Shown here: one piece after another, positions 1-64,000 of the stretch
Layout: every line of letters starts with the position of its first letter
Position numbering within the stretch: the stretch's first letter is position 1
NCBI RefSeq assembly: GCF_014252335.1
Contig: NZ_CP059218.1
Location: 174,165-238,164, forward strand
Reading direction: 5' to 3'
Length of the DNA: 64,000 bases
Source of the DNA: Blattabacterium cuenoti
GTDB lineage: Bacteria; Bacteroidota; Bacteroidia; Flavobacteriales; Blattabacteriaceae
The notes under the pieces: generated by a model
Told to the model about the DNA's origin: nothing
What the model saw: only the letters and a program-made list of their open reading frames with translations
The model's database searches: none
Position numbers and translations under genes: made by a program

Positions 1-1085
1 ATAGTTCCTCTTGCTTGTTGATCCCAATAAGGTGCACCTAATCCAGAAAATGCTGGTACCATATACATACCTTCAGTATTTTCGACAGAAGAAGCCAGTA
101 GTTCAGCTTCATTAGAAGAAGAAAGCAAACCTAATCCATCTCTTAACCATTGTATAATAGCACCAGCTATAAAAACACTTCCTTCTAAAGCATATTGAAC
201 TTTGTCCTTAATTTTCCATGCAATAGTTGTAATTAAATTATTTTGTGAAAATACAGGTTTATTTCCTACATTCATTAACATAAAACAACCTGTTCCATAA
301 GTATTTTTAACCATTCCTATTTTAGTACACATATGTCCAAACAGTGCTGATTGTTGATCTCCAGCAATTCCAGATATAGGAATTTTGTGAGATAAAATAT
401 GCCCAGTTGTATATCCCAAAATTTCACTTGAAGATTTAACTTCTGGAAGCATATTGTTTGGAATTTCAAATAATTTAATTAAATCTTGATCCCAATTTAG
501 AGTATTAATATTAAAAAGCATAGTTCTAGATGCATTTGTCACATCAGTAACATGAATTGCTTTTCCTGTTAAATTCCAAATTAACCAAGAATCTATAGTT
601 CCAAAAGCTAATAACCCAGAATCTGCTTTGTTTCTAGCTCCTGGAATATTATCCAATATCCATTTTATTTTAGTAGCAGAAAAATATGGATCTATGATAA
701 GACCTGTTTTATTTCTAATCATTTCAGTTAATCCATCCTTTTTGATTTTATCACAATAATTAGATGTTCTTCTATCTTGCCAAACTATAGCATTAAATAT
801 CGGTTCTCCTGTTTTTTTATCCCATATAACAGTTGTTTCTCTTTGATTGGTAATTCCTATTGATGCAATATTTTTTCCTTCTAAATTTGCTTTTAAAATT
901 GCTTCTAATGCTACTGAAGCTTGAGTTGACCATATTTCTTCTGCATTATGTTCTACCCATCCAGGATATGGATAAATTTGAGTAAATTCTCTTTGAGCAA
1001 TAGAAATAATATTTCCAATTTTATCAAAAATAATAGCTCTAGAACTAGTAGTTCCCTGATCTAGTGATAGTACATATTGTTTCAT
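1..1085 (-). CDS. glpK: Glycerol kinase, 5' part (runs off the window start)
   Basis: Phosphorylates glycerol to glycerol-3-phosphate in the cytoplasm, the first step of glycerol use. The protein starts [16 protein letters not shown], with the phosphate-binding DQGTTSSR motif of the FGGY kinase family at residues 9-16. Further family signatures follow, including GITNQRETT and an [10 protein letters not shown] stretch. About 361 codons are present of roughly 500 usual for the family; the 3' end lies beyond position 1. It sits 50 bases downstream of glpD on the same strand, so both are probably co-transcribed and together feed glycerol into dihydroxyacetone phosphate. No frameshift is seen in the visible part. 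Confidence 0.96.
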
Positions 1086-1135
1086 ACGCATATAACAAAC
1101 AATTAAGGAATAATTTGATCATAAATAAATTAGAT

Positions 1136-2719
1136 TTATGGATAATAATATTGTATTGCTAATTTTTTAAAATTAGTGACTTGTAATTGTTCCCAATGTT
1201 TATCTTTTGAAAGTTCTTTAGCCATCAATGATGCGATGATAGGGGCTAATTCTATTGCTTTTTTAGCGTTTAGAAATAATAAACGGTACCTTCTAGCTAA
1301 AACATCTTCAATAGTTCTAGCCATTTCATATCGTACCATCCATATTACTTCTGCTTTAATGAAATAATAAGGAAATTGATTAATTAATGGTTCCCCCCAT
1401 ACAGGATTTTCATTAATTAATTTTTGTATTAGATCTCCATGATATGGAGCGATTTTATATGAAGAAAGAGATTGATATATTTTAATTGTTTTTGTTGAAG
1501 AAGGAATATTTTTTAAATTACCAATTTTAATTGCTTGATTTACAACTTCTTCAGCCATTTTTCTATAAGTTGTCCATTTTCCACCTATAATTGTTATTAA
1601 TCCAGAAGGACTAATTATAAGTTTATGAGATCTAGAAATATTTTTAGTAATAGAAGAAGAGAATTTATTAGATACTGCAAGAGGACGCAACCCAGAAAAT
1701 ACACTTAATATATTATGTTTTTTAGGAACATTAATAAAATATTTGTCAAAAGTTTGCAAAATAAAGTTAATTTCCTGTTCTAATGGTTTTGGTTCTAAAA
1801 CAATATTATCCAATAAAGTATCTGTTGTTCCTACTAAAACATGATCATACCATGGAATACTAAAAAGGATTCTTCCATCAGATGTTTTTGGTATTACAAT
1901 GGCATCGGAACTACTAAAAAATGATTTATCTATTACAATATGTGTACCTTGACTAGGTTTTATCACAAAAGGATAAGAAAAATTATCCATTTTAGTAATA
2001 GATTCTGAAAATACTCCAGTTGCATTTATAACTATTTTGGATGATATTAAGTATTCTTGTTTATTTTCTAAATCATTAGCTATTACTCCAGATATTTTAT
2101 TTCCAGATTGTTTATTTTTAATTAAATTATTAACTTGAAAATAATTTATAGGTATTCCTCCTTTTTTAACACATGTATTTGCTAAATTCATAGCAAACAT
2201 AGAATCATCAAATTGTCCATCATAATATAAAATACCTCCTTTCAAATTATCTTCCTTAATTTCAGGGAATAGATTTAATGTTTCCGTTTTGGATAAAAAT
2301 TTTGATTTTCCAAAACTTAATGATCCCGATAACCATTCATATGTTTTCAACCCAATCCAATATATAACTCCCATTTTCCAATTAAAAATAGGAATAACAA
2401 ATCTTTGTTTTTTAATTAAATGAGGTGCATTTTTTAATAGATATCCTCTCTCTCTTAATGCTTCATAAACTAACTTGATATTTCCCTGAGCTAAATATCG
2501 TATTCCTCCATGTATTAATTTTGTACTTCTACTAGAAGTTCCTTTAGAAAAATCAGATTGTTCTAAAAGAAGTGTTTTATATCCTCTAGACGCTGAATCT
2601 AAAGCAATACCTAATCCAGTTGCACCACCACCAATAATAATAATATCCCAAATTTTTATTTTTTTTACAACACTTAATAATCTATTTCTATCTAAAAAAA
2701 CATCTTTATCTTTCATCAT
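1136..2719 (-). CDS. glpD: Glycerol-3-phosphate dehydrogenase (FAD, respiratory)
   Basis: Oxidises glycerol-3-phosphate to dihydroxyacetone phosphate and passes electrons to quinone at the inner membrane. The 527-residue protein carries the FAD-binding glycine-rich motif GGGATGLG at residues 30-37 and the family signature HGGIRYL at 70-76. The C-terminal helical domain, with the RYEMARTIEDVLARR stretch, is present. Length is normal for the family. Two start codons lie side by side (2719 and 2716) and cannot be told apart. It precedes glpK, so the pair forms a glycerol-use unit; the electrons could reach the cbb3 oxidase encoded at 40.8-44.1 kb (inference). Confidence 0.96.
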   Translation of the reverse strand: MMKDKDVFLDRNRLLSVVKKIKIWDIIIIGGGATGLGIALDSASRGYKTLLLEQSDFSKGTSSRSTKLIHGGIRYLAQGNIKLVYEALRERGYLLKNAPHLIKKQRFVIPIFNWKMGVIYWIGLKTYEWLSGSLSFGKSKFLSKTETLNLFPEIKEDNLKGGILYYDGQFDDSMFAMNLANTCVKKGGIPINYFQVNNLIKNKQSGNKISGVIANDLENKQEYLISSKIVINATGVFSESITKMDNFSYPFVIKPSQGTHIVIDKSFFSSSDAIVIPKTSDGRILFSIPWYDHVLVGTTDTLLDNIVLEPKPLEQEINFILQTFDKYFINVPKKHNILSVFSGLRPLAVSNKFSSSITKNISRSHKLIISPSGLITIIGGKWTTYRKMAEEVVNQAIKIGNLKNIPSSTKTIKIYQSLSSYKIAPYHGDLIQKLINENPVWGEPLINQFPYYFIKAEVIWMVRYEMARTIEDVLARRYRLLFLNAKKAIELAPIIASLMAKELSKDKHWEQLQVTNFKKLAIQYYYP

Positions 2720-2830
2720 GGATTATTCTTCATATTAATATCATTCCATGTTTGCTATTTTTGGAAATCAATTTTTATTATTAAAACGAATAAAATTAAA
2801 AATAAATAAAATTTATTTTATTTTATTTAA

Positions 2831-4174
2831 TCATTCCATCATTTTGGATAAAAAATTTTTTATTATTTGTTGATGACTAGAATTAGCATTAAGATTTTTC
2901 ATAATTTTATTGATTTTTTCGAATTGCTGTATAAAACGATCTAAGTCAATTATATTTCTTCCAGATCCCATAGCTATTCTTTTTTTTCTACTTATTTCAA
3001 ATAATAGTTTTGGATTTCGTCTTTCATAAATAGTCATAGATAATATCATAGATTCTATTTCTTTAAATGAATTTTGTTTTGATTTTTGATTATTCAACAA
3101 AATTTCCATTCCAGGTAACATGGATAAAATATTTTTAATATTTCCTATTTTTTTGATTTTTTGTATTTGATTCAATAAATCTTCAAAATCAAAACGATTA
3201 CTAGAAATTTTGTTATAAATTTTTTTAGTTTTTTCCTCATTAAATTGTTCTTGAACTTTTTCTACTAAAGAAACTATATCCCCCATTCCTAAAATTCTAT
3301 TGGCTATTCTTTCTGGATAAAACAATTCTATATCATTTGGTTTTTCTCCATTACTAATAAATTTAATCGGTTTTCCAATAAGACTAGAGATTGTAATCGC
3401 TACACCACCTTTACTATCTCCATCTAATTTTGTTATTACAATACCATCAAAATTTAAAACTTTATAAAAAGCTTTTGTCGTATTTATTGCATCTTGTCCA
3501 GTCATAGAATCTACAATAAACAATGTTTCATCTGGATTCGAAATATGATGAATTTTTTGAATTTCATCCATCATAATTTGATCAACAGCTAATCTACCTG
3601 CTGTATCAATAATAATAACGTCCAAGTTATTATGAATAGAATAAAGCATTGAGTTTTTAACAATATCTACTGAATTATTTCTTTCCTTAAAAATTGGAAT
3701 ATTAATTTTTTTTGCTAATATTTCTAATTGATCAACTGCTGCTGCCCTATGAGTATCTGCAGCTACTAATAATGGATTTTTATATTTTTTATTCTTTAAA
3801 TAAAAAGCTAATTTGGCAGAAAATGAAGTTTTACCACATCCTTGTAATCCACAAGTTAAAATTATAGTTGGTTTATTTTTTTTTTGTGAAAAGGAAATTT
3901 CTCTATTTGTTTTACCCATCATCATAACTAATTCATCATACATAAGTTTTATTATAAGTTGACTTGGATGTAAAGAGGATAATACTTTTTTACCAATATA
4001 TTTTTCTTTTACTTTGTTAACGAATTCTTTAGCTATTTGATGATGTACATCTGCATCTATAAGAGCTATACGTATTTCTTTCAATGTTTCTGCAATATTA
4101 ATTTCCGTAATTTTACTATTACCCTTTAAAATATGGAAAGCTTTATCTAAGTTTTTTTGTAAATATTCAAACAT
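2831..4174 (-). CDS. ffh: Signal recognition particle protein Ffh (SRP54)
   Basis: GTPase that binds signal sequences and 4.5S RNA and targets nascent membrane proteins to the translocon. The order is N domain, then G domain with GLQGCGKTS (109-117), DTAGR (190-194) and TKLDGDSKGG (248-257), then a methionine-rich M domain holding SMLPGME and the RNA-binding SRKKRIAMGSGR stretch. The length of 447 is normal. It lies 11 bases downstream of argS and is probably co-transcribed with it. The coding strand has an A10 run (plus-strand T10 at 3876-3885) that stays in frame. No 4.5S RNA gene was seen in the window. Confidence 0.97.
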   Translation of the reverse strand: MFEYLQKNLDKAFHILKGNSKITEINIAETLKEIRIALIDADVHHQIAKEFVNKVKEKYIGKKVLSSLHPSQLIIKLMYDELVMMMGKTNREISFSQKKNKPTIILTCGLQGCGKTSFSAKLAFYLKNKKYKNPLLVAADTHRAAAVDQLEILAKKINIPIFKERNNSVDIVKNSMLYSIHNNLDVIIIDTAGRLAVDQIMMDEIQKIHHISNPDETLFIVDSMTGQDAINTTKAFYKVLNFDGIVITKLDGDSKGGVAITISSLIGKPIKFISNGEKPNDIELFYPERIANRILGMGDIVSLVEKVQEQFNEEKTKKIYNKISSNRFDFEDLLNQIQKIKKIGNIKNILSMLPGMEILLNNQKSKQNSFKEIESMILSMTIYERRNPKLLFEISRKKRIAMGSGRNIIDLDRFIQQFEKINKIMKNLNANSSHQQIIKNFLSKMME

Positions 4175-4185
4175 ATATTTTATTA

Positions 4186-5985
4186 TTATATATAATCAAT
4201 AACTTGTATTCCTAATAAATTCATTATATATTTCAAAATATTTCCTGCAACATGAATAATATTTATACACATATTGCTATAGGGAATATTTGATGGATTC
4301 AGTATTTTTTTTTTTTGATAAAAATTATTAAAAATTTTAGACACATGATAAACATAATTTGCTAATATAGATGGATTTAATTCTGTTGCTGATTTTTTTA
4401 ATATAACAGGATATTGATACATTATTTTTATCATATTTTTTTCATAAATATCAAATTTGACATTTAATAAATTTTCATATTTTATCAACAAACAATAATC
4501 AAAAAATTTTTTTTCTATTGAACGAATTCTAGAATATGTATATTGAATATAAAGTGCTGTTTTACCTTTAAAATCTATAGATTTTTCAGGATGAAAAATA
4601 ATTTGTTTTTTAGGATCTATTTGAAGAAAATAATATTTAATAGCTCCTAATCCTAATACTTCAAAATATTTGATCTGATCTTGTTCATTCATTATTTTTG
4701 AATTTTTTCTTTTTAAATAAGAAGTTTTAGAAAAAAAAATCATTTCTGAAATGAACTTATCTGCTTCTATTACATTGCCTATTCTTGATTTCATTTTACC
4801 TTCTGGTAAAACTACCATTTCATAAGATAGATGAATTAATTTATTGACCCATTTATATCCTAATTTCTTTAATATTTTAAATAGAACTTGAAAATGATAT
4901 TCTTGTTCTTTTCCAACAATATAAATTAATTTATCTAAGTTATATATTTTAAATCTATTTATTGCAGTTCCTATGTCTTGTGTTATATAGACAGAAGTTT
5001 GATCAGCTCGTAATAACAATTTTTTATCAAATCCATCTTTTGTTAAATCAATCCAAATAGATCCATCTTGTTGTTTTACAAATACTCCATTTTTAACTCC
5101 TTCTTGAACTATTTTTTTTCCAAAATTATAAATTTTACTTTCATATTCTATATGATCAAAATGAATTCCTAATTTTTTATATGTTTCTTTAAATCCATCA
5201 TAAACCCATCCATTCATCATTTTCCAAATTTTCATTATTTTATCATCTCCATACTCCCATTTTATTAGTAATGATCTTGCTAATTTCATCATATCATCAT
5301 TAGATTCATTTGTTTTATTATCCTTAAAATATGTTGTTATACCATTTTCACCATTGATTTTTTCAAATAAGCGATAATATGTTCCTACAAAATGATCTCC
5401 TTTCATTTTCATTTTTTTTGGTGTTTGATTATTACCAAATTTTATCCATGCTGCCATTGATTTACTGATATGTATGCCTCTATCGTTAATTATTTGAACT
5501 TTTTTAACATTATAACCTACTGTTTTTAATATTTTTGAAATAGATTCACCAATTAAACTATTTCTTATATGACCTATATGAAGTGGTTTATTTGTATTAG
5601 GAGATGAATATTCTACCATGATGGTTTTAGAAGATATTTTAACATCATAAAATTTATAATTCAACATTTGTTTTAATAATAAAAAATAATAATTATCTCC
5701 TAAAAAAAAATTTAAAAATCCTTGTACAACAGAAAAATTGACTTTTCCTTTTAATTCTTTTTTTACATAATTACCTATATTATTTCCAATTGTTGCTACT
5801 GAAGATTTTAATATTTTAGATAAAGGATATAAAATAATAGATATATCTCCAAAAGATTGTTTTAAGGAATATTGAAAATATAATTTATTACAATATTTTT
5901 TACTACCATATAAAATAAATATTCCTTGCTTAGTTAATTTTTCTACAGATTGAAAATCATCATTCATTAAAAAATCATCATTCAT
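4186..5985 (-). CDS. argS: Arginyl-tRNA synthetase
   Basis: Class I synthetase charging tRNA-Arg. The 599-residue protein has an N-terminal additional domain, the HIGH motif at 136-139 (SSPNTNKPLHIGH), a KMSKS-like GKMKSR sequence near residue 400, and a C-terminal DALR anticodon-binding domain. The start is ambiguous: an 18-base tandem duplication creates two identical start contexts at 5985 and 5967, so the protein begins MNDDFLMNDDF or, from the inner start, six residues later. It lies between ilvE (11-base gap) and ffh (11-base gap). An A12 run in the coding strand (plus-strand T12 at 4305-4316) is kept in frame. Confidence 0.96.
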   Translation of the reverse strand: MNDDFLMNDDFQSVEKLTKQGIFILYGSKKYCNKLYFQYSLKQSFGDISIILYPLSKILKSSVATIGNNIGNYVKKELKGKVNFSVVQGFLNFFLGDNYYFLLLKQMLNYKFYDVKISSKTIMVEYSSPNTNKPLHIGHIRNSLIGESISKILKTVGYNVKKVQIINDRGIHISKSMAAWIKFGNNQTPKKMKMKGDHFVGTYYRLFEKINGENGITTYFKDNKTNESNDDMMKLARSLLIKWEYGDDKIMKIWKMMNGWVYDGFKETYKKLGIHFDHIEYESKIYNFGKKIVQEGVKNGVFVKQQDGSIWIDLTKDGFDKKLLLRADQTSVYITQDIGTAINRFKIYNLDKLIYIVGKEQEYHFQVLFKILKKLGYKWVNKLIHLSYEMVVLPEGKMKSRIGNVIEADKFISEMIFFSKTSYLKRKNSKIMNEQDQIKYFEVLGLGAIKYYFLQIDPKKQIIFHPEKSIDFKGKTALYIQYTYSRIRSIEKKFFDYCLLIKYENLLNVKFDIYEKNMIKIMYQYPVILKKSATELNPSILANYVYHVSKIFNNFYQKKKILNPSNIPYSNMCINIIHVAGNILKYIMNLLGIQVIDYI

Positions 5986-5990
5986 TAAAA
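5955..5990 (-). repeat. 18-bp perfect tandem duplication at the argS start
   Basis: Two perfect head-to-tail copies of an 18-base unit (5955-5972 and 5973-5990) cover the argS start codon. Each copy contains an ATG followed by AATGATGATTTT, so the gene has two in-frame starts six codons apart in the same context. Confidence 0.9.
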
Positions 5991-5996
5991 TATATA

Positions 5997-7055
5997 TTAA
6001 AATTTTTTTAAATTCACTCTCCAGTCAAATGGATCATCAGATAAATTATGCTGTATATCTAATAATTGTTTCTTTAACCATATAGATAATCTATTTTTAT
6101 CTGGAAGTTTTGGTAAACAAAATTTGTGTTTTTGATAGCCAATCATTTGAAAATAGTTGATTACAACCGCAGTCCCACAACCAAAAGCTTCTTGTACAAT
6201 TCCTTTTTTTAATCCATATATTATTTCTGATATACTCACATCTCGTTCTTGAACTTCTACACCATGTTTTTTCGCTAAAGCAAGAATACTAGTACAAGTA
6301 ATTCCTTTTAATATGTTATCATTAAATTTTGGAGTTACAAGTTTATTATTTATTAAAAAACACACATTCATAGTGCCAGATTCCTCAATTTTTGTATGAG
6401 TAGATGAATCAGTCCATAAAAGTTGATCAAATCCTTCTTCCTTTGCTAACCGAGTTGGATAAAAAGAGGATGCATAATTACCAGCTGCTTTAGCAAATCC
6501 AACTCCTCCTGATGCAGAACGACTATATTGTTCTTCTATTTTTATTTTTAAAGGATGTTGATAATAAGATCCTACAGGAGTTGAAATAATCATAAAAATA
6601 TAATTATTAGCAGGTTTTGCAGATAATATTCCATCTACGGCAATAAAAAAGGGTCGTATATACAAAGATTGTCCATAATTTTTTGGTATCCATTTTCTAT
6701 CTATATCTATTAATCTTTCTAATCCATTCATAAAAATAGATTCTGGAATAATTGGCATTTCTAAACGTTGAGCAGATCGATTCATTCTTTTAAAATTTTC
6801 TTTTGGACGAAATAAAAATACATTTTCATCTTGATCTTTAAAAGCTTTCATACCTTCAAAAACTGCTTGTCCATAATGAAATACCAGAGATCTTGGAGAT
6901 AAGATTATATTATCAAATGGTTTAATCACAGAATTAATCCATTTTCCATTTTGACATTCAGCATAAAACATGTGATCTGAATAATAATTACCAAAAGTAA
7001 TATTATCTTTATGTATATTATGGATTCTAGTTTTATAAATCCTTTTTATTTTCAT
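5997..7055 (-). CDS. ilvE: Branched-chain amino acid aminotransferase
   Basis: PLP-dependent fold type IV transaminase that interconverts leucine, isoleucine and valine with their 2-oxo acids. The 352-residue protein matches the BCAT-II subgroup: the Schiff-base lysine is K189 in GFAKAAGNY, and the cofactor-binding EESGTMN follows at about 224-230. It lies 56 bases downstream of the fused 2-oxoacid dehydrogenase E1 gene and 11 bases upstream of argS. Next to a dehydrogenase that may act on branched-chain 2-oxo acids, it could serve leucine/isoleucine/valine synthesis or supply precursors for branched fatty acids (inference). The gene looks intact. Confidence 0.95.
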   Translation of the reverse strand: MKIKRIYKTRIHNIHKDNITFGNYYSDHMFYAECQNGKWINSVIKPFDNIILSPRSLVFHYGQAVFEGMKAFKDQDENVFLFRPKENFKRMNRSAQRLEMPIIPESIFMNGLERLIDIDRKWIPKNYGQSLYIRPFFIAVDGILSAKPANNYIFMIISTPVGSYYQHPLKIKIEEQYSRSASGGVGFAKAAGNYASSFYPTRLAKEEGFDQLLWTDSSTHTKIEESGTMNVCFLINNKLVTPKFNDNILKGITCTSILALAKKHGVEVQERDVSISEIIYGLKKGIVQEAFGCGTAVVINYFQMIGYQKHKFCLPKLPDKNRLSIWLKKQLLDIQHNLSDDPFDWRVNLKKF

Positions 7056-7111
7056 GAAATAATCAATCTGTTTTTATAATTCAAACAAAAATAAAATTAT
7101 TTAGCAGATTT

Positions 7112-9592
7112 TTAATGTGGTAATAGTTTTTTTTCATGAATAATTTGAAATACTTTTTCAATAATATCATCAACAGATGGTTTGGAAAAATAATCTCCAT
7201 CTGATCCATAAGGTGGTCTATGTTCTTTTGCTGTTAAAGTGATAGGAGGACTATCTAAATAATAATATCCTTTTTGTTCTTCTATTATTTTTTGTAAAAT
7301 ATAAGCAGATGCTCCACCTGGTACATCTTCATCAACAATCAATAATCTATTAGTTTTTTTTAAACTTTTTATTATATCGTGTCTAATATCAAAAGGCAAC
7401 AATGATTGAACATCAATAACTTCTGTATTAATATTCATTTGATATAACTCATCTGATGCTTCTTGAACAATTCTCCAGGTGGATCCATAAGTAACAATAG
7501 TAATGTCTGATCCAATTCTTGTTTTATCCACAATTCCTATAGGAGTTTTAAATTTACCTAAATTAATGGGTAATTTTTCTTTTAATCTATAACCATTTAA
7601 GCATTCAATTACTAAAGCTGGATCATCACTATTTATCAATAAATTATAAAAACCTGCTGCTTTTAACATATTTCTTGGAACTAAAATTAAAATTCCTCTT
7701 AAATAATTAAGAATTCCACCCATAGGAGATCCAGAATGCCAAATACCTTCTAATCGATGTCCTCTAGTACGAATAATAACTGGAGATTTTTGTCCACCTT
7801 TTGTTCTATATTGTAAACTAGCAAGATCATCACTCATAATCTGTAATGCATATAACATATAATCTACATATTGTATTTCTACTATTGGACGTAGTCCTCT
7901 CATTGCCAATCCAATTCCTTGTCCTAAAATCGTTGCTTCACGTATTCCAGTATCAAAAATACGAGTTGTTCCATATTTTTGTTGTAACCCTTCTAGTCCT
8001 TGATTGACATCACCTATTTTTCCTACATCTTCTCCAAAAATGAATAATTCTGGATACATTTCTAATAATTTATCAAAATTATCTCTTAGCAAAATTCTTC
8101 CATCTACCTCATTATTATTTTTTATATTATTAATCGTATTGTTGTTGTAAATAGGCAATACTTCTTTGATATTATAAGAAGACTTTTTAGAAATACTATA
8201 TAAATTAGATGAATAATTATGTTGTTCTTGGTTCATTCTTGTTTGATACCAATTTAAAAAACACTTTTTTTGATAAGATTGTTGATCAGGCAAACAATAT
8301 ATAGAATTACGTATTATGTGAAATATAGATTTTTTAGTATACAGATTATGATTTATATCTAATTTTTCCATTTTATTGATATTTATATTAATGGATGTAT
8401 TTAAAGGAAATTCAAATTTTAATTTATATAACTGTTCAATAGCTTCATTCCTAAATTTTTCTATTGGATATTTAAATTGCATCCAAGCTTTTTCTTGTTC
8501 TTGTTTAACATATGTTTTTGATTCTAAATCAATTTTATCTAAAGTATAAACATCAGAAATATTTTTAAATTGTCCTGATTCTGTTTCAAATTGAAGATTT
8601 AAAATCCAATCACGAAATTTTTTTATTACATCATTTTTAATTTCCCATTGTAAACGTTCTTTAGATTTATATCTTTCATGTGAAGAAGATGTTGAATGTC
8701 CTTGCGGCTGAGTCAAATCAGTAACATGAATAATGACTGGAACATGTTCATAACGAGCGATTTTATTAGCAGTAATATATGTTTTAATCAAATCCATATA
8801 ATTAGATCCACTAACACGAAATATTTCTAATCCTTTTCCTTTTTTATTTCTTTTAAATCCATATAACAAATCACTTATATATTTTTTTGAAAATTGATAT
8901 TTATTAGGAACTGATATTCCATATTCATCATCCCATATAGAAATTATAATTGGAATTTGAAGTACAGATGCGGAATTAATTGTTTCCCAAAATAATCCTT
9001 CAGAAATGCCAGCATTACCAATAGTTCCAAATGCTACCTCATTTCCTCCATTAGAAAATTTTTGATGTGTTTTTTTTAAAATTTTTAAATTTTTATAAAT
9101 TTTCGAAGCTTGTGCCAATCCTAATAATCTAGGCATTTGAGATGCAATTGAAGAAACATCAGCACTAGAATTTTTTCTATTCATTAAATTATGCCACATT
9201 CCATCATCTTGTAATAATCTTGTGCCAAAATGTGATGACATCATTCTTCCGGAAGAAATTGGTTCAAATTTCAAATTTGAATTAGCATATAACTGAGAAA
9301 AAAAATTCTGTATATTTAATGCACCAATAGCTATCATAAAGGTTTGATCTCTATAATATCCAGAACGAAAATCTCCATTTTCAAAAATTTTTGCCATTAC
9401 CAATTGAGGAATTTCTTTACCATCTCCAAAAATTCCAAATTTAGCTTTTCCATTTAAAACTTCTTTTCGTCCTAAAATACTTGTTTCTCTACTAATTCTA
9501 GCTATTTTATAATCATTTAAAATAACTTGTTGAAATAATTCAAAAGAACTATTTGAAAAATAATATTTAATAATTTTTTTATTCATTATCAT
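7112..9592 (-). CDS. 2-oxoacid dehydrogenase E1, fused alpha and beta subunits
   Basis: Thiamine diphosphate-dependent E1 component of a 2-oxoacid dehydrogenase complex, cytoplasmic. Its 826 residues join an E1-alpha-like half (about 1-370, with the cofactor region GTIGNAGISEG and DDEYGISVP), a poorly conserved linker of about 120 residues, and an E1-beta-like half from about 490 (FGEDVGKIGDVNQGLEG). Such fusions are typical of Bacteroidetes and are usually named branched-chain 2-oxoisovalerate dehydrogenase. The neighbouring ilvE supports that substrate, but pyruvate cannot be excluded from sequence. A separate E1-beta gene lies at 15.6 kb. ATGs at 9592 and 9586 are equally likely starts. 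Confidence 0.9.
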   Translation of the reverse strand: MIMNKKIIKYYFSNSSFELFQQVILNDYKIARISRETSILGRKEVLNGKAKFGIFGDGKEIPQLVMAKIFENGDFRSGYYRDQTFMIAIGALNIQNFFSQLYANSNLKFEPISSGRMMSSHFGTRLLQDDGMWHNLMNRKNSSADVSSIASQMPRLLGLAQASKIYKNLKILKKTHQKFSNGGNEVAFGTIGNAGISEGLFWETINSASVLQIPIIISIWDDEYGISVPNKYQFSKKYISDLLYGFKRNKKGKGLEIFRVSGSNYMDLIKTYITANKIARYEHVPVIIHVTDLTQPQGHSTSSSHERYKSKERLQWEIKNDVIKKFRDWILNLQFETESGQFKNISDVYTLDKIDLESKTYVKQEQEKAWMQFKYPIEKFRNEAIEQLYKLKFEFPLNTSINININKMEKLDINHNLYTKKSIFHIIRNSIYCLPDQQSYQKKCFLNWYQTRMNQEQHNYSSNLYSISKKSSYNIKEVLPIYNNNTINNIKNNNEVDGRILLRDNFDKLLEMYPELFIFGEDVGKIGDVNQGLEGLQQKYGTTRIFDTGIREATILGQGIGLAMRGLRPIVEIQYVDYMLYALQIMSDDLASLQYRTKGGQKSPVIIRTRGHRLEGIWHSGSPMGGILNYLRGILILVPRNMLKAAGFYNLLINSDDPALVIECLNGYRLKEKLPINLGKFKTPIGIVDKTRIGSDITIVTYGSTWRIVQEASDELYQMNINTEVIDVQSLLPFDIRHDIIKSLKKTNRLLIVDEDVPGGASAYILQKIIEEQKGYYYLDSPPITLTAKEHRPPYGSDGDYFSKPSVDDIIEKVFQIIHEKKLLPH

Positions 9593-9693
9593 AATGAATA
9601 CTAATTGTTTAGTCTACTACTTTGGATTTTAATTATAAATAATAATATTTTGTTATTTATATTTAAGCAACAAGATAATAAAATGATCCATTA

Positions 9694-10116
9694 ATGACTA
9701 ATATAACATTTGCCGTAATTAAACCAGATGCAGTTAAAAATGGATATACAACTTCTATTTTATTTAAAATTGAAAAATCTGGTTTTAAAATAATAGCAAT
9801 GAAAATGATGCAAATATCTCAAAAAATAGCAAATAAATTTTATCATGAACATCAAAATTCTTTTTATTTTAATTCTTTAATTACATTTATGTCTTCTGGA
9901 CCAATAATTCCTATAATGTTAAAAAAAAACAACGCAGTAAAAGATTTTAGAATTTTAATGGGGAATAAAAATCCATTGTATGCAAAAAATGGAACTATAC
10001 GTAAACTATATGCTAAATCATTAGAACAAAATGCTATTCATGGATCAGATAAGAATGAAAATGTTGATAAAGAATATCAATTATTTTTTGATGAACAAGA
10101 AATTTTTTTAAAGTAA
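9694..10116 (+). CDS. ndk: Nucleoside diphosphate kinase
   Basis: Transfers the gamma-phosphate from ATP to nucleoside diphosphates through a phospho-histidine. The 140-residue protein begins with the family motif TFAVIKPDAV and has the active-site histidine H116 in NAIHGSD. Length is normal. It is the first gene of a plus-strand group with lemA and the TPM-domain gene (22- and 20-base gaps). The region upstream is shared with the divergent E1 gene and shows no exact TAnnTTTG box. It is intact. Confidence 0.97.
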   Translation: MTNITFAVIKPDAVKNGYTTSILFKIEKSGFKIIAMKMMQISQKIANKFYHEHQNSFYFNSLITFMSSGPIIPIMLKKNNAVKDFRILMGNKNPLYAKNGTIRKLYAKSLEQNAIHGSDKNENVDKEYQLFFDEQEIFLK

Positions 10117-10138
10117 ATTAAATTAAATTCAAATAAAA

Positions 10139-10762
10139 ATGAAAAAATTTTGTATTAAATTCATTGTTTTTGTCTTGATTTTAATAATAATAATAAGCAT
10201 ATGGATTACAATAACATATAATCATCTTGTTAAATTAAATGAAAATATCAGAACACAATGGAGTCAAGTTGAAACGGTTTATCAAAGAAGATTAGATCTA
10301 ATTCCTAATTTAGTAAATATTGTAAAAGGTTCTGGAGAATTTGAAAAAGAAACTCTGTTAAAAATTGTTGAATCTAGATCAAGTGCTATTTCCTCTTCCT
10401 CTTCCTCTTCCTCTTCCTCTTCCTTTATTAAAGATTTAAATCAAGATAAAATTAATAAATATCAAAAAGAGCAAGAAAAAATAAATAGAAGTATCAATAA
10501 ATTATTAATAATCATAGAACAATATCCCAATTTAAAATCAACTAAAAATTTTTACGAATTACAAAATCAATTAGAAGGAACAGAAAACAGGATAAATGTA
10601 GAAAGAAATCAATTTAATGAAGAAGTAAATAAATTTAATTCTTATAGAAATTCATTTCCAAAAATGTTGGTGGCTAATTTATTTTTTCAATTTAAAGAAA
10701 AAGGATATTTCAAATCTCAAATGGGATCAGAAATAAAACCTATTATAAATTTTTATAATTAA
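10139..10762 (+). CDS. lemA: LemA family membrane-anchored protein
   Basis: LemA family proteins have one N-terminal membrane helix and a helical domain; their biochemical role is not settled. Here the helix spans about residues 5-27. It is followed by the conserved NENIRTQWSQVE and RRLDLIPNLVN block, and later by QLEGTENRINVERNQFNE. The loop between the first two core helices, normally an Ala/Thr-rich stretch, holds a run of 11 serines (residues 85-95) encoded by a perfect hexamer repeat, which is unusual in an AT-rich genome. The gene is paired with a TPM-domain gene downstream, the usual LemA/TPM arrangement in Bacteroidetes. Confidence 0.92.
   Translation: MKKFCIKFIVFVLILIIIISIWITITYNHLVKLNENIRTQWSQVETVYQRRLDLIPNLVNIVKGSGEFEKETLLKIVESRSSAISSSSSSSSSSSFIKDLNQDKINKYQKEQEKINRSINKLLIIIEQYPNLKSTKNFYELQNQLEGTENRINVERNQFNEEVNKFNSYRNSFPKMLVANLFFQFKEKGYFKSQMGSEIKPIINFYN
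10391..10423 (+). repeat. TCCTCT hexamer microsatellite in lemA
   Basis: Five perfect copies of TCCTCT plus a final TCC make 33 bases coding for 11 serines. The unit is two codons long, so copy-number change alters the length of the serine run without breaking the frame. Its C content contrasts with the surrounding sequence. Confidence 0.95.
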
Positions 10763-10782
10763 ACCAAAATGATATATACATA

Positions 10783-11538
10783 ATGAATAAATGTTTTATA
10801 AAGATTATTTTTTTATTATTTATATTTTTTAATATAATTTTTGATGTGAATGGCATTCAACTATTTCACATTCCTAATCCTCCAAATAGAATATATCCTA
10901 TTAATGATTATGAAGGAATTTTAAATATGGATCAAATCAATCAATTAAATAATAAACTGATTAAATATTCTAAAAAATATTCTACTGAAATATTAATTGC
11001 TATAATAAAAACTTCTTATGGTGCAAATTTAAACTTACTAGCTGCTAAATGGGGAAAAACATGGAAAATAGGAAAAAAACATAAAAATAATGGTATCATC
11101 ATCCTTTTATCTATTCAAGAAAATAAAATATCAATCCAAAATGGATATGGAATAGAACCATATCTGACTGATTTTTCAACAAGAAAAATATTAGAAAAAA
11201 TTAGACCTTGTTTAGTAAACAAATTATATTTTAAATCTCTCAATATAATTATTGATGATATTAATCACATTTTGCACAAACAAAAATATAACTTACAAAA
11301 TAAACATCATCTACATTCTTATACTAACAAATTGTATAAGTATATTTTGATAATAAGTATATTATTAGTATTGTTTTTTAGAAAATCAAAACTGTTTTTT
11401 AATCCTTTTTTATTAGAATTTATTTTATACCCCAGTTTGTTCAAAAACCAAATAAAATATGAAGAAAAAGAAGATAATTTTGATGGATTTGGAGAAGGAG
11501 GAAATTTTGGTGGTGGTGGATCAGAAATAAATTGGTAA
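10783..11538 (+). CDS. TPM-domain (YgcG-type) membrane protein
   Basis: TPM-domain proteins are secreted or membrane-anchored; some have phosphatase activity, but the role here is unknown. The 251-residue protein has a signal peptide (about 1-25), a TPM domain (about 35-165) with NDYEGILNMDQINQLNNKL and GIIILLSIQENKISIQNGYG, one membrane helix near 185-200, and the glycine-rich tail GEGGNFGGGGSEINW typical of this family. It lies 20 bases after lemA and ends 5 bases before the convergent valS end. It appears intact. Confidence 0.88.
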   Translation: MNKCFIKIIFLLFIFFNIIFDVNGIQLFHIPNPPNRIYPINDYEGILNMDQINQLNNKLIKYSKKYSTEILIAIIKTSYGANLNLLAAKWGKTWKIGKKHKNNGIIILLSIQENKISIQNGYGIEPYLTDFSTRKILEKIRPCLVNKLYFKSLNIIIDDINHILHKQKYNLQNKHHLHSYTNKLYKYILIISILLVLFFRKSKLFFNPFLLEFILYPSLFKNQIKYEEKEDNFDGFGEGGNFGGGGSEINW

Positions 11539-11543
11539 ATTAT

Positions 11544-14231
11544 TTATAATAATTTTTTTAAAAAATTATTAAAATATTGTATTTTCTTGATGATATCTTT
11601 TTCTTTTTTTTTCTCTTTATACAAAATTGTTTTAGGAACATATTGAATATATTTCTCATTTGAAAGATTGTTTTGTATCATTAACAAAAATTTTTTTAAA
11701 TGCAACATTTTTTTTTCAATTTTTGTAATTTCTACATGGTAGAATCTTTCTAATTTAGAAGATATATCTGGTTCTATAGAATGTAAAAAAAATTTTTTTT
11801 TTTCTAAAAAAAATGAAAATAATTTTTCATTTTTAGGCTTATATGATATATTTTGAATTTTAGACAAATTTGCTAATTTTAATACTAATGAATAATATTT
11901 ATCTTCATTATTATTATTTTTATTATCATTATAAATAAATAAACTCATATTAGTTTTATTAGATATGTTAGCCTTATGTTTAATATCTCTAATTTTTGAA
12001 ATTAATTTAAATAAATTATCAAATTCATATAATAATTTTGGATCATAAAAATGTTGATTTGGCCACGAAGAAATGATTAAAGCTTCTTTCACTGTTCTTG
12101 GTTTCAAAAGATTCCAAATTTCTTCTGTTATAAATGGCATATAAGGGTGTAATAATTTTAATAAACGTTCAAACCACATTATAGTATTACTATATTCTTT
12201 TTTCGATATAGAATTATTTTTATCATTTGGTTTTATAATTTCAAGATAAATAGAACAAAAATCATTCCAAATGATTTTATATAACAGCATCATAGCTTCA
12301 TTAAGTTGATATTTATTAAATTTTTTATCAAAATGTTCTAAAAATCTATAAAACCTATTATGAAACCATAAAAATACTATTTCAGATGCTTCAGGAACAT
12401 CATTATTTTCTTTAATTTTCCAATTTTTAATTAAACGAAACGCATTCCATATTTTATTTGCAAAATTTCTTCCTTGTAAAAAGATTTTTTCATCAAAATG
12501 AAAATCTTTTCCAAAACTTGATTTTAAAATAATACCCATTCTAACGGCATCTGCTCCATATTTGTTAATTAATTTTACAGAATCTGGAAAATTTTTTAAA
12601 GATTTTGATATTTTTTGATTTTTAGCATCTCGTATGAGACCTGTGAAATAAACTGTTTTAAATGGTTTATTTTTGTTAAATAAATAACTTGCAATAATCA
12701 TACGGGCTACCCAAAAAAATAATATATCTGAACCTGTTACCAAAATTTCAGTTGGAAAATAATAATTTATTTCTTGATTATTTGGATTTAAAATACCATT
12801 AAATGCAGATATAGGAAGAATCCAAGAAGAAAACCAGGTATCTAATACATCGTTGTCTTGCCAAATAGAATCTTGTTTTAAAAAAACATTATTAGATTTT
12901 ATTTTTGCTAATGTTAAAGCATTATCTAAGTTATTAGCAACTACAAAATCATTCAAAGAATGTCCATAATAATATACAGGTATCCTATGTCCCCACCAAA
13001 GTTGTCTAGATATATTCCAATCATGAATATTATTCATCCATTTAAAATATAATTTTTTAATTTTGTTTGGATAAAATTGTATTTCCCCATTTTTTACTGC
13101 ATTTATTGCTGCAATAGATAGTTCTTTCATTTTTAAAAACCATTGAATAGACAGTTTTTTTTCTACTATTGATTTTGTTCTTTCTGAAAATCCTATTTTA
13201 TGATTAATATTTTCTTCATAAACAATCATATTATATTTATACAATTCTTGAACAATTTTTTCTCTAGCTTTATACCTATTTAATCCTTGATAATGTAAAC
13301 ATTTATCATTTAAAGTCCCATTTTCCTCAAAAATATCAATAATATCCAATTTATGTTTATCAGCCATAATTTTATCCTTCATATCATGAGCTGGAGTAAT
13401 CTTTACACAACCTGTTCCGAAATTAGAATTCACCAAATCATCTTGTATAATTGGAATTACTCTATTTACTATTGGGATAATTACCTTTTTATTATTTATA
13501 TGATAAAAACGTTCATCTTTAGGATGAAATCCTATGGCTGAATCTCCAAATATTGTTTCAGGTCTAGTAGTTGCAATATTAATAAAATTATTTTCTCCTG
13601 TAATTTGATATTTGATATGATAAAGTTTGGATTTTTGATTTTGATAGAATACTTCTTCATCAGATATTGTGGTCCTAGCTTCAGTATCCCAATTCACTAC
13701 ATTATAGCCTCTATATATATATCCTTTTTGATATAAATCTATAAAAATCTTTTGTACCGATTGAGATAACTTATTATCCATAGTAAATTGCATTCTTGTC
13801 CAATCACAAGAACAACCAATTAATTTTAATTGATTGTAAATAATTTTTTTATGTTTTATAGACCAATCAAAAACATGAGATAAAAAATTTTTTCTTCCTA
13901 ACACAAATTTTGATAATCCACTATTTTTTAATTGGTCAACTACTTTATATTCTGTTGCAATAGAAGCATGATCTGTTCCAGGGACCCAACACGCATTATA
14001 ACCCTTCATCCTGGCATTTCTTATCAAAATATCTTGTATACTAACATTTAAAAAATGACCTATATGTAAATGACCAGTTACATTAGGTGGAGGCATAATC
14101 ATTGCATAAGGTATTTGTTTATTTGTTGAATTATTATTATATGAATAAGAAGAAAAATATCCATTTTTTATCCAAAAACTATAAATTCTTTTTTCTAAAG
14201 AATTTGGATCAAATTTAATTGAAATATCCAT
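11544..14231 (-). CDS. valS: Valyl-tRNA synthetase
   Basis: Class I synthetase charging tRNA-Val, with an editing domain. I choose the ATG at 14231 (MDISIKFDPNSLEKRIY), giving 895 residues; a TTG at 14249 would add six unconserved residues. The HIGH motif is in PPNVTGHLHIGHFLN and the KMSKS motif reads KISKS. A C-terminal helical arm (LERFYHVEITKIEKKM) matches the family's tRNA-binding coiled coil. An A11 run, coding KKK within FFLEKKKFFLH, is kept in frame near the 3' end (plus-strand T11 at 11793-11803). A TAATTTTG promoter-like box lies just upstream. Confidence 0.96.
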   Translation of the reverse strand: MDISIKFDPNSLEKRIYSFWIKNGYFSSYSYNNNSTNKQIPYAMIMPPPNVTGHLHIGHFLNVSIQDILIRNARMKGYNACWVPGTDHASIATEYKVVDQLKNSGLSKFVLGRKNFLSHVFDWSIKHKKIIYNQLKLIGCSCDWTRMQFTMDNKLSQSVQKIFIDLYQKGYIYRGYNVVNWDTEARTTISDEEVFYQNQKSKLYHIKYQITGENNFINIATTRPETIFGDSAIGFHPKDERFYHINNKKVIIPIVNRVIPIIQDDLVNSNFGTGCVKITPAHDMKDKIMADKHKLDIIDIFEENGTLNDKCLHYQGLNRYKAREKIVQELYKYNMIVYEENINHKIGFSERTKSIVEKKLSIQWFLKMKELSIAAINAVKNGEIQFYPNKIKKLYFKWMNNIHDWNISRQLWWGHRIPVYYYGHSLNDFVVANNLDNALTLAKIKSNNVFLKQDSIWQDNDVLDTWFSSWILPISAFNGILNPNNQEINYYFPTEILVTGSDILFFWVARMIIASYLFNKNKPFKTVYFTGLIRDAKNQKISKSLKNFPDSVKLINKYGADAVRMGIILKSSFGKDFHFDEKIFLQGRNFANKIWNAFRLIKNWKIKENNDVPEASEIVFLWFHNRFYRFLEHFDKKFNKYQLNEAMMLLYKIIWNDFCSIYLEIIKPNDKNNSISKKEYSNTIMWFERLLKLLHPYMPFITEEIWNLLKPRTVKEALIISSWPNQHFYDPKLLYEFDNLFKLISKIRDIKHKANISNKTNMSLFIYNDNKNNNNEDKYYSLVLKLANLSKIQNISYKPKNEKLFSFFLEKKKFFLHSIEPDISSKLERFYHVEITKIEKKMLHLKKFLLMIQNNLSNEKYIQYVPKTILYKEKKKEKDIIKKIQYFNNFLKKLL

Positions 14232-14246
14232 AATTACATTACAACA

Positions 14247-14254
14247 CAAAATTA
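14247..14254 (-). promoter_or_regulatory. Candidate -7 promoter box for valS (TAATTTTG)
   Basis: On the minus strand the sequence reads TAATTTTG, matching the Bacteroidetes -7 consensus TAnnTTTG, 15 bases upstream of the chosen valS ATG. No matching -33 TTTG is evident, so the call rests on one element. Confidence 0.35.
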
Positions 14255-14278
14255 AAATATAACTAAAAAAATTTTTTT

Positions 14279-14761
14279 ATGAAAATAATTATTGTGTCTG
14301 CTATGTCTCAAAACGGATTTATTGGTAATAAAAATAAATTAATGTGGAATTTACCTATGGATTTAAAACGTTTTAAACAAATGACTATTGGAGAAACTAT
14401 TATTATGGGCAGAAAAACTTTTGAATCTATTGGACAAATACTTCCATATAGACAAAATATTGTCTTGACAAAACACAAAAAATTAAAAAATATCAAAAAT
14501 ATTAAAATAATTTCTAATATTCAACACATTTTTAAATTACAATGTCAAAGAATATTTATTATAGGTGGTGGACAAATATATCAACAGACGATCAATATTG
14601 CTGATATATTAGAATTAACATTAATTCACAAAAATTTTATTGGAGATACAAAATTTCCACCAATTAACTTACAACAATGGAAAAAAACCAAATATACATT
14701 TTATAAAAAAGATAAATTACATTCTGTGGATTACAGTTTTATTCAATATAAAAGAATATAA
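14279..14761 (+). CDS. folA: Dihydrofolate reductase
   Basis: Reduces dihydrofolate to tetrahydrofolate with NADPH. The 160-residue protein has the family order: SAMSQNGFIGNKNKLMWNLP at the N-terminus (substrate loop and the W-x-L-P motif), then the cofactor-binding IIMGRKTFESIG, and a later GGGQIYQQ. It is divergent from valS with a 47-base gap. With metF and folD nearby it is part of one-carbon metabolism, although the three are not in one operon. It is intact and of normal length. Confidence 0.96.
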   Translation: MKIIIVSAMSQNGFIGNKNKLMWNLPMDLKRFKQMTIGETIIMGRKTFESIGQILPYRQNIVLTKHKKLKNIKNIKIISNIQHIFKLQCQRIFIIGGGQIYQQTINIADILELTLIHKNFIGDTKFPPINLQQWKKTKYTFYKKDKLHSVDYSFIQYKRI

Positions 14762-14775
14762 TAATGAATAGATGA

Positions 14776-15468
14776 TTATCTTTTGTCTAATTCCTTTTTA
14801 ATTTTTGCTGCTAACTCATAATATTCATTTATCACAGCTTGATTAAGAAGTAGATGTAAATCTTTTTCTGTCATACTTTCTAAAGTTTGTTTATTTCTTT
14901 CTTTTTTGAAATAAATAGGTATTGAATTTTCAATAATGTTTTCAGCATATTCATTTTCAGTAAGTGGGTTTTTTTCTACATAAATACCAGCTTTATTAAA
15001 TATTTCTTTAGTAGTATAAATTGGTGCTTGAAATCTAATAGCTAAAGCTACAGCATCAGATGTTTTGGAATCAATTTTGTTACATATAATATTATCATTT
15101 TCATGATTTTCTTGTTTGTTTACATCAGATTTTTGATTTTTATAATTTTCACATACTATATATGAAAAAAATATACCATTTAGTAATTTATAAATAACAA
15201 CTGATTTTAAATTAATAAAAAAGGCTTTTGTAAAAGTAATAAATAAATCATGTGTAAATGATCTAGATAGAGATGACAGATTTCTATTTTTATGATCATT
15301 TTCAAAATGACCTAAAGCAAATGCAATAGATTGCGCTTGCATACCATCTATCAAAATAGGTAATTTCATTTTGCCAGATTCTTCTTCTAAAAATAAAACA
15401 TATATACCAGATTGAATTTGACTTAAGGATATTCCTTTTACAGATAATCTGATTAACTGTTGTGTCAT
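14776..15468 (-). CDS. Bifunctional nuclease (DUF151) domain protein with UvrB/C-like motif
   Basis: The family (DUF151, bifunctional nuclease domain) was named from plant and Mycobacterium members; the role in Bacteroidetes is not established. I start at the ATG at 15468 (MTQQLIRLSVKGISLSQ), giving 230 residues; the upstream TTG at 15522 adds an unconserved leader. The DUF151 core covers about residues 5-150, with LPILIDGMQAQSIAFAL and SDAVALAIRFQAPIYTT. The C-terminus (LLNQAVINEYYELAAKIKKEL) resembles a UVR coiled-coil motif. The gene is convergent with folA and divergent from pdhB. Confidence 0.85.
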   Translation of the reverse strand: MTQQLIRLSVKGISLSQIQSGIYVLFLEEESGKMKLPILIDGMQAQSIAFALGHFENDHKNRNLSSLSRSFTHDLFITFTKAFFINLKSVVIYKLLNGIFFSYIVCENYKNQKSDVNKQENHENDNIICNKIDSKTSDAVALAIRFQAPIYTTKEIFNKAGIYVEKNPLTENEYAENIIENSIPIYFKKERNKQTLESMTEKDLHLLLNQAVINEYYELAAKIKKELDKR

Positions 15469-15597
15469 ATCATATGTTAATGTTATTATATATAATGATT
15501 GATTATGAAAATTTTCATACAAAAATTACAATATACATTCTAAAATAATAATATTAAAAATTTCAATTTATTTTTTCAATTGATTTAAATTAAAAAT

Positions 15598-16575
15598 ATG
15601 AAAGAAAAAACTTTTCGTGAAGTAATAGCAGAAGCAATGAGTGAAGAAATGAGAAGAGATAATTCTGTATATTTAATGGGAGAAGAAGTAGCTCAATATA
15701 ACGGAGCATATAAAGCTTCTAAAGGATTACTAAAAGAATTTGGATCACAAAGAGTAATTGATACACCTATTTCAGAATTGGGATTTTCAGGAATAGGAAT
15801 AGGTTCAGCTATGAATGGATGTAGACCAATTATTGAATTTATGACTTTTAACTTTTCTTTAGTAGCAATGGATCAAATTATCAATAATGCAGCTAAAATT
15901 CATTATATGAGTGGTGGTCAATGGAATATTCCTATTGTCTTTAGGGGACCTACAGGATTTGCTGGACAATTAGGTGCTACTCATTCTCAATCTTTTGAAA
16001 GTTGGTATGCGAGTTGTCCTGGTCTAAAAGTAGTTATCCCTTGTAATCCATATGATGCTAAAGGATTATTAAAATCTGCAATTAGAGATAATAATCCAGT
16101 TATTTTTATGGAATCTGAACAAATGTATAGTGATAAAATGATGATTCCAGATAAAGAATATATTATACCTATTGGTATATCTGATATTAAAAAAGTAGGT
16201 ACAGATATAAGTTTAGTATCTTTTGGAAAATTAATTAAATTAGCAATGCATATTGCTAAAAAGTTAGAAACAGAAAATATTAGTGTAGAAGTAATAGATC
16301 TTAGAACTATTCGTCCATTAGATTATAATTCTATATTATTATCAGTACAAAAAACCAATCGATTAATAATATTGGAAGAATCTTGGCCATTTTCATCAAT
16401 TGGATCTGAAATTACATATTTTATACAAAAAAATGCTTTTGATTATTTAGATGCACCAATTAATAAAATTACTACATTGGATACTCCATCTCCTTATTCA
16501 TCTAATCTAATATCATATTGGTTTCCAAACGAAACAAAAATTATAAAATCTATTAAAAAATCTTTATATATCTAA
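15598..16575 (+). CDS. pdhB: Pyruvate dehydrogenase E1 component, beta subunit
   Basis: Beta subunit of the thiamine diphosphate-dependent E1 that decarboxylates pyruvate in the pyruvate dehydrogenase complex. The 325-residue protein has the typical N-terminus (KTFREVIAEAMSEEMRRD), the MGEEVAQYNGAYKASKGL region, and the IDTPISELGFSGIGIG block. No alpha-subunit gene is adjacent; it is presumably elsewhere on the chromosome, or the partner could be the alpha half of the fused E1 at 7.1-9.6 kb, which I consider less likely. The stop overlaps the convergent metF stop by four bases. Confidence 0.93.
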   Translation: MKEKTFREVIAEAMSEEMRRDNSVYLMGEEVAQYNGAYKASKGLLKEFGSQRVIDTPISELGFSGIGIGSAMNGCRPIIEFMTFNFSLVAMDQIINNAAKIHYMSGGQWNIPIVFRGPTGFAGQLGATHSQSFESWYASCPGLKVVIPCNPYDAKGLLKSAIRDNNPVIFMESEQMYSDKMMIPDKEYIIPIGISDIKKVGTDISLVSFGKLIKLAMHIAKKLETENISVEVIDLRTIRPLDYNSILLSVQKTNRLIILEESWPFSSIGSEITYFIQKNAFDYLDAPINKITTLDTPSPYSSNLISYWFPNETKIIKSIKKSLYI

Positions 16576-17540
16576 TAAATTGCTTGAACTATTTGATAAA
16601 TATTTTCTGGTTTGTCCATGGTATAATAATGAATCAATTTAACACCAGCATTTTTTAACTCTTTAGATTGTTGAATTGCCCAATCAACTCCTATCTGAAC
16701 AACTGTTGTTTGATTTTTGGCTTTTTCAATTTCTATTACTAATTCATTTGGTATATTAATGTAAAATTTAGAAGGAAGAATATTCAGCTGAGTTTTTGAA
16801 GAAATTGGTTTAATTCCAGGAATAATTGGTACAGAAATACCAACTTGTCTACATTTTTTAACAAAAGAAAAATATTTTCGATTATCAAAAAACATTTGAG
16901 TTACAATATAACTAGCTCCATATTCAATTTTTTTTTTCAAAAAAAATAAATCTCTTTCCATATTGGGTGCCTCAAAATGTTTTTCTGGATAACCTGCCAC
17001 ACCAATACAAAAATCAAATAAAGAACCTGAGTATTGTTGTTGTTTGTCACAATGTTTATATAAATATATTCCAGAATTTAAATTTTGTACTTGTTTTACT
17101 AAATTAGCAGCATATTTATGTCCATTATCTTTTGGACAAAAAACATGTTCATATTTTAAAGGATCTCCTCTCAGTACAAGTACATTATCTATTCCTAAAA
17201 AATTTAAATCTATTAAAGCATTTTCTGTCATTTGTTTATTAAATCCTCCACAAATGATATGTGGAACTGCATCTACTCCATATTTATTCATAATAGCTGA
17301 ACAAATTCCAACAGTTCCTGGCCGTTTTGAAATACTTTTTCTTTGCAAAAAACCATTTTCTGTTTCTATATAAACAAATTCTGCACGATGATATGTAACA
17401 TCAATAAAAGGTGGATTAAATTCCATTAAAGGATCTAAAGTATAAAAAATATCTTTAATATCATGTCCTCTTAAAGGAGGAAGAATTTCAAAAGAAAATA
17501 AAGTTTTTTTTGTATGATTAATATGATCCGTAACTTTCAT
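16572..17540 (-). CDS. metF: 5,10-methylenetetrahydrofolate reductase
   Basis: FAD enzyme that reduces 5,10-methylene-THF to 5-methyl-THF for methionine synthesis. The TIM-barrel protein has 322 residues. Conserved features include FSFEILPPLRG at the N-terminus (with the active-site glutamate), DVTYHRAE, VLRGDP and the TQMFFDNRKYF strand. The 3' end overlaps pdhB by four bases on the opposite strand. A coding-strand A10 run (around 16928-16937) is kept in frame. Together with folD it links the folate pool to methyl groups. Confidence 0.95.
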   Translation of the reverse strand: MKVTDHINHTKKTLFSFEILPPLRGHDIKDIFYTLDPLMEFNPPFIDVTYHRAEFVYIETENGFLQRKSISKRPGTVGICSAIMNKYGVDAVPHIICGGFNKQMTENALIDLNFLGIDNVLVLRGDPLKYEHVFCPKDNGHKYAANLVKQVQNLNSGIYLYKHCDKQQQYSGSLFDFCIGVAGYPEKHFEAPNMERDLFFLKKKIEYGASYIVTQMFFDNRKYFSFVKKCRQVGISVPIIPGIKPISSKTQLNILPSKFYINIPNELVIEIEKAKNQTTVVQIGVDWAIQQSKELKNAGVKLIHYYTMDKPENIYQIVQAIY

Positions 17541-17569
17541 TCATCTAACAACTATTTTATTTTATAATA

Positions 17570-18856
17570 TTATTCAATATTATTAAATCCAGTATATGGA
17601 ATTAATATTTTAGGAATTTTGATTTTTGTGGACGTCTGATGATTTTCTAATAAAGCTGCCATAATTCTTGGTAAAGCAAGTGCACTACCATTAAGTGTAT
17701 GACAAAATTCGATTTTTCCATGTCGATTTCTATATTTAAGATTTAATCGATTAGATTGAAAATTCTTGCAATTAGAAATTGAACTAACTTCTAACCACTT
17801 ATCTTGTGCTCTTGAATAAACTTCGAAATCATAAGTAATAGCAGATGAAAATCCTAAATTTTTTCCTATTAAACGAATCATTCTAAATGGTAACTCTAAC
17901 GAGATAATAAGTTTTTTAACATGTTCAATCATTTCTTTCAAAGAATTACACGATCTTTCAGAAGTTGTAATTTGAATTATTTCCACTTTATCAAACTGAT
18001 GTAATCTATTTAAACCTCTAACTTTTGAACCATAAGATCCAGATTCTCTTCTAAAACAAGAAGTATGAGTTGTATTTTTGATAGGCAAATCTTTATAAGA
18101 AAAAAGATTATTTCGATAACAATTTATCAGTGGAACTTCTCCTGTAGGTATAAGATAAAAATTATCTTTTTCAATAACATACATTTGACCTTCTTTATCT
18201 GGTAATTGTCCAGTAGAATATACAGATTTTTTATTCACAATATAAGGTAGGTTATACTCAACATATGATGCAAGTATATTTTGATCTAAAAAATACTGAA
18301 TTAGACTTCTATATAATTTAGCACCTTGACCAATATATACCGCAAAACTAGACCCACTGATTTTTGATCCTAAAGATAAATCAAATAAACTAAATTTTTT
18401 AGATAATTCCCAATGAGACAAAATTTTACATTTTGTTTGTGAATAAATAATATTTTTTTTAAAAATAATTTTTTCTTCTATTTTTTGTACACATTGATCA
18501 GGTATATTGGGAATTTGATCTAATTTATTTTCTAAATTTTTAAGAATATTATGTAAGTCAATTAATAAAGTATTTTTCTGTTTTTTATATTTAATAGATA
18601 TTTCTTTAAACAACATAATTTTTTTTTCTTCATATTGCGTTATATTTTCATTTTTTTGTTGTTGTATAAGTATTCTGATTTTATTAGATAATATTTTTTC
18701 TTTTGTTAATATATTATTAATAATAATTTCTAATTTTTTTTTTTTTTTATATAATATTAATATTTCATCTATTAAGTAAATTTTTTGAAATTGTCTTATA
18801 TCTAATCCTAATAATACTTCATTTAGATTTTTATTAATAAAAGATGCTGAAAGCAT
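17570..18856 (-). CDS. serS: Seryl-tRNA synthetase
   Basis: Class II synthetase charging tRNA-Ser. The N-terminal antiparallel coiled-coil arm (about 30-105) binds the long variable arm of tRNA-Ser. The catalytic core has motif 2 (FRRESGSYGSKVRGLNRLHQ) and motif 3 (NGSALALPRIMAALLENHQ). The length of 428 is normal. The arm contains five consecutive lysines encoded by an uninterrupted run of 15 A, the longest homopolymer I saw inside an intact gene of the window. The start at 18856 (MLSASFINKNLNEV) lies 27 bases from the divergent rsmA start. Confidence 0.96.
   Translation of the reverse strand: MLSASFINKNLNEVLLGLDIRQFQKIYLIDEILILYKKKKKLEIIINNILTKEKILSNKIRILIQQQKNENITQYEEKKIMLFKEISIKYKKQKNTLLIDLHNILKNLENKLDQIPNIPDQCVQKIEEKIIFKKNIIYSQTKCKILSHWELSKKFSLFDLSLGSKISGSSFAVYIGQGAKLYRSLIQYFLDQNILASYVEYNLPYIVNKKSVYSTGQLPDKEGQMYVIEKDNFYLIPTGEVPLINCYRNNLFSYKDLPIKNTTHTSCFRRESGSYGSKVRGLNRLHQFDKVEIIQITTSERSCNSLKEMIEHVKKLIISLELPFRMIRLIGKNLGFSSAITYDFEVYSRAQDKWLEVSSISNCKNFQSNRLNLKYRNRHGKIEFCHTLNGSALALPRIMAALLENHQTSTKIKIPKILIPYTGFNNIE
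18734..18748 (-). repeat. A15 homopolymer inside serS
   Basis: The plus strand has 15 consecutive T, which is A15 on the serS coding strand. It encodes KKKKK between LILY and LEII. The reading frame is intact as sequenced. Confidence 0.9.
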
Positions 18857-18871
18857 ATTTTAAAATAATTT

Positions 18872-18879
18872 TATATTTG
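18872..18879 (+). promoter_or_regulatory. Candidate -7 promoter box for rsmA (TATATTTG)
   Basis: TATATTTG matches the Bacteroidetes -7 consensus TAnnTTTG exactly and ends five bases before the rsmA ATG. If real, the transcript would begin at or next to the start codon, giving a nearly leaderless mRNA. No -33 element was recognised. Confidence 0.35.
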
Positions 18880-18883
18880 CAAA

Positions 18884-19654
18884 ATGCGTAATTTTTTTAT
18901 CAAAAAAAAATTTGATCAATATTTTCTAAAAGATAAAAATATAGCACAAAAAATAGTTAATTCTTTATCATTAAATAATTACGATACAATAGTTGAAATA
19001 GGGCCGGGATTAGGTATTTTAACATATTTTTTACTACTAAAAACTGGAATTAAGGTAATTTTAATAGAAATAGATAAAGAGTTAATTTTTTACTTAAAAA
19101 AAAAATTTTTATTATCTAAATATCAAATAATTAATAAAAATTTTTTACACTGGACTCCAGAGGATTATTCCCTAAAAAAATTTGCAATAATTGGTAATTT
19201 TCCATATAAAATTTCTTCTAAAATCTTATTTCACATATTAAAATATAATCAATATATACCAGAATGTATAGGAATGTTTCAAAAAGAATTTGTTGATCGT
19301 ATTCGTTCTAAATGTGGTAATAAATCTTATGGAAGTTTATCGGTATTAATACAAATATTTTATAAAATAAAATATTTATTTAGTGTAAATAAACAAGTGT
19401 TTACTCCAATTCCAAATGTAAAATCAGTAGTAATATCTTTAAAAACAAAAAACATACATAATATAGATATCGAATTGTTATTTCAATGTGTTAAAATGGC
19501 GTTTAATCAAAGAAGAAAAATTTTAAAAAATTCTTTACAAAAGTTGACTAGAATAACGAATTTAAAAAACATTCCATTTATCAATAAAAGAGCAGAAGAA
19601 CTTACTGCCAAAGAATTTATGCAACTCATACAACAATTATCAATAGGAATATGA
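18884..19654 (+). CDS. rsmA: 16S rRNA dimethyladenosine transferase (KsgA)
   Basis: Dimethylates two adjacent adenosines near the 3' end of 16S rRNA during 30S maturation, using S-adenosylmethionine. The 256-residue protein has FLKDKNIAQKIV at the N-terminus, the SAM motif VEIGPGLGILT, and the catalytic NFPY sequence in GNFPYKISS (usually NLPY). The C-terminal helical part includes MAFNQRRKILKNSL. It overlaps folD by four bases (ATGA), so the two are probably translationally coupled. Confidence 0.96.
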   Translation: MRNFFIKKKFDQYFLKDKNIAQKIVNSLSLNNYDTIVEIGPGLGILTYFLLLKTGIKVILIEIDKELIFYLKKKFLLSKYQIINKNFLHWTPEDYSLKKFAIIGNFPYKISSKILFHILKYNQYIPECIGMFQKEFVDRIRSKCGNKSYGSLSVLIQIFYKIKYLFSVNKQVFTPIPNVKSVVISLKTKNIHNIDIELLFQCVKMAFNQRRKILKNSLQKLTRITNLKNIPFINKRAEELTAKEFMQLIQQLSIGI

Positions 19655-20532
19655 CACAATTATTAAATGGCAAAGAAATAGCCATCAAGATAAAACAAGA
19701 AATTTGTGAAGAAATAGAAAAAATCAAACATCAAAAAAAACGTCTTCCGCATCTTGGAATTATTTTATCTGGAAACAATGTAGAAAGCATAATATATGTA
19801 AATAAAAAAATTCAAGAATGCAAAAATATTGGACTTTCATGTTCGTTAGTTGAATTGCCAGAAAATAGTTCAGAACAAAAAATTTTAGAAGAAATATATA
19901 AAATGAATAATAATCCATTCATCGATGGTTTTATTATACAATTGCCACTTCCACAACATATTAATGTAGATAATTTAATTTTATCTATAAATCCAGACAA
20001 AGATGTAGATGGTTTTCACCCAGAAAATTTTGGTAAAATGGCACTAAATATGAATACATTTATTCCTGCAACTGCTTATGGAATTATAACCTTATTACAA
20101 AAATATAAAATTAAAATATCTGGTAAACATACCGTAGTAATTGGAAGGAGCAGAATTGTAGGATTACCAATAAGTATATTAATGAGTATACAAAATGATT
20201 TTGGAAATAGCACTGTTACATTAACTCATACATATACTAAAAATCTATTTTTTTATACAAAAAAAGCGGATATTATTATTGTGGCTGTTGGATCACCTGG
20301 CTTTTTAACTGGTAATATGATTAAAAAAGGAGCAATATTGATTGATGTTGGAATAAATAAAATCAATCAAGGAATTAAAACCATGTTGAAGGGAGATATT
20401 GATTTTGATAGTATTTTTGGAAAGGCTTCTTATATAACACCAGTTCCTGGAGGTATTGGCCCAATGACTATAATTATGCTAATAAAAAATACTATTAAAG
20501 CAGCTTATAAAAGATTATATAAATCAAATTAA
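19651..20532 (+). CDS. folD: Methylenetetrahydrofolate dehydrogenase/cyclohydrolase
   Basis: Bifunctional enzyme interconverting 5,10-methylene-, methenyl- and 10-formyl-THF with NADP. The 293-residue protein shows FIIQLPLPQHIN and NPDKDVDGFHPEN in the catalytic half, and the cofactor-binding VVIGRSRIVGLPIS and TPVPGGIGPMT in the C-terminal half. Its start overlaps the rsmA stop (ATGA). It is convergent with the last gene of the his operon (13-base gap). The product supplies formyl groups for purines and initiator Met-tRNA. Confidence 0.96.
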   Translation: MTQLLNGKEIAIKIKQEICEEIEKIKHQKKRLPHLGIILSGNNVESIIYVNKKIQECKNIGLSCSLVELPENSSEQKILEEIYKMNNNPFIDGFIIQLPLPQHINVDNLILSINPDKDVDGFHPENFGKMALNMNTFIPATAYGIITLLQKYKIKISGKHTVVIGRSRIVGLPISILMSIQNDFGNSTVTLTHTYTKNLFFYTKKADIIIVAVGSPGFLTGNMIKKGAILIDVGINKINQGIKTMLKGDIDFDSIFGKASYITPVPGGIGPMTIIMLIKNTIKAAYKRLYKSN

Positions 20533-20545
20533 ATCAAAGTTTTAT

Positions 20546-21154
20546 TTATTTATCTGTATTTCTATCTTGTAATATATCTATAACTTGATGTATAGAACAT
20601 TCTTTAACATATAAAAGAAGAATATAATGAAATAATACATCTGCAGCTTCATTTAAAAAATTTCTTATATTATTATTTTTAGATTCAATAATCATTTCAA
20701 TAGCTTCTTCTCCTAATTTTTGAGCAATTCTATTAATTCCTTGTTCTATTAATTTAACTACATAAGAATTTTTAATTTCTTTTTTGTTTTTGTTTCTATA
20801 AACAATTATATTTTCCAATTGAAATAAAAAATTGGGTTGATTAATTTCTTTCCAACAAGTATCCATTCCTGTATGACAAATTGGTCCAGTTGGTATAGCT
20901 TTAATTAATAAAGTATCTTGATCACAATCAATTAATATATCTTCTATTAATAAGTAATTTTTACTTATTTCACCTTTTGTCCATAATTTTTGTTTTGATC
21001 TACTATAAAAAGTCACTTTATTCAGCTTCACACTTTGTTCAAAAGCATCTAAATTCATATAACCAAGCATTAAAACTTTATTTGTTTTATTATCTTGAAC
21101 AATTACTGGAATTAATTTATTGTCTTTAAAAATATCTTTTGATATATAATACAT
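20546..21154 (-). CDS. hisIE: Phosphoribosyl-AMP cyclohydrolase / phosphoribosyl-ATP pyrophosphatase
   Basis: Bifunctional enzyme for steps 2 and 3 of histidine synthesis. The N-terminal cyclohydrolase domain (about 1-105) has GYMNLDAFEQS, the metal-binding DCDQDTLL region and the cysteine-bearing CHTG. The C-terminal pyrophosphatase domain (about 110-202) has the MazG-like GEEAIEMIIESK and NEAADVLFHYILLL stretches. The length of 202 is normal for the fusion. It is the last gene of the operon, 28 bases after hisF. Confidence 0.96.
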   Translation of the reverse strand: MYYISKDIFKDNKLIPVIVQDNKTNKVLMLGYMNLDAFEQSVKLNKVTFYSRSKQKLWTKGEISKNYLLIEDILIDCDQDTLLIKAIPTGPICHTGMDTCWKEINQPNFLFQLENIIVYRNKNKKEIKNSYVVKLIEQGINRIAQKLGEEAIEMIIESKNNNIRNFLNEAADVLFHYILLLYVKECSIHQVIDILQDRNTDK

Positions 21155-21182
21155 GTTATTATTTTTTAGTTATAGTTATTGA

Positions 21183-21941
21183 CTAATTAATCCTAATAGG
21201 AATTTTATGATAATGTAAATAATATTTTAATTTAGGTATCGTAATTTGTTTATAGTGAAAAATGCTAGCAGCTAAAGCTGCATCTGCTTTTCCAATTTGA
21301 AACACTTTACAAAAGTCATGTAATTTACCTGCACCACCTGAAGCAATCACAGGAATAGAAATATTTTCAGAAATTTGTTGAATTATATCTAAAGCAAATC
21401 CATTTTTTGTACCATCATGATTCATAGAAGTTAATAATATTTCTCCTGCTCCTTTTTCTGAACCTTCTATTGCCCAATCTAATACTTTATAATTTGTAGG
21501 AATACGTCCTCCATTTAAATACACAAACCAATTATTACTTTGATACTGTGCATCTATTGCTAATACTATACATTGTTGTCCATATCTTTTAGATAAAATA
21601 TTTAATATTTTTGGATTTTTAAAAGCTTCTGTATTAATGGAGATTTTATCAGCGCCCGCATGTAATAATAATTCAACATCTTGTTCATCTTTAATCCCTC
21701 CTCCTACAGTAAAAGGAATATTAATATGTTTGGCAATGTTTTTCACTAAACTAGATAATGTTTTTCTTTTTTCATTAGTTGCTGTAATATCCAAAAAAAC
21801 TAACTCATCGGCTCCTTGATTTGCATACCATTTTCCTAAATTAATTGGATTACCGGCATCTTTTAAATGTTTAAAATTAATGCCTTTTACAGTTCTGCCA
21901 TGTATAATATCTAAACACGGTATAATTCTTTTCACTAACAT
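21183..21941 (-). CDS. hisF: Imidazole glycerol phosphate synthase, cyclase subunit
   Basis: TIM-barrel cyclase that takes ammonia from HisH and makes imidazole glycerol phosphate and AICAR. I start at the ATG at 21941 (MLVKRIIPCLDI), which matches the family; a GTG four codons upstream would overlap hisA. The barrel has half-barrel repeats, with PCLDI and FTVGGGIKDEQD in the first half and LLTSMNHDGTKNG and IASGGAGKLHDF in the second. The catalytic aspartate of PCLD is present. The gap to hisA is five bases with this start. Confidence 0.96.
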   Translation of the reverse strand: MLVKRIIPCLDIIHGRTVKGINFKHLKDAGNPINLGKWYANQGADELVFLDITATNEKRKTLSSLVKNIAKHINIPFTVGGGIKDEQDVELLLHAGADKISINTEAFKNPKILNILSKRYGQQCIVLAIDAQYQSNNWFVYLNGGRIPTNYKVLDWAIEGSEKGAGEILLTSMNHDGTKNGFALDIIQQISENISIPVIASGGAGKLHDFCKVFQIGKADAALAASIFHYKQITIPKLKYYLHYHKIPIRIN

Positions 21942-21945
21942 AATA

Positions 21946-22665
21946 TTATTCACTCCATTTATTTAAATCTGATATTAATATTTTATTTTCATATATTGCT
22001 TTTCCAATAATAACCCCATAACATCCTACATCATGTAACTGACGAATATTAGTAATACTTGTTATTCCTCCACTCGCAATAACTTTCATATTTGGAAATT
22101 GTTTAATAATAGTTTGATATAATGACAATGAAGGACCAGAAAGTAATCCATCTTTTGAAATATCCGTACAAAAAATTTTATTTATTCCATATTTAATTTT
22201 TTCTTCTAAAAATTTCAATAATGAAATATTATGAAGTTGAGTCCATCCATTAGTTGCTATCTTATTATTTATAACATCTACTCCAAGAAGTATTTTATCT
22301 GTTCCATAAATATGGATCCAATTATTAAACATACTAGCATTGATTACTGCAATACTTCCAATTGTTGCTATGTGTGCTCCATTATCAAAAACTATTTTTA
22401 TATCTTCTTCTGTATAAATTCCACCACCAAAATCAATAGTTAAATTTGTATATGTGGCTATTTGATTTAAAATTTTCCAATTAATAATTTTTCTTTCTTT
22501 TGCCCCATCTAAATCAACTAAATGTAATCTATATAATCCATTATCTTCTATAAAACGTGCCATGTCTAATGGATTTTTTTTATAAATTGTTTTTTTTTGA
22601 TAATTACCTTGTATTAAACGAACACATTGTCCATCAATAATATCGATAGCTACAATAATTTCCAT
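21946..22665 (-). CDS. hisA: ProFAR isomerase
   Basis: Isomerises ProFAR to PRFAR by an Amadori rearrangement, step 4 of histidine synthesis. The 239-residue TIM barrel starts MEIIVAIDIIDGQCVRLIQG, with the catalytic aspartate in AIDI. Other family features are LHLVDLDGA, DFGGGIYTEED and VIASGGITSITNI. It sits between hisH (33-base gap) and hisF. It is homologous to HisF, as expected for this pair. Confidence 0.96.
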   Translation of the reverse strand: MEIIVAIDIIDGQCVRLIQGNYQKKTIYKKNPLDMARFIEDNGLYRLHLVDLDGAKERKIINWKILNQIATYTNLTIDFGGGIYTEEDIKIVFDNGAHIATIGSIAVINASMFNNWIHIYGTDKILLGVDVINNKIATNGWTQLHNISLLKFLEEKIKYGINKIFCTDISKDGLLSGPSLSLYQTIIKQFPNMKVIASGGITSITNIRQLHDVGCYGVIIGKAIYENKILISDLNKWSE

Positions 22666-22698
22666 ATTTTTCCTGATTTTTCCTGATGACTTATTTTT

Positions 22699-23292
22699 TT
22701 ATAATTTGATAAAATTTTCTAATATTTTTTGTCCAATAAAAGATGATTTTTCAGGATGAAATTGAACTGCGTAAAAATTATCTTTATTTATAGCCGAACT
22801 GTAATTAATAATATAATTGGTTTTTGCAATAGTATATTGTCCTAAAGGAGCATAATAACTATGTACAAAATATTGGTAACTATCATTTGGTATATCCTTA
22901 AATAAAGGACTTTTCAAATCGTTAATGGTATTCCAACCTATTTGAGGAATTTTTGGTTTTTTATTTTTAGAATTAAATTTTTTAATAGATAAATCAAAAA
23001 TGCCTATACAATTTGTATTACTTTCTTCTGATGTTTTACAAAGTAACTGCATGCCTAAACATATTCCTAATACCGGTTGTTTAAGTTGAGATAAAATAAT
23101 ATCTAATTTATTTTTTTTTAAATATTTCATTGCAAAGCTGGCCTCTCCAACTCCTGGAAGAATAATTTTTTCTGCATTTTGAATAGATTTTTTAGAATTA
23201 GTTACAATAGCATCTACTCCTATTCTTTCTAAAGAAAACAGAATAGATTGAATATTTCCAACTGGATATTTTATGATAATTATTTTATTCAT
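22699..23292 (-). CDS. hisH: Imidazole glycerol phosphate synthase, glutaminase subunit
   Basis: Class I glutamine amidotransferase that supplies ammonia to HisF. The 197-residue protein has the catalytic triad C78 (GICLGMQLL), H179 and E181 (QFHPEKS). The oxyanion region ILPGVGEASFAM is present. It lies in the usual order between hisB and hisA. It appears intact and of normal length. Confidence 0.96.
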   Translation of the reverse strand: MNKIIIIKYPVGNIQSILFSLERIGVDAIVTNSKKSIQNAEKIILPGVGEASFAMKYLKKNKLDIILSQLKQPVLGICLGMQLLCKTSEESNTNCIGIFDLSIKKFNSKNKKPKIPQIGWNTINDLKSPLFKDIPNDSYQYFVHSYYAPLGQYTIAKTNYIINYSSAINKDNFYAVQFHPEKSSFIGQKILENFIKL

Positions 23293-23310
23293 ATTGATGA
23301 TTACATTGAT

Positions 23311-24480
23311 TTATAATAATCCTTTTGTACTAGGTATTTTACTAGAATTGTTTCTATTAATAGCCATTTTTAAAGCCTTTGCAAATGCTTTAAAAATAGA
23401 TTCTATTTTATGATGTTCATTTTTTCCTTTAGAAAATATATATATATTACATTTAGCAGAATAAGAAAATGAGTTAAAAAAATGAAAAAACATTTCTGTA
23501 GATATTTGTCCAATTTTTTCTCGCACAAATTTTACCTTCCAACATAAATGACTTCTTCCTCCTAAATCTAATACTACAGTAGAGATACTATCATCCATAG
23601 GAATAGAAAAAAAACCATAACGATCTATTCCTATTTTATTAATAAGTTTTTTATTAATACTTTCCCCTAAAGCAATAGCAATATCTTCTATTGTATGATG
23701 TTCATCGACATTAATATCACCTTTTGCATACAAATCAATATCTATATTACTATGAAAAGACATTTGTTCTAAAAGATGATTTAAAAAACCTAATTTAGTA
23801 TTAATTTTAGCTTGTCCATTTCCATATAAATTAATATTAATTTTAATATCAGTTTCATAAGTAATACGCGTATATTGAAATTGTTTATTATAAATATTTG
23901 TATTATAAGAAAGAAATTCATAAATCTCTTTCCAATTATCAGTTTTTAATGATATAACATTTTGTAATTCATCTAAATTAATCTTATTTAATTTGATGAT
24001 ATTTGTATATGAAAAATGATTTTGTTGATTAATCCATATTGCTTTACATCCTAAATTTTTAGCTAATAAAACATCAGTAATTCTATCCCCAATTACAAAA
24101 GATTCAGAAAGATTATAATATGTTTTATTAAAATAATCAAGTAACATACCAACCCCAGGTTTTCTTGTTCTTACATTATCCTCTGGAAAACTTCTATCTA
24201 TATGAATGGCAAAAAATTGTATTCCTTCCGTTTCTAAAATTTTTAATAAATGATTTTGTATAATAAAAAAATTTTTTTCTGGAAATTTATCTGTTCCTAA
24301 TCCATCTTGATTTGTGACCATAACCAATTGGTAATTAAATTGAGATATTATTTTTGATAAAAAATATATAACTTGTGGATAAAATAACATTTTTTTTATA
24401 TTATCAATTTGATAATTAATAGATGGTTCTTGAAGAATTGTTCCATCTCTATCAAGAAACAATATTTTTTTCTTATTCAT
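23311..24480 (-). CDS. hisB: Histidinol-phosphatase / imidazoleglycerol-phosphate dehydratase
   Basis: Bifunctional enzyme for steps 6 and 8 of histidine synthesis. The N-terminal HAD phosphatase (about 1-165) has the nucleophile motif FLDRDGT with D10 and D12. The C-terminal dehydratase (about 195-389) has the metal-binding DEHHTIEDIAIALG and a later GKNEHHKIES. At 389 residues it is somewhat longer than the enterobacterial enzyme because of the linker. It overlaps the hisC stop by eight bases. Confidence 0.95.
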   Translation of the reverse strand: MNKKKILFLDRDGTILQEPSINYQIDNIKKMLFYPQVIYFLSKIISQFNYQLVMVTNQDGLGTDKFPEKNFFIIQNHLLKILETEGIQFFAIHIDRSFPEDNVRTRKPGVGMLLDYFNKTYYNLSESFVIGDRITDVLLAKNLGCKAIWINQQNHFSYTNIIKLNKINLDELQNVISLKTDNWKEIYEFLSYNTNIYNKQFQYTRITYETDIKININLYGNGQAKINTKLGFLNHLLEQMSFHSNIDIDLYAKGDINVDEHHTIEDIAIALGESINKKLINKIGIDRYGFFSIPMDDSISTVVLDLGGRSHLCWKVKFVREKIGQISTEMFFHFFNSFSYSAKCNIYIFSKGKNEHHKIESIFKAFAKALKMAINRNNSSKIPSTKGLL

Positions 24481-25543
24481 ATTCTTGCATTTTTTTTATC
24501 AAAAATCTATTTTCTTCATTTGTGCCAATAGTGATTCTTAAACAATTATTACATAAAAGAATTTGTGAAATATTTCTAACTATAATATTATTTTGTAATA
24601 AATATTTATAAAACTTATTTGGAGAACATGATAATTTAACTAATAAAAAATTTGCATCACTGGGATAAACTTTTTTAACAATCGGAATTGTTTTTAATGC
24701 TAATGACATGTATTTTCTTTCTGACAGAATTTTTTTTAAATTATAAAAAAATAAATCTTTATTATCAAGTGCTTGTATCGCAAGTTCTTGTGAAATATTA
24801 TTAATATTATACGGACTTTTTATTTTATTCATCCATTGTATAATAGCTTCTGAAGCTATTGCAATTCCAATTCTTAATCCAGCTAATCCCCAGGATTTTG
24901 ATAATGTGTGAATAATAATCAAATTAGGATATTTATCAATTTTTTTATAAAAAGATTCTTGATTAGAAAAATCTATATATGCTTCATCTAATACGATAAT
25001 ACCATTAAATTCTTCTATTATAGTTTCTATATCTTCTTTTTTTAAATTATTTCCAGTTGGATTATTTGGAGAACAAATAAAGATTATTTTACTATTTAAA
25101 TTAACAATTTTTCTAAAATGTTGAATATCTAATTGATAGGTTTTCTTTATTAAAAGAACTTTAATAACATCTACTCCATGAATTTTTCCACTTACTTCAT
25201 ACATACCATATGTAGGAGGAAAAATAATAGAATGATCTATCCTAGGTTTAGAAAAAATACGATAAATAATATCAATAATTTCATCACTACCATTACCTAA
25301 AAATATTTTTGAAGAAGAAATATTTTTTATTTCTGCTATTTTGTGTTTTAATTCAATTTGTAATGGATCTGGATAACGATGATATGAATTTAATGAAGAT
25401 AAAGGTGATCCAAAAGAATTTTCATTGGCATCTAAAAAAATAGCATTTTGGTTAAAACTATATTCTTTTCTTGCTGATAAATATGGATATAATTGTTTAA
25501 TATGATCCATTACTAAATTATTAATATCAAAATTACTATTCAT
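24473..25543 (-). CDS. hisC: Histidinol-phosphate aminotransferase
   Basis: PLP-dependent fold type I transaminase for step 7 of histidine synthesis. The 356-residue protein has the Schiff-base lysine K216 in HTLSKSWGLAGLRIG. Upstream features include SPNNPTGN and the cofactor-contacting DEAYIDF. It lies 12 bases after hisD and overlaps hisB by eight bases. Confidence 0.95.
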   Translation of the reverse strand: MNSNFDINNLVMDHIKQLYPYLSARKEYSFNQNAIFLDANENSFGSPLSSLNSYHRYPDPLQIELKHKIAEIKNISSSKIFLGNGSDEIIDIIYRIFSKPRIDHSIIFPPTYGMYEVSGKIHGVDVIKVLLIKKTYQLDIQHFRKIVNLNSKIIFICSPNNPTGNNLKKEDIETIIEEFNGIIVLDEAYIDFSNQESFYKKIDKYPNLIIIHTLSKSWGLAGLRIGIAIASEAIIQWMNKIKSPYNINNISQELAIQALDNKDLFFYNLKKILSERKYMSLALKTIPIVKKVYPSDANFLLVKLSCSPNKFYKYLLQNNIIVRNISQILLCNNCLRITIGTNEENRFLIKKMQEYE

Positions 25544-25555
25544 TATAATATTTAT

Positions 25556-26848
25556 TTATTTATTTAATCTAATATTAATAGATTTTTGATGTGCTATCAT
25601 TCCTTCTTCAATAGCCATAATATTGGCCGCTGTAGAAAGAGTTTCTAAACCATTTTTAGAAATTTGTTGAAAACTAATAGTTTTCATAAAACTATTTACT
25701 GATATACCACTATATGATTTAGCATATCCGTTAGTAGGTAAAACATGATTCGTTCCGCTGATATAATCTCCAATACTAACAGGAGAATAATTTCCTAAAA
25801 ATATAGATCCAGCATTTGTAATTTTGTTTGATAAATTAATAGAATCTTGACAACAAATCATTAAATGTTCTGGAGCAACTTGATTTATTATTTTAATGCC
25901 AATTTCTAAAGAAGAAACAACAATAATTTTACTATGTCTTAAAGATTCTTTTATAAGTTCACATTTAACCTTAATATATTCTAATTGTTTATTTAATTCT
26001 TGTTTTACTTTCTCAACCCAATTTAACTTATTAATAGTAACTAATAAAATGTAACTTTCTGCATCATGTTCCGCTTGAGACAGCATATCTGACGCTACAT
26101 ACTCAGGAACTGCTGTATCATCTGCTAATATAGCAACTTCAGAAGGACCAGCTGGCATATCAATAGAAACCATTCCATTTTGGAATACATTTTTTTTAGC
26201 TTCAGTAACATAAGAATTACCAGGCCCAAAAATTTTATATACTTTTGGAATACTCTTTGTTCCTATGGCCATAGCAGCAATTGCTTGAGCTCCTCCAACT
26301 TTATATATTTTGTTAATTCCAATATATTGAGCCGTATACAAAATAGATGGTGATATTTCACCATATTGATTTGATGGAGTACACAAAATAACATCTTTAC
26401 ATCCAGCAATTTTACTTGGTATTCCTAACATTAATACTGTAGAAAAAAGTGGAGCAGATCCTCCAGGAATGTATAACCCTATTTTTTCAATAGGAATAAA
26501 TTTTCTCCAACATCTTACTCCTGATAAAATTTGTATTTTACACTCTTTATGTAATTGCTTTATATGAAAAGAATTAATATTTCGAAATGCTATATCAATG
26601 GATTTTTTTAATTGATATGAAATTTTGGAATTAGCTATCAAGATTTCTTTTTTTGAAACTAAAAAATTTTTTAAATTACAGTGATCATATTTCTTTGCAT
26701 AATTTTTAATTGCTAAATCACCCTCACATTTTACATTATTGATAATAGATTTAACTTCTTGTTTAATTTTAATATTTTTTGTTGAATATCTATCAATAAT
26801 CAATTTCCATATATCCAATTGTGGATTGATGTGTACTTTAATATCCAT
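25556..26848 (-). CDS. hisD: Histidinol dehydrogenase
   Basis: Zinc enzyme oxidising histidinol to histidine in two NAD-dependent steps, the end of the pathway. The 430-residue protein has IYIPGGSAPLFSTVLM-type cofactor loop residues, the DMPAGPSEVAILAD segment, and the catalytic Glu-His pair in VAPEHLMI. Length is normal. It lies second in the operon, 15 bases after hisG. Confidence 0.96.
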   Translation of the reverse strand: MDIKVHINPQLDIWKLIIDRYSTKNIKIKQEVKSIINNVKCEGDLAIKNYAKKYDHCNLKNFLVSKKEILIANSKISYQLKKSIDIAFRNINSFHIKQLHKECKIQILSGVRCWRKFIPIEKIGLYIPGGSAPLFSTVLMLGIPSKIAGCKDVILCTPSNQYGEISPSILYTAQYIGINKIYKVGGAQAIAAMAIGTKSIPKVYKIFGPGNSYVTEAKKNVFQNGMVSIDMPAGPSEVAILADDTAVPEYVASDMLSQAEHDAESYILLVTINKLNWVEKVKQELNKQLEYIKVKCELIKESLRHSKIIVVSSLEIGIKIINQVAPEHLMICCQDSINLSNKITNAGSIFLGNYSPVSIGDYISGTNHVLPTNGYAKSYSGISVNSFMKTISFQQISKNGLETLSTAANIMAIEEGMIAHQKSINIRLNK

Positions 26849-26863
26849 ATATATTATTTATTT

Positions 26864-27745
26864 TTACAATATAATTTTTTCAATAGGAAGCACTAATATA
26901 TCTTGTGCACCAATAGTTTTTAAATTTTCCACAATTCCCCAAAAATCATTTTCATTCACTACTGAATGTACTGAACTACATTTAGAATTTGCTAATGGTA
27001 AAATTACAGTACTGGTGATACCAGGTAAATAAGATATTATTTTTTTTAATCTTTCATTAGGCACATTTAACAGTATGTATTTATTATTTTTTGCTTTTTT
27101 TACAGCTCTAATACGAAAAAGTAATTTATTCATAATAATCAGTTGATCTTGATCTAAATGAATATTAGATGCTAAAACTGCTTCTGATTGTAGTATAGTT
27201 TCTACTTCTTTTAATCCATTCATAAATAATGTTGATCCACTACTAACTAAATCACATATACAATCAGCTAATCCTATACCAGGTGCAATTTCGACAGCAC
27301 CAGATATTTCATGAATTTCTGCTTGTATACATTTTTCTTCGAAAAATTGTTTAACTAAAAATGGATAACTAGTAGCAATTTTTTTACCATATAAATCTTT
27401 TATATTTTGATATTTTAATGTCTTAGGAATAGCAATCGATAATCTACATTTTCCAAATCCTAAAGTTTCTTTAATTTTGATTTTTTTTCTTTTTTCTAAT
27501 AATACATTTTTACCTACAATACCTATATCAGCAACTCCATCTTCTAGATATTGAGGAATATCATCATCACGTAAAAACAGTATTTCTAATGGGAAATTGA
27601 GAGCAGTGGTTTTTAATTTATCTATTCCTATGTTTATTTCAATACTACAATCTTTTAAAAGCTTAATTGAGTCTTCATAAAGACGGCCTGATTTTTGAAT
27701 AGCTATTTTAAGTTTATCCATATATACATTCATACAATACAACAT
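26864..27745 (-). CDS. hisG: ATP phosphoribosyltransferase (long form)
   Basis: Condenses ATP with PRPP, the first and controlling step of histidine synthesis. The protein is the long form, with the catalytic PBP-like part (LKIAIQKSGRLYED, then PGIGLADCICDLVSSGSTL) and a C-terminal ACT-like regulatory domain of about 75 residues that binds histidine in this family. Feedback control is therefore probably kept at the protein level. The frame opens at an ATG at 27745; the inner ATG at 27721 (MDKLKIAIQKSG) fits the family better and gives 285 residues. A terminator-like hairpin lies directly upstream. Confidence 0.95.
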   Translation of the reverse strand: MLYCMNVYMDKLKIAIQKSGRLYEDSIKLLKDCSIEINIGIDKLKTTALNFPLEILFLRDDDIPQYLEDGVADIGIVGKNVLLEKRKKIKIKETLGFGKCRLSIAIPKTLKYQNIKDLYGKKIATSYPFLVKQFFEEKCIQAEIHEISGAVEIAPGIGLADCICDLVSSGSTLFMNGLKEVETILQSEAVLASNIHLDQDQLIIMNKLLFRIRAVKKAKNNKYILLNVPNERLKKIISYLPGITSTVILPLANSKCSSVHSVVNENDFWGIVENLKTIGAQDILVLPIEKIIL

Positions 27746-27750
27746 ATAGG

Positions 27751-27790
27751 AAAAAATAATAAAAGCTTACTTGTTTGTAAGCTTTATTGA
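27751..27790 (-). promoter_or_regulatory. Candidate his-operon attenuator hairpin
   Basis: On the minus strand a 9-bp perfect stem (AAAGCTTAC at 27785-27777 with GTAAGCTTT at 27770-27762) encloses a 6-base loop and can extend three more pairs past one bulged T. It is followed by a T-rich run (six T at 27756-27751), like an intrinsic terminator. It sits in the 5' leader, 30 bases before the likely hisG ATG at 27721. The gene on the other side is divergent, so an ordinary operon-end terminator is not expected here. A seven-codon frame with two adjacent His codons lies upstream (27833-27810). Confidence 0.42.
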
Positions 27791-27846
27791 TTATTGTTTA
27801 TATTCTCAATCAAATGTATTTATAATGATGCACATTATAACAAAAA

Positions 27847-27854
27847 CAAAGATA
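27847..27854 (-). promoter_or_regulatory. Candidate -7 promoter box for the his operon (TATCTTTG)
   Basis: The minus strand reads TATCTTTG, an exact match to the Bacteroidetes TAnnTTTG element. Transcription would start near 27840, just before the small His-His frame and the leader hairpin. No clear -33 TTTG at the usual spacing was seen. Confidence 0.35.
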
Positions 27855-27906
27855 ACAAACTATTTTGAATATTTTTATTTTCCTTATTTTTTACTAATTT
27901 AATTAC

Positions 27907-28686
27907 ATGAAAATTGTTACTTATAATATTAATGGAATTAGATCTGGAATAAATAAAGGATTATATGATTGGATAGAAATATTTAATCCAGATATTTTAT
28001 GTTTTCAAGAAATTAAAGCTTGTAAAGAACAAATTAATACTAATATTTTTGATCAAGGTGGTTATTTTAATTATTGGTTTCCTTCATCGAACAAAAAAGG
28101 ATATAGTGGTGTAGGAATATTATCAAAACAACAACCATATAATGTACATTATGGATTAGGAATAAATTCTATAGATATAGAAGGTAGAGTGATACGTATA
28201 GATTTAAAAGAAAAACTTACTATAATTAATATTTATATTCCATCAGGTACATATCTGAAACATAGACTCAATTTTAAATTATACTTTATGAATAATTTTT
28301 TATTTTATCTCAAAAATATTCAACAAAAATTGGCATTCAAAAATATTATTATTTGTGGAGATTACAATATATGTCATGAACACATAGATATTTATAATCC
28401 AAACAATAATTATAACATTTCTGGATTTTTACCAGTAGAAAGAAAATGGATAAATCAATTATTAGATTTAGGATTTGTAGATAGTTTTAGAATTTATGTA
28501 AAAACAGGAAATCATTATAGTTGGTGGAATTATAGATTTAATGCAAGACAAAAAAATCACGGATGGAGAATAGATTATATTATGATTAGTTCTTTTTTAA
28601 TGAAAAAAATAAAAAATGCTTATTTATTACCATATGTACCATTTTCAGATCATTGTCCAATGGTATTAGAACTATATGATAAATAA
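27907..28686 (+). CDS. xth: Exodeoxyribonuclease III (AP endonuclease)
   Basis: Repairs abasic sites and 3'-blocked ends. The 259-residue protein begins MKIVTYNINGIRSGI and has the metal-binding glutamate E35 in CFQEIKACKEQ. The catalytic GDYNICHEHIDIYNP and the C-terminal SDHCPMV complete the endonuclease/exonuclease/phosphatase fold. It is divergent from the his operon with a 161-base region between, and is followed by tRNA-Lys on the opposite strand. Confidence 0.95.
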   Translation: MKIVTYNINGIRSGINKGLYDWIEIFNPDILCFQEIKACKEQINTNIFDQGGYFNYWFPSSNKKGYSGVGILSKQQPYNVHYGLGINSIDIEGRVIRIDLKEKLTIINIYIPSGTYLKHRLNFKLYFMNNFLFYLKNIQQKLAFKNIIICGDYNICHEHIDIYNPNNNYNISGFLPVERKWINQLLDLGFVDSFRIYVKTGNHYSWWNYRFNARQKNHGWRIDYIMISSFLMKKIKNAYLLPYVPFSDHCPMVLELYDK

Positions 28687-28692
28687 TAATAA

Positions 28693-28768
28693 TAATGACC
28701 TGACTGGGATTCGAACCCAGGACCCTTACATTAAAAGTGTAATGCTCTACCAGCTGAGCTATCAGGTC
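28693..28768 (-). tRNA. tRNA-Lys (UUU)
   Basis: Minus-strand cloverleaf of 76 bases: acceptor GACCTGA pairs with TCAGGTC, discriminator A, D arm TAGCTCAGCTGGTAGAGCA, anticodon stem TTACA/TGTAA around loop CTTTTAA (anticodon TTT), and T loop TTCGAAT. The 3' CCA is not encoded. A TATATTTG box lies about 13 bases upstream. Confidence 0.97.
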
Positions 28769-28780
28769 TAGAAAACAGAG

Positions 28781-28788
28781 CAAATATA
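28781..28788 (-). promoter_or_regulatory. Candidate -7 promoter box for tRNA-Lys (TATATTTG)
   Basis: The minus strand reads TATATTTG, an exact TAnnTTTG match, ending 13 bases before the tRNA 5' end. The spacing fits a short 5' leader removed by RNase P. Confidence 0.42.
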
Positions 28789-28802
28789 CTAAATTTTATT
28801 TC

Positions 28803-29324
28803 ATGAAAATTACTTTAATTGGATATATGGGATGCGGAAAAACTACTATTGGTAACATGTTATCTAAAAAAATAAAATTCAATTTTTATGATTTAGATAA
28901 CTTATTAATAAAAGAAATAGGATCTACTATTGATAATATTTTTCAAACAAAAGGTGAAAAATATTTTAGAAAAATGGAACATATAATTCTAAAAAAATTT
29001 TTAAAGGAAAAAACTAAAAAATATGTTTTATCTGTTGGTGGAGGTACACCATGTTATTATAATAATATTGATTTATTAAATAAATACTCTCAAACTTTTT
29101 ATTTAAAAGAAAATATTGATGTTTTATTTAATAGATTATACAAAAATAAAAAACATAGACCTTTAATATCTAATTTGCAAAAAAATGAATTGTTTAATTT
29201 TTTAAATACCAATTTTTCAAAAAGAATTCATTTTTATGAGCAATCATTCAAAAAAATTAATATACATGGAAAATCTAAATTAGAAATAGTAAAAAAAATA
29301 CAAAATGAAATATATTATGTATGA
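28803..29324 (+). CDS. aroK: Shikimate kinase
   Basis: Phosphorylates shikimate with ATP in the aromatic amino-acid pathway. The 173-residue protein has the P-loop GYMGCGKTT at residues 7-15, the substrate-binding aspartate in YDLDNLL, the EKYFRKME arginine-glutamate motif, and GGGTPC. It overlaps tilS by four bases (ATGA). AroA, the next enzyme, is encoded at 48.2-49.5 kb. Confidence 0.96.
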   Translation: MKITLIGYMGCGKTTIGNMLSKKIKFNFYDLDNLLIKEIGSTIDNIFQTKGEKYFRKMEHIILKKFLKEKTKKYVLSVGGGTPCYYNNIDLLNKYSQTFYLKENIDVLFNRLYKNKKHRPLISNLQKNELFNFLNTNFSKRIHFYEQSFKKINIHGKSKLEIVKKIQNEIYYV

Positions 29325-30688
29325 ATATGTCAATTTTAAATGAAATTAACTTTGTTAATAATATTCTGAAAGAAGAATTTGATATTAAGAAAAATAATAA
29401 AATATGTATTGCTGTTAGTGGAGGATTAGATAGTATGGTATTATTACATCTATTTCTTAAAATTTCTAATATTTTATCTTTATCTATAGAAATAGCTCAT
29501 TGTAATTTTTCTTTAAGACAATTAGAATCTCATCAAGATGAACAATTTATAAAAGATGTATGTTATAAACAAGATATTTTATGTCACATAAAAAAATTTA
29601 ATATTTTAGAATATTCTCACAAACATAAATTATCTATTCAAATGTCTGCTAGAAAATTAAGATATAAATGGTTTGATAAATTAATCAAGGCAAATGATTA
29701 TGATTATGTAGCTTTAGGACATCATTTAAATGATTCAATAGAAACTTTTTTTATAAACTTAATAAGAGGAACTGGAATAAAAGGATTATTGGGCATTCCT
29801 AAAAAAAATAGAAAAATTATTCGTCCTCTTTATTCTTTTAAAAAAGAAGAAATCTTGAATTATGCAAAAAAAAATAAAATAATATTTAGATACGATAGTA
29901 GCAATACAAATATAAAATATCTTAGAAATGAAATACGATTCATAATATCTTCTTTTTCTCCATCAATCTATTATTCTTTTTATAAAGGATTTAAAAAAAG
30001 TATTAATTTTCTTTATCAAGAAAATTCTTTAATAGAAAACAAAATTTACGAAATCAAAAAAGAAATTACTTTAGTACAAACACAAGATCCATTTATTTGG
30101 AAAATAAAATGTAATAAATTACAACAATTATCTTCTATTTATTTATTTAAATTATTTTTTCAATATGGATTTTCAAATATAAAAAATATAAAAAAATTAT
30201 TTTATGCTCAATCTGGTAAACAATTAATATCAAATCAATATCGTCTTATTAAAAATAGAGAAGAATTGATATTAATTGAGAATCAAATTTTTAATTTATT
30301 TAAACATAAAACATATATAATTACAAATTTGAATGTAAAAAATATGTTACTTCCTATTAGTATCCAATTTATTATTTATGCCAAAAAAATTAATATCGAA
30401 AAAATGATAACAAGACAAAAAATATTATTTATTGATTTTGAGAAAGTACAATTACCATTAAAGTTAAGAACATGGAGAAAAGGAGATATATTTTATCCTT
30501 TAAATATGACAGGTAAAAAAAAATTAAGTAAGTATTATAAAGATAATAAACTCTCTTTATTGGAAAAAGAAAAAACATGGATATTAATTAATGGTAATGA
30601 CAATATTATTTTAGTAGGTAATCGTTTAGATAATAGATTTAAAATTACTTCAACCACAAAAACAATATTGGGAATAATATCATCATAA
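29321..30688 (+). CDS. tilS: tRNA(Ile)-lysidine synthetase
   Basis: Converts C34 of the CAU-anticodon isoleucine tRNA to lysidine, so that it reads AUA; this is essential in an AT-rich genome full of AUA codons. The 455-residue protein has the PP-loop SGGLDS at 33-38, the GHHLNDSIETFFINLIRG stretch, and C-terminal domains with LRTWRKGDIFYPLN. Its start overlaps aroK (ATGA). Length is normal for flavobacterial TilS. Confidence 0.95.
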   Translation: MNMSILNEINFVNNILKEEFDIKKNNKICIAVSGGLDSMVLLHLFLKISNILSLSIEIAHCNFSLRQLESHQDEQFIKDVCYKQDILCHIKKFNILEYSHKHKLSIQMSARKLRYKWFDKLIKANDYDYVALGHHLNDSIETFFINLIRGTGIKGLLGIPKKNRKIIRPLYSFKKEEILNYAKKNKIIFRYDSSNTNIKYLRNEIRFIISSFSPSIYYSFYKGFKKSINFLYQENSLIENKIYEIKKEITLVQTQDPFIWKIKCNKLQQLSSIYLFKLFFQYGFSNIKNIKKLFYAQSGKQLISNQYRLIKNREELILIENQIFNLFKHKTYIITNLNVKNMLLPISIQFIIYAKKINIEKMITRQKILFIDFEKVQLPLKLRTWRKGDIFYPLNMTGKKKLSKYYKDNKLSLLEKEKTWILINGNDNIILVGNRLDNRFKITSTTKTILGIISS

Positions 30689-30751
30689 ATATACATAATA
30701 TAACATTGTAATTAAAATATTCAAATAATTTAACATACAAGTACTATTACT

Positions 30752-31405
30752 ATGAATAATATTATAGTATCTTCTTTTCTTTCTATAAAAAGGTCTATTT
30801 CAAATCAAATCAAAATTGTAGTAGTATCTAAAAATAGATCCATTGATTGTATCAATACTTTATATAAAATAGGACATAGAGATTTTGGAGAAAATTATAT
30901 TCAAGAAATGGTTTTAAAATATAATCAATTACCAAAAAATATACGTTGGCATATGATTGGGAAAATACAAACTAATAAATTAAAGTATATTATTCCTTTT
31001 ATTCATTTAATTCACAGTGTTGATACAATTAAAAAATTATATAATATTAATAATGAAGCTAAAAAACATAATAAAAGAATAAAATGTTTATTACAAGTGA
31101 AAATATGTAATGATAAAAATAAATCAGGAATTTTAAATCATACAGAAATTTACCATATATTAGACGAATATAATAAAAAAACAATGCAATATGTACAAAT
31201 TATTGGATTAATGGGTATGGCCAGTCATTATGGAACAAATGAACAAATAAAAAATGAATTTCATTATTTAAATAAAATCTATGAAAAATGTAAATATAAA
31301 TATAATCATTCAGTCCTTTCTATGGGAATGAGTAGAGATTATATAATAGCTATTCAATGTGGTAGTAATCTTATTCGTTTAGGAAAATCTATCTTTGAAA
31401 AATAA
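30752..31405 (+). CDS. yggS: YggS-family PLP homeostasis protein
   Basis: PLP-binding alanine-racemase-like single-domain protein thought to control the pyridoxal phosphate pool; no catalytic activity is established. The 217-residue protein has the PLP lysine K27 in VVVSK, then DFGENYIQE, WHMIGKIQTNK and the phosphate-binding SMGMSRDY. It follows tilS by 63 bases and is convergent with trpA. PLP enzymes in this window include TrpB, HisC and IlvE. Confidence 0.93.
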   Translation: MNNIIVSSFLSIKRSISNQIKIVVVSKNRSIDCINTLYKIGHRDFGENYIQEMVLKYNQLPKNIRWHMIGKIQTNKLKYIIPFIHLIHSVDTIKKLYNINNEAKKHNKRIKCLLQVKICNDKNKSGILNHTEIYHILDEYNKKTMQYVQIIGLMGMASHYGTNEQIKNEFHYLNKIYEKCKYKYNHSVLSMGMSRDYIIAIQCGSNLIRLGKSIFEK

Positions 31406-31431
31406 CATCAAAAAATCACAAAATATAATTA

Positions 31432-32196
31432 TTATATTATAGATTTAATATATTCAGAAATACTGATTTCTAATTTATTTTGTTTTATAGCCTGTATAAA
31501 AGAACTACCTATAATGCCTCCATTTGCATATGTACAAGCTAACTTAAATTCATTTTTATTTTGAATTCCAAATCCAATTAATTTTGGGGTATTTTTTAAA
31601 GAATGTTTAATTCGTTTGAAAAAATCAATTTGTTGTTTTGATATTGTCATTCTTTGACCAGTTATAGAATTAGAGGAAACAATATATAAAAAACTAGTAG
31701 TTAGTCTATTTAATATGATAAGTCTTTTATTATTAGTTTCTGATGTAATCAAAAAAATCATAGATACAAAATATTTTTTAAATACCTTCTGATATTTTTT
31801 CAAAAAAATATTAACTGGTAAATCAGGTATAATCAATCCAAATATTCCATATTTGTTACATTGTTGTAAAAATAAATGTTCTCCATATTTATAAAATTGA
31901 TTATAATATACCATGATGATAATAGGAATATTTATATATTTTTTAATTTTATTAATTATTGAAAATAATAATGAAATATTCATTCCATTTTGTAATGCTA
32001 TTTCATTACTTTTTTGAATTATTAATCCGTCTGCGATAGGATCAGAATATGGAATTCCAATTTCAATTAAATCTACATTGACGTTTTGTAAGGTTATTAA
32101 GATTGTTTCTAAACTTGCAATAGTTGGATATCCAGCTGTAAAATAAATACATAATATATTGTTTTTATTATGAAATAATTTATTTAATTGATTCAT
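31432..32196 (-). CDS. trpA: Tryptophan synthase alpha chain
   Basis: Cleaves indole-3-glycerol phosphate to indole and glyceraldehyde-3-phosphate, passing indole to TrpB. The 254-residue TIM barrel has the catalytic E45 and D56 in LIEIGIPYSDPIADG. The C-terminal phosphate site is GFGIQNKNEF. It is the last gene of the trp operon and overlaps trpB by 17 bases. Confidence 0.96.
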   Translation of the reverse strand: MNQLNKLFHNKNNILCIYFTAGYPTIASLETILITLQNVNVDLIEIGIPYSDPIADGLIIQKSNEIALQNGMNISLLFSIINKIKKYINIPIIIMVYYNQFYKYGEHLFLQQCNKYGIFGLIIPDLPVNIFLKKYQKVFKKYFVSMIFLITSETNNKRLIILNRLTTSFLYIVSSNSITGQRMTISKQQIDFFKRIKHSLKNTPKLIGFGIQNKNEFKLACTYANGGIIGSSFIQAIKQNKLEISISEYIKSII

Positions 32197-33382
32197 ACGT
32201 TGTGTTGTTTTTTATAAATTCTTCATAAATGTGTATATCTTTATCACCTCTGCCAGATAAGTTAATAATCACAATATCGTTAATTGTTAATGGAAGTTTT
32301 TTCAGAATAGCTAAAGCATGAGCACTTTCTAATGCTGGAATAATTCCTTCAAACTTCATTAATTCACATCCAGCTGATAAAGCTTCTGTATCCGTAGCAT
32401 ATAAAAAATTCACTCGTTGTTTGAAAAATAAATTAGCATGCATAGGCCCAACTCCAGGATAATCTAATCCAGCTGATATAGAATACGCAGGTAATACTTG
32501 GCCTTCTTGATTTTGTAAAAATAAAGTCATACTACCATGTAAAACTCCTTTTGTTCCTAAATTAATAGATGCTGCAGTTTTATTAGTATGGATTCCCATT
32601 CCAGCTGCTTCTACTCCAATAAGATTAATTAATTTATTATCCAAAAAATGATAAAAAGCACCTGCTGAATTACTACCTCCACCTATACAAGCAATAACAT
32701 AATTAGGTATATTATGTCCTTCTTGTGATTTTAATTGTATTTTAATTTCTTTACTAATAATAGATTGAAAATCTGCTACCATTTGAGGATATGGATGAGG
32801 TCCTACTGTAGAGCCTATTAAATAATAACTTTCTGGATGATTTATCCAATATCTAATAGTTTCGTTTACTGCATCTTTTAAAGTTTGATCACCACTATAT
32901 ACGGGAATGACTTTAGCACCAAGTGTTTTCATTTTCAATACATTAGATGATTGACGATTAATATCTTTTGCTCCCATAAAAATGATACATTCTAAATTCA
33001 TAAAAGAACAAGTTGTTGCAGTAGCTACCCCATGTTGACCAGCTCCTGTTTCAGCTATAATTTGTTTTTTACCCATTTTTATCGCTAACAAAGCTTGTCC
33101 TATAGTATTATTAATTTTATGGGATCCAGTATGATTTAAATCTTCTCTTTTTAAATATATCTTTGAATTATATTTTTTAGAATATGTTTTACATAAAAAT
33201 AATGGAGTTGGTCTACCTACATAATTTTTTAATATTTTATGAAATAAATTTTGAAATTCTTTTGTTTTAGTAATATTATTGTAATAAGTGGTCAACTTAG
33301 ATAAATTATTATAAAGCATTTCAGGAACATAAGATCCTCCAAAATCATTATAATATCCATCTTTATCAGCAAAAAAATTCAT
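32180..33382 (-). CDS. trpB: Tryptophan synthase beta chain
   Basis: PLP enzyme joining indole and serine to make tryptophan. The 400-residue protein has the Schiff-base lysine K89 in NHTGSHKINN, AETGAGQHGVATA, and the phosphate-binding GGGSNSAGAF. It is TrpB1-type by length and motifs. It overlaps trpA by 17 and trpF by 4 bases, which suggests translational coupling. Confidence 0.97.
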   Translation of the reverse strand: MNFFADKDGYYNDFGGSYVPEMLYNNLSKLTTYYNNITKTKEFQNLFHKILKNYVGRPTPLFLCKTYSKKYNSKIYLKREDLNHTGSHKINNTIGQALLAIKMGKKQIIAETGAGQHGVATATTCSFMNLECIIFMGAKDINRQSSNVLKMKTLGAKVIPVYSGDQTLKDAVNETIRYWINHPESYYLIGSTVGPHPYPQMVADFQSIISKEIKIQLKSQEGHNIPNYVIACIGGGSNSAGAFYHFLDNKLINLIGVEAAGMGIHTNKTAASINLGTKGVLHGSMTLFLQNQEGQVLPAYSISAGLDYPGVGPMHANLFFKQRVNFLYATDTEALSAGCELMKFEGIIPALESAHALAILKKLPLTINDIVIINLSGRGDKDIHIYEEFIKNNTTYESIK

Positions 33383-33999
33383 GATTTATATTTTTTGATT
33401 TGTTGAATAAAATGTTGTATAAATGTATAATTTTTTTTACCTGGACATTTTTCAAATCCACTATTAATATCAATTCCAAACATTTTTGGATGTAAATGAA
33501 AAATATTTTGAATGTCTATCATATCTTCCATTTTAATACCTCCACTTAACAAAAAAGATGTACATAAATCATAATCATATAATTTTTTCCAACAAAATTT
33601 TTTACCACTTCCTCCATAATATTTGGTTTTTGTATCAAATAAAAAATAATGACATAATGATACATAATCTTTAGTTTTTTGAAAACTAAAAGAATTATTA
33701 ATATGAAATACTTTGATTAAAGTAATATTATTTTTTGCAAGTTTTTCACAAAATTGTGGACTTTCGTGCCCATGTAGTTGAATAATATCTAATTTGTGTT
33801 TTTGACTTGTTGTTAAAATTGTTTTTTCGTTTTCATTTACAAAAACACCAACTTTAAGTTTATTTATTTTTGGTAAAATCAAATTATATCCTATAAATCT
33901 TGGAGATCTAGGATAAAAAATAAAACCCATGAAATCAATATCCAATTTAGAAATTTCTAAAATATTATATTTGAGTCCACATACTTTGATTTTTAACAT
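33379..33999 (-). CDS. trpF: Phosphoribosylanthranilate isomerase
   Basis: Converts phosphoribosylanthranilate to CdRP, step 3 of tryptophan synthesis. The 206-residue TIM barrel has the catalytic cysteine C7 in KVCGLK, then VGVFVNE, QLHGHESP, and the catalytic aspartate in GIDINSGFE. It stands as a separate gene from trpC, unlike the enterobacterial fusion. Overlaps: 7 bases with trpC, 4 with trpB. Confidence 0.95.
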   Translation of the reverse strand: MLKIKVCGLKYNILEISKLDIDFMGFIFYPRSPRFIGYNLILPKINKLKVGVFVNENEKTILTTSQKHKLDIIQLHGHESPQFCEKLAKNNITLIKVFHINNSFSFQKTKDYVSLCHYFLFDTKTKYYGGSGKKFCWKKLYDYDLCTSFLLSGGIKMEDMIDIQNIFHLHPKMFGIDINSGFEKCPGKKNYTFIQHFIQQIKKYKS

Positions 34000-34808
34000 T
34001 TTTTATATTTTTTTTGCAATTCAATTTGTAATTTATTAATCAATTTTTTACAACTAAGTCCTGGATTATTGCTTTTCATAAAACTAGTTCCTATTAAAAA
34101 TCCTTTAAATCCTTTATTTATTAATTTTAATATATCATTTGTATTATTTATTCCACTTTCTGCTATTAAAGAACATGTTTTCGGTAATTTATTAGCTAAT
34201 TGAATCATTTGATCATCACTATTTATTTCAAATGTTTTTAAATTTCGTTTATTAATGCCAACAATATCATAATCTAAATCTATAATTTTTTCTATATCAA
34301 TATCATCAAAAATTTCTATTATTGCTTCTAATCCAATATCCTTTGTTAAAGATAAAAAATTTTTAATTTGTGTTTTAGACAGAATATTTGCAATTAATAA
34401 TATTATATCTGCACCTATATATTTTGATTCTATAATTTGATATTCATCAATAATAAAATCTTTTCTTAATAATGGTACGTTAACTAATTTTCTAGATTGT
34501 ATGAAATCATGATTTGTACCATAAAAAAATTTATAATCTGTCAATATAGAAATTGCTATAGATCCATATTTTTCATAATCTTGTACAACTTTTTCTAAGT
34601 TGGCCTGTTTATTGATTATTCCTAATGATGGGGACCCTCTTTTAAATTCTGAAATAATGCCAGTGTAACTATGTTGTATCTTATCGTATAAAGAAATTAC
34701 TTTTTTTTTAAAAAAAATGCCTTTTTCTAATATATTAATAGAATAACAAGATTTTTTATTATAAACTTCTTGTTTTTTATTCAAAATAATTTGGTCCAAA
34801 ATATTCAT
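33993..34808 (-). CDS. trpC: Indole-3-glycerol phosphate synthase
   Basis: Closes the indole ring, converting CdRP to indole-3-glycerol phosphate. The 271-residue TIM barrel has the family FKRGSPSLG lysine-bearing loop, LRKDFIIDEYQI, INKRNLKTFEI and AESGINN. It overlaps trpD by 4 bases and trpF by 7. It is intact and of normal length. Confidence 0.96.
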   Translation of the reverse strand: MNILDQIILNKKQEVYNKKSCYSINILEKGIFFKKKVISLYDKIQHSYTGIISEFKRGSPSLGIINKQANLEKVVQDYEKYGSIAISILTDYKFFYGTNHDFIQSRKLVNVPLLRKDFIIDEYQIIESKYIGADIILLIANILSKTQIKNFLSLTKDIGLEAIIEIFDDIDIEKIIDLDYDIVGINKRNLKTFEINSDDQMIQLANKLPKTCSLIAESGINNTNDILKLINKGFKGFLIGTSFMKSNNPGLSCKKLINKLQIELQKKYKKC

Positions 34809-35809
34809 ATATTTATAAATTTTTTGAAAATTGTATTAGCTTGTCCACTTTCTAACGTGTGTTTAGCTCTTTCATAATTATTTATTATACTGTCTGAATT
34901 GATTAAACTTAATGCAAATGAGGCATTCCATAAAACAACTTTAGTTTGTGAAATAGTTCCTTCCCCAGATAAAATTTTTAAAAAAATTTTTGTATTTTCT
35001 TCAGAAGTTTTTCCACCAGATAATTCTATAGGATTAATTTTTTTATTAATACCCAATTCTTCTAAAGTATAAATACGTTCTTCTTTAGAAGTATAACATT
35101 TAATATCGCTAGTTAATGTTATTTCATCATAACCATCTAAACTATGAATAATTGAAAAATTTATATTTTTATCTTGATACAAATAAGCATAGAGTCTAGC
35201 TAATTCTAAATCACTAACTCCTAATAATTGATTTTTTGGATTTACTGGATTTAATAAAGGAGATAAAATATTAAATAAAGTTCTAAATCCAAATTGTTTT
35301 CTTACATAAGAAACAACTTTTAATATTGGATGAAAGATTGGTGCATGTAAATAACAAAATCCAGTTAATTCTAGTTGTTTTTTTAATTTATTTTCATTTT
35401 TAGTAAACTGATATCCTAAATTTGTTAAAATATCCGAAGATCCATATTTAGAAGAAAAACCAAAATTTCCATGTTTAATTACTTTTTCTCCAGATCCAGC
35501 AACAATAAAACAAGTCAATGTAGATATATTAAAAGTATTTTTTCCATCTCCACCAGTTCCTACTATATCAATTGCATTAAACTCATGTAAATTGACTTTG
35601 ATACACAAATCCATTAATGCCTCTCTAAATCCATTAATTTCTTCTACAGTTGGTCTTCTAAAATTATACATAATTGCTATTGAAATAGCTTGTATTGGAT
35701 TAATTTGACCATTGTATAATGCAAAAAATATTTTTTTAGCTTCTTTTTTAGTAAAAATTTTCTTTTCTAAAAAGAAAGATTTAAGTAATTTTTTCATTCT
35801 GATATTCAT
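34805..35809 (-). CDS. trpD: Anthranilate phosphoribosyltransferase
   Basis: Transfers phosphoribose from PRPP to anthranilate. The 334-residue protein has the PRPP-binding GTGGDGKNTFNIST (from residue 84) and KHGNFGFSSKYGSSD. The start at 35809 lies inside the 3' end of trpG (29-base overlap); an inner ATG at 35797 would shorten the overlap to 17. It overlaps trpC by 4 bases. Confidence 0.96.
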   Translation of the reverse strand: MNIRMKKLLKSFFLEKKIFTKKEAKKIFFALYNGQINPIQAISIAIMYNFRRPTVEEINGFREALMDLCIKVNLHEFNAIDIVGTGGDGKNTFNISTLTCFIVAGSGEKVIKHGNFGFSSKYGSSDILTNLGYQFTKNENKLKKQLELTGFCYLHAPIFHPILKVVSYVRKQFGFRTLFNILSPLLNPVNPKNQLLGVSDLELARLYAYLYQDKNINFSIIHSLDGYDEITLTSDIKCYTSKEERIYTLEELGINKKINPIELSGGKTSEENTKIFLKILSGEGTISQTKVVLWNASFALSLINSDSIINNYERAKHTLESGQANTIFKKFINI

Positions 35810-36389
35810 TATTAATAGTCAACCAATTTTTTATTATGTGTTCTCCATGTGGAGTTAAAATAGATTCTGGATGAAATTGCACTCCACGTACATCATATAA
35901 ATTATGACGTAAAGCCATAATTTCTCCTTTATTTCCAATAGCTGTAATTGTTAATTCTTTAGGAAAATTTTTTTCAGAAATGATCCAAGAATGATATCGA
36001 CCAACCTTAATATTTTTTGGAATATTTCTAAACAAAACTTCTTGACTATCTATTATAGTAATATTACTGGATATTCCATGATAAACTTTTTTAGTATTCA
36101 TTAAAGTGGCTCCAAATACTTCTCCAATAGCTTGTTGTCCTAAACAAACTCCTAAAATACTTTTAGTAGCAGCATATTTTTTTATTAATGGTTTTAAAAT
36201 ATGAGCTTCATCGGGAATACCTGGGCCTGGAGAAAGAATAATTTTATAATATGAATTTATTTCTGATAATTTTATTTCATTATTTCTAAATACATATATA
36301 GGTTGTGTTGTGAATTTTTTGATAATATAAACAAGATTATATGTAAAAGAATCATAATTATCCAATATTAATATTTTTTTATTTTTCAT
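35781..36389 (-). CDS. trpG: Anthranilate synthase component II (glutaminase)
   Basis: Glutamine amidotransferase that supplies ammonia to TrpE. The 202-residue protein has LDNYDSFTYNLV, the oxyanion SPGPGIPDEA, and the triad C82 (GVCLGQQAIGE), H173 and E175 (QFHPES). PabA function, shared in some bacteria, cannot be excluded. It lies 26 bases after trpE and overlaps trpD by 29. Confidence 0.95.
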   Translation of the reverse strand: MKNKKILILDNYDSFTYNLVYIIKKFTTQPIYVFRNNEIKLSEINSYYKIILSPGPGIPDEAHILKPLIKKYAATKSILGVCLGQQAIGEVFGATLMNTKKVYHGISSNITIIDSQEVLFRNIPKNIKVGRYHSWIISEKNFPKELTITAIGNKGEIMALRHNLYDVRGVQFHPESILTPHGEHIIKNWLTINNEYQNEKIT

Positions 36390-36415
36390 TATATATCATA
36401 TCTTTTATTAATATT

Positions 36416-37867
36416 TTATATATATCTAGCTAATTTTATTGCTTGAAATAAAGCCATTAATTTATTGTTAACTTCTTCTAATTCTTTTTCTGCTACTGAA
36501 TCTGAAACAATACCAGCACCAGCTTGAAAAAATAATATATTATTTTTACTTATAAAAGAACGTATTATTATAGCTGTATTCAGATATGAATTATTTAATC
36601 CAAAAAATCCAATTGCTCCACCATATATACCTCGATTTTGATTTTCTATTTTATCAATAAGTTCCATAGCTTTATATTTTGGAGCTCCAGACAAAGTACC
36701 AGCAGGAAAAGTATCTCCAAGTATTTTTATTATAGAAATATGTTTACTCAATTTTCCAGATACTTTGGATATAATATGAAATACATGCGAAAATTCTTGT
36801 ATTTTTTTAAATTTATCTACTTTGACATCATAAGAATGTTTACTTAAATCATTTCTTGCTAAATCTACTAACATGATATGTTCTGAATTTTCTTTAGGAT
36901 CATTTAGTAATTCTATCTTTAATTTATTATTTTGATTTTGATTTTTTAATCTTTTGATAGTTCCAGCTATAGGATAAATATATGCATGTCTTTCATCAAT
37001 AATTAATTGTGTTTCTGGAGAAGTACCAAATATTTTATAATTACCATAATCAAAATAAAATGAATATGGAGAAATATTAATACATCTAATTGCTCTATAA
37101 ACGTTAAATTCATCTCCTTTAAATTTTTGTTGAAATTGTCTAGATAATACAATTTGAAAAAGATCTCCACGTAAACAATATTTTATGCCTTTATATACCA
37201 TATTTTGGTATTCTTGATCAGTAACATTAGATGTGCAAGATCCTGCAATTCTAAACGAAAAATGTGAAACAAGCTTTTTATTCAAAATTTTTATTAATTG
37301 ATCATTAGAGATTTTGTTAAATTTTGAAAAATTATGTTCTATCAAAAACATTTCATTATAAAATGAATAAAAAATAATTAAATTTCCATAAAAAGTAAAT
37401 CTTGCTTTTGCTAAATCATAATAATTATTAGTAATTATTTGCTTGAATTTTATATTTTCAAAATATTGAATACTATCATAAGATATATATCCATAAAATC
37501 CAGAATAATTATGTGATAGTCTTAAATTTGAAAAACTTGAAGATGAATTTTGATTGGACTCGTAAAATGAATTTTGATGAAATGTGTTAAAAAATTCATC
37601 AATTAAAATAGGTAAATCTAATTTTGTTTTTAAAAAAATATGTTTGTAAATTCCATTTGGATATACTATTTTAACTATATTTTTTTCTAAAATAAATTCA
37701 GAAATTGGATTAATACAAAAAATTGACGATACTATATTAGGTTTTTCAGTGATTTCTAATAATGAAGTGTTAGGAAAAATATCTCTTAATTTTAGATATA
37801 ATTCTATTGGGGTAATACTATCATAAAAAAGTCTTTTTTGTATAGTGTCAAAATTAAACTTTAACAT
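36416..37867 (-). CDS. trpE: Anthranilate synthase component I
   Basis: Makes anthranilate from chorismate, the committed step to tryptophan. The 483-residue protein has the chorismate-binding core with VDLARNDLS, PAGTLSGAPK and GIYGGAIGFFG. In the N-terminal regulatory part the family's tryptophan-sensing LLES motif reads LLEI, with isoleucine at residue 39 where E. coli has Ser40. In enterobacteria that serine is needed for feedback inhibition, so this enzyme may be less sensitive to tryptophan (inference). It is the first gene of the operon; no leader peptide with Trp codons was seen upstream. Confidence 0.95.
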   Translation of the reverse strand: MLKFNFDTIQKRLFYDSITPIELYLKLRDIFPNTSLLEITEKPNIVSSIFCINPISEFILEKNIVKIVYPNGIYKHIFLKTKLDLPILIDEFFNTFHQNSFYESNQNSSSSFSNLRLSHNYSGFYGYISYDSIQYFENIKFKQIITNNYYDLAKARFTFYGNLIIFYSFYNEMFLIEHNFSKFNKISNDQLIKILNKKLVSHFSFRIAGSCTSNVTDQEYQNMVYKGIKYCLRGDLFQIVLSRQFQQKFKGDEFNVYRAIRCINISPYSFYFDYGNYKIFGTSPETQLIIDERHAYIYPIAGTIKRLKNQNQNNKLKIELLNDPKENSEHIMLVDLARNDLSKHSYDVKVDKFKKIQEFSHVFHIISKVSGKLSKHISIIKILGDTFPAGTLSGAPKYKAMELIDKIENQNRGIYGGAIGFFGLNNSYLNTAIIIRSFISKNNILFFQAGAGIVSDSVAEKELEEVNNKLMALFQAIKLARYI

Positions 37868-37989
37868 AATTACTCACATCATTCATCATTGTGTAATAAT
37901 ATAATGATTTTTTATATAATTCAATAATTCATTTTTTTCAAAAAGAAACATATAATTTTAATAACAATAATAAAATAAATCTTTTTCTT

Positions 37990-38379
37990 ATGAAAGAAAT
38001 TATAAAATATAGCAAAAATCATGAATGGATTAAATTAATAGAACACAAATCATTATATGCTTATATTGGTATAAGTTTATTTGCACAAAAAGAATTAGGA
38101 GATATAATTTATTTAGATATCGATGAAAAGATTTTAAATAATACTATCAAATCAGGAAAAATTTTTGGATCTATAGAAGCAGTAAAAACTGTATCTGATC
38201 TATTTATGCCAGTAAATGGAAAAATTATTGATATTAATAAAAATGTATTATTAACTCCTGATTTAGTAAATACAGATCCTTATAATAAGGGGTGGATACT
38301 TAAAATTCAAATAGTGGATATTCAAGAATATAATAAATTAATGTCTTTAGAAGAATATAAACAATATATTAATAAGTAA
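37990..38379 (+). CDS. gcvH: Glycine cleavage system H protein
   Basis: Lipoyl carrier that shuttles the aminomethyl group among the glycine cleavage enzymes. The 129-residue protein has HEWIKL near the N-terminus and the lipoylated lysine K66 in GSIEAVKTVSDLFMP. Length is normal. The P, T and L partners are not in the window. It is divergent from trpE and 17 bases upstream of the cbb3 oxidase cluster. Confidence 0.96.
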   Translation: MKEIIKYSKNHEWIKLIEHKSLYAYIGISLFAQKELGDIIYLDIDEKILNNTIKSGKIFGSIEAVKTVSDLFMPVNGKIIDINKNVLLTPDLVNTDPYNKGWILKIQIVDIQEYNKLMSLEEYKQYINK

Positions 38380-38396
38380 TAAATATAAATAAATGA

Positions 38397-40616
38397 ATGT
38401 CTAATTACAATAATGATTTTCATTATTTGGATGATGAAAAAATAGAAAAAAAAATTATTGATTTTAAAGAGGGGAATATTACTGCAATTCGTTTTTTTAT
38501 TCCTTCGATTAAATGTCAATCTTGTATGTTATACTTGGAAAATTTATCTAATCTTCATCAAGATATTTTAAAATCAACTGTAAACTTTACAAGTAAACAA
38601 TTAAGTTTAACATTTTATAACGATAAATTACAATTAAGTGAATTAGCTAACTTACTAAAAAAAATTGGTTATACACCTTCTATTACAATTAAACATCCAA
38701 TAAATAAAATTGATAGACAATTAATAGCTAAGTTAGCTATTAGTTTTTTTTGTTTTGGAAATATTATGTTATTATCACTTCCAGAATATTTAGGTGCAAG
38801 TATAGAAGATACTTGGTTTGTATGTAATAGAAATGTTTTTCGTTATATTATGTTTTTTATGTCTATTCCAATAGTGATATTTTCGATTTTTGATCATATT
38901 AAATACGCTTGTTTAGGATTAAAAAATCATTTAATAAATATAGATTTACCTATTAGTATTGGAATCATCACATTATTTTTGTGGAGTTCTTATGAAATTA
39001 TACTTGATATAGGAAATGGATATTTTGATAGTCTTGCTAGTTTTTATTTTTTTTTATTAATTAGTAAAATTATCCAAATTAATACTCATAAAAAAATCTT
39101 TTTATTTAAAGATTATAAACAATTTTATCCAATATATGTTTCTAAGGTTAATAAAAATGGAGAAGAAAAAAAAATTCTTATTTCTGATTTAAAAATAAAA
39201 GATATAATTATTATTAGAAATGAAGAAATTATTCCAGCTGATTCTATTTTAGTAAAAGGGATGGCTCTTTTAGATAATAGTTTTATTACAGGAGAATCAT
39301 ATATAATTAAAAAAAAAATAGGAGATCGTATTTATGCTGGATCTAAACAAAAAGGAAGTTATATTTTAGTCAAAGTTATAAAACATATAGATCAAAGTTA
39401 TATAAGTTTATTATGGAATACAAAAATAAAATATAATAATTTATTGTATATCAATACTATATCTAATAAATTAATACAATATTTTACTCCATTTATTTTA
39501 CTTGTTTCAATTATTACAGGAATTTACTGGTTCTTTATAGATTCCTCAAAAATTTTACAAACTACTATTTCAGTATTAATTGTTGCTTGTCCTTGTGCAA
39601 TATCTCTTTCTGCTCCATTTATCTTTGGAAATATGATGAAGTTTTTATCTAAAAAAGGTTTTTATGTAAAAGATATTTTTATCATGGAAAAATTATCTAC
39701 AATTAATACTTTAATTTTTGATAAAACTGGAACTATAACAGATATAAATAAAAAAAATATTTTTTTTATTGGAAAAAAATTACAATTTCAAGATAAAATC
39801 ATTATTTCTTCTTTACTTATACATTCTCACCATCCTTTAAGTCAAATGATATTAAAGGAATTATCTATAAAAAATATTAAAAAATATTATTCAGTTACTG
39901 ATTTTAAAGAAATAATAGGATTGGGAATCATAGGAGTGATTAATCACAAAATTTTTGTCAAAATTGGTTCTCCAAAATTTTTAAACTTATCAATAAATAG
40001 TAATCAAGGTACTACTGTATGTATTTCTATAAATGGTAATGTAATTGGTTATTTTTTAATTAAAAATAATTATAGAAAAGGAATTCAACATCTTTTTAAG
40101 AATTTAACAAATTATGATATCATTGTATTATCTGGTGATAATAATAAATTAGAAGAAAAATATTTAAAATCTATTTTACCAAATAAAAGTATAATTTTTT
40201 TTAATCAAAGCCCAGAAGATAAATTAAAATATATTATTAATACTCAAAAACTTGGTAAAATTGTGATGATGATTGGAGATGGAATTAATGATTCTGCAGC
40301 TTTGAAAAAAAGTGATATAGGTTTAGCTTTATCAGAAAAAATTACTAATTTTTTCCCTAACTGTGATGCTTTTATTCAATCTAATTATTTAACTGATCTT
40401 CCTTTATTTTTACAATTATCCAAAATATCTGTTAAATTAGTAATTTGTAATTTATTAATAAGTTTATTTTATAATTTATTAGGATTTGTATTAGCAATTT
40501 CAGGAGTAGTGACACCTTTGATATCAGCTATTTTAATGCCTTGTAGTTCTTTATCAGTTATATTATTTTCTTTAATTTCAACTTGGATAATTTCAAAAAT
40601 ATTTATAGTAAAGTAA
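38397..40616 (+). CDS. ccoI: Copper-transporting P1B ATPase for cbb3 oxidase assembly
   Basis: Inner-membrane heavy-metal ATPase that delivers copper for cbb3 oxidase biogenesis. The 739-residue protein has an N-terminal heavy-metal domain with the CQSC pair, the actuator TGES (in SFITGESY), the membrane metal site CPCA, the phosphorylated D442 in DKTGT, the HP signature in SHHPLS, and the hinge GDGINDSAA. The next gene is ccoS and then the oxidase genes, which supports the FixI/CcoI role over general copper export. Confidence 0.94.
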   Translation: MSNYNNDFHYLDDEKIEKKIIDFKEGNITAIRFFIPSIKCQSCMLYLENLSNLHQDILKSTVNFTSKQLSLTFYNDKLQLSELANLLKKIGYTPSITIKHPINKIDRQLIAKLAISFFCFGNIMLLSLPEYLGASIEDTWFVCNRNVFRYIMFFMSIPIVIFSIFDHIKYACLGLKNHLINIDLPISIGIITLFLWSSYEIILDIGNGYFDSLASFYFFLLISKIIQINTHKKIFLFKDYKQFYPIYVSKVNKNGEEKKILISDLKIKDIIIIRNEEIIPADSILVKGMALLDNSFITGESYIIKKKIGDRIYAGSKQKGSYILVKVIKHIDQSYISLLWNTKIKYNNLLYINTISNKLIQYFTPFILLVSIITGIYWFFIDSSKILQTTISVLIVACPCAISLSAPFIFGNMMKFLSKKGFYVKDIFIMEKLSTINTLIFDKTGTITDINKKNIFFIGKKLQFQDKIIISSLLIHSHHPLSQMILKELSIKNIKKYYSVTDFKEIIGLGIIGVINHKIFVKIGSPKFLNLSINSNQGTTVCISINGNVIGYFLIKNNYRKGIQHLFKNLTNYDIIVLSGDNNKLEEKYLKSILPNKSIIFFNQSPEDKLKYIINTQKLGKIVMMIGDGINDSAALKKSDIGLALSEKITNFFPNCDAFIQSNYLTDLPLFLQLSKISVKLVICNLLISLFYNLLGFVLAISGVVTPLISAILMPCSSLSVILFSLISTWIISKIFIVK

Positions 40617-40624
40617 AAAGTAAG

Positions 40625-40792
40625 ATGAGTATATTAATTATCATGATATTTTCCAGTCTTTTATTTAGTATTTTATTTCTTATAATATTTTTAATTAGTC
40701 TTTATTCAGGACAATTTGACGATTGTGAATCTCCACGAATAAGAATATTAATTAATGATAAAAAAATATATAATAATAACAATAAATCATGA
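40625..40792 (+). CDS. ccoS: Cytochrome cbb3 oxidase maturation protein CcoS
   Basis: Small membrane protein needed for cofactor insertion into cbb3 oxidase. I start at the ATG at 40625 (MSILIIMIFSSLLFSI), giving 55 residues; an upstream TTG at 40583 would overlap ccoI by 34 bases and add unconserved residues. One membrane helix (about 3-25) is followed by the family signature YSGQFDDCESPRIRIL. Its stop overlaps the ccoNO start (ATGA). Confidence 0.92.
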   Translation: MSILIIMIFSSLLFSILFLIIFLISLYSGQFDDCESPRIRILINDKKIYNNNNKS

Positions 40793-43005
40793 TTATGAAT
40801 AATATGAAATTGAAAACATTTTATTATAATAATATAATTGTAAAAGCATTTTTATATGCTACTATATTTTGGGGATTTATTGGGTTATTAGCAGGTTTAT
40901 TTATTGCGTTATTATTAATTATGCCAACCATTCCGGAATTATTATTAGGTAATAAATTACAATATTCTCAAGGAATAATGGGATTTGGACGTTGGCGAAT
41001 GCTGCATACTACAACAGCTATATTTGCTTTTATTGGCAATGTGATTTTTACTGGAACTTATTATTCGATACAAAGATTATTAAAAACCAGAATTTATAGT
41101 GATTATCTTAGTTGGATACATTTTTTTGGATGGCAAATTTTTATTTTATCATCTTGGGTAACTTTTTTATTAGGAATTAATACTAGTAAAGAATATTCTG
41201 AACATGAATGGCCAATAGATATATTAATTTTTATTATTTGGTTAGTATATGGTATTAATATGATTGGTACTATTTTAAATAGACAAATTCAACATTTATA
41301 TGTTAGTATATGGTTTTTTTTAGGCACTTGGGTAGCTGTTGCTATGTTACATGTTTTTAATAATCTTGAATTACCTATTGAATTATTATCTTTTAAAAGT
41401 TATTCTATATATGCAGGAGTTCAAGATGCATTGATGCAGTGGTGGTATGGGCATAATGCAGTAGCATTTATATTAACTACCCCCATATTAGGATTAATGT
41501 ATTATTTTGTTCCTAAAGCGTCTAATCAACCAGTTTTTTCTTATAAATTATCTATTATACATTTTTGGTCTTTAATATTTATATATATATGGGCTGGACC
41601 ACATCATTTAATGTATACTTCATTACCCAATTGGGCACAAATGTTAGGTACTATTTTTTCTATTATGTTAATTGCTCCTTCTTGGGGAGGAATGTTAAAT
41701 GGATTATTGACTTTAAGAGGAGATTGGTCAAAAGTTAAAAAAGATCCTATTTTAAAATTTTTTTTAGTAGGTATTGTATGTTATGGAATGGCAACTTTTG
41801 AAGGACCAATGTTAGCGACAAAAACATTAAATTCTATTGCTCATTTTACAGATTGGATAATTGCTCATGTTCATTTAGGAACCTTAGGATGGAATGGATT
41901 TATGGCATTTGGAATGATTTATTGGTTAACTAAACAATTATGGAATCGTAATCAATTATATTCCAATAAATTAATGAATTTACATTTTATATTTGGATTA
42001 ATAGGTCTAATATTATACATTTTTCCTCTTTATTTTGGATCCATTTTGCAAGCTAATATGTGGAAATCATTTAATCCTGATGGAACGTTAACATATAAAA
42101 AATTTTTGGATACTGTATTAAATATTTTACCTTTTTATAAAGCTAGATTTGTAGGTGGAGTAATTTATATTTTAGGTTTTATTATGATGTTATATAATAT
42201 ATATAAAACGATTCAACAAGGAGAATTTATAAAACATGAATCTTTTCAAGTAATATCTTACATATCTTCAGATAAAAACAATAATTTTACAACATTTCAT
42301 GGTAAATTGGAAACAAAACCTATACAATTTACTATTCTTTCTTTTATAGCAGTTGCTATAGGTGGTATAATAGAAATTATTCCATCGTTAGCTATAAAAT
42401 CAAATATTCCTACTATTAAAAATATAAAACCTTATACAGCTTTAGAGTTAGAAGGTAGAGATTTATTCGTCAGAGAAGGTTGTAATTCTTGTCATAGTGC
42501 TCAAGTGAGGCCATTTAGAGATGAAGTAGTTCGTTATGGAGAATATTCAAAAGCTGGAGAATTTATTTATGATCATCCTTTTCTTTGGGGATCTAAACGT
42601 ACAGGTCCAGATCTAGCTAGAGAAGGAGGTAAAAATCCAAACTCGTGGCATTTTAATCATCTAAATAATCCTCGCTCTACTTCCCCAGGTTCGATTATGC
42701 CAAGATATCCTTGGCTAGTATATAATAAATTAAATAGGTCTGATACAAAAAAAAAACTTCAAGCAATGATTAAACTTGGAGTTCCCTATACTTCAGATAG
42801 TATAATAAATTTTAATAAAGATATGGATATACAAGCAAAAAAAATTGTTTTTGATATTTATAAGGAAAATCCAAAATTAAAACTTGAAATGGATATTCAA
42901 AAAAAAAGATATAAAAATAAATTTATTCCTTTAGAAAAAAGAGAAGTGATTGCTATTATATCTTATCTTCAAAAATTAGGGATTGATATTAAAATAAAAA
43001 AATAA
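40789..43005 (+). CDS. ccoNO: cbb3 cytochrome c oxidase, fused subunits I and II (CcoN-CcoO)
   Basis: Catalytic core of the high-affinity terminal oxidase in the inner membrane. The 738-residue protein fuses a multi-helix CcoN part (about 1-500; GRWRMLHTTTAIFAFIG and WWYGHNAVAF hold haem and copper histidines) to a CcoO part with one covalent haem site C565-N-S-C568-H569, followed by QVRPF. This fusion is usual in Bacteroidetes. ATGs at 40789, 40795 and 40804 are all possible starts. It implies oxygen respiration at low oxygen. Confidence 0.96.
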   Translation: MIMNNMKLKTFYYNNIIVKAFLYATIFWGFIGLLAGLFIALLLIMPTIPELLLGNKLQYSQGIMGFGRWRMLHTTTAIFAFIGNVIFTGTYYSIQRLLKTRIYSDYLSWIHFFGWQIFILSSWVTFLLGINTSKEYSEHEWPIDILIFIIWLVYGINMIGTILNRQIQHLYVSIWFFLGTWVAVAMLHVFNNLELPIELLSFKSYSIYAGVQDALMQWWYGHNAVAFILTTPILGLMYYFVPKASNQPVFSYKLSIIHFWSLIFIYIWAGPHHLMYTSLPNWAQMLGTIFSIMLIAPSWGGMLNGLLTLRGDWSKVKKDPILKFFLVGIVCYGMATFEGPMLATKTLNSIAHFTDWIIAHVHLGTLGWNGFMAFGMIYWLTKQLWNRNQLYSNKLMNLHFIFGLIGLILYIFPLYFGSILQANMWKSFNPDGTLTYKKFLDTVLNILPFYKARFVGGVIYILGFIMMLYNIYKTIQQGEFIKHESFQVISYISSDKNNNFTTFHGKLETKPIQFTILSFIAVAIGGIIEIIPSLAIKSNIPTIKNIKPYTALELEGRDLFVREGCNSCHSAQVRPFRDEVVRYGEYSKAGEFIYDHPFLWGSKRTGPDLAREGGKNPNSWHFNHLNNPRSTSPGSIMPRYPWLVYNKLNRSDTKKKLQAMIKLGVPYTSDSIINFNKDMDIQAKKIVFDIYKENPKLKLEMDIQKKRYKNKFIPLEKREVIAIISYLQKLGIDIKIKK

Positions 43006-43018
43006 TGATGAATACATA

Positions 43019-43183
43019 ATGATAACATTTTATAAAAAAATTATTTTTTCTGAAAAATATATTGGTATATTTCAATCCATAATGTTAATTATATTTTTAA
43101 TGTGTTTTTGTTTTATTTTCTTTTTGACCTATTGTAAGTCTAAAAAATATTATGATAAAATCAAAGATTTGCCTTTAGAATAG
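43019..43183 (+). CDS. ccoQ: Small CcoQ/FixQ-like membrane protein
   Basis: A 54-residue frame lies between ccoNO and ccoP (13- and 19-base gaps). It starts MITFYKKIIFSEKYIG, has a single hydrophobic helix (about 19-38) and a lysine-rich tail ending KIKDLPLE. Size, topology and position match CcoQ/FixQ, the small cbb3 subunit. Sequence identity to known CcoQ could not be tested, so the name rests on context. Confidence 0.75.
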   Translation: MITFYKKIIFSEKYIGIFQSIMLIIFLMCFCFIFFLTYCKSKKYYDKIKDLPLE

Positions 43184-43202
43184 ATTTAAATCTATATGAG
43201 TT

Positions 43203-44090
43203 ATGAGAACGAAAGTTCCTTTTTTTATTAATATTCCTATTATTGTATCAATTATTATTTTTATATTTTATATTATTTTAGGAATAGAAAATATCAAGTT
43301 AATATATCATCCAATATCTATACTATTTTTTTTTGTTATAATTATATTATTATTTGTATTAGATTTTATCAATGAATTAATTTATAGAAAAAAATTAAAA
43401 TCCTTAACTGACATAGAAAAAAAAAATATACTTGATGAAAATGAAGGAAATTACTTTTATAGACTTTATAAATTTTTTAATTATAAAACTAAAATTGACA
43501 ATTTAAAACAAATTAATCATGGATTTGATGATATTATAGAATTAGATAATAAATTACCAATATGGTGGGTTCATCTATTTTTTTTCACAATTGTAATTTC
43601 GGTAATTTATTTGTGTGCTTATTTATTTACTGATTTTTCTAATCCATATCAAGAATATCAAATAGCATATCAAGAGCAATTAAAAAATATAGAAAAATTT
43701 GAAAAAACTATGCCACAAATAACTATTGAAAATGCTACATTTAATAATCATTTAATTGATAGTGGAAAAGTTCTTTTTGAAGAAAATTGTGCTACTTGTC
43801 ATAATTCTGATGGAAGTGGAAATATTGGCCCAAATTTAACAGATGATTATTGGATAAATATAATAGAAAAAGATCTTTTCAAAAATATCTTTTCTATTGT
43901 ATGGAATGGTAGTAAAAATAATCCTACTATGAGAGCATTTGGAAAAAATGGAGAATTAAAAGGTAATGATATTCAAAAAATATCTAGTTATGTATATTTT
44001 ATAAATACAAAAAATGTTAGTACTAGTGGTAAATCTCCAGAAGGTAAAAAAATTATTAATTGGAATAGTGTTTCAATCATAAAAAAATAA
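43203..44090 (+). CDS. ccoP: cbb3 cytochrome c oxidase subunit III (CcoP)
   Basis: Membrane-anchored c-type cytochrome that passes electrons to CcoO. The 295-residue protein has two hydrophobic helices near the N-terminus, a third near 120-140 (WWVHLFFFTIVISVIYL), and one cytochrome c domain with the haem motif C196-A-T-C199-H200 and a later methionine in NPTMRAFG. Proteobacterial CcoP has two haem motifs; a single one is, as far as I know, usual in this lineage. Confidence 0.94.
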   Translation: MRTKVPFFINIPIIVSIIIFIFYIILGIENIKLIYHPISILFFFVIIILLFVLDFINELIYRKKLKSLTDIEKKNILDENEGNYFYRLYKFFNYKTKIDNLKQINHGFDDIIELDNKLPIWWVHLFFFTIVISVIYLCAYLFTDFSNPYQEYQIAYQEQLKNIEKFEKTMPQITIENATFNNHLIDSGKVLFEENCATCHNSDGSGNIGPNLTDDYWINIIEKDLFKNIFSIVWNGSKNNPTMRAFGKNGELKGNDIQKISSYVYFINTKNVSTSGKSPEGKKIINWNSVSIIKK

Positions 44091-44110
44091 TTATTAATAT
44101 AGAATTTTTT

Positions 44111-44563
44111 ATGAAAACCAAATTAAATGTAGAAATAGTAATTATATCATCTTTATCTGTTTTTATTTGTTTTATTATTTATATAACCTTTTTTTTTCCT
44201 CATAAAGAAAGTCAATTGATATCAGATAAATATTATGAAGAAGAAATGAGGTATCAAGACATTATAAATGAAAAACAAAATTTGTTGTCTTTATCAGAAA
44301 ATATTAAAATACTAATGTGTACTTCTGGTATATATATAATATTTCCAAAAATGATAGATAACATATTTGGAACTTATACATTATTACGTTATTCATCTAA
44401 AAACATGGATATCAAACAACATTTTGCAATTATTTTTAATAAAAAAAAACAACTATTTATTCCATGTAATCTTTTGAAAACAGGAACTTATAAATTAATG
44501 ATTAGATGGCAATCTAATAAAAAACAATTTTTTTTTGAAAAAGATATATTTTGGAATGGATAA
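44111..44563 (+). CDS. fixH: FixH family protein
   Basis: FixH/CcoH proteins assist cbb3 oxidase assembly. The 150-residue protein has one N-terminal helix (about 8-28) and a periplasmic part with the DKYYEEEMRYQDIINEKQN stretch typical of Bacteroidetes FixH. It follows ccoP by 20 bases and closes the oxidase cluster. Identity rests on that motif, topology and position. Confidence 0.88.
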   Translation: MKTKLNVEIVIISSLSVFICFIIYITFFFPHKESQLISDKYYEEEMRYQDIINEKQNLLSLSENIKILMCTSGIYIIFPKMIDNIFGTYTLLRYSSKNMDIKQHFAIIFNKKKQLFIPCNLLKTGTYKLMIRWQSNKKQFFFEKDIFWNG

Positions 44564-44565
44564 TA

Positions 44566-44573
44566 TATTTTTG
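44566..44573 (+). promoter_or_regulatory. Candidate -7 promoter box for maeB (TATTTTTG)
   Basis: TATTTTTG fits TAnnTTTG and ends 23 bases before the maeB ATG, directly after the fixH stop. It would give maeB its own promoter. It rests on one short element in AT-rich DNA. Confidence 0.3.
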
Positions 44574-44596
44574 ATTCATTTTCAAAATTATTACTT

Positions 44597-46861
44597 ATGG
44601 TAAAAAAAATAAAAAATCTTAAACATGAAGCTTTAAATTATCATAGTAAATTTCCAACTGGAAAAATACAAATATCTCCTACTAAAGATTATAGTACTCA
44701 AAAAGATTTATCTTTAGCTTATTCACCAGGTGTAGCAGAACCGTGTAAAGAAATTTATAGATCTTATAAAACAGTATATAAATATACTTCTAAAGGTAAT
44801 TTAGTAGCAGTGATTACTAATGGATCCGCCGTATTAGGTCTTGGTAATATTGGTGCTTTAGCTTCTAAACCAGTGATGGAAGGGAAAGCATTGTTATTTA
44901 AAATATTTTCAGGAATAGATGTTTTTGATATAGAAATTAATGAATCTGATCCAAATAAATTTATTGAAATAGTTAAAGCTATAGCTCCAACATTTGGAGG
45001 AATTAATTTAGAAGATATTAAATCTCCAGAAGCTTTTGAAATAGAAAAAAGATTAAAATTTGAATTAGATATTCCAGTGATGCATGATGATCAACATGGA
45101 ACTGCTATTATTTCTGGAGCAGCATTGTTAAATGCTTTAAGTTATGTCAAAAAAAATATTCAAGAAATTAAAATGATAGTTAATGGAGCAGGATCAGCTG
45201 CTATTTCTTGCACCAGAATATATAAAAAATTAGGATTGAACCCAAATAATATTCTTATGTTTGATAGCAAGGGATTATTACATAGTTCAAGAAAAGATTT
45301 AACTACAGAAAAAGAAGAATTTGCTGTCAATACTAAATTACAAAATCTTTCTGAAGCAATTAAAGATTCTGATGTATTTATTGGATTATCTATAGGAGGA
45401 GTATTAACTGAAAAAATGTTAAAAAGTATGTCAAAAAATCCTATAGTATTTGCTATGGCTAATCCAGATCCTGAAATTGATTATAATGTGGCCGTCCAAA
45501 CTCGATCTGATGTTATAATTGCTACAGGAAGAAGTGATTATCCTAATCAAGTGAATAACGTATTAGGATTTCCATATATTTTTAGAGGAGCACTCGATGT
45601 TAGAGCAACTATTATCAATGACGAAATGAAATTAGCAGCTATTTATGCTATAGCATCTTTGGCGAAAGAATCAGTTCCAGAACAAGTTAATATCGTTTAT
45701 AATAAAAAAAATATTTCCTTTGGAAAAGATTATATAATTCCAAAACCTTTTGATAATCGTTTAATTACTCGTGTAGCTCCTGCAGTAGCTAAAGCGGCTA
45801 TGGATAGTGGAGTGGCAAGAAGTCCAATTATCAATTGGACTAAATATAGAGAAATATTATTAGATAGAATGGAGTATGAAAATAAAATTATTAGAATGAT
45901 TCAAAAACGAGCTCAATCTAATCCTAAGAAAATCGTTTTTTGTAATGGAGAAGAATATAATATTTTAAAATCTATTCAAATATTACAAGAAAAAGGAATA
46001 ATATTAAATTCAACAATTGTTTTAGGAAATAAACATAAAATTCAAACATTAATTAATAAACATAATCTTAAAATAGATCCTATTATTTTTGATCCTAAAA
46101 AAAATGATCAAAAAGTCAAAGATTATGTTAATATTTTATTATATAAAAATAAAAAAATTATTAAATCTAATGCATATCATATTATGCAAAATCTTGATTA
46201 TTTTGGTGCAATGATGGTTGATCAAGGAGAAGCAGATATTGTAATGACTGGATATTCTAATCCATTTAGATATAGTTTAAAACCAATATTAGACATAATT
46301 GGTACAAATAATTTATGTCAAAAAACTGCTGGATTGATGATTTTATTAACTAAACATGGACCTATATTTTTAGCTGATATTGCAGTTATAAAAAATCCTA
46401 CTACGATAGAATTAGTTCGAATTACTATTATGACAACTAAAATCGTAAAATATTTTGATATGGTACCATGTATAGCAATGTTATCTTTTAATAATGTTTT
46501 ATCTAAAACCAATAAAATATATAAAACTGTAGATTTTTTACATAAAAAATATCCAAATTTAGTAGTACTACATGGAGAATCACAATTAAATTTATCGTTA
46601 AATAAACTATGTTTAGAAAAAAATTTAACATATTTTAATTCTAAAATATCAAACAACAAGGCAAATGTTTTTATATTTCCTAATATAGAATCAGGAAATT
46701 TAACTTATAAATTTTTTATTGGATTAGAAAAAATAAAAACAATTGGTCCAGTTTTATTAGGAATCAAAAAACCAGCATATATTATGCAAATGAAATCTAA
46801 TATAGAAGAGATTGTGAATCTTTCTACTTTTTCAGTAATTGATGCACAAATTAGACATTAG
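44597..46861 (+). CDS. maeB: NADP-dependent malic enzyme with phosphotransacetylase-like domain
   Basis: Oxidatively decarboxylates malate to pyruvate. The 754-residue protein has the malic enzyme part (about 1-420; AYSPGVAEPC, VMHDDQHGTAI, the NAD(P)-binding GAGSAAISC and FAMANPDPE) and a C-terminal phosphate acetyltransferase-like domain (about 430-754). In this MaeB class the C-terminal domain is usually regulatory, not catalytic. It could supply pyruvate and NADPH to a cell fed by organic acids (inference). Confidence 0.95.
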   Translation: MVKKIKNLKHEALNYHSKFPTGKIQISPTKDYSTQKDLSLAYSPGVAEPCKEIYRSYKTVYKYTSKGNLVAVITNGSAVLGLGNIGALASKPVMEGKALLFKIFSGIDVFDIEINESDPNKFIEIVKAIAPTFGGINLEDIKSPEAFEIEKRLKFELDIPVMHDDQHGTAIISGAALLNALSYVKKNIQEIKMIVNGAGSAAISCTRIYKKLGLNPNNILMFDSKGLLHSSRKDLTTEKEEFAVNTKLQNLSEAIKDSDVFIGLSIGGVLTEKMLKSMSKNPIVFAMANPDPEIDYNVAVQTRSDVIIATGRSDYPNQVNNVLGFPYIFRGALDVRATIINDEMKLAAIYAIASLAKESVPEQVNIVYNKKNISFGKDYIIPKPFDNRLITRVAPAVAKAAMDSGVARSPIINWTKYREILLDRMEYENKIIRMIQKRAQSNPKKIVFCNGEEYNILKSIQILQEKGIILNSTIVLGNKHKIQTLINKHNLKIDPIIFDPKKNDQKVKDYVNILLYKNKKIIKSNAYHIMQNLDYFGAMMVDQGEADIVMTGYSNPFRYSLKPILDIIGTNNLCQKTAGLMILLTKHGPIFLADIAVIKNPTTIELVRITIMTTKIVKYFDMVPCIAMLSFNNVLSKTNKIYKTVDFLHKKYPNLVVLHGESQLNLSLNKLCLEKNLTYFNSKISNNKANVFIFPNIESGNLTYKFFIGLEKIKTIGPVLLGIKKPAYIMQMKSNIEEIVNLSTFSVIDAQIRH

Positions 46862-46867
46862 AACAAA

Positions 46868-47683
46868 TTATAAATTTATTTGTTTTACAATAAAATTGTT
46901 TTTAAAAATGGATTTAACTTTTGCATAAAAAATAGGAGAAATGAAATCAGAAGTATAAAAAATAATATGATGATTATTGATAGGGATAGGATAAATAGGA
47001 ACTGTATTTAATAAATTTTTATTATATAATGTTGTTATTATGTCTTTAACTACTATTTTTTGTATTTCAATAATACGAATATTTTCTTTAAAAATATTGT
47101 TTATTGCATTTTTTAAAAATAGATAATGTGTACATGCTAATAATAAGAGATCTATATTTTTTATAAATGAATTAAAACTCTCTTGAATAAGAGAATTTAA
47201 CTGATGTGTGTGTATGCCATTTTCAATAATTTTTGCTAAAAATGGTATAGATTTTGTAATAATCGTTAAATGAGGAAAATGTTTTTTCATTTTATTTTGG
47301 TAATATTGTGATCTAATTGTGGCATGTGTGGCACAAATGCCAATTTTATTATATGAAAAAAATATTTTATTTTTTATTACTGGATCTATAACATTAAATA
47401 ATATTGTTTTTTGACTAAATTTTTCTTGTATAATATCTAAAGCATTAGATACAATTGAATTACATGCTATCACTATAGCTTTACATTGGTGTTGAAATAA
47501 AAAAGAAACTATTTTCATAGAATGATGACGAATAAAATGTTGAGATTTATTTCCATAAGGCATATTTTTTGTATCTCCAACATAAAATAATCTTTCATTA
47601 GGCATATAATTTATAATTTCTTTAGCAATACAAAGTCCACCAATTCCAGAATCAAATATTCCAATGGGAAAATAATATTTCAT
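46868..47683 (-). CDS. murI: Glutamate racemase
   Basis: Makes D-glutamate for peptidoglycan. The 271-residue protein starts with IGIFDSGIGGLCIA and has both catalytic cysteines, C74 in IACNSIVS and C184 in LLACTHYL. The motif around the second is LACTHY, where LGCTHYP is usual. It is convergent with maeB (6-base gap). With dapF and murE it supports retained wall synthesis. Confidence 0.95.
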   Translation of the reverse strand: MKYYFPIGIFDSGIGGLCIAKEIINYMPNERLFYVGDTKNMPYGNKSQHFIRHHSMKIVSFLFQHQCKAIVIACNSIVSNALDIIQEKFSQKTILFNVIDPVIKNKIFFSYNKIGICATHATIRSQYYQNKMKKHFPHLTIITKSIPFLAKIIENGIHTHQLNSLIQESFNSFIKNIDLLLLACTHYLFLKNAINNIFKENIRIIEIQKIVVKDIITTLYNKNLLNTVPIYPIPINNHHIIFYTSDFISPIFYAKVKSIFKNNFIVKQINL

Positions 47684-47796
47684 ATTTTTTATTTGTAAAT
47701 ATAATATAAGGAAAGGATAAGTTTATATTATGTTTTATGTTAAGTTAAATGTAATCATAATCATTAATTATATTAATATTATTACTAACTTTAATT

Positions 47797-47836
47797 ATCT
47801 AACTATCTAACTATCTAACTATCTAACTATCTAACT
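47797..47836 (+). repeat. ATCTAACT octamer, five perfect copies
   Basis: Five head-to-tail copies of ATCTAACT lie in the 191-base gap between murI and rpsT, the longest gene-free stretch in the window. The flanks hold partial units (AATTATCT before; CCTAACTATCTATCTATATC after). The unit is not a multiple of three and has no coding role here. Nothing else was recognised in this gap. Confidence 0.95.
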
Positions 47837-47874
47837 ATTATAATTAATTATTCCTAACTATCTATCTATATCAT

Positions 47875-48108
47875 CTAATATGATATATATTTTTTTAATT
47901 TATTTTTTAATCTTGATGCTTTATTAACATGTATAATATTTTTTTTTACTAATTTATCTATCATAGAAATTACTTTAGAATATTTGTTTTGATTTTTTAA
48001 TAATTTTTTTATAGCTGTTTTTGTACTTTTATATATATATTTATTTCGATTACGTCGAATTTTATTTTGTCTAAGTCTTTTGAGAGAAGAATATGATTGG
48101 GCACCCAT
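47875..48108 (-). CDS. rpsT: 30S ribosomal protein S20
   Basis: Small-subunit protein that binds 16S rRNA. I start at the ATG at 48108 (MGAQSYSSLKRLRQNKIRRN), giving 77 residues. The frame stays open upstream into tRNA-Glu, but that part is tRNA sequence, not protein. The basic helical composition and pattern (KTAIKKLLKN, NKASRLKNKL) fit S20. It lies 20 bases after tRNA-Glu and is probably co-transcribed with it. Confidence 0.93.
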   Translation of the reverse strand: MGAQSYSSLKRLRQNKIRRNRNKYIYKSTKTAIKKLLKNQNKYSKVISMIDKLVKKNIIHVNKASRLKNKLKKYISY

Positions 48109-48128
48109 AAAAAATAATATTTTATTTA

Positions 48129-48200
48129 TAGCCCATAGGGGAATTGAACCCCTCTTTTCAGGATGAAAACCTGATGTCCTAACCAATAGACGAATGGGCC
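48129..48200 (-). tRNA. tRNA-Glu (UUC)
   Basis: Minus-strand cloverleaf of 72 bases: acceptor GGCCCAT with ATGGGCT (one G-U pair at the end), discriminator A, anticodon stem CAGG/CCTG around loop TTTTCAT (anticodon TTC), and T arm AGGGG/CCCCT with loop TTCAATT. No CCA is encoded. rpsT follows directly. Confidence 0.96.
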
Positions 48201-48234
48201 AAAATGTAAATTTAATTTTTTTATATTAATAATA

Positions 48235-49488
48235 TTACATTGATGTAATTGAAAATCCTAATTGTTGTAAATCTTTCCAAAAAAAAGGATATGACTTTTC
48301 TACAACATTTGATTGTAATATATTAATCGGAAAAAATAAACTAAATGCAGAGAATGCCATTGCCATTCTATGATCTTGATACGTATTTACTTGATAACAA
48401 TTTTGTTTGGAAATAGAAAAAAAATCGAATATTTCTAAACTAGAATTTGTAATTTTAATTTTAATACCAAATTTATATAACTCCTCTTTTAATGCTTGTA
48501 ATCTATCTGTTTCTTTAATTTTAAGAGTTTCTAATCCATGTAATAAACATTTGATTTTTAAACAAGAGCAAGTCACTGCAATGGTTTGTGCTATATCTGG
48601 TGTTTGATTCAAATCTAAATTAATAAATTTAGGTGGAACAAAATTCAAAGACAATTTTTGTAAAATTATTGTTTTTTTACTAAAAATTGTTGATATTCCA
48701 AAATATTGTTTATATATATCAAATACTTTTTTATCACCTTGAATACTATGTTTTGTATAAGATTTTAAAGTTAATTTTACTTTTTTTGATAAAGCAGCCA
48801 TAGAATAATAATATGATGCTGAACTCCAATCAGATTCAATATAAAAATATTTTGTAATTTTTTTCTTTCCTGGATAAATTTGAATCAAATTTCGATTCCA
48901 TAATATTTTAATACCTATCTGATTTAATAAATGAAAAGTCATATTAATATATGGAATAGATGTAATTTTGTCTTTCAAAAGAATTTTTAATCCATGATCA
49001 AATTTACTTGCAATTAACATAAGTGCACTAATATATTGACTACTGATAGTTGCATTAACCTCTATTTCTCCTCCTAATATTTTTCTTCCAAATATTTTAA
49101 TTGGAGGATATCCAATTTTTTCTAAATAAATAATTTTAGCTCCAAGTTTATTTAATGCATTGACTAAAATAGATATGGGTCTTTCTTTCATCCTTTTTGA
49201 TCCAGTTAAAATAACTTCTCTTGCTTCTATAATAGATAAGTAAGATGTTAAAAATCGCATAGCAGTTCCAGCATGATTAATATCTAATATATTAGAAGTG
49301 CTTGATAAACTATGTTGTAATAATTTTGTATCTTCAGAATTTGATAAATTTGTAATATAAATATCATCTGGATATATAGCTTTCAAAATTAATAAACGAT
49401 TAGAAATACTTTTAGATCCGCTAATTATAATAGATCCTAATAACTCATTATTTTCTTTTTTAATTTGAATATTGCAAGAAGAATACAT
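48235..49488 (-). CDS. aroA: 3-phosphoshikimate 1-carboxyvinyltransferase (EPSP synthase)
   Basis: Joins shikimate-3-phosphate and PEP to form EPSP, the sixth step to chorismate. The 417-residue protein has SGSKSISNRLLILKA at the N-terminus, DINHAGTAMRFLTSYLS, and later LKIKETDRLQALKEEL and YQDHRMAMAFS. Length and motifs are normal, although the N-terminal GSKS region differs slightly from proteobacteria. Chorismate made here feeds TrpE. Confidence 0.95.
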   Translation of the reverse strand: MYSSCNIQIKKENNELLGSIIISGSKSISNRLLILKAIYPDDIYITNLSNSEDTKLLQHSLSSTSNILDINHAGTAMRFLTSYLSIIEAREVILTGSKRMKERPISILVNALNKLGAKIIYLEKIGYPPIKIFGRKILGGEIEVNATISSQYISALMLIASKFDHGLKILLKDKITSIPYINMTFHLLNQIGIKILWNRNLIQIYPGKKKITKYFYIESDWSSASYYYSMAALSKKVKLTLKSYTKHSIQGDKKVFDIYKQYFGISTIFSKKTIILQKLSLNFVPPKFINLDLNQTPDIAQTIAVTCSCLKIKCLLHGLETLKIKETDRLQALKEELYKFGIKIKITNSSLEIFDFFSISKQNCYQVNTYQDHRMAMAFSAFSLFFPINILQSNVVEKSYPFFWKDLQQLGFSITSM

Positions 49489-49564
49489 AATTTTTTATTT
49501 AATTAATAAATAAATGAAGAAATCTATATAACCTATATATGCTTATATATGATGATAAATAATG

Positions 49565-50554
49565 TTAAATGTATTTTTTAATTTTTTTTTTAATTATTAT
49601 TTTAACATGATGTATAACTGAGTCTTTATCTAAATGATATTTTTTTAATAATTCCATTGGTTTTCCACTTTCTCCAAATGTATCATTTACAGCAATTATA
49701 CTTTGTATAGTAGTATCACTTTTATGATTTGTCATAATAATTCTAGAAATACTTTCTCCTAATCCACCCCAATAATTATGTTCTTCTGCTGTTATAATAC
49801 ACTTGGTTTTTATAATAGAATTAAGAATAGTTGTTTCATCTAAAGGTTTAATGGTATGTACATTTATTATTTCACAATTAATTTTCATAGTTTTTTCTAA
49901 GATTTTTGCTGCTTCCAAACATTCCCAGACTAAATGTCCTGTACATACAATAGTAATATCTTTTCCCTCTTTCATAACTACAGCCTTTCCAATATTAAAT
50001 GGTTGATTGATATCGGTAAAATTAGCTACTGCTGGTCTTCCAAAACGTAAATACACTGGGCCTATATATTTTGATATAGCGATAGTGGCAGCATAAGTTT
50101 GATTATAATCACAAGTATTAATAACCGTCATACCAGGTAACATTTTCATCATTCCAATATCTTCTAAACATTGATGTGTTGCTCCATCTTCTCCTAAAGT
50201 TAATCCAGAATGTGAAGCACATATTTTAACATTTTTTTTAGAATATGCAATAGATTGACGAATTTGATCATATACACGAGATGTAGCAAAATTTGCAAAT
50301 GTTCCTGCAAAAGGAATATAATTTCCAATACTTAATCCAGCAGCAATTCCAATCATATTTGCTTCTGCTATACCTATTTGAAAAAATCGGTCAGGAAATT
50401 TTTGAGAAAATTTTGTCATTGATAAAGAATTAGTTAAATCGGCACATAATGCAACTATTTTATTATTATTTTTACCTAAATCTACTAATGCTTTTCCAAA
50501 TCCAGCTCTAGTTTCTTTGAATCCTTGATTTTCATACTTAATTTGCATATGCAT
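49565..50554 (-). CDS. tktB: Transketolase, C-terminal subunit
   Basis: Second half of a split transketolase (pyrimidine-binding and C-terminal domains). The 329-residue protein has the ALCADLTNSLSM and FFQIGIAEANMIGIAAGL regions, SHSGLTLGEDGATHQ, and the C-terminal ITAEEHNYWGGLGE. It lies 21 bases downstream of the N-terminal half, so the two are made together. Transketolase supplies erythrose-4-phosphate for aromatic amino acids and ribose-5-phosphate for histidine. ATGs at 50554 and 50548 are both possible. Confidence 0.93.
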   Translation of the reverse strand: MHMQIKYENQGFKETRAGFGKALVDLGKNNNKIVALCADLTNSLSMTKFSQKFPDRFFQIGIAEANMIGIAAGLSIGNYIPFAGTFANFATSRVYDQIRQSIAYSKKNVKICASHSGLTLGEDGATHQCLEDIGMMKMLPGMTVINTCDYNQTYAATIAISKYIGPVYLRFGRPAVANFTDINQPFNIGKAVVMKEGKDITIVCTGHLVWECLEAAKILEKTMKINCEIINVHTIKPLDETTILNSIIKTKCIITAEEHNYWGGLGESISRIIMTNHKSDTTIQSIIAVNDTFGESGKPMELLKKYHLDKDSVIHHVKIIIKKKIKKYI

Positions 50555-50575
50555 AATAATTATTTATTGTATTAT

Positions 50576-51457
50576 TTAGATTGGATAATCTCCTAATGTT
50601 TCAGGAATTTGATTTAATGCTTTATTTAATTCTTCTTTATTAACTGGTTTACCATGCCATATATTATTACCAACCATAAAATCAACTCCATATCCCATTT
50701 GAGTATGAAGTATAATTAAAATAGGAAATTTTTTTTTAGTTTCATCTTTAGCTTGTTTTAAAATATTGATAACTTTTTCAATATTATTACCTTCATATTC
50801 TTCTAAAACTATCCAATCAAATGACTGAAATTTTTTTTTTAAATCTCCTAAAGGAAGTACATCATCAGTTGTTCCATCTATTTGTTGTCCATTGTAATCT
50901 ATAGTAGCTATATAATTATCGATTTTTTTAGATCCGGCATATAAAATAGATTCCCACATTTGTCCTTCATTTAATTCTCCATCTCCATGTAAACTATAAA
51001 TAAGTTTATTATCTTGTTTATCCAGTTTTTTGGATAATGCGGCTCCAATAGAGACTGACATACCTTGTCCTAATGATCCTGAAGATATTCTAATTCCTGG
51101 TAGTCCATCATGACTAGATGGATGTCCTTGTAAACGAGAATTTAATTTTCTAAAAGTAGAAAGTTCTTGAATAGAAAAAAATCCTGTACGAGCTAATACA
51201 CTATAATAAACTGGAGAAATATGTCCATTAGATAAAAAAAATAAATCTTCATTATGACCACTCATTGTAAACTTTTTTGGATCAAAAAACATTATTTCCT
51301 GATATAAAGCTACTAAATATTCTGTACATCCTAATGACCCACCTATATGTCCAGAATTTGCATAATAAACCATACGTAATATATCTCTTCTTACTTGAGA
51401 ACATAGATCCGTTAAATAATGTTTTTTTTTGGAATTTTTGACATTTATATAATACAT
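50576..51457 (-). CDS. tktA: Transketolase, N-terminal subunit
   Basis: First half of the split transketolase, binding the thiamine diphosphate phosphates. The 293-residue protein has YYANSGHIGGSLGCTEYLVA, GHPSSHDGLPGIRISSGSLGQG and the cofactor motif HGDGELNEGQMWES. Two-gene transketolase is common in Bacteroidetes and is not a disruption here: both frames are intact with proper starts. A coding-strand A10 run (plus-strand T10 at 50831-50840) is kept in frame. Confidence 0.93.
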   Translation of the reverse strand: MYYINVKNSKKKHYLTDLCSQVRRDILRMVYYANSGHIGGSLGCTEYLVALYQEIMFFDPKKFTMSGHNEDLFFLSNGHISPVYYSVLARTGFFSIQELSTFRKLNSRLQGHPSSHDGLPGIRISSGSLGQGMSVSIGAALSKKLDKQDNKLIYSLHGDGELNEGQMWESILYAGSKKIDNYIATIDYNGQQIDGTTDDVLPLGDLKKKFQSFDWIVLEEYEGNNIEKVINILKQAKDETKKKFPILIILHTQMGYGVDFMVGNNIWHGKPVNKEELNKALNQIPETLGDYPI

Positions 51458-51554
51458 ATTTGAATAATAAAAATTTTTATATACAAAAAAACTAATTATT
51501 TATTATTTTTAAACATTTGATAAACATTTGAACAAAAATAATAATTAATTATGT

Positions 51555-52004
51555 ATGATAAATAAAAAAGCTAAATTTTATTATCACTTATTAGAAGAAT
51601 ACATAGCTGGAATTCAACTTTTTGGATCGGAAGTAAAATCAATAAGAAAAAATAAAGTAAATATAACAGAAAGTTTTTGCAAAATTATCAATCATGAATT
51701 ATATTCTATTAATATATATATAGAACAATATCAAACTGCAAATCACAATACTACTATTCAATATGATAATAATAGAAAAAGAAAATTATTGTTAACTAAG
51801 CATGAACTAAAAAAAATACAAAAAAAACTTACAAATTCAGGTTCAGGATTAACTATAATTCCTTTTAAATTATTTTTTAGTAAAACAGGATATGCAAAAT
51901 TAAAAATTTTTATAGCAAAAGGAAAAAAAATATATGATAAACGTGAAATTATTAAAAAAAGAGATTGGCTTAAAAATAAGAAGAGTATAAATATTTTTTT
52001 TTAA
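51555..52004 (+). CDS. smpB: SsrA-binding protein SmpB
   Basis: Binds tmRNA and frees stalled ribosomes. The 149-residue protein begins NKKAKFYYHLLEEYIAGI, and has FGSEVKSIRKNKVNI and a basic C-terminal tail (YDKREIIKKRDW) that enters the ribosome. The tmRNA gene is not in the window. Trans-translation may matter here because long homopolymers tend to produce frameshifted transcripts (inference). Confidence 0.95.
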   Translation: MINKKAKFYYHLLEEYIAGIQLFGSEVKSIRKNKVNITESFCKIINHELYSINIYIEQYQTANHNTTIQYDNNRKRKLLLTKHELKKIQKKLTNSGSGLTIIPFKLFFSKTGYAKLKIFIAKGKKIYDKREIIKKRDWLKNKKSINIFF

Positions 52005-52006
52005 TA

Positions 52007-52014
52007 TATATTTG
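52007..52014 (+). promoter_or_regulatory. Candidate -7 promoter box for the outer-membrane gene (TATATTTG)
   Basis: TATATTTG is an exact TAnnTTTG match between the smpB stop and the next gene, 22-43 bases before its candidate ATGs. Confidence 0.35.
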
Positions 52015-52050
52015 TTAAATTTTAATTTTTTTATTATGAATCTTTTTTTT

Positions 52051-53148
52051 ATGAAAATGAAAAATATCAAATATCTTTTTATTTTATGGTTATTGTTATC
52101 TTCTTGTTCTGTAGTCCATTCTCAATCACTTTTTAAAAATCCAAGATCTCAAAAAAAATGGGAAATTCAAATTGGAATAGATGATTTAAATTATCCACCA
52201 ATCAATTCTCCATTTAAAAATTTTTTTATAAAAAATAATAATAATATTTTACTACCTTTTTATAATTTAAAATTAGTAAATAAGATTACAAAACAGATAG
52301 ATCTATATTTAGATTCTTCGTTTGGAATAACAGAAAATAATAAGTGGAATACTAACGATGGTCATTATTATAAAATTATTCCTGGAATCAATTATCATAT
52401 ATATAAATATGCACGACTTGATCCCTATTTAAAATTAGGACTAGGATACCATTTTTTTAATTATGATAATCATCAATTAATTATTTCTAAAGAAAAAACA
52501 TTTCTTGAAAATGCAACTCATTTTTTATTGTTAGATGGTGGTATTGGTATGAATTTATGGATATTACCAGATATAGGAATCAATGTTCAAAGTGAATATA
52601 ATCATGTATTTTCACATACTAAACCAGTTCTAAAAGATTATTTAAATTTTTGGAGACATTCTATGGGGATTGTGTATAATTTTAATATAGAATCAAATCA
52701 AGATAAACATAAAAATGATACATGTTTAAAAAACATTTATAATAACATAAATGTAAAAAATGTAGATAAAAAAAATGATACAACAAAAAATGATAAAGAT
52801 AAAAAAGATGATACAACAAAAAATGATAAAGATAAAAAAGACGATACAACAAAAAATATAGATAAAGATAAAAAAGATGATACAACAAAAAATGATAAAG
52901 ATAAAAAAGATAAAAATTTAGACATATCAATTAGTCACAAAAAAACTAATAAGAAAAAAATTACTAACAAAAAATCTACTAACAAAAAATCTACTAACAA
53001 AAAAATTAATAAGAAAAAAACTAATAAGAAAAAAACTAATAAGAAAAAAACTAATAAGAAAAAAACTAATAAGAAAAAAACTAATAAGAAAAAAACTAAT
53101 AAGAAAAAAACTAATAAGAAAAAAATTTACAACAAAAATAAAAAGTAA
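52051..53148 (+). CDS. Outer-membrane beta-barrel-like protein with repetitive Lys-rich tail
   Basis: Predicted exported protein of 365 residues from the ATG at 52051 (other ATGs at 52036 and 52057; the TTG at 52012 is unlikely). A signal peptide ends near LLLSSCSVVHSQS; the LSSC could be a lipobox. Residues about 30-215 look like a small OmpA-type barrel, with alternating aromatic strands such as LDPYLKLGLGYHFF and IGINVQSEYNHVF. No OmpA peptidoglycan-binding domain follows. Instead there are about four 11-residue units (KKDDTTKNDKD) and then TNKKK pentads to the end. I infer an OmpA relative whose C-terminal domain was replaced by expanding repeats. Confidence 0.7.
   Translation: MKMKNIKYLFILWLLLSSCSVVHSQSLFKNPRSQKKWEIQIGIDDLNYPPINSPFKNFFIKNNNNILLPFYNLKLVNKITKQIDLYLDSSFGITENNKWNTNDGHYYKIIPGINYHIYKYARLDPYLKLGLGYHFFNYDNHQLIISKEKTFLENATHFLLLDGGIGMNLWILPDIGINVQSEYNHVFSHTKPVLKDYLNFWRHSMGIVYNFNIESNQDKHKNDTCLKNIYNNINVKNVDKKNDTTKNDKDKKDDTTKNDKDKKDDTTKNIDKDKKDDTTKNDKDKKDKNLDISISHKKTNKKKITNKKSTNKKSTNKKINKKKTNKKKTNKKKTNKKKTNKKKTNKKKTNKKKTNKKKIYNKNKK
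52768..52902 (+). repeat. 33-bp coding tandem repeat (KKDDTTKNDKD), four units
   Basis: Units lie at 52768-52800, 52801-52833, 52834-52869 (with one extra codon) and 52870-52902, all in frame. They differ by a few substitutions, so the array is older than the adjacent 15-bp array. Confidence 0.93.
53011..53115 (+). repeat. 15-bp coding tandem repeat (AAGAAAAAAACTAAT), seven perfect copies
   Basis: Seven identical 15-base copies encode KKKTN pentads. Degenerate copies flank both sides (from about 52940, and 53116 to the stop). Perfect identity suggests recent expansion. Confidence 0.95.
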
Positions 53149-53250
53149 AACTATATAATTGTGACTTATACCTATACCATTACCATTAACTAAAAAATAA
53201 TTAAAATCAAATAATGATATTTATATGGAATAATTTATTTTATTTAGCTA

Positions 53251-54043
53251 TTATGTTTTTGTAGAAAAATATTTAGATATATAAATACTAATTTGATATA
53301 AAATTAGTAATGGAATTAAAACAATTATTGTACTTATCAAATCACCTGGTGTAATAGCAGATGAAAAAATTAAAATAATTAAAAAAGCATGTTTTTTATA
53401 TTTTGTTAAAAAAATATTAGAAAGTAATTTGAATTTCGTTAACAGATATATAAATAATGGAAAAAGAAACGTTATTCCCATAGATAACATTGTATTTATT
53501 ACTAATGATATATAATCTGATAAATCAAATATATTTTTAGGGATAGAACTAATTTGAAAATTAGTTCCAAAAAAAATGATAAAAGGAAATAATATAAAAT
53601 AACCAAAACATATACCACATAAAAATAATAATGATGCAATTATTAAAATATTTTTAGTATATTTTATTTCTTTTTTAGAAAGTGCAGGACATATAAATAT
53701 CCAAAATTCATAAAATATGTAAGGAAATGATAATATAACTCCACCCCATAAACAAGCCCATATATAAATATTAAATTGTCCAAAAATTGATCTGTTTTGT
53801 ATGTCTAAATGTTTATATGAAAATATTGAATAAATTGGAGTATGAAAAAAAAAATGATAATTTATAAATTATTCGATAAGTAAAAAAATTTTTTTTAACA
53901 GGACCAAAAAGTATATAATCAAATATAAATTCTTTATTCTTCATAAGAATAATTGTGGCAATAATAATTGCTATAATACTACGTATAAGATGTTTTCTTA
54001 ATTCTTCAATATGTCTCCACACAGGAAGTATTTTTTCTTTCAT
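53251..54043 (-). pseudogene. tatC: Twin-arginine translocase subunit TatC, one-base frameshift at a T10 run
   Basis: TatC is the multi-spanning receptor of the Tat export system. The first frame (54043 down) gives MKEKILPVWRHIEELRKHL and FIFDYILFGPVKKNFFTYR, the normal TatC N-terminus, then leaves the family after a coding-strand T10 run. The frame one base further on is open from 53868 to the stop at 53251 and gives the rest of TatC: FGQFNIYIWACLWGGVIL, FPYIFYEFWIFICPAL and HAFLIILIFSSAITPGD. The span is 793 bases, one more than a multiple of three, so one T fewer would restore about 263 residues. It is a recent pseudogene, a gene rescued by slippage, or a sequencing error. Confidence 0.9.
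53845..53854 (-). repeat. T10 homopolymer at the tatC frameshift
   Basis: Ten consecutive A on the plus strand (T10 on the coding strand) mark the point where the TatC similarity changes frame. Nine T would make one continuous frame. Confidence 0.92.
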
Positions 54044-54127
54044 ATTAATAAAAAATAATAAATATGTTTTGTGTTGTATGTAGAAAGTTATATAAATTAA
54101 ATAAACAAATACAAAATAAATTATATA

Positions 54128-55153
54128 ATGAAATGTGGAATTGTTGGATTACCTAATGTAGGAAAATCAACTTTTTTTAATTTTATTTCTAATTCTAAAG
54201 CTAGATCAGACAATTTTCCTTTTTCCACAATTGAACCAAATTATGGATATACAATCGTTCCAGATAACAGATTAATAAAATTAAAAATGCTTATTAATTC
54301 TATTAAAATAATTCCATCTGAAATTAAAATAGTAGATATTGCAGGATTAATACAAGGATCACATGAAGGAAATGGATTAGGAAATAAATTTTTATCTAAT
54401 ATTAGAGAAACTAATGTGATTATTCATATAATTCGATGTTTTAAAGATATAAAAATTATTCATGTAGAAAATAATATTAATCCAATAAGAGATAAAGAAA
54501 TTATAGACCTAGAATTACAATTAAAAGATTTAGAAACAATAGAAAATAAAATTAATAAATTAAAAAAACATCAAAAATTATATGTAAATAGACAAGATCT
54601 ATTATATACTTTAAATAAAATTCATCTGTTTTTACAACAGGGAAAAAATATAAGAATGTTTCCATTTAAACAAAATGAAATTGATGACATTCAAGATTTG
54701 CATTTATTAACACTTAAACCTGTTATTTATGTAGCAAATGCAAATCAACATGAAGATGATGATCTTAAATATTTACAAAAAGTAACGGAAAAAGAACAAG
54801 CTCCATTTATTAGTTTATCTTTGCATGAAAAAAAACAATATTTATACCAATCAAAAATAAATGATCTTATTAAGATGGTATATAAATTATTTAACTTACA
54901 ATGCTTTTTTACAATAGGTAAAAAAGAAATACGTTCTTGGTCAATTCCAAATAATTGGACTACTTATCAAGCTTCTTCTAAAATTCATACAGATTTAAAA
55001 AAAGGATTTATTTGTGCTGAAGTTATTCACTATAATGATTTTATTAAATATAAATCAGAAAATAAAGTAAAACAAGTTGGAAAAAAATTATTAGTTGGAA
55101 AAAATTATATCATTCAAGATGGAGATATTATTAAATTTATATTTAATAAATAA
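54128..55153 (+). CDS. ychF: YchF-type GTPase/ATPase (Obg family)
   Basis: Ribosome-associated P-loop ATPase. The 341-residue protein has G1 GLPNVGKST (7-15), the switch FPFSTIEPN, G3 DIAGLIQGSHEGNGLGN and a C-terminal TGS-like domain. The nucleotide-specificity motif reads YVANANQHE, close to the NxxE type that favours ATP in this family. It is about 20 residues shorter than the usual 363, through small deletions. The 3' end overlaps the convergent M42 peptidase gene by 11 bases. Confidence 0.95.
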   Translation: MKCGIVGLPNVGKSTFFNFISNSKARSDNFPFSTIEPNYGYTIVPDNRLIKLKMLINSIKIIPSEIKIVDIAGLIQGSHEGNGLGNKFLSNIRETNVIIHIIRCFKDIKIIHVENNINPIRDKEIIDLELQLKDLETIENKINKLKKHQKLYVNRQDLLYTLNKIHLFLQQGKNIRMFPFKQNEIDDIQDLHLLTLKPVIYVANANQHEDDDLKYLQKVTEKEQAPFISLSLHEKKQYLYQSKINDLIKMVYKLFNLQCFFTIGKKEIRSWSIPNNWTTYQASSKIHTDLKKGFICAEVIHYNDFIKYKSENKVKQVGKKLLVGKNYIIQDGDIIKFIFNK

Positions 55154-56240
55154 AAAAATTTTTTTCATTATGATTAATTTCTTTAATAGTTTCAAATATT
55201 AATTGTACTGTTTTTTCTACATCATTTTTATGTACCATTTCAACAGTAGTATGCATATATTTAAGGGGAATAGAAATTAAAGCTGATAAAACACCTTTAT
55301 TAGAATATGCAAATGCATCTGTATCTGTTCCAGTATTTATAGATGTTACTAAATGTTGAAAAGATAATTTATTTTTATTAGCTGTATTTATTAATAATTC
55401 TCTCAAGTTTCTATGTATAGATGTAGAATAAACAATAACTGGACCACATCCACATTTAATATCACCATGAATTTTTTTATCAATCATAGGAGTTGAGGTA
55501 TCATGAGTTACATCAGTAACAATTACAATATTGGGATTTAATATATTAGAAATGATTTTTGCTCCTTTTAATCCTACTTCTTCTTGAACAGAATTTACTA
55601 CGTATAATCCAAATTTTAAATTTATTTTATCTTGTACTATTTTTTTCAATACTTGTGAAATTATAAAACCTCCTATTTTATTATCTAATGATCTACAAAC
55701 AAAATAATTTTTATTAATAATAAAAAACTGATCAGGATAAGTAATTAAGCATCCAACATGGATACCCATCTTTTCTACTTCTTTTTTATTATGAGCTCCA
55801 ACATCAATAAAAATATTATCTATATTTGGAGATTTTTCTTCTGATGAAGCTTTTCTAGTATGAATTGCAGGCCATCCAAAAACTCCATATATTAATCCTT
55901 GTTTGGTATGAATAACAATTTTTTTAGATGTAGCAATTTGATGATCTATTCCACCATTTCTAGACACATATATCATGCCATTATGAGAAATATAATTAAC
56001 ATACCAAGAAATTTCATCCACATGTGCTTCAATAATTAACTTATATGGAGAATTATTAGGATTTAGTATCCCAACAACAGTTCCATATAAATCTGTTGTT
56101 ATTTTATTAACATAATTTTTTATATAATTTTTCCATATATTTTGACTTTCACTTTCATATCCAGATGGAGAAACACTATTTAAATATTTTTGTAAAAATT
56201 TAATATCTTCTGCGTTAATGTAATAATAAGTTTTATCCAT
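55143..56240 (-). CDS. M42 family metallopeptidase
   Basis: Cytoplasmic dinuclear-metal aminopeptidase of the FrvX/PepA type. I start at the ATG at 56240 (MDKTYYYIN), giving 365 residues, as the frame otherwise opens with a TTG. Metal ligands and catalytic residues are visible: IEAHVDEIS (His), CRSLDNKIGG (bridging Asp), VQEEVGLKGA (Glu pair) and VTDVTHDTS (Asp). It may recycle peptides. It is 12 bases downstream of dapF. Confidence 0.93.
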   Translation of the reverse strand: MDKTYYYINAEDIKFLQKYLNSVSPSGYESESQNIWKNYIKNYVNKITTDLYGTVVGILNPNNSPYKLIIEAHVDEISWYVNYISHNGMIYVSRNGGIDHQIATSKKIVIHTKQGLIYGVFGWPAIHTRKASSEEKSPNIDNIFIDVGAHNKKEVEKMGIHVGCLITYPDQFFIINKNYFVCRSLDNKIGGFIISQVLKKIVQDKINLKFGLYVVNSVQEEVGLKGAKIISNILNPNIVIVTDVTHDTSTPMIDKKIHGDIKCGCGPVIVYSTSIHRNLRELLINTANKNKLSFQHLVTSINTGTDTDAFAYSNKGVLSALISIPLKYMHTTVEMVHKNDVEKTVQLIFETIKEINHNEKNFFIY

Positions 56241-56252
56241 ATCCAAAATGTT

Positions 56253-57050
56253 TTAAATTTCAATGTAACCTTTAAAAATGAATGTAGTTGATCCTGTTAA
56301 AGAAATGTCTTTATATGTATTGTTAATTATCATAAATGATACCCACAATTTACCTCCATTAGTATAAGTTAAAATGTTTTTTGTAATATTTATTTTATTA
56401 GTTTGATATGAAGCAATAACAGATGCAACAACACCTGTGCCACATGAAAGAGTTTCATGCTCAATTCCTCGTTCATAAGTTCTTATTGCAAGTTCATTAT
56501 TTTTTAATATTTTTACAAAATTAACATTTACTCCTTTTTCTAAATATTGAAATTGTATTTTTTTTCCACATTGATTAACATTTATGTTATTTATATCTTG
56601 TACAAAAATAATATGATGAGGTGAACCTGTATTTAAAAATATATATTTGGTATTTATTTTTATGGTATGTGAATCAATATTAAGCATTTGTATAGAGACT
56701 AAATTGTTAGTTAAAATTTTTCCATAATGTTGACCATCTATAGCTCTAAAACTTATCATATTATTTTTTGATATTTGCATTGTTTTTGCAAATAATATAG
56801 CACAACGACCTCCATTACCACACATAGTACTTTCTTTACCATCAGAATTATAATACTTCATATAAAAGTCATTATTTGCATTCTTTTTATCTTTTGTGAT
56901 TAATATAATTCCATCTGCTCCAATACCAAAATGTCTATTACATAATTTTTTTAACAAATTTATATTATCGTATGGAATTATTTGATATCTACAATCTATA
57001 ATAATAAAATCATTTCCAGTACCTTGATATTTCAAAAAAGTTATTTTCAT
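56253..57050 (-). CDS. dapF: Diaminopimelate epimerase
   Basis: Converts LL- to meso-diaminopimelate for lysine and peptidoglycan. Starting at the ATG at 57050 (MKITFLKYQGTGNDF), the protein has 265 residues; the TTG just upstream is not needed. Both catalytic cysteines are present: C77 in MCGNGGRC and C203 in LSCGTGV. It feeds MurE, encoded at the window end, as well as lysine synthesis. Confidence 0.96.
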   Translation of the reverse strand: MKITFLKYQGTGNDFIIIDCRYQIIPYDNINLLKKLCNRHFGIGADGIILITKDKKNANNDFYMKYYNSDGKESTMCGNGGRCAILFAKTMQISKNNMISFRAIDGQHYGKILTNNLVSIQMLNIDSHTIKINTKYIFLNTGSPHHIIFVQDINNINVNQCGKKIQFQYLEKGVNVNFVKILKNNELAIRTYERGIEHETLSCGTGVVASVIASYQTNKINITKNILTYTNGGKLWVSFMIINNTYKDISLTGSTTFIFKGYIEI

Positions 57051-57070
57051 CAAAATTTTTTATAAAAAAA

Positions 57071-57088
57071 ATGCATATTTGCATGCAT
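57071..57088. promoter_or_regulatory. ATGCAT-N6-ATGCAT dyad between dapF and degP
   Basis: Two self-complementary ATGCAT hexamers, separated by ATTTGC, occupy the 52-base divergent region between the dapF and degP starts. The site can act as a direct or an inverted repeat and is unusually G/C-bearing for a gap here. It could be an operator or part of a promoter, but no regulator is identified. Confidence 0.3.
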
Positions 57089-57102
57089 TACATTATAAAT
57101 AT

Positions 57103-58713
57103 ATGAAGAAAATAATTTTTTATGTTATTATTAGTAGTATAATTAGTTCAATAATAACTATGACTACATATACAAAATATACACAACAACAAAATGAATC
57201 TAATTTTCTTTATAATACTACATATCCATTGAGATTTAAATGGACTAATCCAATGTTAATTAGCAGTAGTAATGATCATGGATTTCCAGATTTTACTAAA
57301 GCAGTAAGTAAAACTATTAATGCAGTAGTAAATATTCAAAATTTTTCTAAATCTTATAGTAATGAAAATGAAAAAATTGATTTTGATCCATTTGATTTAT
57401 TTTTTGGATTTCCAGATAGTTATAGAAGAAATAGTATAGGATTAAAATTCAAAAATAAAGGAAAAGGAAAAGGAATAAAAAATCATTATAATAATAATAT
57501 TGATGAAGATGAAGAAGAAATACAAGGGATTCATGGATCCGGTGTTATAATATCTTCTGATGGATACATAGTAACAAATTATCATGTAATTGAAAATGCT
57601 AATAAAATAGAAGTAACATTAAATAATCAAAGATCTTATAACGCTAAGTTAATAGGTAAAGATTCTAGTACAGATATTGCTTTGTTGAAAATAAATGAAA
57701 AAGGATTACCATTTATTTCTTTTTCAGATTCTAATAAAGTACAAGTTGGTGAATGGGTTTTAGCAATTGGTAACCCTTTTGATTTAAATTCAACCGTTAC
57801 TGCAGGTATAATAAGTGCAAAAAATAGACATTTAGGAATTTTAAAAGGAGAAAATCAACATGTATCACCTATAGAATCTTTTTTTCAAACTGATGCAGCA
57901 GTAAATCCAGGTAATAGTGGTGGAGCATTAGTAAATACTAATGGCGAATTAATAGGTATTAATACTGCAATTTCGTCTAATTCTGGAAATTATATAGGAT
58001 ATAGTTTTGCAGCACCTTCAAATATAGTAATAAAAGTGGTACAAGATATTAAAAAATACGGTTTTGTTCAACGTGCGTGTCTAGGAATTAAAGGAATTGA
58101 ATTAGCTAAAATAGAATGTAATATAAAATCTAAATCAGGATTATTAATTGAAAAAATATATAATCAAAGTGGGGCTTATGATGCTGGATTAAAAATAGGA
58201 GATATTATTAAAAATATCAATGGACATCCTATTCAAAATATATCTGATTTATCAATGATTATAGGAACCAAATCTCCTGGCGATAAATTACAAGTAACAT
58301 TTTTAAGAAAACACAATATAATGGATTGTGATGTAGTTTTAAAAAATTCAGAAAAAGAAAATAAAGATGAAGAGGAAAATAATGATAAAAATCAAACAGA
58401 AATCACAAATAATAAACCAAATAGAAATATCACACAATCATATGTATTAGGAGGAACTTTTAAAAAATTAGAAATAAAAGATAAAAAAAATTATGGAATA
58501 CATGATGGAATTAAAGTTGTAAATATAAATATAAATGGAAAGTTGAATGAAATTGGAATAAATGTAGGTGACATTATAATATCTATTAATGGAAAAAAAA
58601 TAAAAAATCCTCAAGATGTAGATAATTTATTAAAAAAATATGATGGATATGTGACACTCAAAGCTATTAAATTAAATGGAGATATCTATATAGCTAGTTT
58701 TAATATTCATTAG
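57103..58713 (+). CDS. degP: Periplasmic serine protease DegP/HtrA
   Basis: Protease-chaperone for misfolded envelope proteins. I start at the ATG at 57103 (MKKIIFYVIISSIISS), giving 536 residues; a TTG at 57079 lies upstream. The N-terminus is a signal peptide or membrane anchor (about 3-22). The trypsin-like domain has the full triad: H161 (NYHVIENA), D191 (SSTDIALLK) and S272 (GNSGGAL). Two PDZ domains follow (about 320-405 and 450-536). It is divergent from dapF. Confidence 0.95.
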   Translation: MKKIIFYVIISSIISSIITMTTYTKYTQQQNESNFLYNTTYPLRFKWTNPMLISSSNDHGFPDFTKAVSKTINAVVNIQNFSKSYSNENEKIDFDPFDLFFGFPDSYRRNSIGLKFKNKGKGKGIKNHYNNNIDEDEEEIQGIHGSGVIISSDGYIVTNYHVIENANKIEVTLNNQRSYNAKLIGKDSSTDIALLKINEKGLPFISFSDSNKVQVGEWVLAIGNPFDLNSTVTAGIISAKNRHLGILKGENQHVSPIESFFQTDAAVNPGNSGGALVNTNGELIGINTAISSNSGNYIGYSFAAPSNIVIKVVQDIKKYGFVQRACLGIKGIELAKIECNIKSKSGLLIEKIYNQSGAYDAGLKIGDIIKNINGHPIQNISDLSMIIGTKSPGDKLQVTFLRKHNIMDCDVVLKNSEKENKDEEENNDKNQTEITNNKPNRNITQSYVLGGTFKKLEIKDKKNYGIHDGIKVVNININGKLNEIGINVGDIIISINGKKIKNPQDVDNLLKKYDGYVTLKAIKLNGDIYIASFNIH

Positions 58714-58791
58714 TATTAGTAGTATTAGTATTTAGGTAGTAATTAGTAAGTATAAGTAGTATATAAGTAATTGAATGAATTATTTTATTTA

Positions 58792-59922
58792 TTATAACCG
58801 ATGCATTAATCTTGGAATAATGGATTGTTTCCAATGTAAAAAAGTATTGTTTAATATTTTTTCTCTTGCTGTTTTCATAAGATTAAAATAAAAAGCAAGA
58901 TTATGTATAGTAGCTATTTGTTGAGCTAAATTTTCTTTAGAAGAAAAAAGATGTCTTACATAAGATTTACTATATATTTTATCTACATAAGAGCTACCAA
59001 ATTCATCTAAACAGGAAAAGTCTTTTTTCCATTTACTATTTTTTATATTTAAAATACCTTGCCAAGTAAATAATAAACCATGTCTGCCATTTCTTGTAGG
59101 AATTACACAATCAAACATATCGATTCCCAGAGAAATAGCTTCTAAAATATTTGCAGGATTTCCAACACCCATTAAATATCTAGGTTTATTTTCAGGGAGT
59201 TGATCAGTTATTAGATTTGTAATATATTGCGTTTTTTCTTGGGGTTCTCCAAGACTTAATCCACCTATAGCATATCCATCATATTCTTTTAGTAAACTTA
59301 CGGTTTCCACTGAAAATTGTCTTAAATCTGAATACACGCTACCATGAATAATAGGAAAAAAACTTTGTTTATGATTATATATTTCTGGATTATTATTTAA
59401 ATAATTATCACATCTTTTTAACCATATATGTGTTCGTATTAAAGACTTTTTTGCTTCTATATAGCTACAAGGATATGGAGGACAATCATCAAAGGCCATG
59501 ATTAAATCTCCACCTATTATACGTTGAATTTTCATAGATTTTTCTGGATAGAAAAAATGAATACTACCGTTGAAAATAGATCGAAATTTTACTCCATCTT
59601 CAGTTATTTCATTTAATTTTTTCATAGAAAAAATTTGATAACCTCCACTATCTGTTAGAATTGATTGATGCCAATTCATAAAAGTATGAAGTCCTTGAAT
59701 TTTATATAAAACTTCAAGTCCAGGATAAAAATATAGATGATATGCATTTCCAAGAATCATTTGATAACCAATGTTTTCTAATTCATGTTTAGAAACACAT
59801 TGAATAGCTCCTTTTGTTGCAACTGGCATAAAAATTGGAGTTACCATACTAGCATGATCAGTTATTAAAATTCCTACTCTACTTTTAGTAAATTTATCCT
59901 TTTTGATTAAATTGAATTTCAT
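58792..59922 (-). CDS. tgt: tRNA-guanine transglycosylase
   Basis: Exchanges guanine for preQ1 (or queuine) at position 34 of GUN-anticodon tRNAs. The 376-residue TIM barrel has the catalytic D91 (LTDSGGYQIFS) and the nucleophile D271 (FDCVIPTRNGRHG). The usual zinc site CxCxxC is not visible; GSSYVD occupies that place (309-314), while the fourth ligand H340 (IATIHNLAFY) remains. I believe Bacteroidetes homologs share this. The 78-base gap to degP holds only degenerate TAGTA-type repeats. Confidence 0.94.
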   Translation of the reverse strand: MKFNLIKKDKFTKSRVGILITDHASMVTPIFMPVATKGAIQCVSKHELENIGYQMILGNAYHLYFYPGLEVLYKIQGLHTFMNWHQSILTDSGGYQIFSMKKLNEITEDGVKFRSIFNGSIHFFYPEKSMKIQRIIGGDLIMAFDDCPPYPCSYIEAKKSLIRTHIWLKRCDNYLNNNPEIYNHKQSFFPIIHGSVYSDLRQFSVETVSLLKEYDGYAIGGLSLGEPQEKTQYITNLITDQLPENKPRYLMGVGNPANILEAISLGIDMFDCVIPTRNGRHGLLFTWQGILNIKNSKWKKDFSCLDEFGSSYVDKIYSKSYVRHLFSSKENLAQQIATIHNLAFYFNLMKTAREKILNNTFLHWKQSIIPRLMHRL

Positions 59923-60019
59923 TATGATATTAAATGATAAATACTAATTTAGTTGTCTATTATTTAAAATTACAAATACAAGAATTGAACACAATGAATT
60001 GTAAAAAAAAAATCAGAAT

Positions 60020-60910
60020 TTGTTTTATCATAACCCAGTTATGTTACAAGAAAGCGTAAAATTACTAATTACCAATAAAAAAGGTATTTATGTAGATGCT
60101 ACATTTGGATGTGGAGGCCATTCATTAGAAATATTAAAACAATTAAATACACAAGCCATTTTAATTGCTGTAGATCAAGATAAGGAATCTATAAAAAATA
60201 ATTGTATTAAAGATCAACGACTTCATTTATTTCATGATAATTTTATAAATATTAAACACATTTTAAAAAGAATCAATATCAAAAAAATATCAGGATTATT
60301 AGTAGATTTAGGATTTTCTTCTTTTCAAATCAATAATCCATGTAGAGGATTTTCACATCAAGTCAACGGCATTTTAGATATGAGAATGAATCAAAAAATT
60401 AATTATTCAGCTTTACATGTTATCAATCAATCTTCAGAAAAAAAATTATTTTATATATTTTCTAAATATGGTGAATTTAATAACCCTATGAAAATTGTGA
60501 AAAAAATATTAAATTTTCGTTTCAAACAACCTATTATAACTACATCGGATTTAATACATTTATTTTTATTAAAAAAATCTTCTTTTCATCAAAGAAAAAA
60601 ATTTTTATCAAAATTGTTTCAGGCTATAAGGATCGAAGTCAATCAAGAAATTCAATGTTTAAAAACTCTTCTTATAGAATCTTCTAAAATTATATTGCCT
60701 GGAGGTAGAATTTCTTTTATATCATATCATTCTATAGAAGATCGAATTATTAAATATTTTATTAAACAAGGAAAATTAAATAATATAAAAATTAATAATA
60801 TTATACCATTTAAAATGATTCATAATAAAGTAATCAGACCAAATATAGAAGAGATCAAATCTAATCCAAACTCTAGGAGTGCAAAGTTAAGAGTTGCAGA
60901 AAAAATATAA
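60020..60910 (+). CDS. rsmH: 16S rRNA (cytosine-1402-N4)-methyltransferase
   Basis: Methylates C1402 of 16S rRNA with S-adenosylmethionine; first gene of the division and wall cluster. The 296-residue protein has DATFGCGGHSLEIL (SAM site), VDLGFSSFQI, GFSHQVNGILDMRMNQ and FISYHSIEDRI. The start must be the TTG at 60020, because the conserved YHNPVM follows it directly, an in-frame stop lies at 60002 and no ATG or GTG lies between. The first ATG (60041) would remove the conserved motif. Confidence 0.95.
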   Translation: MFYHNPVMLQESVKLLITNKKGIYVDATFGCGGHSLEILKQLNTQAILIAVDQDKESIKNNCIKDQRLHLFHDNFINIKHILKRINIKKISGLLVDLGFSSFQINNPCRGFSHQVNGILDMRMNQKINYSALHVINQSSEKKLFYIFSKYGEFNNPMKIVKKILNFRFKQPIITTSDLIHLFLLKKSSFHQRKKFLSKLFQAIRIEVNQEIQCLKTLLIESSKIILPGGRISFISYHSIEDRIIKYFIKQGKLNNIKINNIIPFKMIHNKVIRPNIEEIKSNPNSRSAKLRVAEKI

Positions 60911-60921
60911 TTTATATATGT

Positions 60922-61242
60922 ATGATGAAAATTAAAGATATTTTAATGAACATTAAAGATATATTAAAAGGAAAGTTTTTAGTACAAAAACAATCTTATC
61001 ATAATTGGAATTTTATTATTTTCATTACATTTTTATCTTTAATGAGTATTACTAGTTCTCATATAATGGATCAAGAAATCAGAAAAATAACTAAAATTAA
61101 TGAAGAAATTAAAGAATTAAAATCTGAATATGCATCTATACAAAGTAGATATCTTAGGATAAAATTAGTATCTGTATTAAAACAATCAACAAAATTCAAG
61201 CATGTGGAAACCGCTCCATATGAGGTGATTATAGAAAAATAA
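60922..61242 (+). CDS. ftsL: FtsL-like cell division protein
   Basis: Small single-pass inner-membrane protein of the divisome. The 106-residue protein has a basic cytoplasmic end, one helix (about 29-47, IIFITFLSLMSITSS) and a periplasmic coiled-coil part (IRKITKINEEIKELKSEY). Size, topology and the position between rsmH and ftsI match the Bacteroidetes FtsL-like family. Sequence conservation in FtsL is low, so the call leans on context. Confidence 0.85.
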   Translation: MMKIKDILMNIKDILKGKFLVQKQSYHNWNFIIFITFLSLMSITSSHIMDQEIRKITKINEEIKELKSEYASIQSRYLRIKLVSVLKQSTKFKHVETAPYEVIIEK

Positions 61243-61259
61243 TGATAAATAAAATATAG

Positions 61260-63044
61260 ATGAAACAAAAATATAGTAATAATAATATTAATAGTAGTTT
61301 CTCTACTAGAAAAAGATATTTTTTATTATATAAATCTTATACAATTAGTTTTTTTTTTCTTTCTCTTGCTATATTAATTATTTTTAATTTATGTCACATT
61401 CAACATTCTTCAGATCATTATAAACAATCTTTGATAAACAATATAATTAGAATTAATTTAATAAAAGCTAAACGTGGAAATATATATGCCACAGATAAAA
61501 GTATTTTAGCTATGTCGATTATACAATATAACGTACATATTGATTTTAAATCTATTTCAGATCAAGTTTTTGAACAAAATATTTTTGCATTATGCAATTC
61601 TTTAGCATCATTTTTTAAAAAACCAAAATCATTTTTTTATTATAAGTTTAAATATGAAAAAAAAATTGGTAACAGGTACTATTTGTTAGCAAAAAATTTA
61701 GATTATGCTAATTTAAAAATTTTGCAAACTTTTCCAATTTTTAACAAAGGTAAAATAAAAGGTGGGTTTATTGTAGAAAATAAAATATATAGAGTGCATC
61801 CACTAGAACATATTGGAAAAAGAACTTTAGGATATGATGATCATAGAGGAAAAGCTGGATTAGAAGGAGCATTTAGCAAATATTTAAAAGGAAAAGATGG
61901 TAAACGTTTGGAACAACGTATAAGTGCAAACATATGGAAACCATTATATTATCAACATTCAATAGAACCAGAAGATGGAAAAGATGTTTATTCTACTATA
62001 GATATATATTTACAAAATATAGCATATCATGCTTTACTTAAAGAATTATATAAATCCCGTGCAGATCATGGATGTGTGATTTTAATGGAAGTTAAAAGTG
62101 GAAAAATTCCCGCCATGATAAATTTAGAAAAAACTAAAAATAATACTTATGAAGATGTTAGAAATTTTTCTGTATGGGAAGGTAGTGAACCAGGTTCTAC
62201 TTTTAAAACTATTTCTATATTAGTAGCTTTAGAAGATAACAAAATAGACACAAATGAAATGATAAAGATTAATAATGGAGTTTTTAAATTAAAAGGAAAA
62301 GAAATAAGAGATAATAATATACTTTATCAAAGTAAAGGAATGAAAACAATCAGTACACAACAAATTTTGGAACATTCATCAAATGTGGGAATTGCAAAAA
62401 TTATTTATAATCATTATAAGCAACATCCTGAAAAATTTTTAAAATATTTGTTTGAATGGAATTTAAATAAAAAAATTGGCATAGATATTCCAGGAGAAAG
62501 TGCTCCCATTATCCCAAAACCTGGAGACAAAAATTGGAGTAGTATTACACTACCATGGATGACTTTTGGATATAATTTAAAATTAACTCCTTTACAAATT
62601 CTTACTTTTTATAATGCTATTGCCAATCAAGGTAAAATGATTAAACCTATTTTTATTAGAGAAATAAAGTATCGTGGTAAAAGTATTAAAAAATATACGA
62701 ATCCTATAGTCATTAATCCTTCTATAGCAAAACAATCTTCTATAAAAAAACTGCAAAATATGTTGGAAGGAGTTGTCAAACATGGTACAGCAAAAAAATA
62801 TTACAATCCAAAATATCCATATGCAGGAAAAACTGGAACTACACAATTAAACTATTGGATTAAAAACAAACCGTTAACTTACAATAGTTCTTTTGTTGGA
62901 TATTTTCCATCAAAAAATCCAAAATATTCTTGTATTGTTGTTATTTCAAAACCAAAAACTGGATACTACGGAATCGAAATTGCTGTTCCAGTATTTGATA
63001 ATATTGTAAAATCCATTTATCCAAATTGGAAAATGATGGATTAA
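61260..63044 (+). CDS. ftsI: Penicillin-binding protein, septal transpeptidase (FtsI/PBP3)
   Basis: Cross-links septal peptidoglycan. The 594-residue protein has one N-terminal helix (about 28-45), a dimerisation domain with KAKRGNIYATD, and a transpeptidase domain with the active-site S313-T-F-K316, S373-S-N375 and K524-T-G526. The protein ends about 70 residues after KTG, so there is no C-terminal PASTA domain as in many Bacteroidetes homologs. It lies 17 bases after ftsL. Confidence 0.94.
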   Translation: MKQKYSNNNINSSFSTRKRYFLLYKSYTISFFFLSLAILIIFNLCHIQHSSDHYKQSLINNIIRINLIKAKRGNIYATDKSILAMSIIQYNVHIDFKSISDQVFEQNIFALCNSLASFFKKPKSFFYYKFKYEKKIGNRYYLLAKNLDYANLKILQTFPIFNKGKIKGGFIVENKIYRVHPLEHIGKRTLGYDDHRGKAGLEGAFSKYLKGKDGKRLEQRISANIWKPLYYQHSIEPEDGKDVYSTIDIYLQNIAYHALLKELYKSRADHGCVILMEVKSGKIPAMINLEKTKNNTYEDVRNFSVWEGSEPGSTFKTISILVALEDNKIDTNEMIKINNGVFKLKGKEIRDNNILYQSKGMKTISTQQILEHSSNVGIAKIIYNHYKQHPEKFLKYLFEWNLNKKIGIDIPGESAPIIPKPGDKNWSSITLPWMTFGYNLKLTPLQILTFYNAIANQGKMIKPIFIREIKYRGKSIKKYTNPIVINPSIAKQSSIKKLQNMLEGVVKHGTAKKYYNPKYPYAGKTGTTQLNYWIKNKPLTYNSSFVGYFPSKNPKYSCIVVISKPKTGYYGIEIAVPVFDNIVKSIYPNWKMMD

Positions 63045-63150
63045 AAGTATAATATTAAGGATTTGTAAAAGTGCTTTATCTTTTTTATCAATCTATCAAA
63101 CCTGGAAGCAAATTGAAAAAAAATAAAAATATATTTTTGAAATTCTAATA

Positions 63151-64000
63151 ATGAAAAAATCATTACAATTTATATTAAAAAATATTCCGGTATTAAAAAT
63201 TATAGGAAATGATAATAAATTCATAGAAGGTATGTCTACATCTTCCAAATCTATTAAAAATAATATGATTTTTATAGCTTATAAAGGCCAAACAAAAAAT
63301 GGACATAATTTTATAGAAGAAGCAATCAAAAAAGGAGCTACTGTTATAATTTGTGAAAAAATTCATAGATGTCTTATTAATCATGAAATTACTTATGTGT
63401 TAGTAAAAAAAGCCATAGATATTTTAGGAAATCTAGCTTCTAATTATTATGATAATCCAACAAAAAAAATCAAATTAATAGGAATTACAGGAACTAATGG
63501 TAAAACAACAGTATCATCTATTCTTTATCAATTGTTTTTTCATCTTGGAGAAAAACCATTACTCATTTCTACAACAGGTATTATAATATTGGATAAAAAA
63601 TTGGAGACTATACATACTACTCCTAATATTATTGATATTAACAAATATTTACATTTATCCATTAAAAAAGGATGTAAATATGCATTTATGGAAGTTAGTT
63701 CACATGGCATTCATCAAAATAGAATTAATGGATTATCTTTTTTTGGTGGAATTTTTACTAATATTACACATGATCATTTAGATTATCATAAATCGTTTAA
63801 TAATTATTTATATATTAAAAAAACTTTTTTTGAAAAATGTTTAACAAGACATTCTTTTGCATTAATTAATGCTGATGATCAATATTCACATATAATTACG
63901 CAAAATTTGTTAGCAAAATTATATTTTTATGGAATTATACATCAATATAATTGCAAAATTGAAATCATTAATCAAACTTTTTATGGAAATTTATTAATGA
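63151..64000 (+). CDS. murE: UDP-MurNAc-tripeptide synthetase, 5' part (runs off the window end)
   Basis: Adds the third stem residue, normally meso-diaminopimelate, to UDP-MurNAc-L-Ala-D-Glu. The ATG at 63151 opens MKKSLQFILKNIPVLKI; about 283 codons are visible and the frame stays open to the window end. Family signatures are SKSIKNNMIFIAYKGQ, the ATP-binding GITGTNGKTTVSSIL, TTPN, and EVSSHGIHQNRINGL. The 106-base gap after ftsI holds nothing recognised. The diaminopimelate substrate is supported by dapF in the same window. Confidence 0.95.
   Translation, partial: MKKSLQFILKNIPVLKIIGNDNKFIEGMSTSSKSIKNNMIFIAYKGQTKNGHNFIEEAIKKGATVIICEKIHRCLINHEITYVLVKKAIDILGNLASNYYDNPTKKIKLIGITGTNGKTTVSSILYQLFFHLGEKPLLISTTGIIILDKKLETIHTTPNIIDINKYLHLSIKKGCKYAFMEVSSHGIHQNRINGLSFFGGIFTNITHDHLDYHKSFNNYLYIKKTFFEKCLTRHSFALINADDQYSHIITQNLLAKLYFYGIIHQYNCKIEIINQTFYGNLLM

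Follow-up and report, generated by a model that had tools for sequence, protein, structure and literature searches.

Probable rescue of a frameshifted tatC gene by transcriptional slippage in Blattabacterium cuenoti, and a putative larger case in rnpA

We analyzed a tatC gene of the cockroach symbiont Blattabacterium cuenoti whose two parts lie in different reading frames on either side of a run of ten T. The gene is likely functional, its frame restored by transcriptional slippage at this run, and the break would have been kept since the common ancestor of two species. This reading is based on comparison of the gene with its counterparts throughout the genus. The same comparison led to rnpA, which is probably slippage-rescued in most species of the genus and would be a more striking case than tatC itself.

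The tatC break and its distribution

The gene is located in the window, i.e., the whole stretch of 64,000 nucleotides that was analyzed, which belongs to a genome (G000) consisting of a single scaffold of 567,897 bp with 23% GC. This genome was compared with 48 relatives of the genus, with sizes of 511-642 kb for the set. The features of the locus are as follows (positions in the window).

53251-54043, minus strand: tatC, the broken gene (sequence and translation)
53855-54043, minus strand: 5' part of tatC, codons 1-63, comprising the cytoplasmic N-terminal tail with HIEELRKH, TM1, and most of the first periplasmic loop (Pfam TatC)
53845-53854, minus strand: T10 run (A10 on the plus strand), the proposed slippage site (sequence; identical T10 in the related genome G006)
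53251-53844, minus strand: 3' part of tatC, read in the shifted frame (197 codons and a TAA stop) and encoding TM2 to TM6 (Pfam TatC)
53813-53815, minus strand: TAA closing the unslipped frame (translation)
53813-54043, minus strand: unslipped open reading frame of 76 amino acids, i.e., the first 66 TatC residues and about ten off-frame residues

Frame 0 is translated as MKEKILPVWRHIEELRKH...FTYRIIYKLSFFF, continues for about ten off-frame residues after T10, and ends at the TAA. The 63 residues of the 5' part read MKEKILPVWRHIEELRKHLIRS...RIIYKLS in this frame, while the shifted frame from 53844 (HTPIYSIFSYKHLDIQNRS...KYFSTKT*) contains no internal stop and ends at the natural one, giving an undisrupted 3' part of 197 residues (HTPIYSIFSYKHLDIQNRSIFGQF...KYFSTKT). 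A sequence-only reading of this DNA had placed the N-terminus in one frame and the remainder in the next, with the switch at a T10 within 53830-53870, and translation into 63 and 197 codons agrees with that description. As it had also stated, one T fewer mends the frame; a run of T12, which it did not mention, would do so as well. The two frames are hence joined by -1 (T9) or by +2 (T12), the latter adding one Phe.

The Pfam TatC model (PF00902) matched the 5' piece over model positions 2-42 (E 2.7e-7) and the 3' piece over positions 44-208 (E 1.1e-43); matched separately, the two together span the whole domain end to end. The motifs FYEFW, NIFDLSDY, and SSAITPGD are conserved in the product. 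Apart from the one frameshift, which coincides precisely with an A/T run of at least 9, the gene shows no disruption. From the general topology of TatC, we take the join to lie in the first periplasmic loop, and the loop holding it varies in length among the genomes of the genus.

While tatC is present in 49/49 genomes and intact over the full domain in 47 of them, it is split only in G000 and G006, in both cases at one codon position and by an identical T10. The two are sister taxa (SH-aLRT 100%) whose tatC genes diverge by 7.3%, compared to 22% for the next relative. G000 and G006 are distinct species, and the break is conserved between them. We infer a single insertion from T9 to T10 in their common ancestor, retained since. 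Because the break falls between membrane segments, in a loop where splitting might be tolerated, one could imagine a working pore assembled from two polypeptides, the 5' product and a 3' product with its own start. We consider this exceedingly improbable, as a conserved start is absent: the ATG near the run in G006 is ATA in G000, where the shifted frame offers no ATG, GTG, or TTG until far downstream.

A frameshift census covered the first 238 kb of G000 (42% of the genome, window included), in which approximately 205-209 genes of two reference relatives had matching counterparts. Here, tatC was the sole gene to carry a frameshift in G000 as well as in G006. The other A/T runs of at least 9 in G000 genes, of which there are about 110-115 (34 of them of at least 10), were all in frame. 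These numbers bear on the suggestion that a homopolymer sequencing or assembly error is present in both genomes, which may come from one pipeline. Such an error would require an identical fault in two species, and a random error rate able to strike tatC in both is incompatible with so many runs in frame. Moreover, the tatC loop in question contains runs of T11, T12, or A12 in other genomes, where they are in frame, indicating that long runs are called correctly elsewhere. We therefore assign this explanation a very small probability.

A recent pseudogene is highly unlikely, too. It would have arisen by a late change from T9 to T10, perhaps separately in both species, with no time for decay, and the fast mutation of homopolymer runs speaks in its favor, given that length is unchanged in G006 for just 5 of the 34 runs of at least 10 in G000 genes. 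It demands, however, two recent events at the same run leading to the same length, although nothing else in the 238 kb is frameshifted in both genomes and tatC is intact in all 47 others; furthermore, constraint on the gene is as strong as for intact tatC (see below).

Several candidates were rejected. The break in a malate dehydrogenase-like gene, present in G000 only (L151, G000:C1:22788-23697), is a scaffold gap (N), an apparent frameshift in a 425-amino-acid open reading frame is due to a tRNA gene read as protein, and matches with a stop at the alignment end are mere length differences. The first 238 kb of G000 contain approximately 1000 N. A gene of 465 amino acids, presumably lnt (apolipoprotein N-acyltransferase), is frameshifted in genome G032 only, near T7A8, and represents a further candidate (L168, G032:C1:8977-10253). 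Long A/T runs (at least 10) in genes numbered 34-39 in G000 and G006 versus 97 in G024 and 158 in G032, over approximately 240 kb and at similar GC content. A protein of putative outer-membrane type is encoded at 52012-53148 of the window. Its C-terminal region carries long repeats, first of DDTTKNDKDKK and then of TNKKK, and the protein evolves rapidly between G000 and G006 (dN/dS 0.79); in G006, the repeats are different and the sequence includes a stretch of N.

Selection on the shifted frame and the Tat system

The 3' part of tatC differs between G000 and G006 by 41 substitutions, which are distributed over the codon positions of the shifted frame as 10/2/29. The corresponding rates are dN 0.038 and dS 0.242, compared to dN 0.058 and dS 0.198 for the 5' part. 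The resulting dN/dS of the 3' part is 0.14-0.16; over a slightly shorter stretch it is 0.139, which is lower than the genus median of 0.171 for other close pairs with intact tatC. Among 56 other genes of the window (median 0.34), only about four to five have a lower dN/dS than the 3' part. When neutral evolution was simulated at substitution rates derived from synonymous third positions, 0 of 20000 runs reached at least 29 third-position changes and 2.5% stayed stop-free.

Purifying selection past T10, for which the sequence-only reading had proposed a check, is thus present between the two species sharing the break. Assuming that the break predates the split of G000 and G006, this selection has acted on the shifted frame after the break arose, and it follows that tatC has worked throughout. 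Two recent independent changes from T9 to T10 would give the same selection figures, but they need the identical event twice. Together, the shared break and the dN/dS in the shifted frame make a pseudogene, or an error confined to the G000 assembly, very unlikely. Of the options considered in the sequence-only reading, slippage rescue is consequently the one we retain, as an inferred mechanism, whereas very recent loss and sequencing error are disfavored by the shared break, the dN/dS, and the presence of TatA/B and ActB.

The partners and a substrate of the Tat pore, which the same reading had suggested searching for, were indeed found. Two TatA/B genes are present in each of the 49 genomes and intact in G000. 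A weak, sub-threshold match to a Tat-signal profile was obtained at corresponding places in 4/4 genomes tested; in G000 and G006, it begins an open frame of approximately 970 codons containing TSRRDFLKWIGFSTASATLAAC. The G000 product matches subunit B of alternative complex III (6btm_B, E 1e-86; 6f0k_B), and this conserved ActB carries the twin-arginine motif TSRRDFLK. Its gene adjoins a multihaem cytochrome c gene. TIGR04519, the extended Tat domain of ActB, gave no match at all, even in the controls, and is uninformative here. In light of known ActB biology, export of ActB is probably the reason why selection keeps tatC; the downstream frame would be held by a continuing need for the Tat pore, probably for the export of ActB of the respiratory chain, and the Tat system would be functional in these species.

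Frame variation in rnpA

The census also identified a second broken gene in G000, and a search of the genus revealed that each genome has a single rnpA, whose open frame is short in most cases (L190-L234; 47 genomes classifiable).

G000:C1:120667-120998 (L156): rnpA (RNase P protein), broken at an A9 run

We found rnpA to be disrupted at a poly(A) run in 37/47 genomes; in all of these but one, a change of frame separates the N-terminal half (...NLIGTLVKK) from the C-terminal half (KKNFKKSVHRNRIKRLL...). Every genome with a broken rnpA has an uninterrupted run of 9-13 A, while the three genomes in which the run is shorter than 9 or interrupted are all intact (p 0.007). The frame would be repaired by +1 or -2 in 19 genomes and by -1 or +2 in 17, and run length and frame differ even within sister pairs (G015/G016, G019/G046). 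The remaining one of the 37, G042 (L232), is an exception in that a stop follows the first run; its second A run is one shorter as well, so that slipping once, at the first or at the second run, would not obviously restore the frame. This stop may be an error or a true loss.

Both rnpA halves are equally constrained, with a pN/pS of 0.41 each over ten pairs. That the gene is broken in both wrong frames while both halves are conserved is difficult to account for unless some rescue operates in either frame, and it lends independent support to slippage as the explanation for tatC. rnpA is essential in model bacteria. We consider it reasonably probable that the rnpA frame is not fixed in the DNA of these species: the run would drift between 9 and 13, leaving about four fifths of the species out of frame, and slippage of RNA polymerase would supply sufficient in-frame mRNA in each case, with tatC in the clade of G000 and G006 as a second gene under the same tolerance. 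The series of approximately 47 species, with runs of 6-13, provides a natural experiment on run length, frame, and selection.

Slippage mechanism and known systems

According to the proposed mechanism, RNA polymerase would slip on T10, so that part of the tatC mRNA carries T9 or T12 and is translated into full-length TatC, while the remaining unslipped mRNA would yield the 76-amino-acid stub. The RNA polymerase of E. coli slips on at least 7 T and favors poly(T) over poly(A), and its deletion slippage rises with the length of the T run (PMC6260861). In Buchnera transcripts, insertions and deletions both increase exponentially with run length, insertions being more common (PMC5574713). This bias may be held against the deletion needed in tatC, although +2 would also work. 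In frameshifted genes of Buchnera and Blochmannia, 12-50% of the transcripts were measured to be frame-corrected, as reported in PMC5009743. Judged by these systems, the T10 of tatC lies within the working range of slippage.

Alternatively, the shift might occur on the ribosome, by +1 frameshifting at UUU UUU UUU U-CA, where the P-site tRNA-Phe would move one base to the next UUU and translation would resume at CAU. The U run permits re-pairing in the required direction, and ribosomal recoding of frameshift mutations has been documented in chloroplast atpB (PMC8254509). Of the features of a programmed ribosomal frameshift, the slippery run is present, but a stable structure is not: the tatC region folds no better than shuffled sequences (z 0.99), and no internal Shine-Dalgarno sequence was seen in it. 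In addition, rnpA needs both shift directions, for which a mixed mRNA pool is a simpler explanation than one programmed shift. We thus regard ribosomal frameshifting as unlikely and favor slippage during transcription.

Slippage rescue of genes with conserved breaks at homopolymers is an established phenomenon (PMC3017870, PMC4389277, and works cited therein). In the non-subscription literature searched, no report of slippage rescue for Blattabacterium, tatC, or rnpA was found; relative to these papers, the gene, the genus, and the scale appear new. The findings would add Bacteroidota to the gammaproteobacterial symbionts in which slippage rescue occurs. Since slippage-rescued genes are likely annotated as pseudogenes, estimates of gene loss in reduced symbionts, and the metabolism deduced for them, may be incorrect. 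By pseudogene calling, the Tat system would be scored as deficient in the species represented by G000, and the RNase P protein as missing from most of the genus.

The closest counterparts are the poly(A) frameshifts of Buchnera and Blochmannia rescued by slippage (Tamas et al. 2008 PNAS; Wernegreen et al. 2010 MBE; both as reported in PMC3017870 and PMC5009743). As summarized there, these genes resemble tatC in that they belong to AT-rich insect symbionts and carry a single frameshift in a homopolymer of at least 9 while being otherwise intact, and also in the conservation of the break between species and the purifying selection downstream. From the cases described in these summaries, tatC differs in its Bacteroidota host, its coding-strand T run, and its membrane translocase product, and it is described here at the DNA level. 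A transcriptional frameshift also rescues the interrupted tssM of Citrobacter rodentium, which is, unlike tatC, an enterobacterial type VI secretion gene from which two length variants are made (PMC4256274). In Blochmannia vafer, homopolymer frameshifts affect dnaX, dnaG, dxs, pth, and ribF, again with one poly(A/T) break and, for the four that were tested, with no acceleration of evolution; the dnaX break is common to two species, as is the break in tatC (PMC3017870). The genes concerned are different ones, however, and the rnpA case extends over the majority of the species of Blattabacterium, sister species differing in run length and frame.
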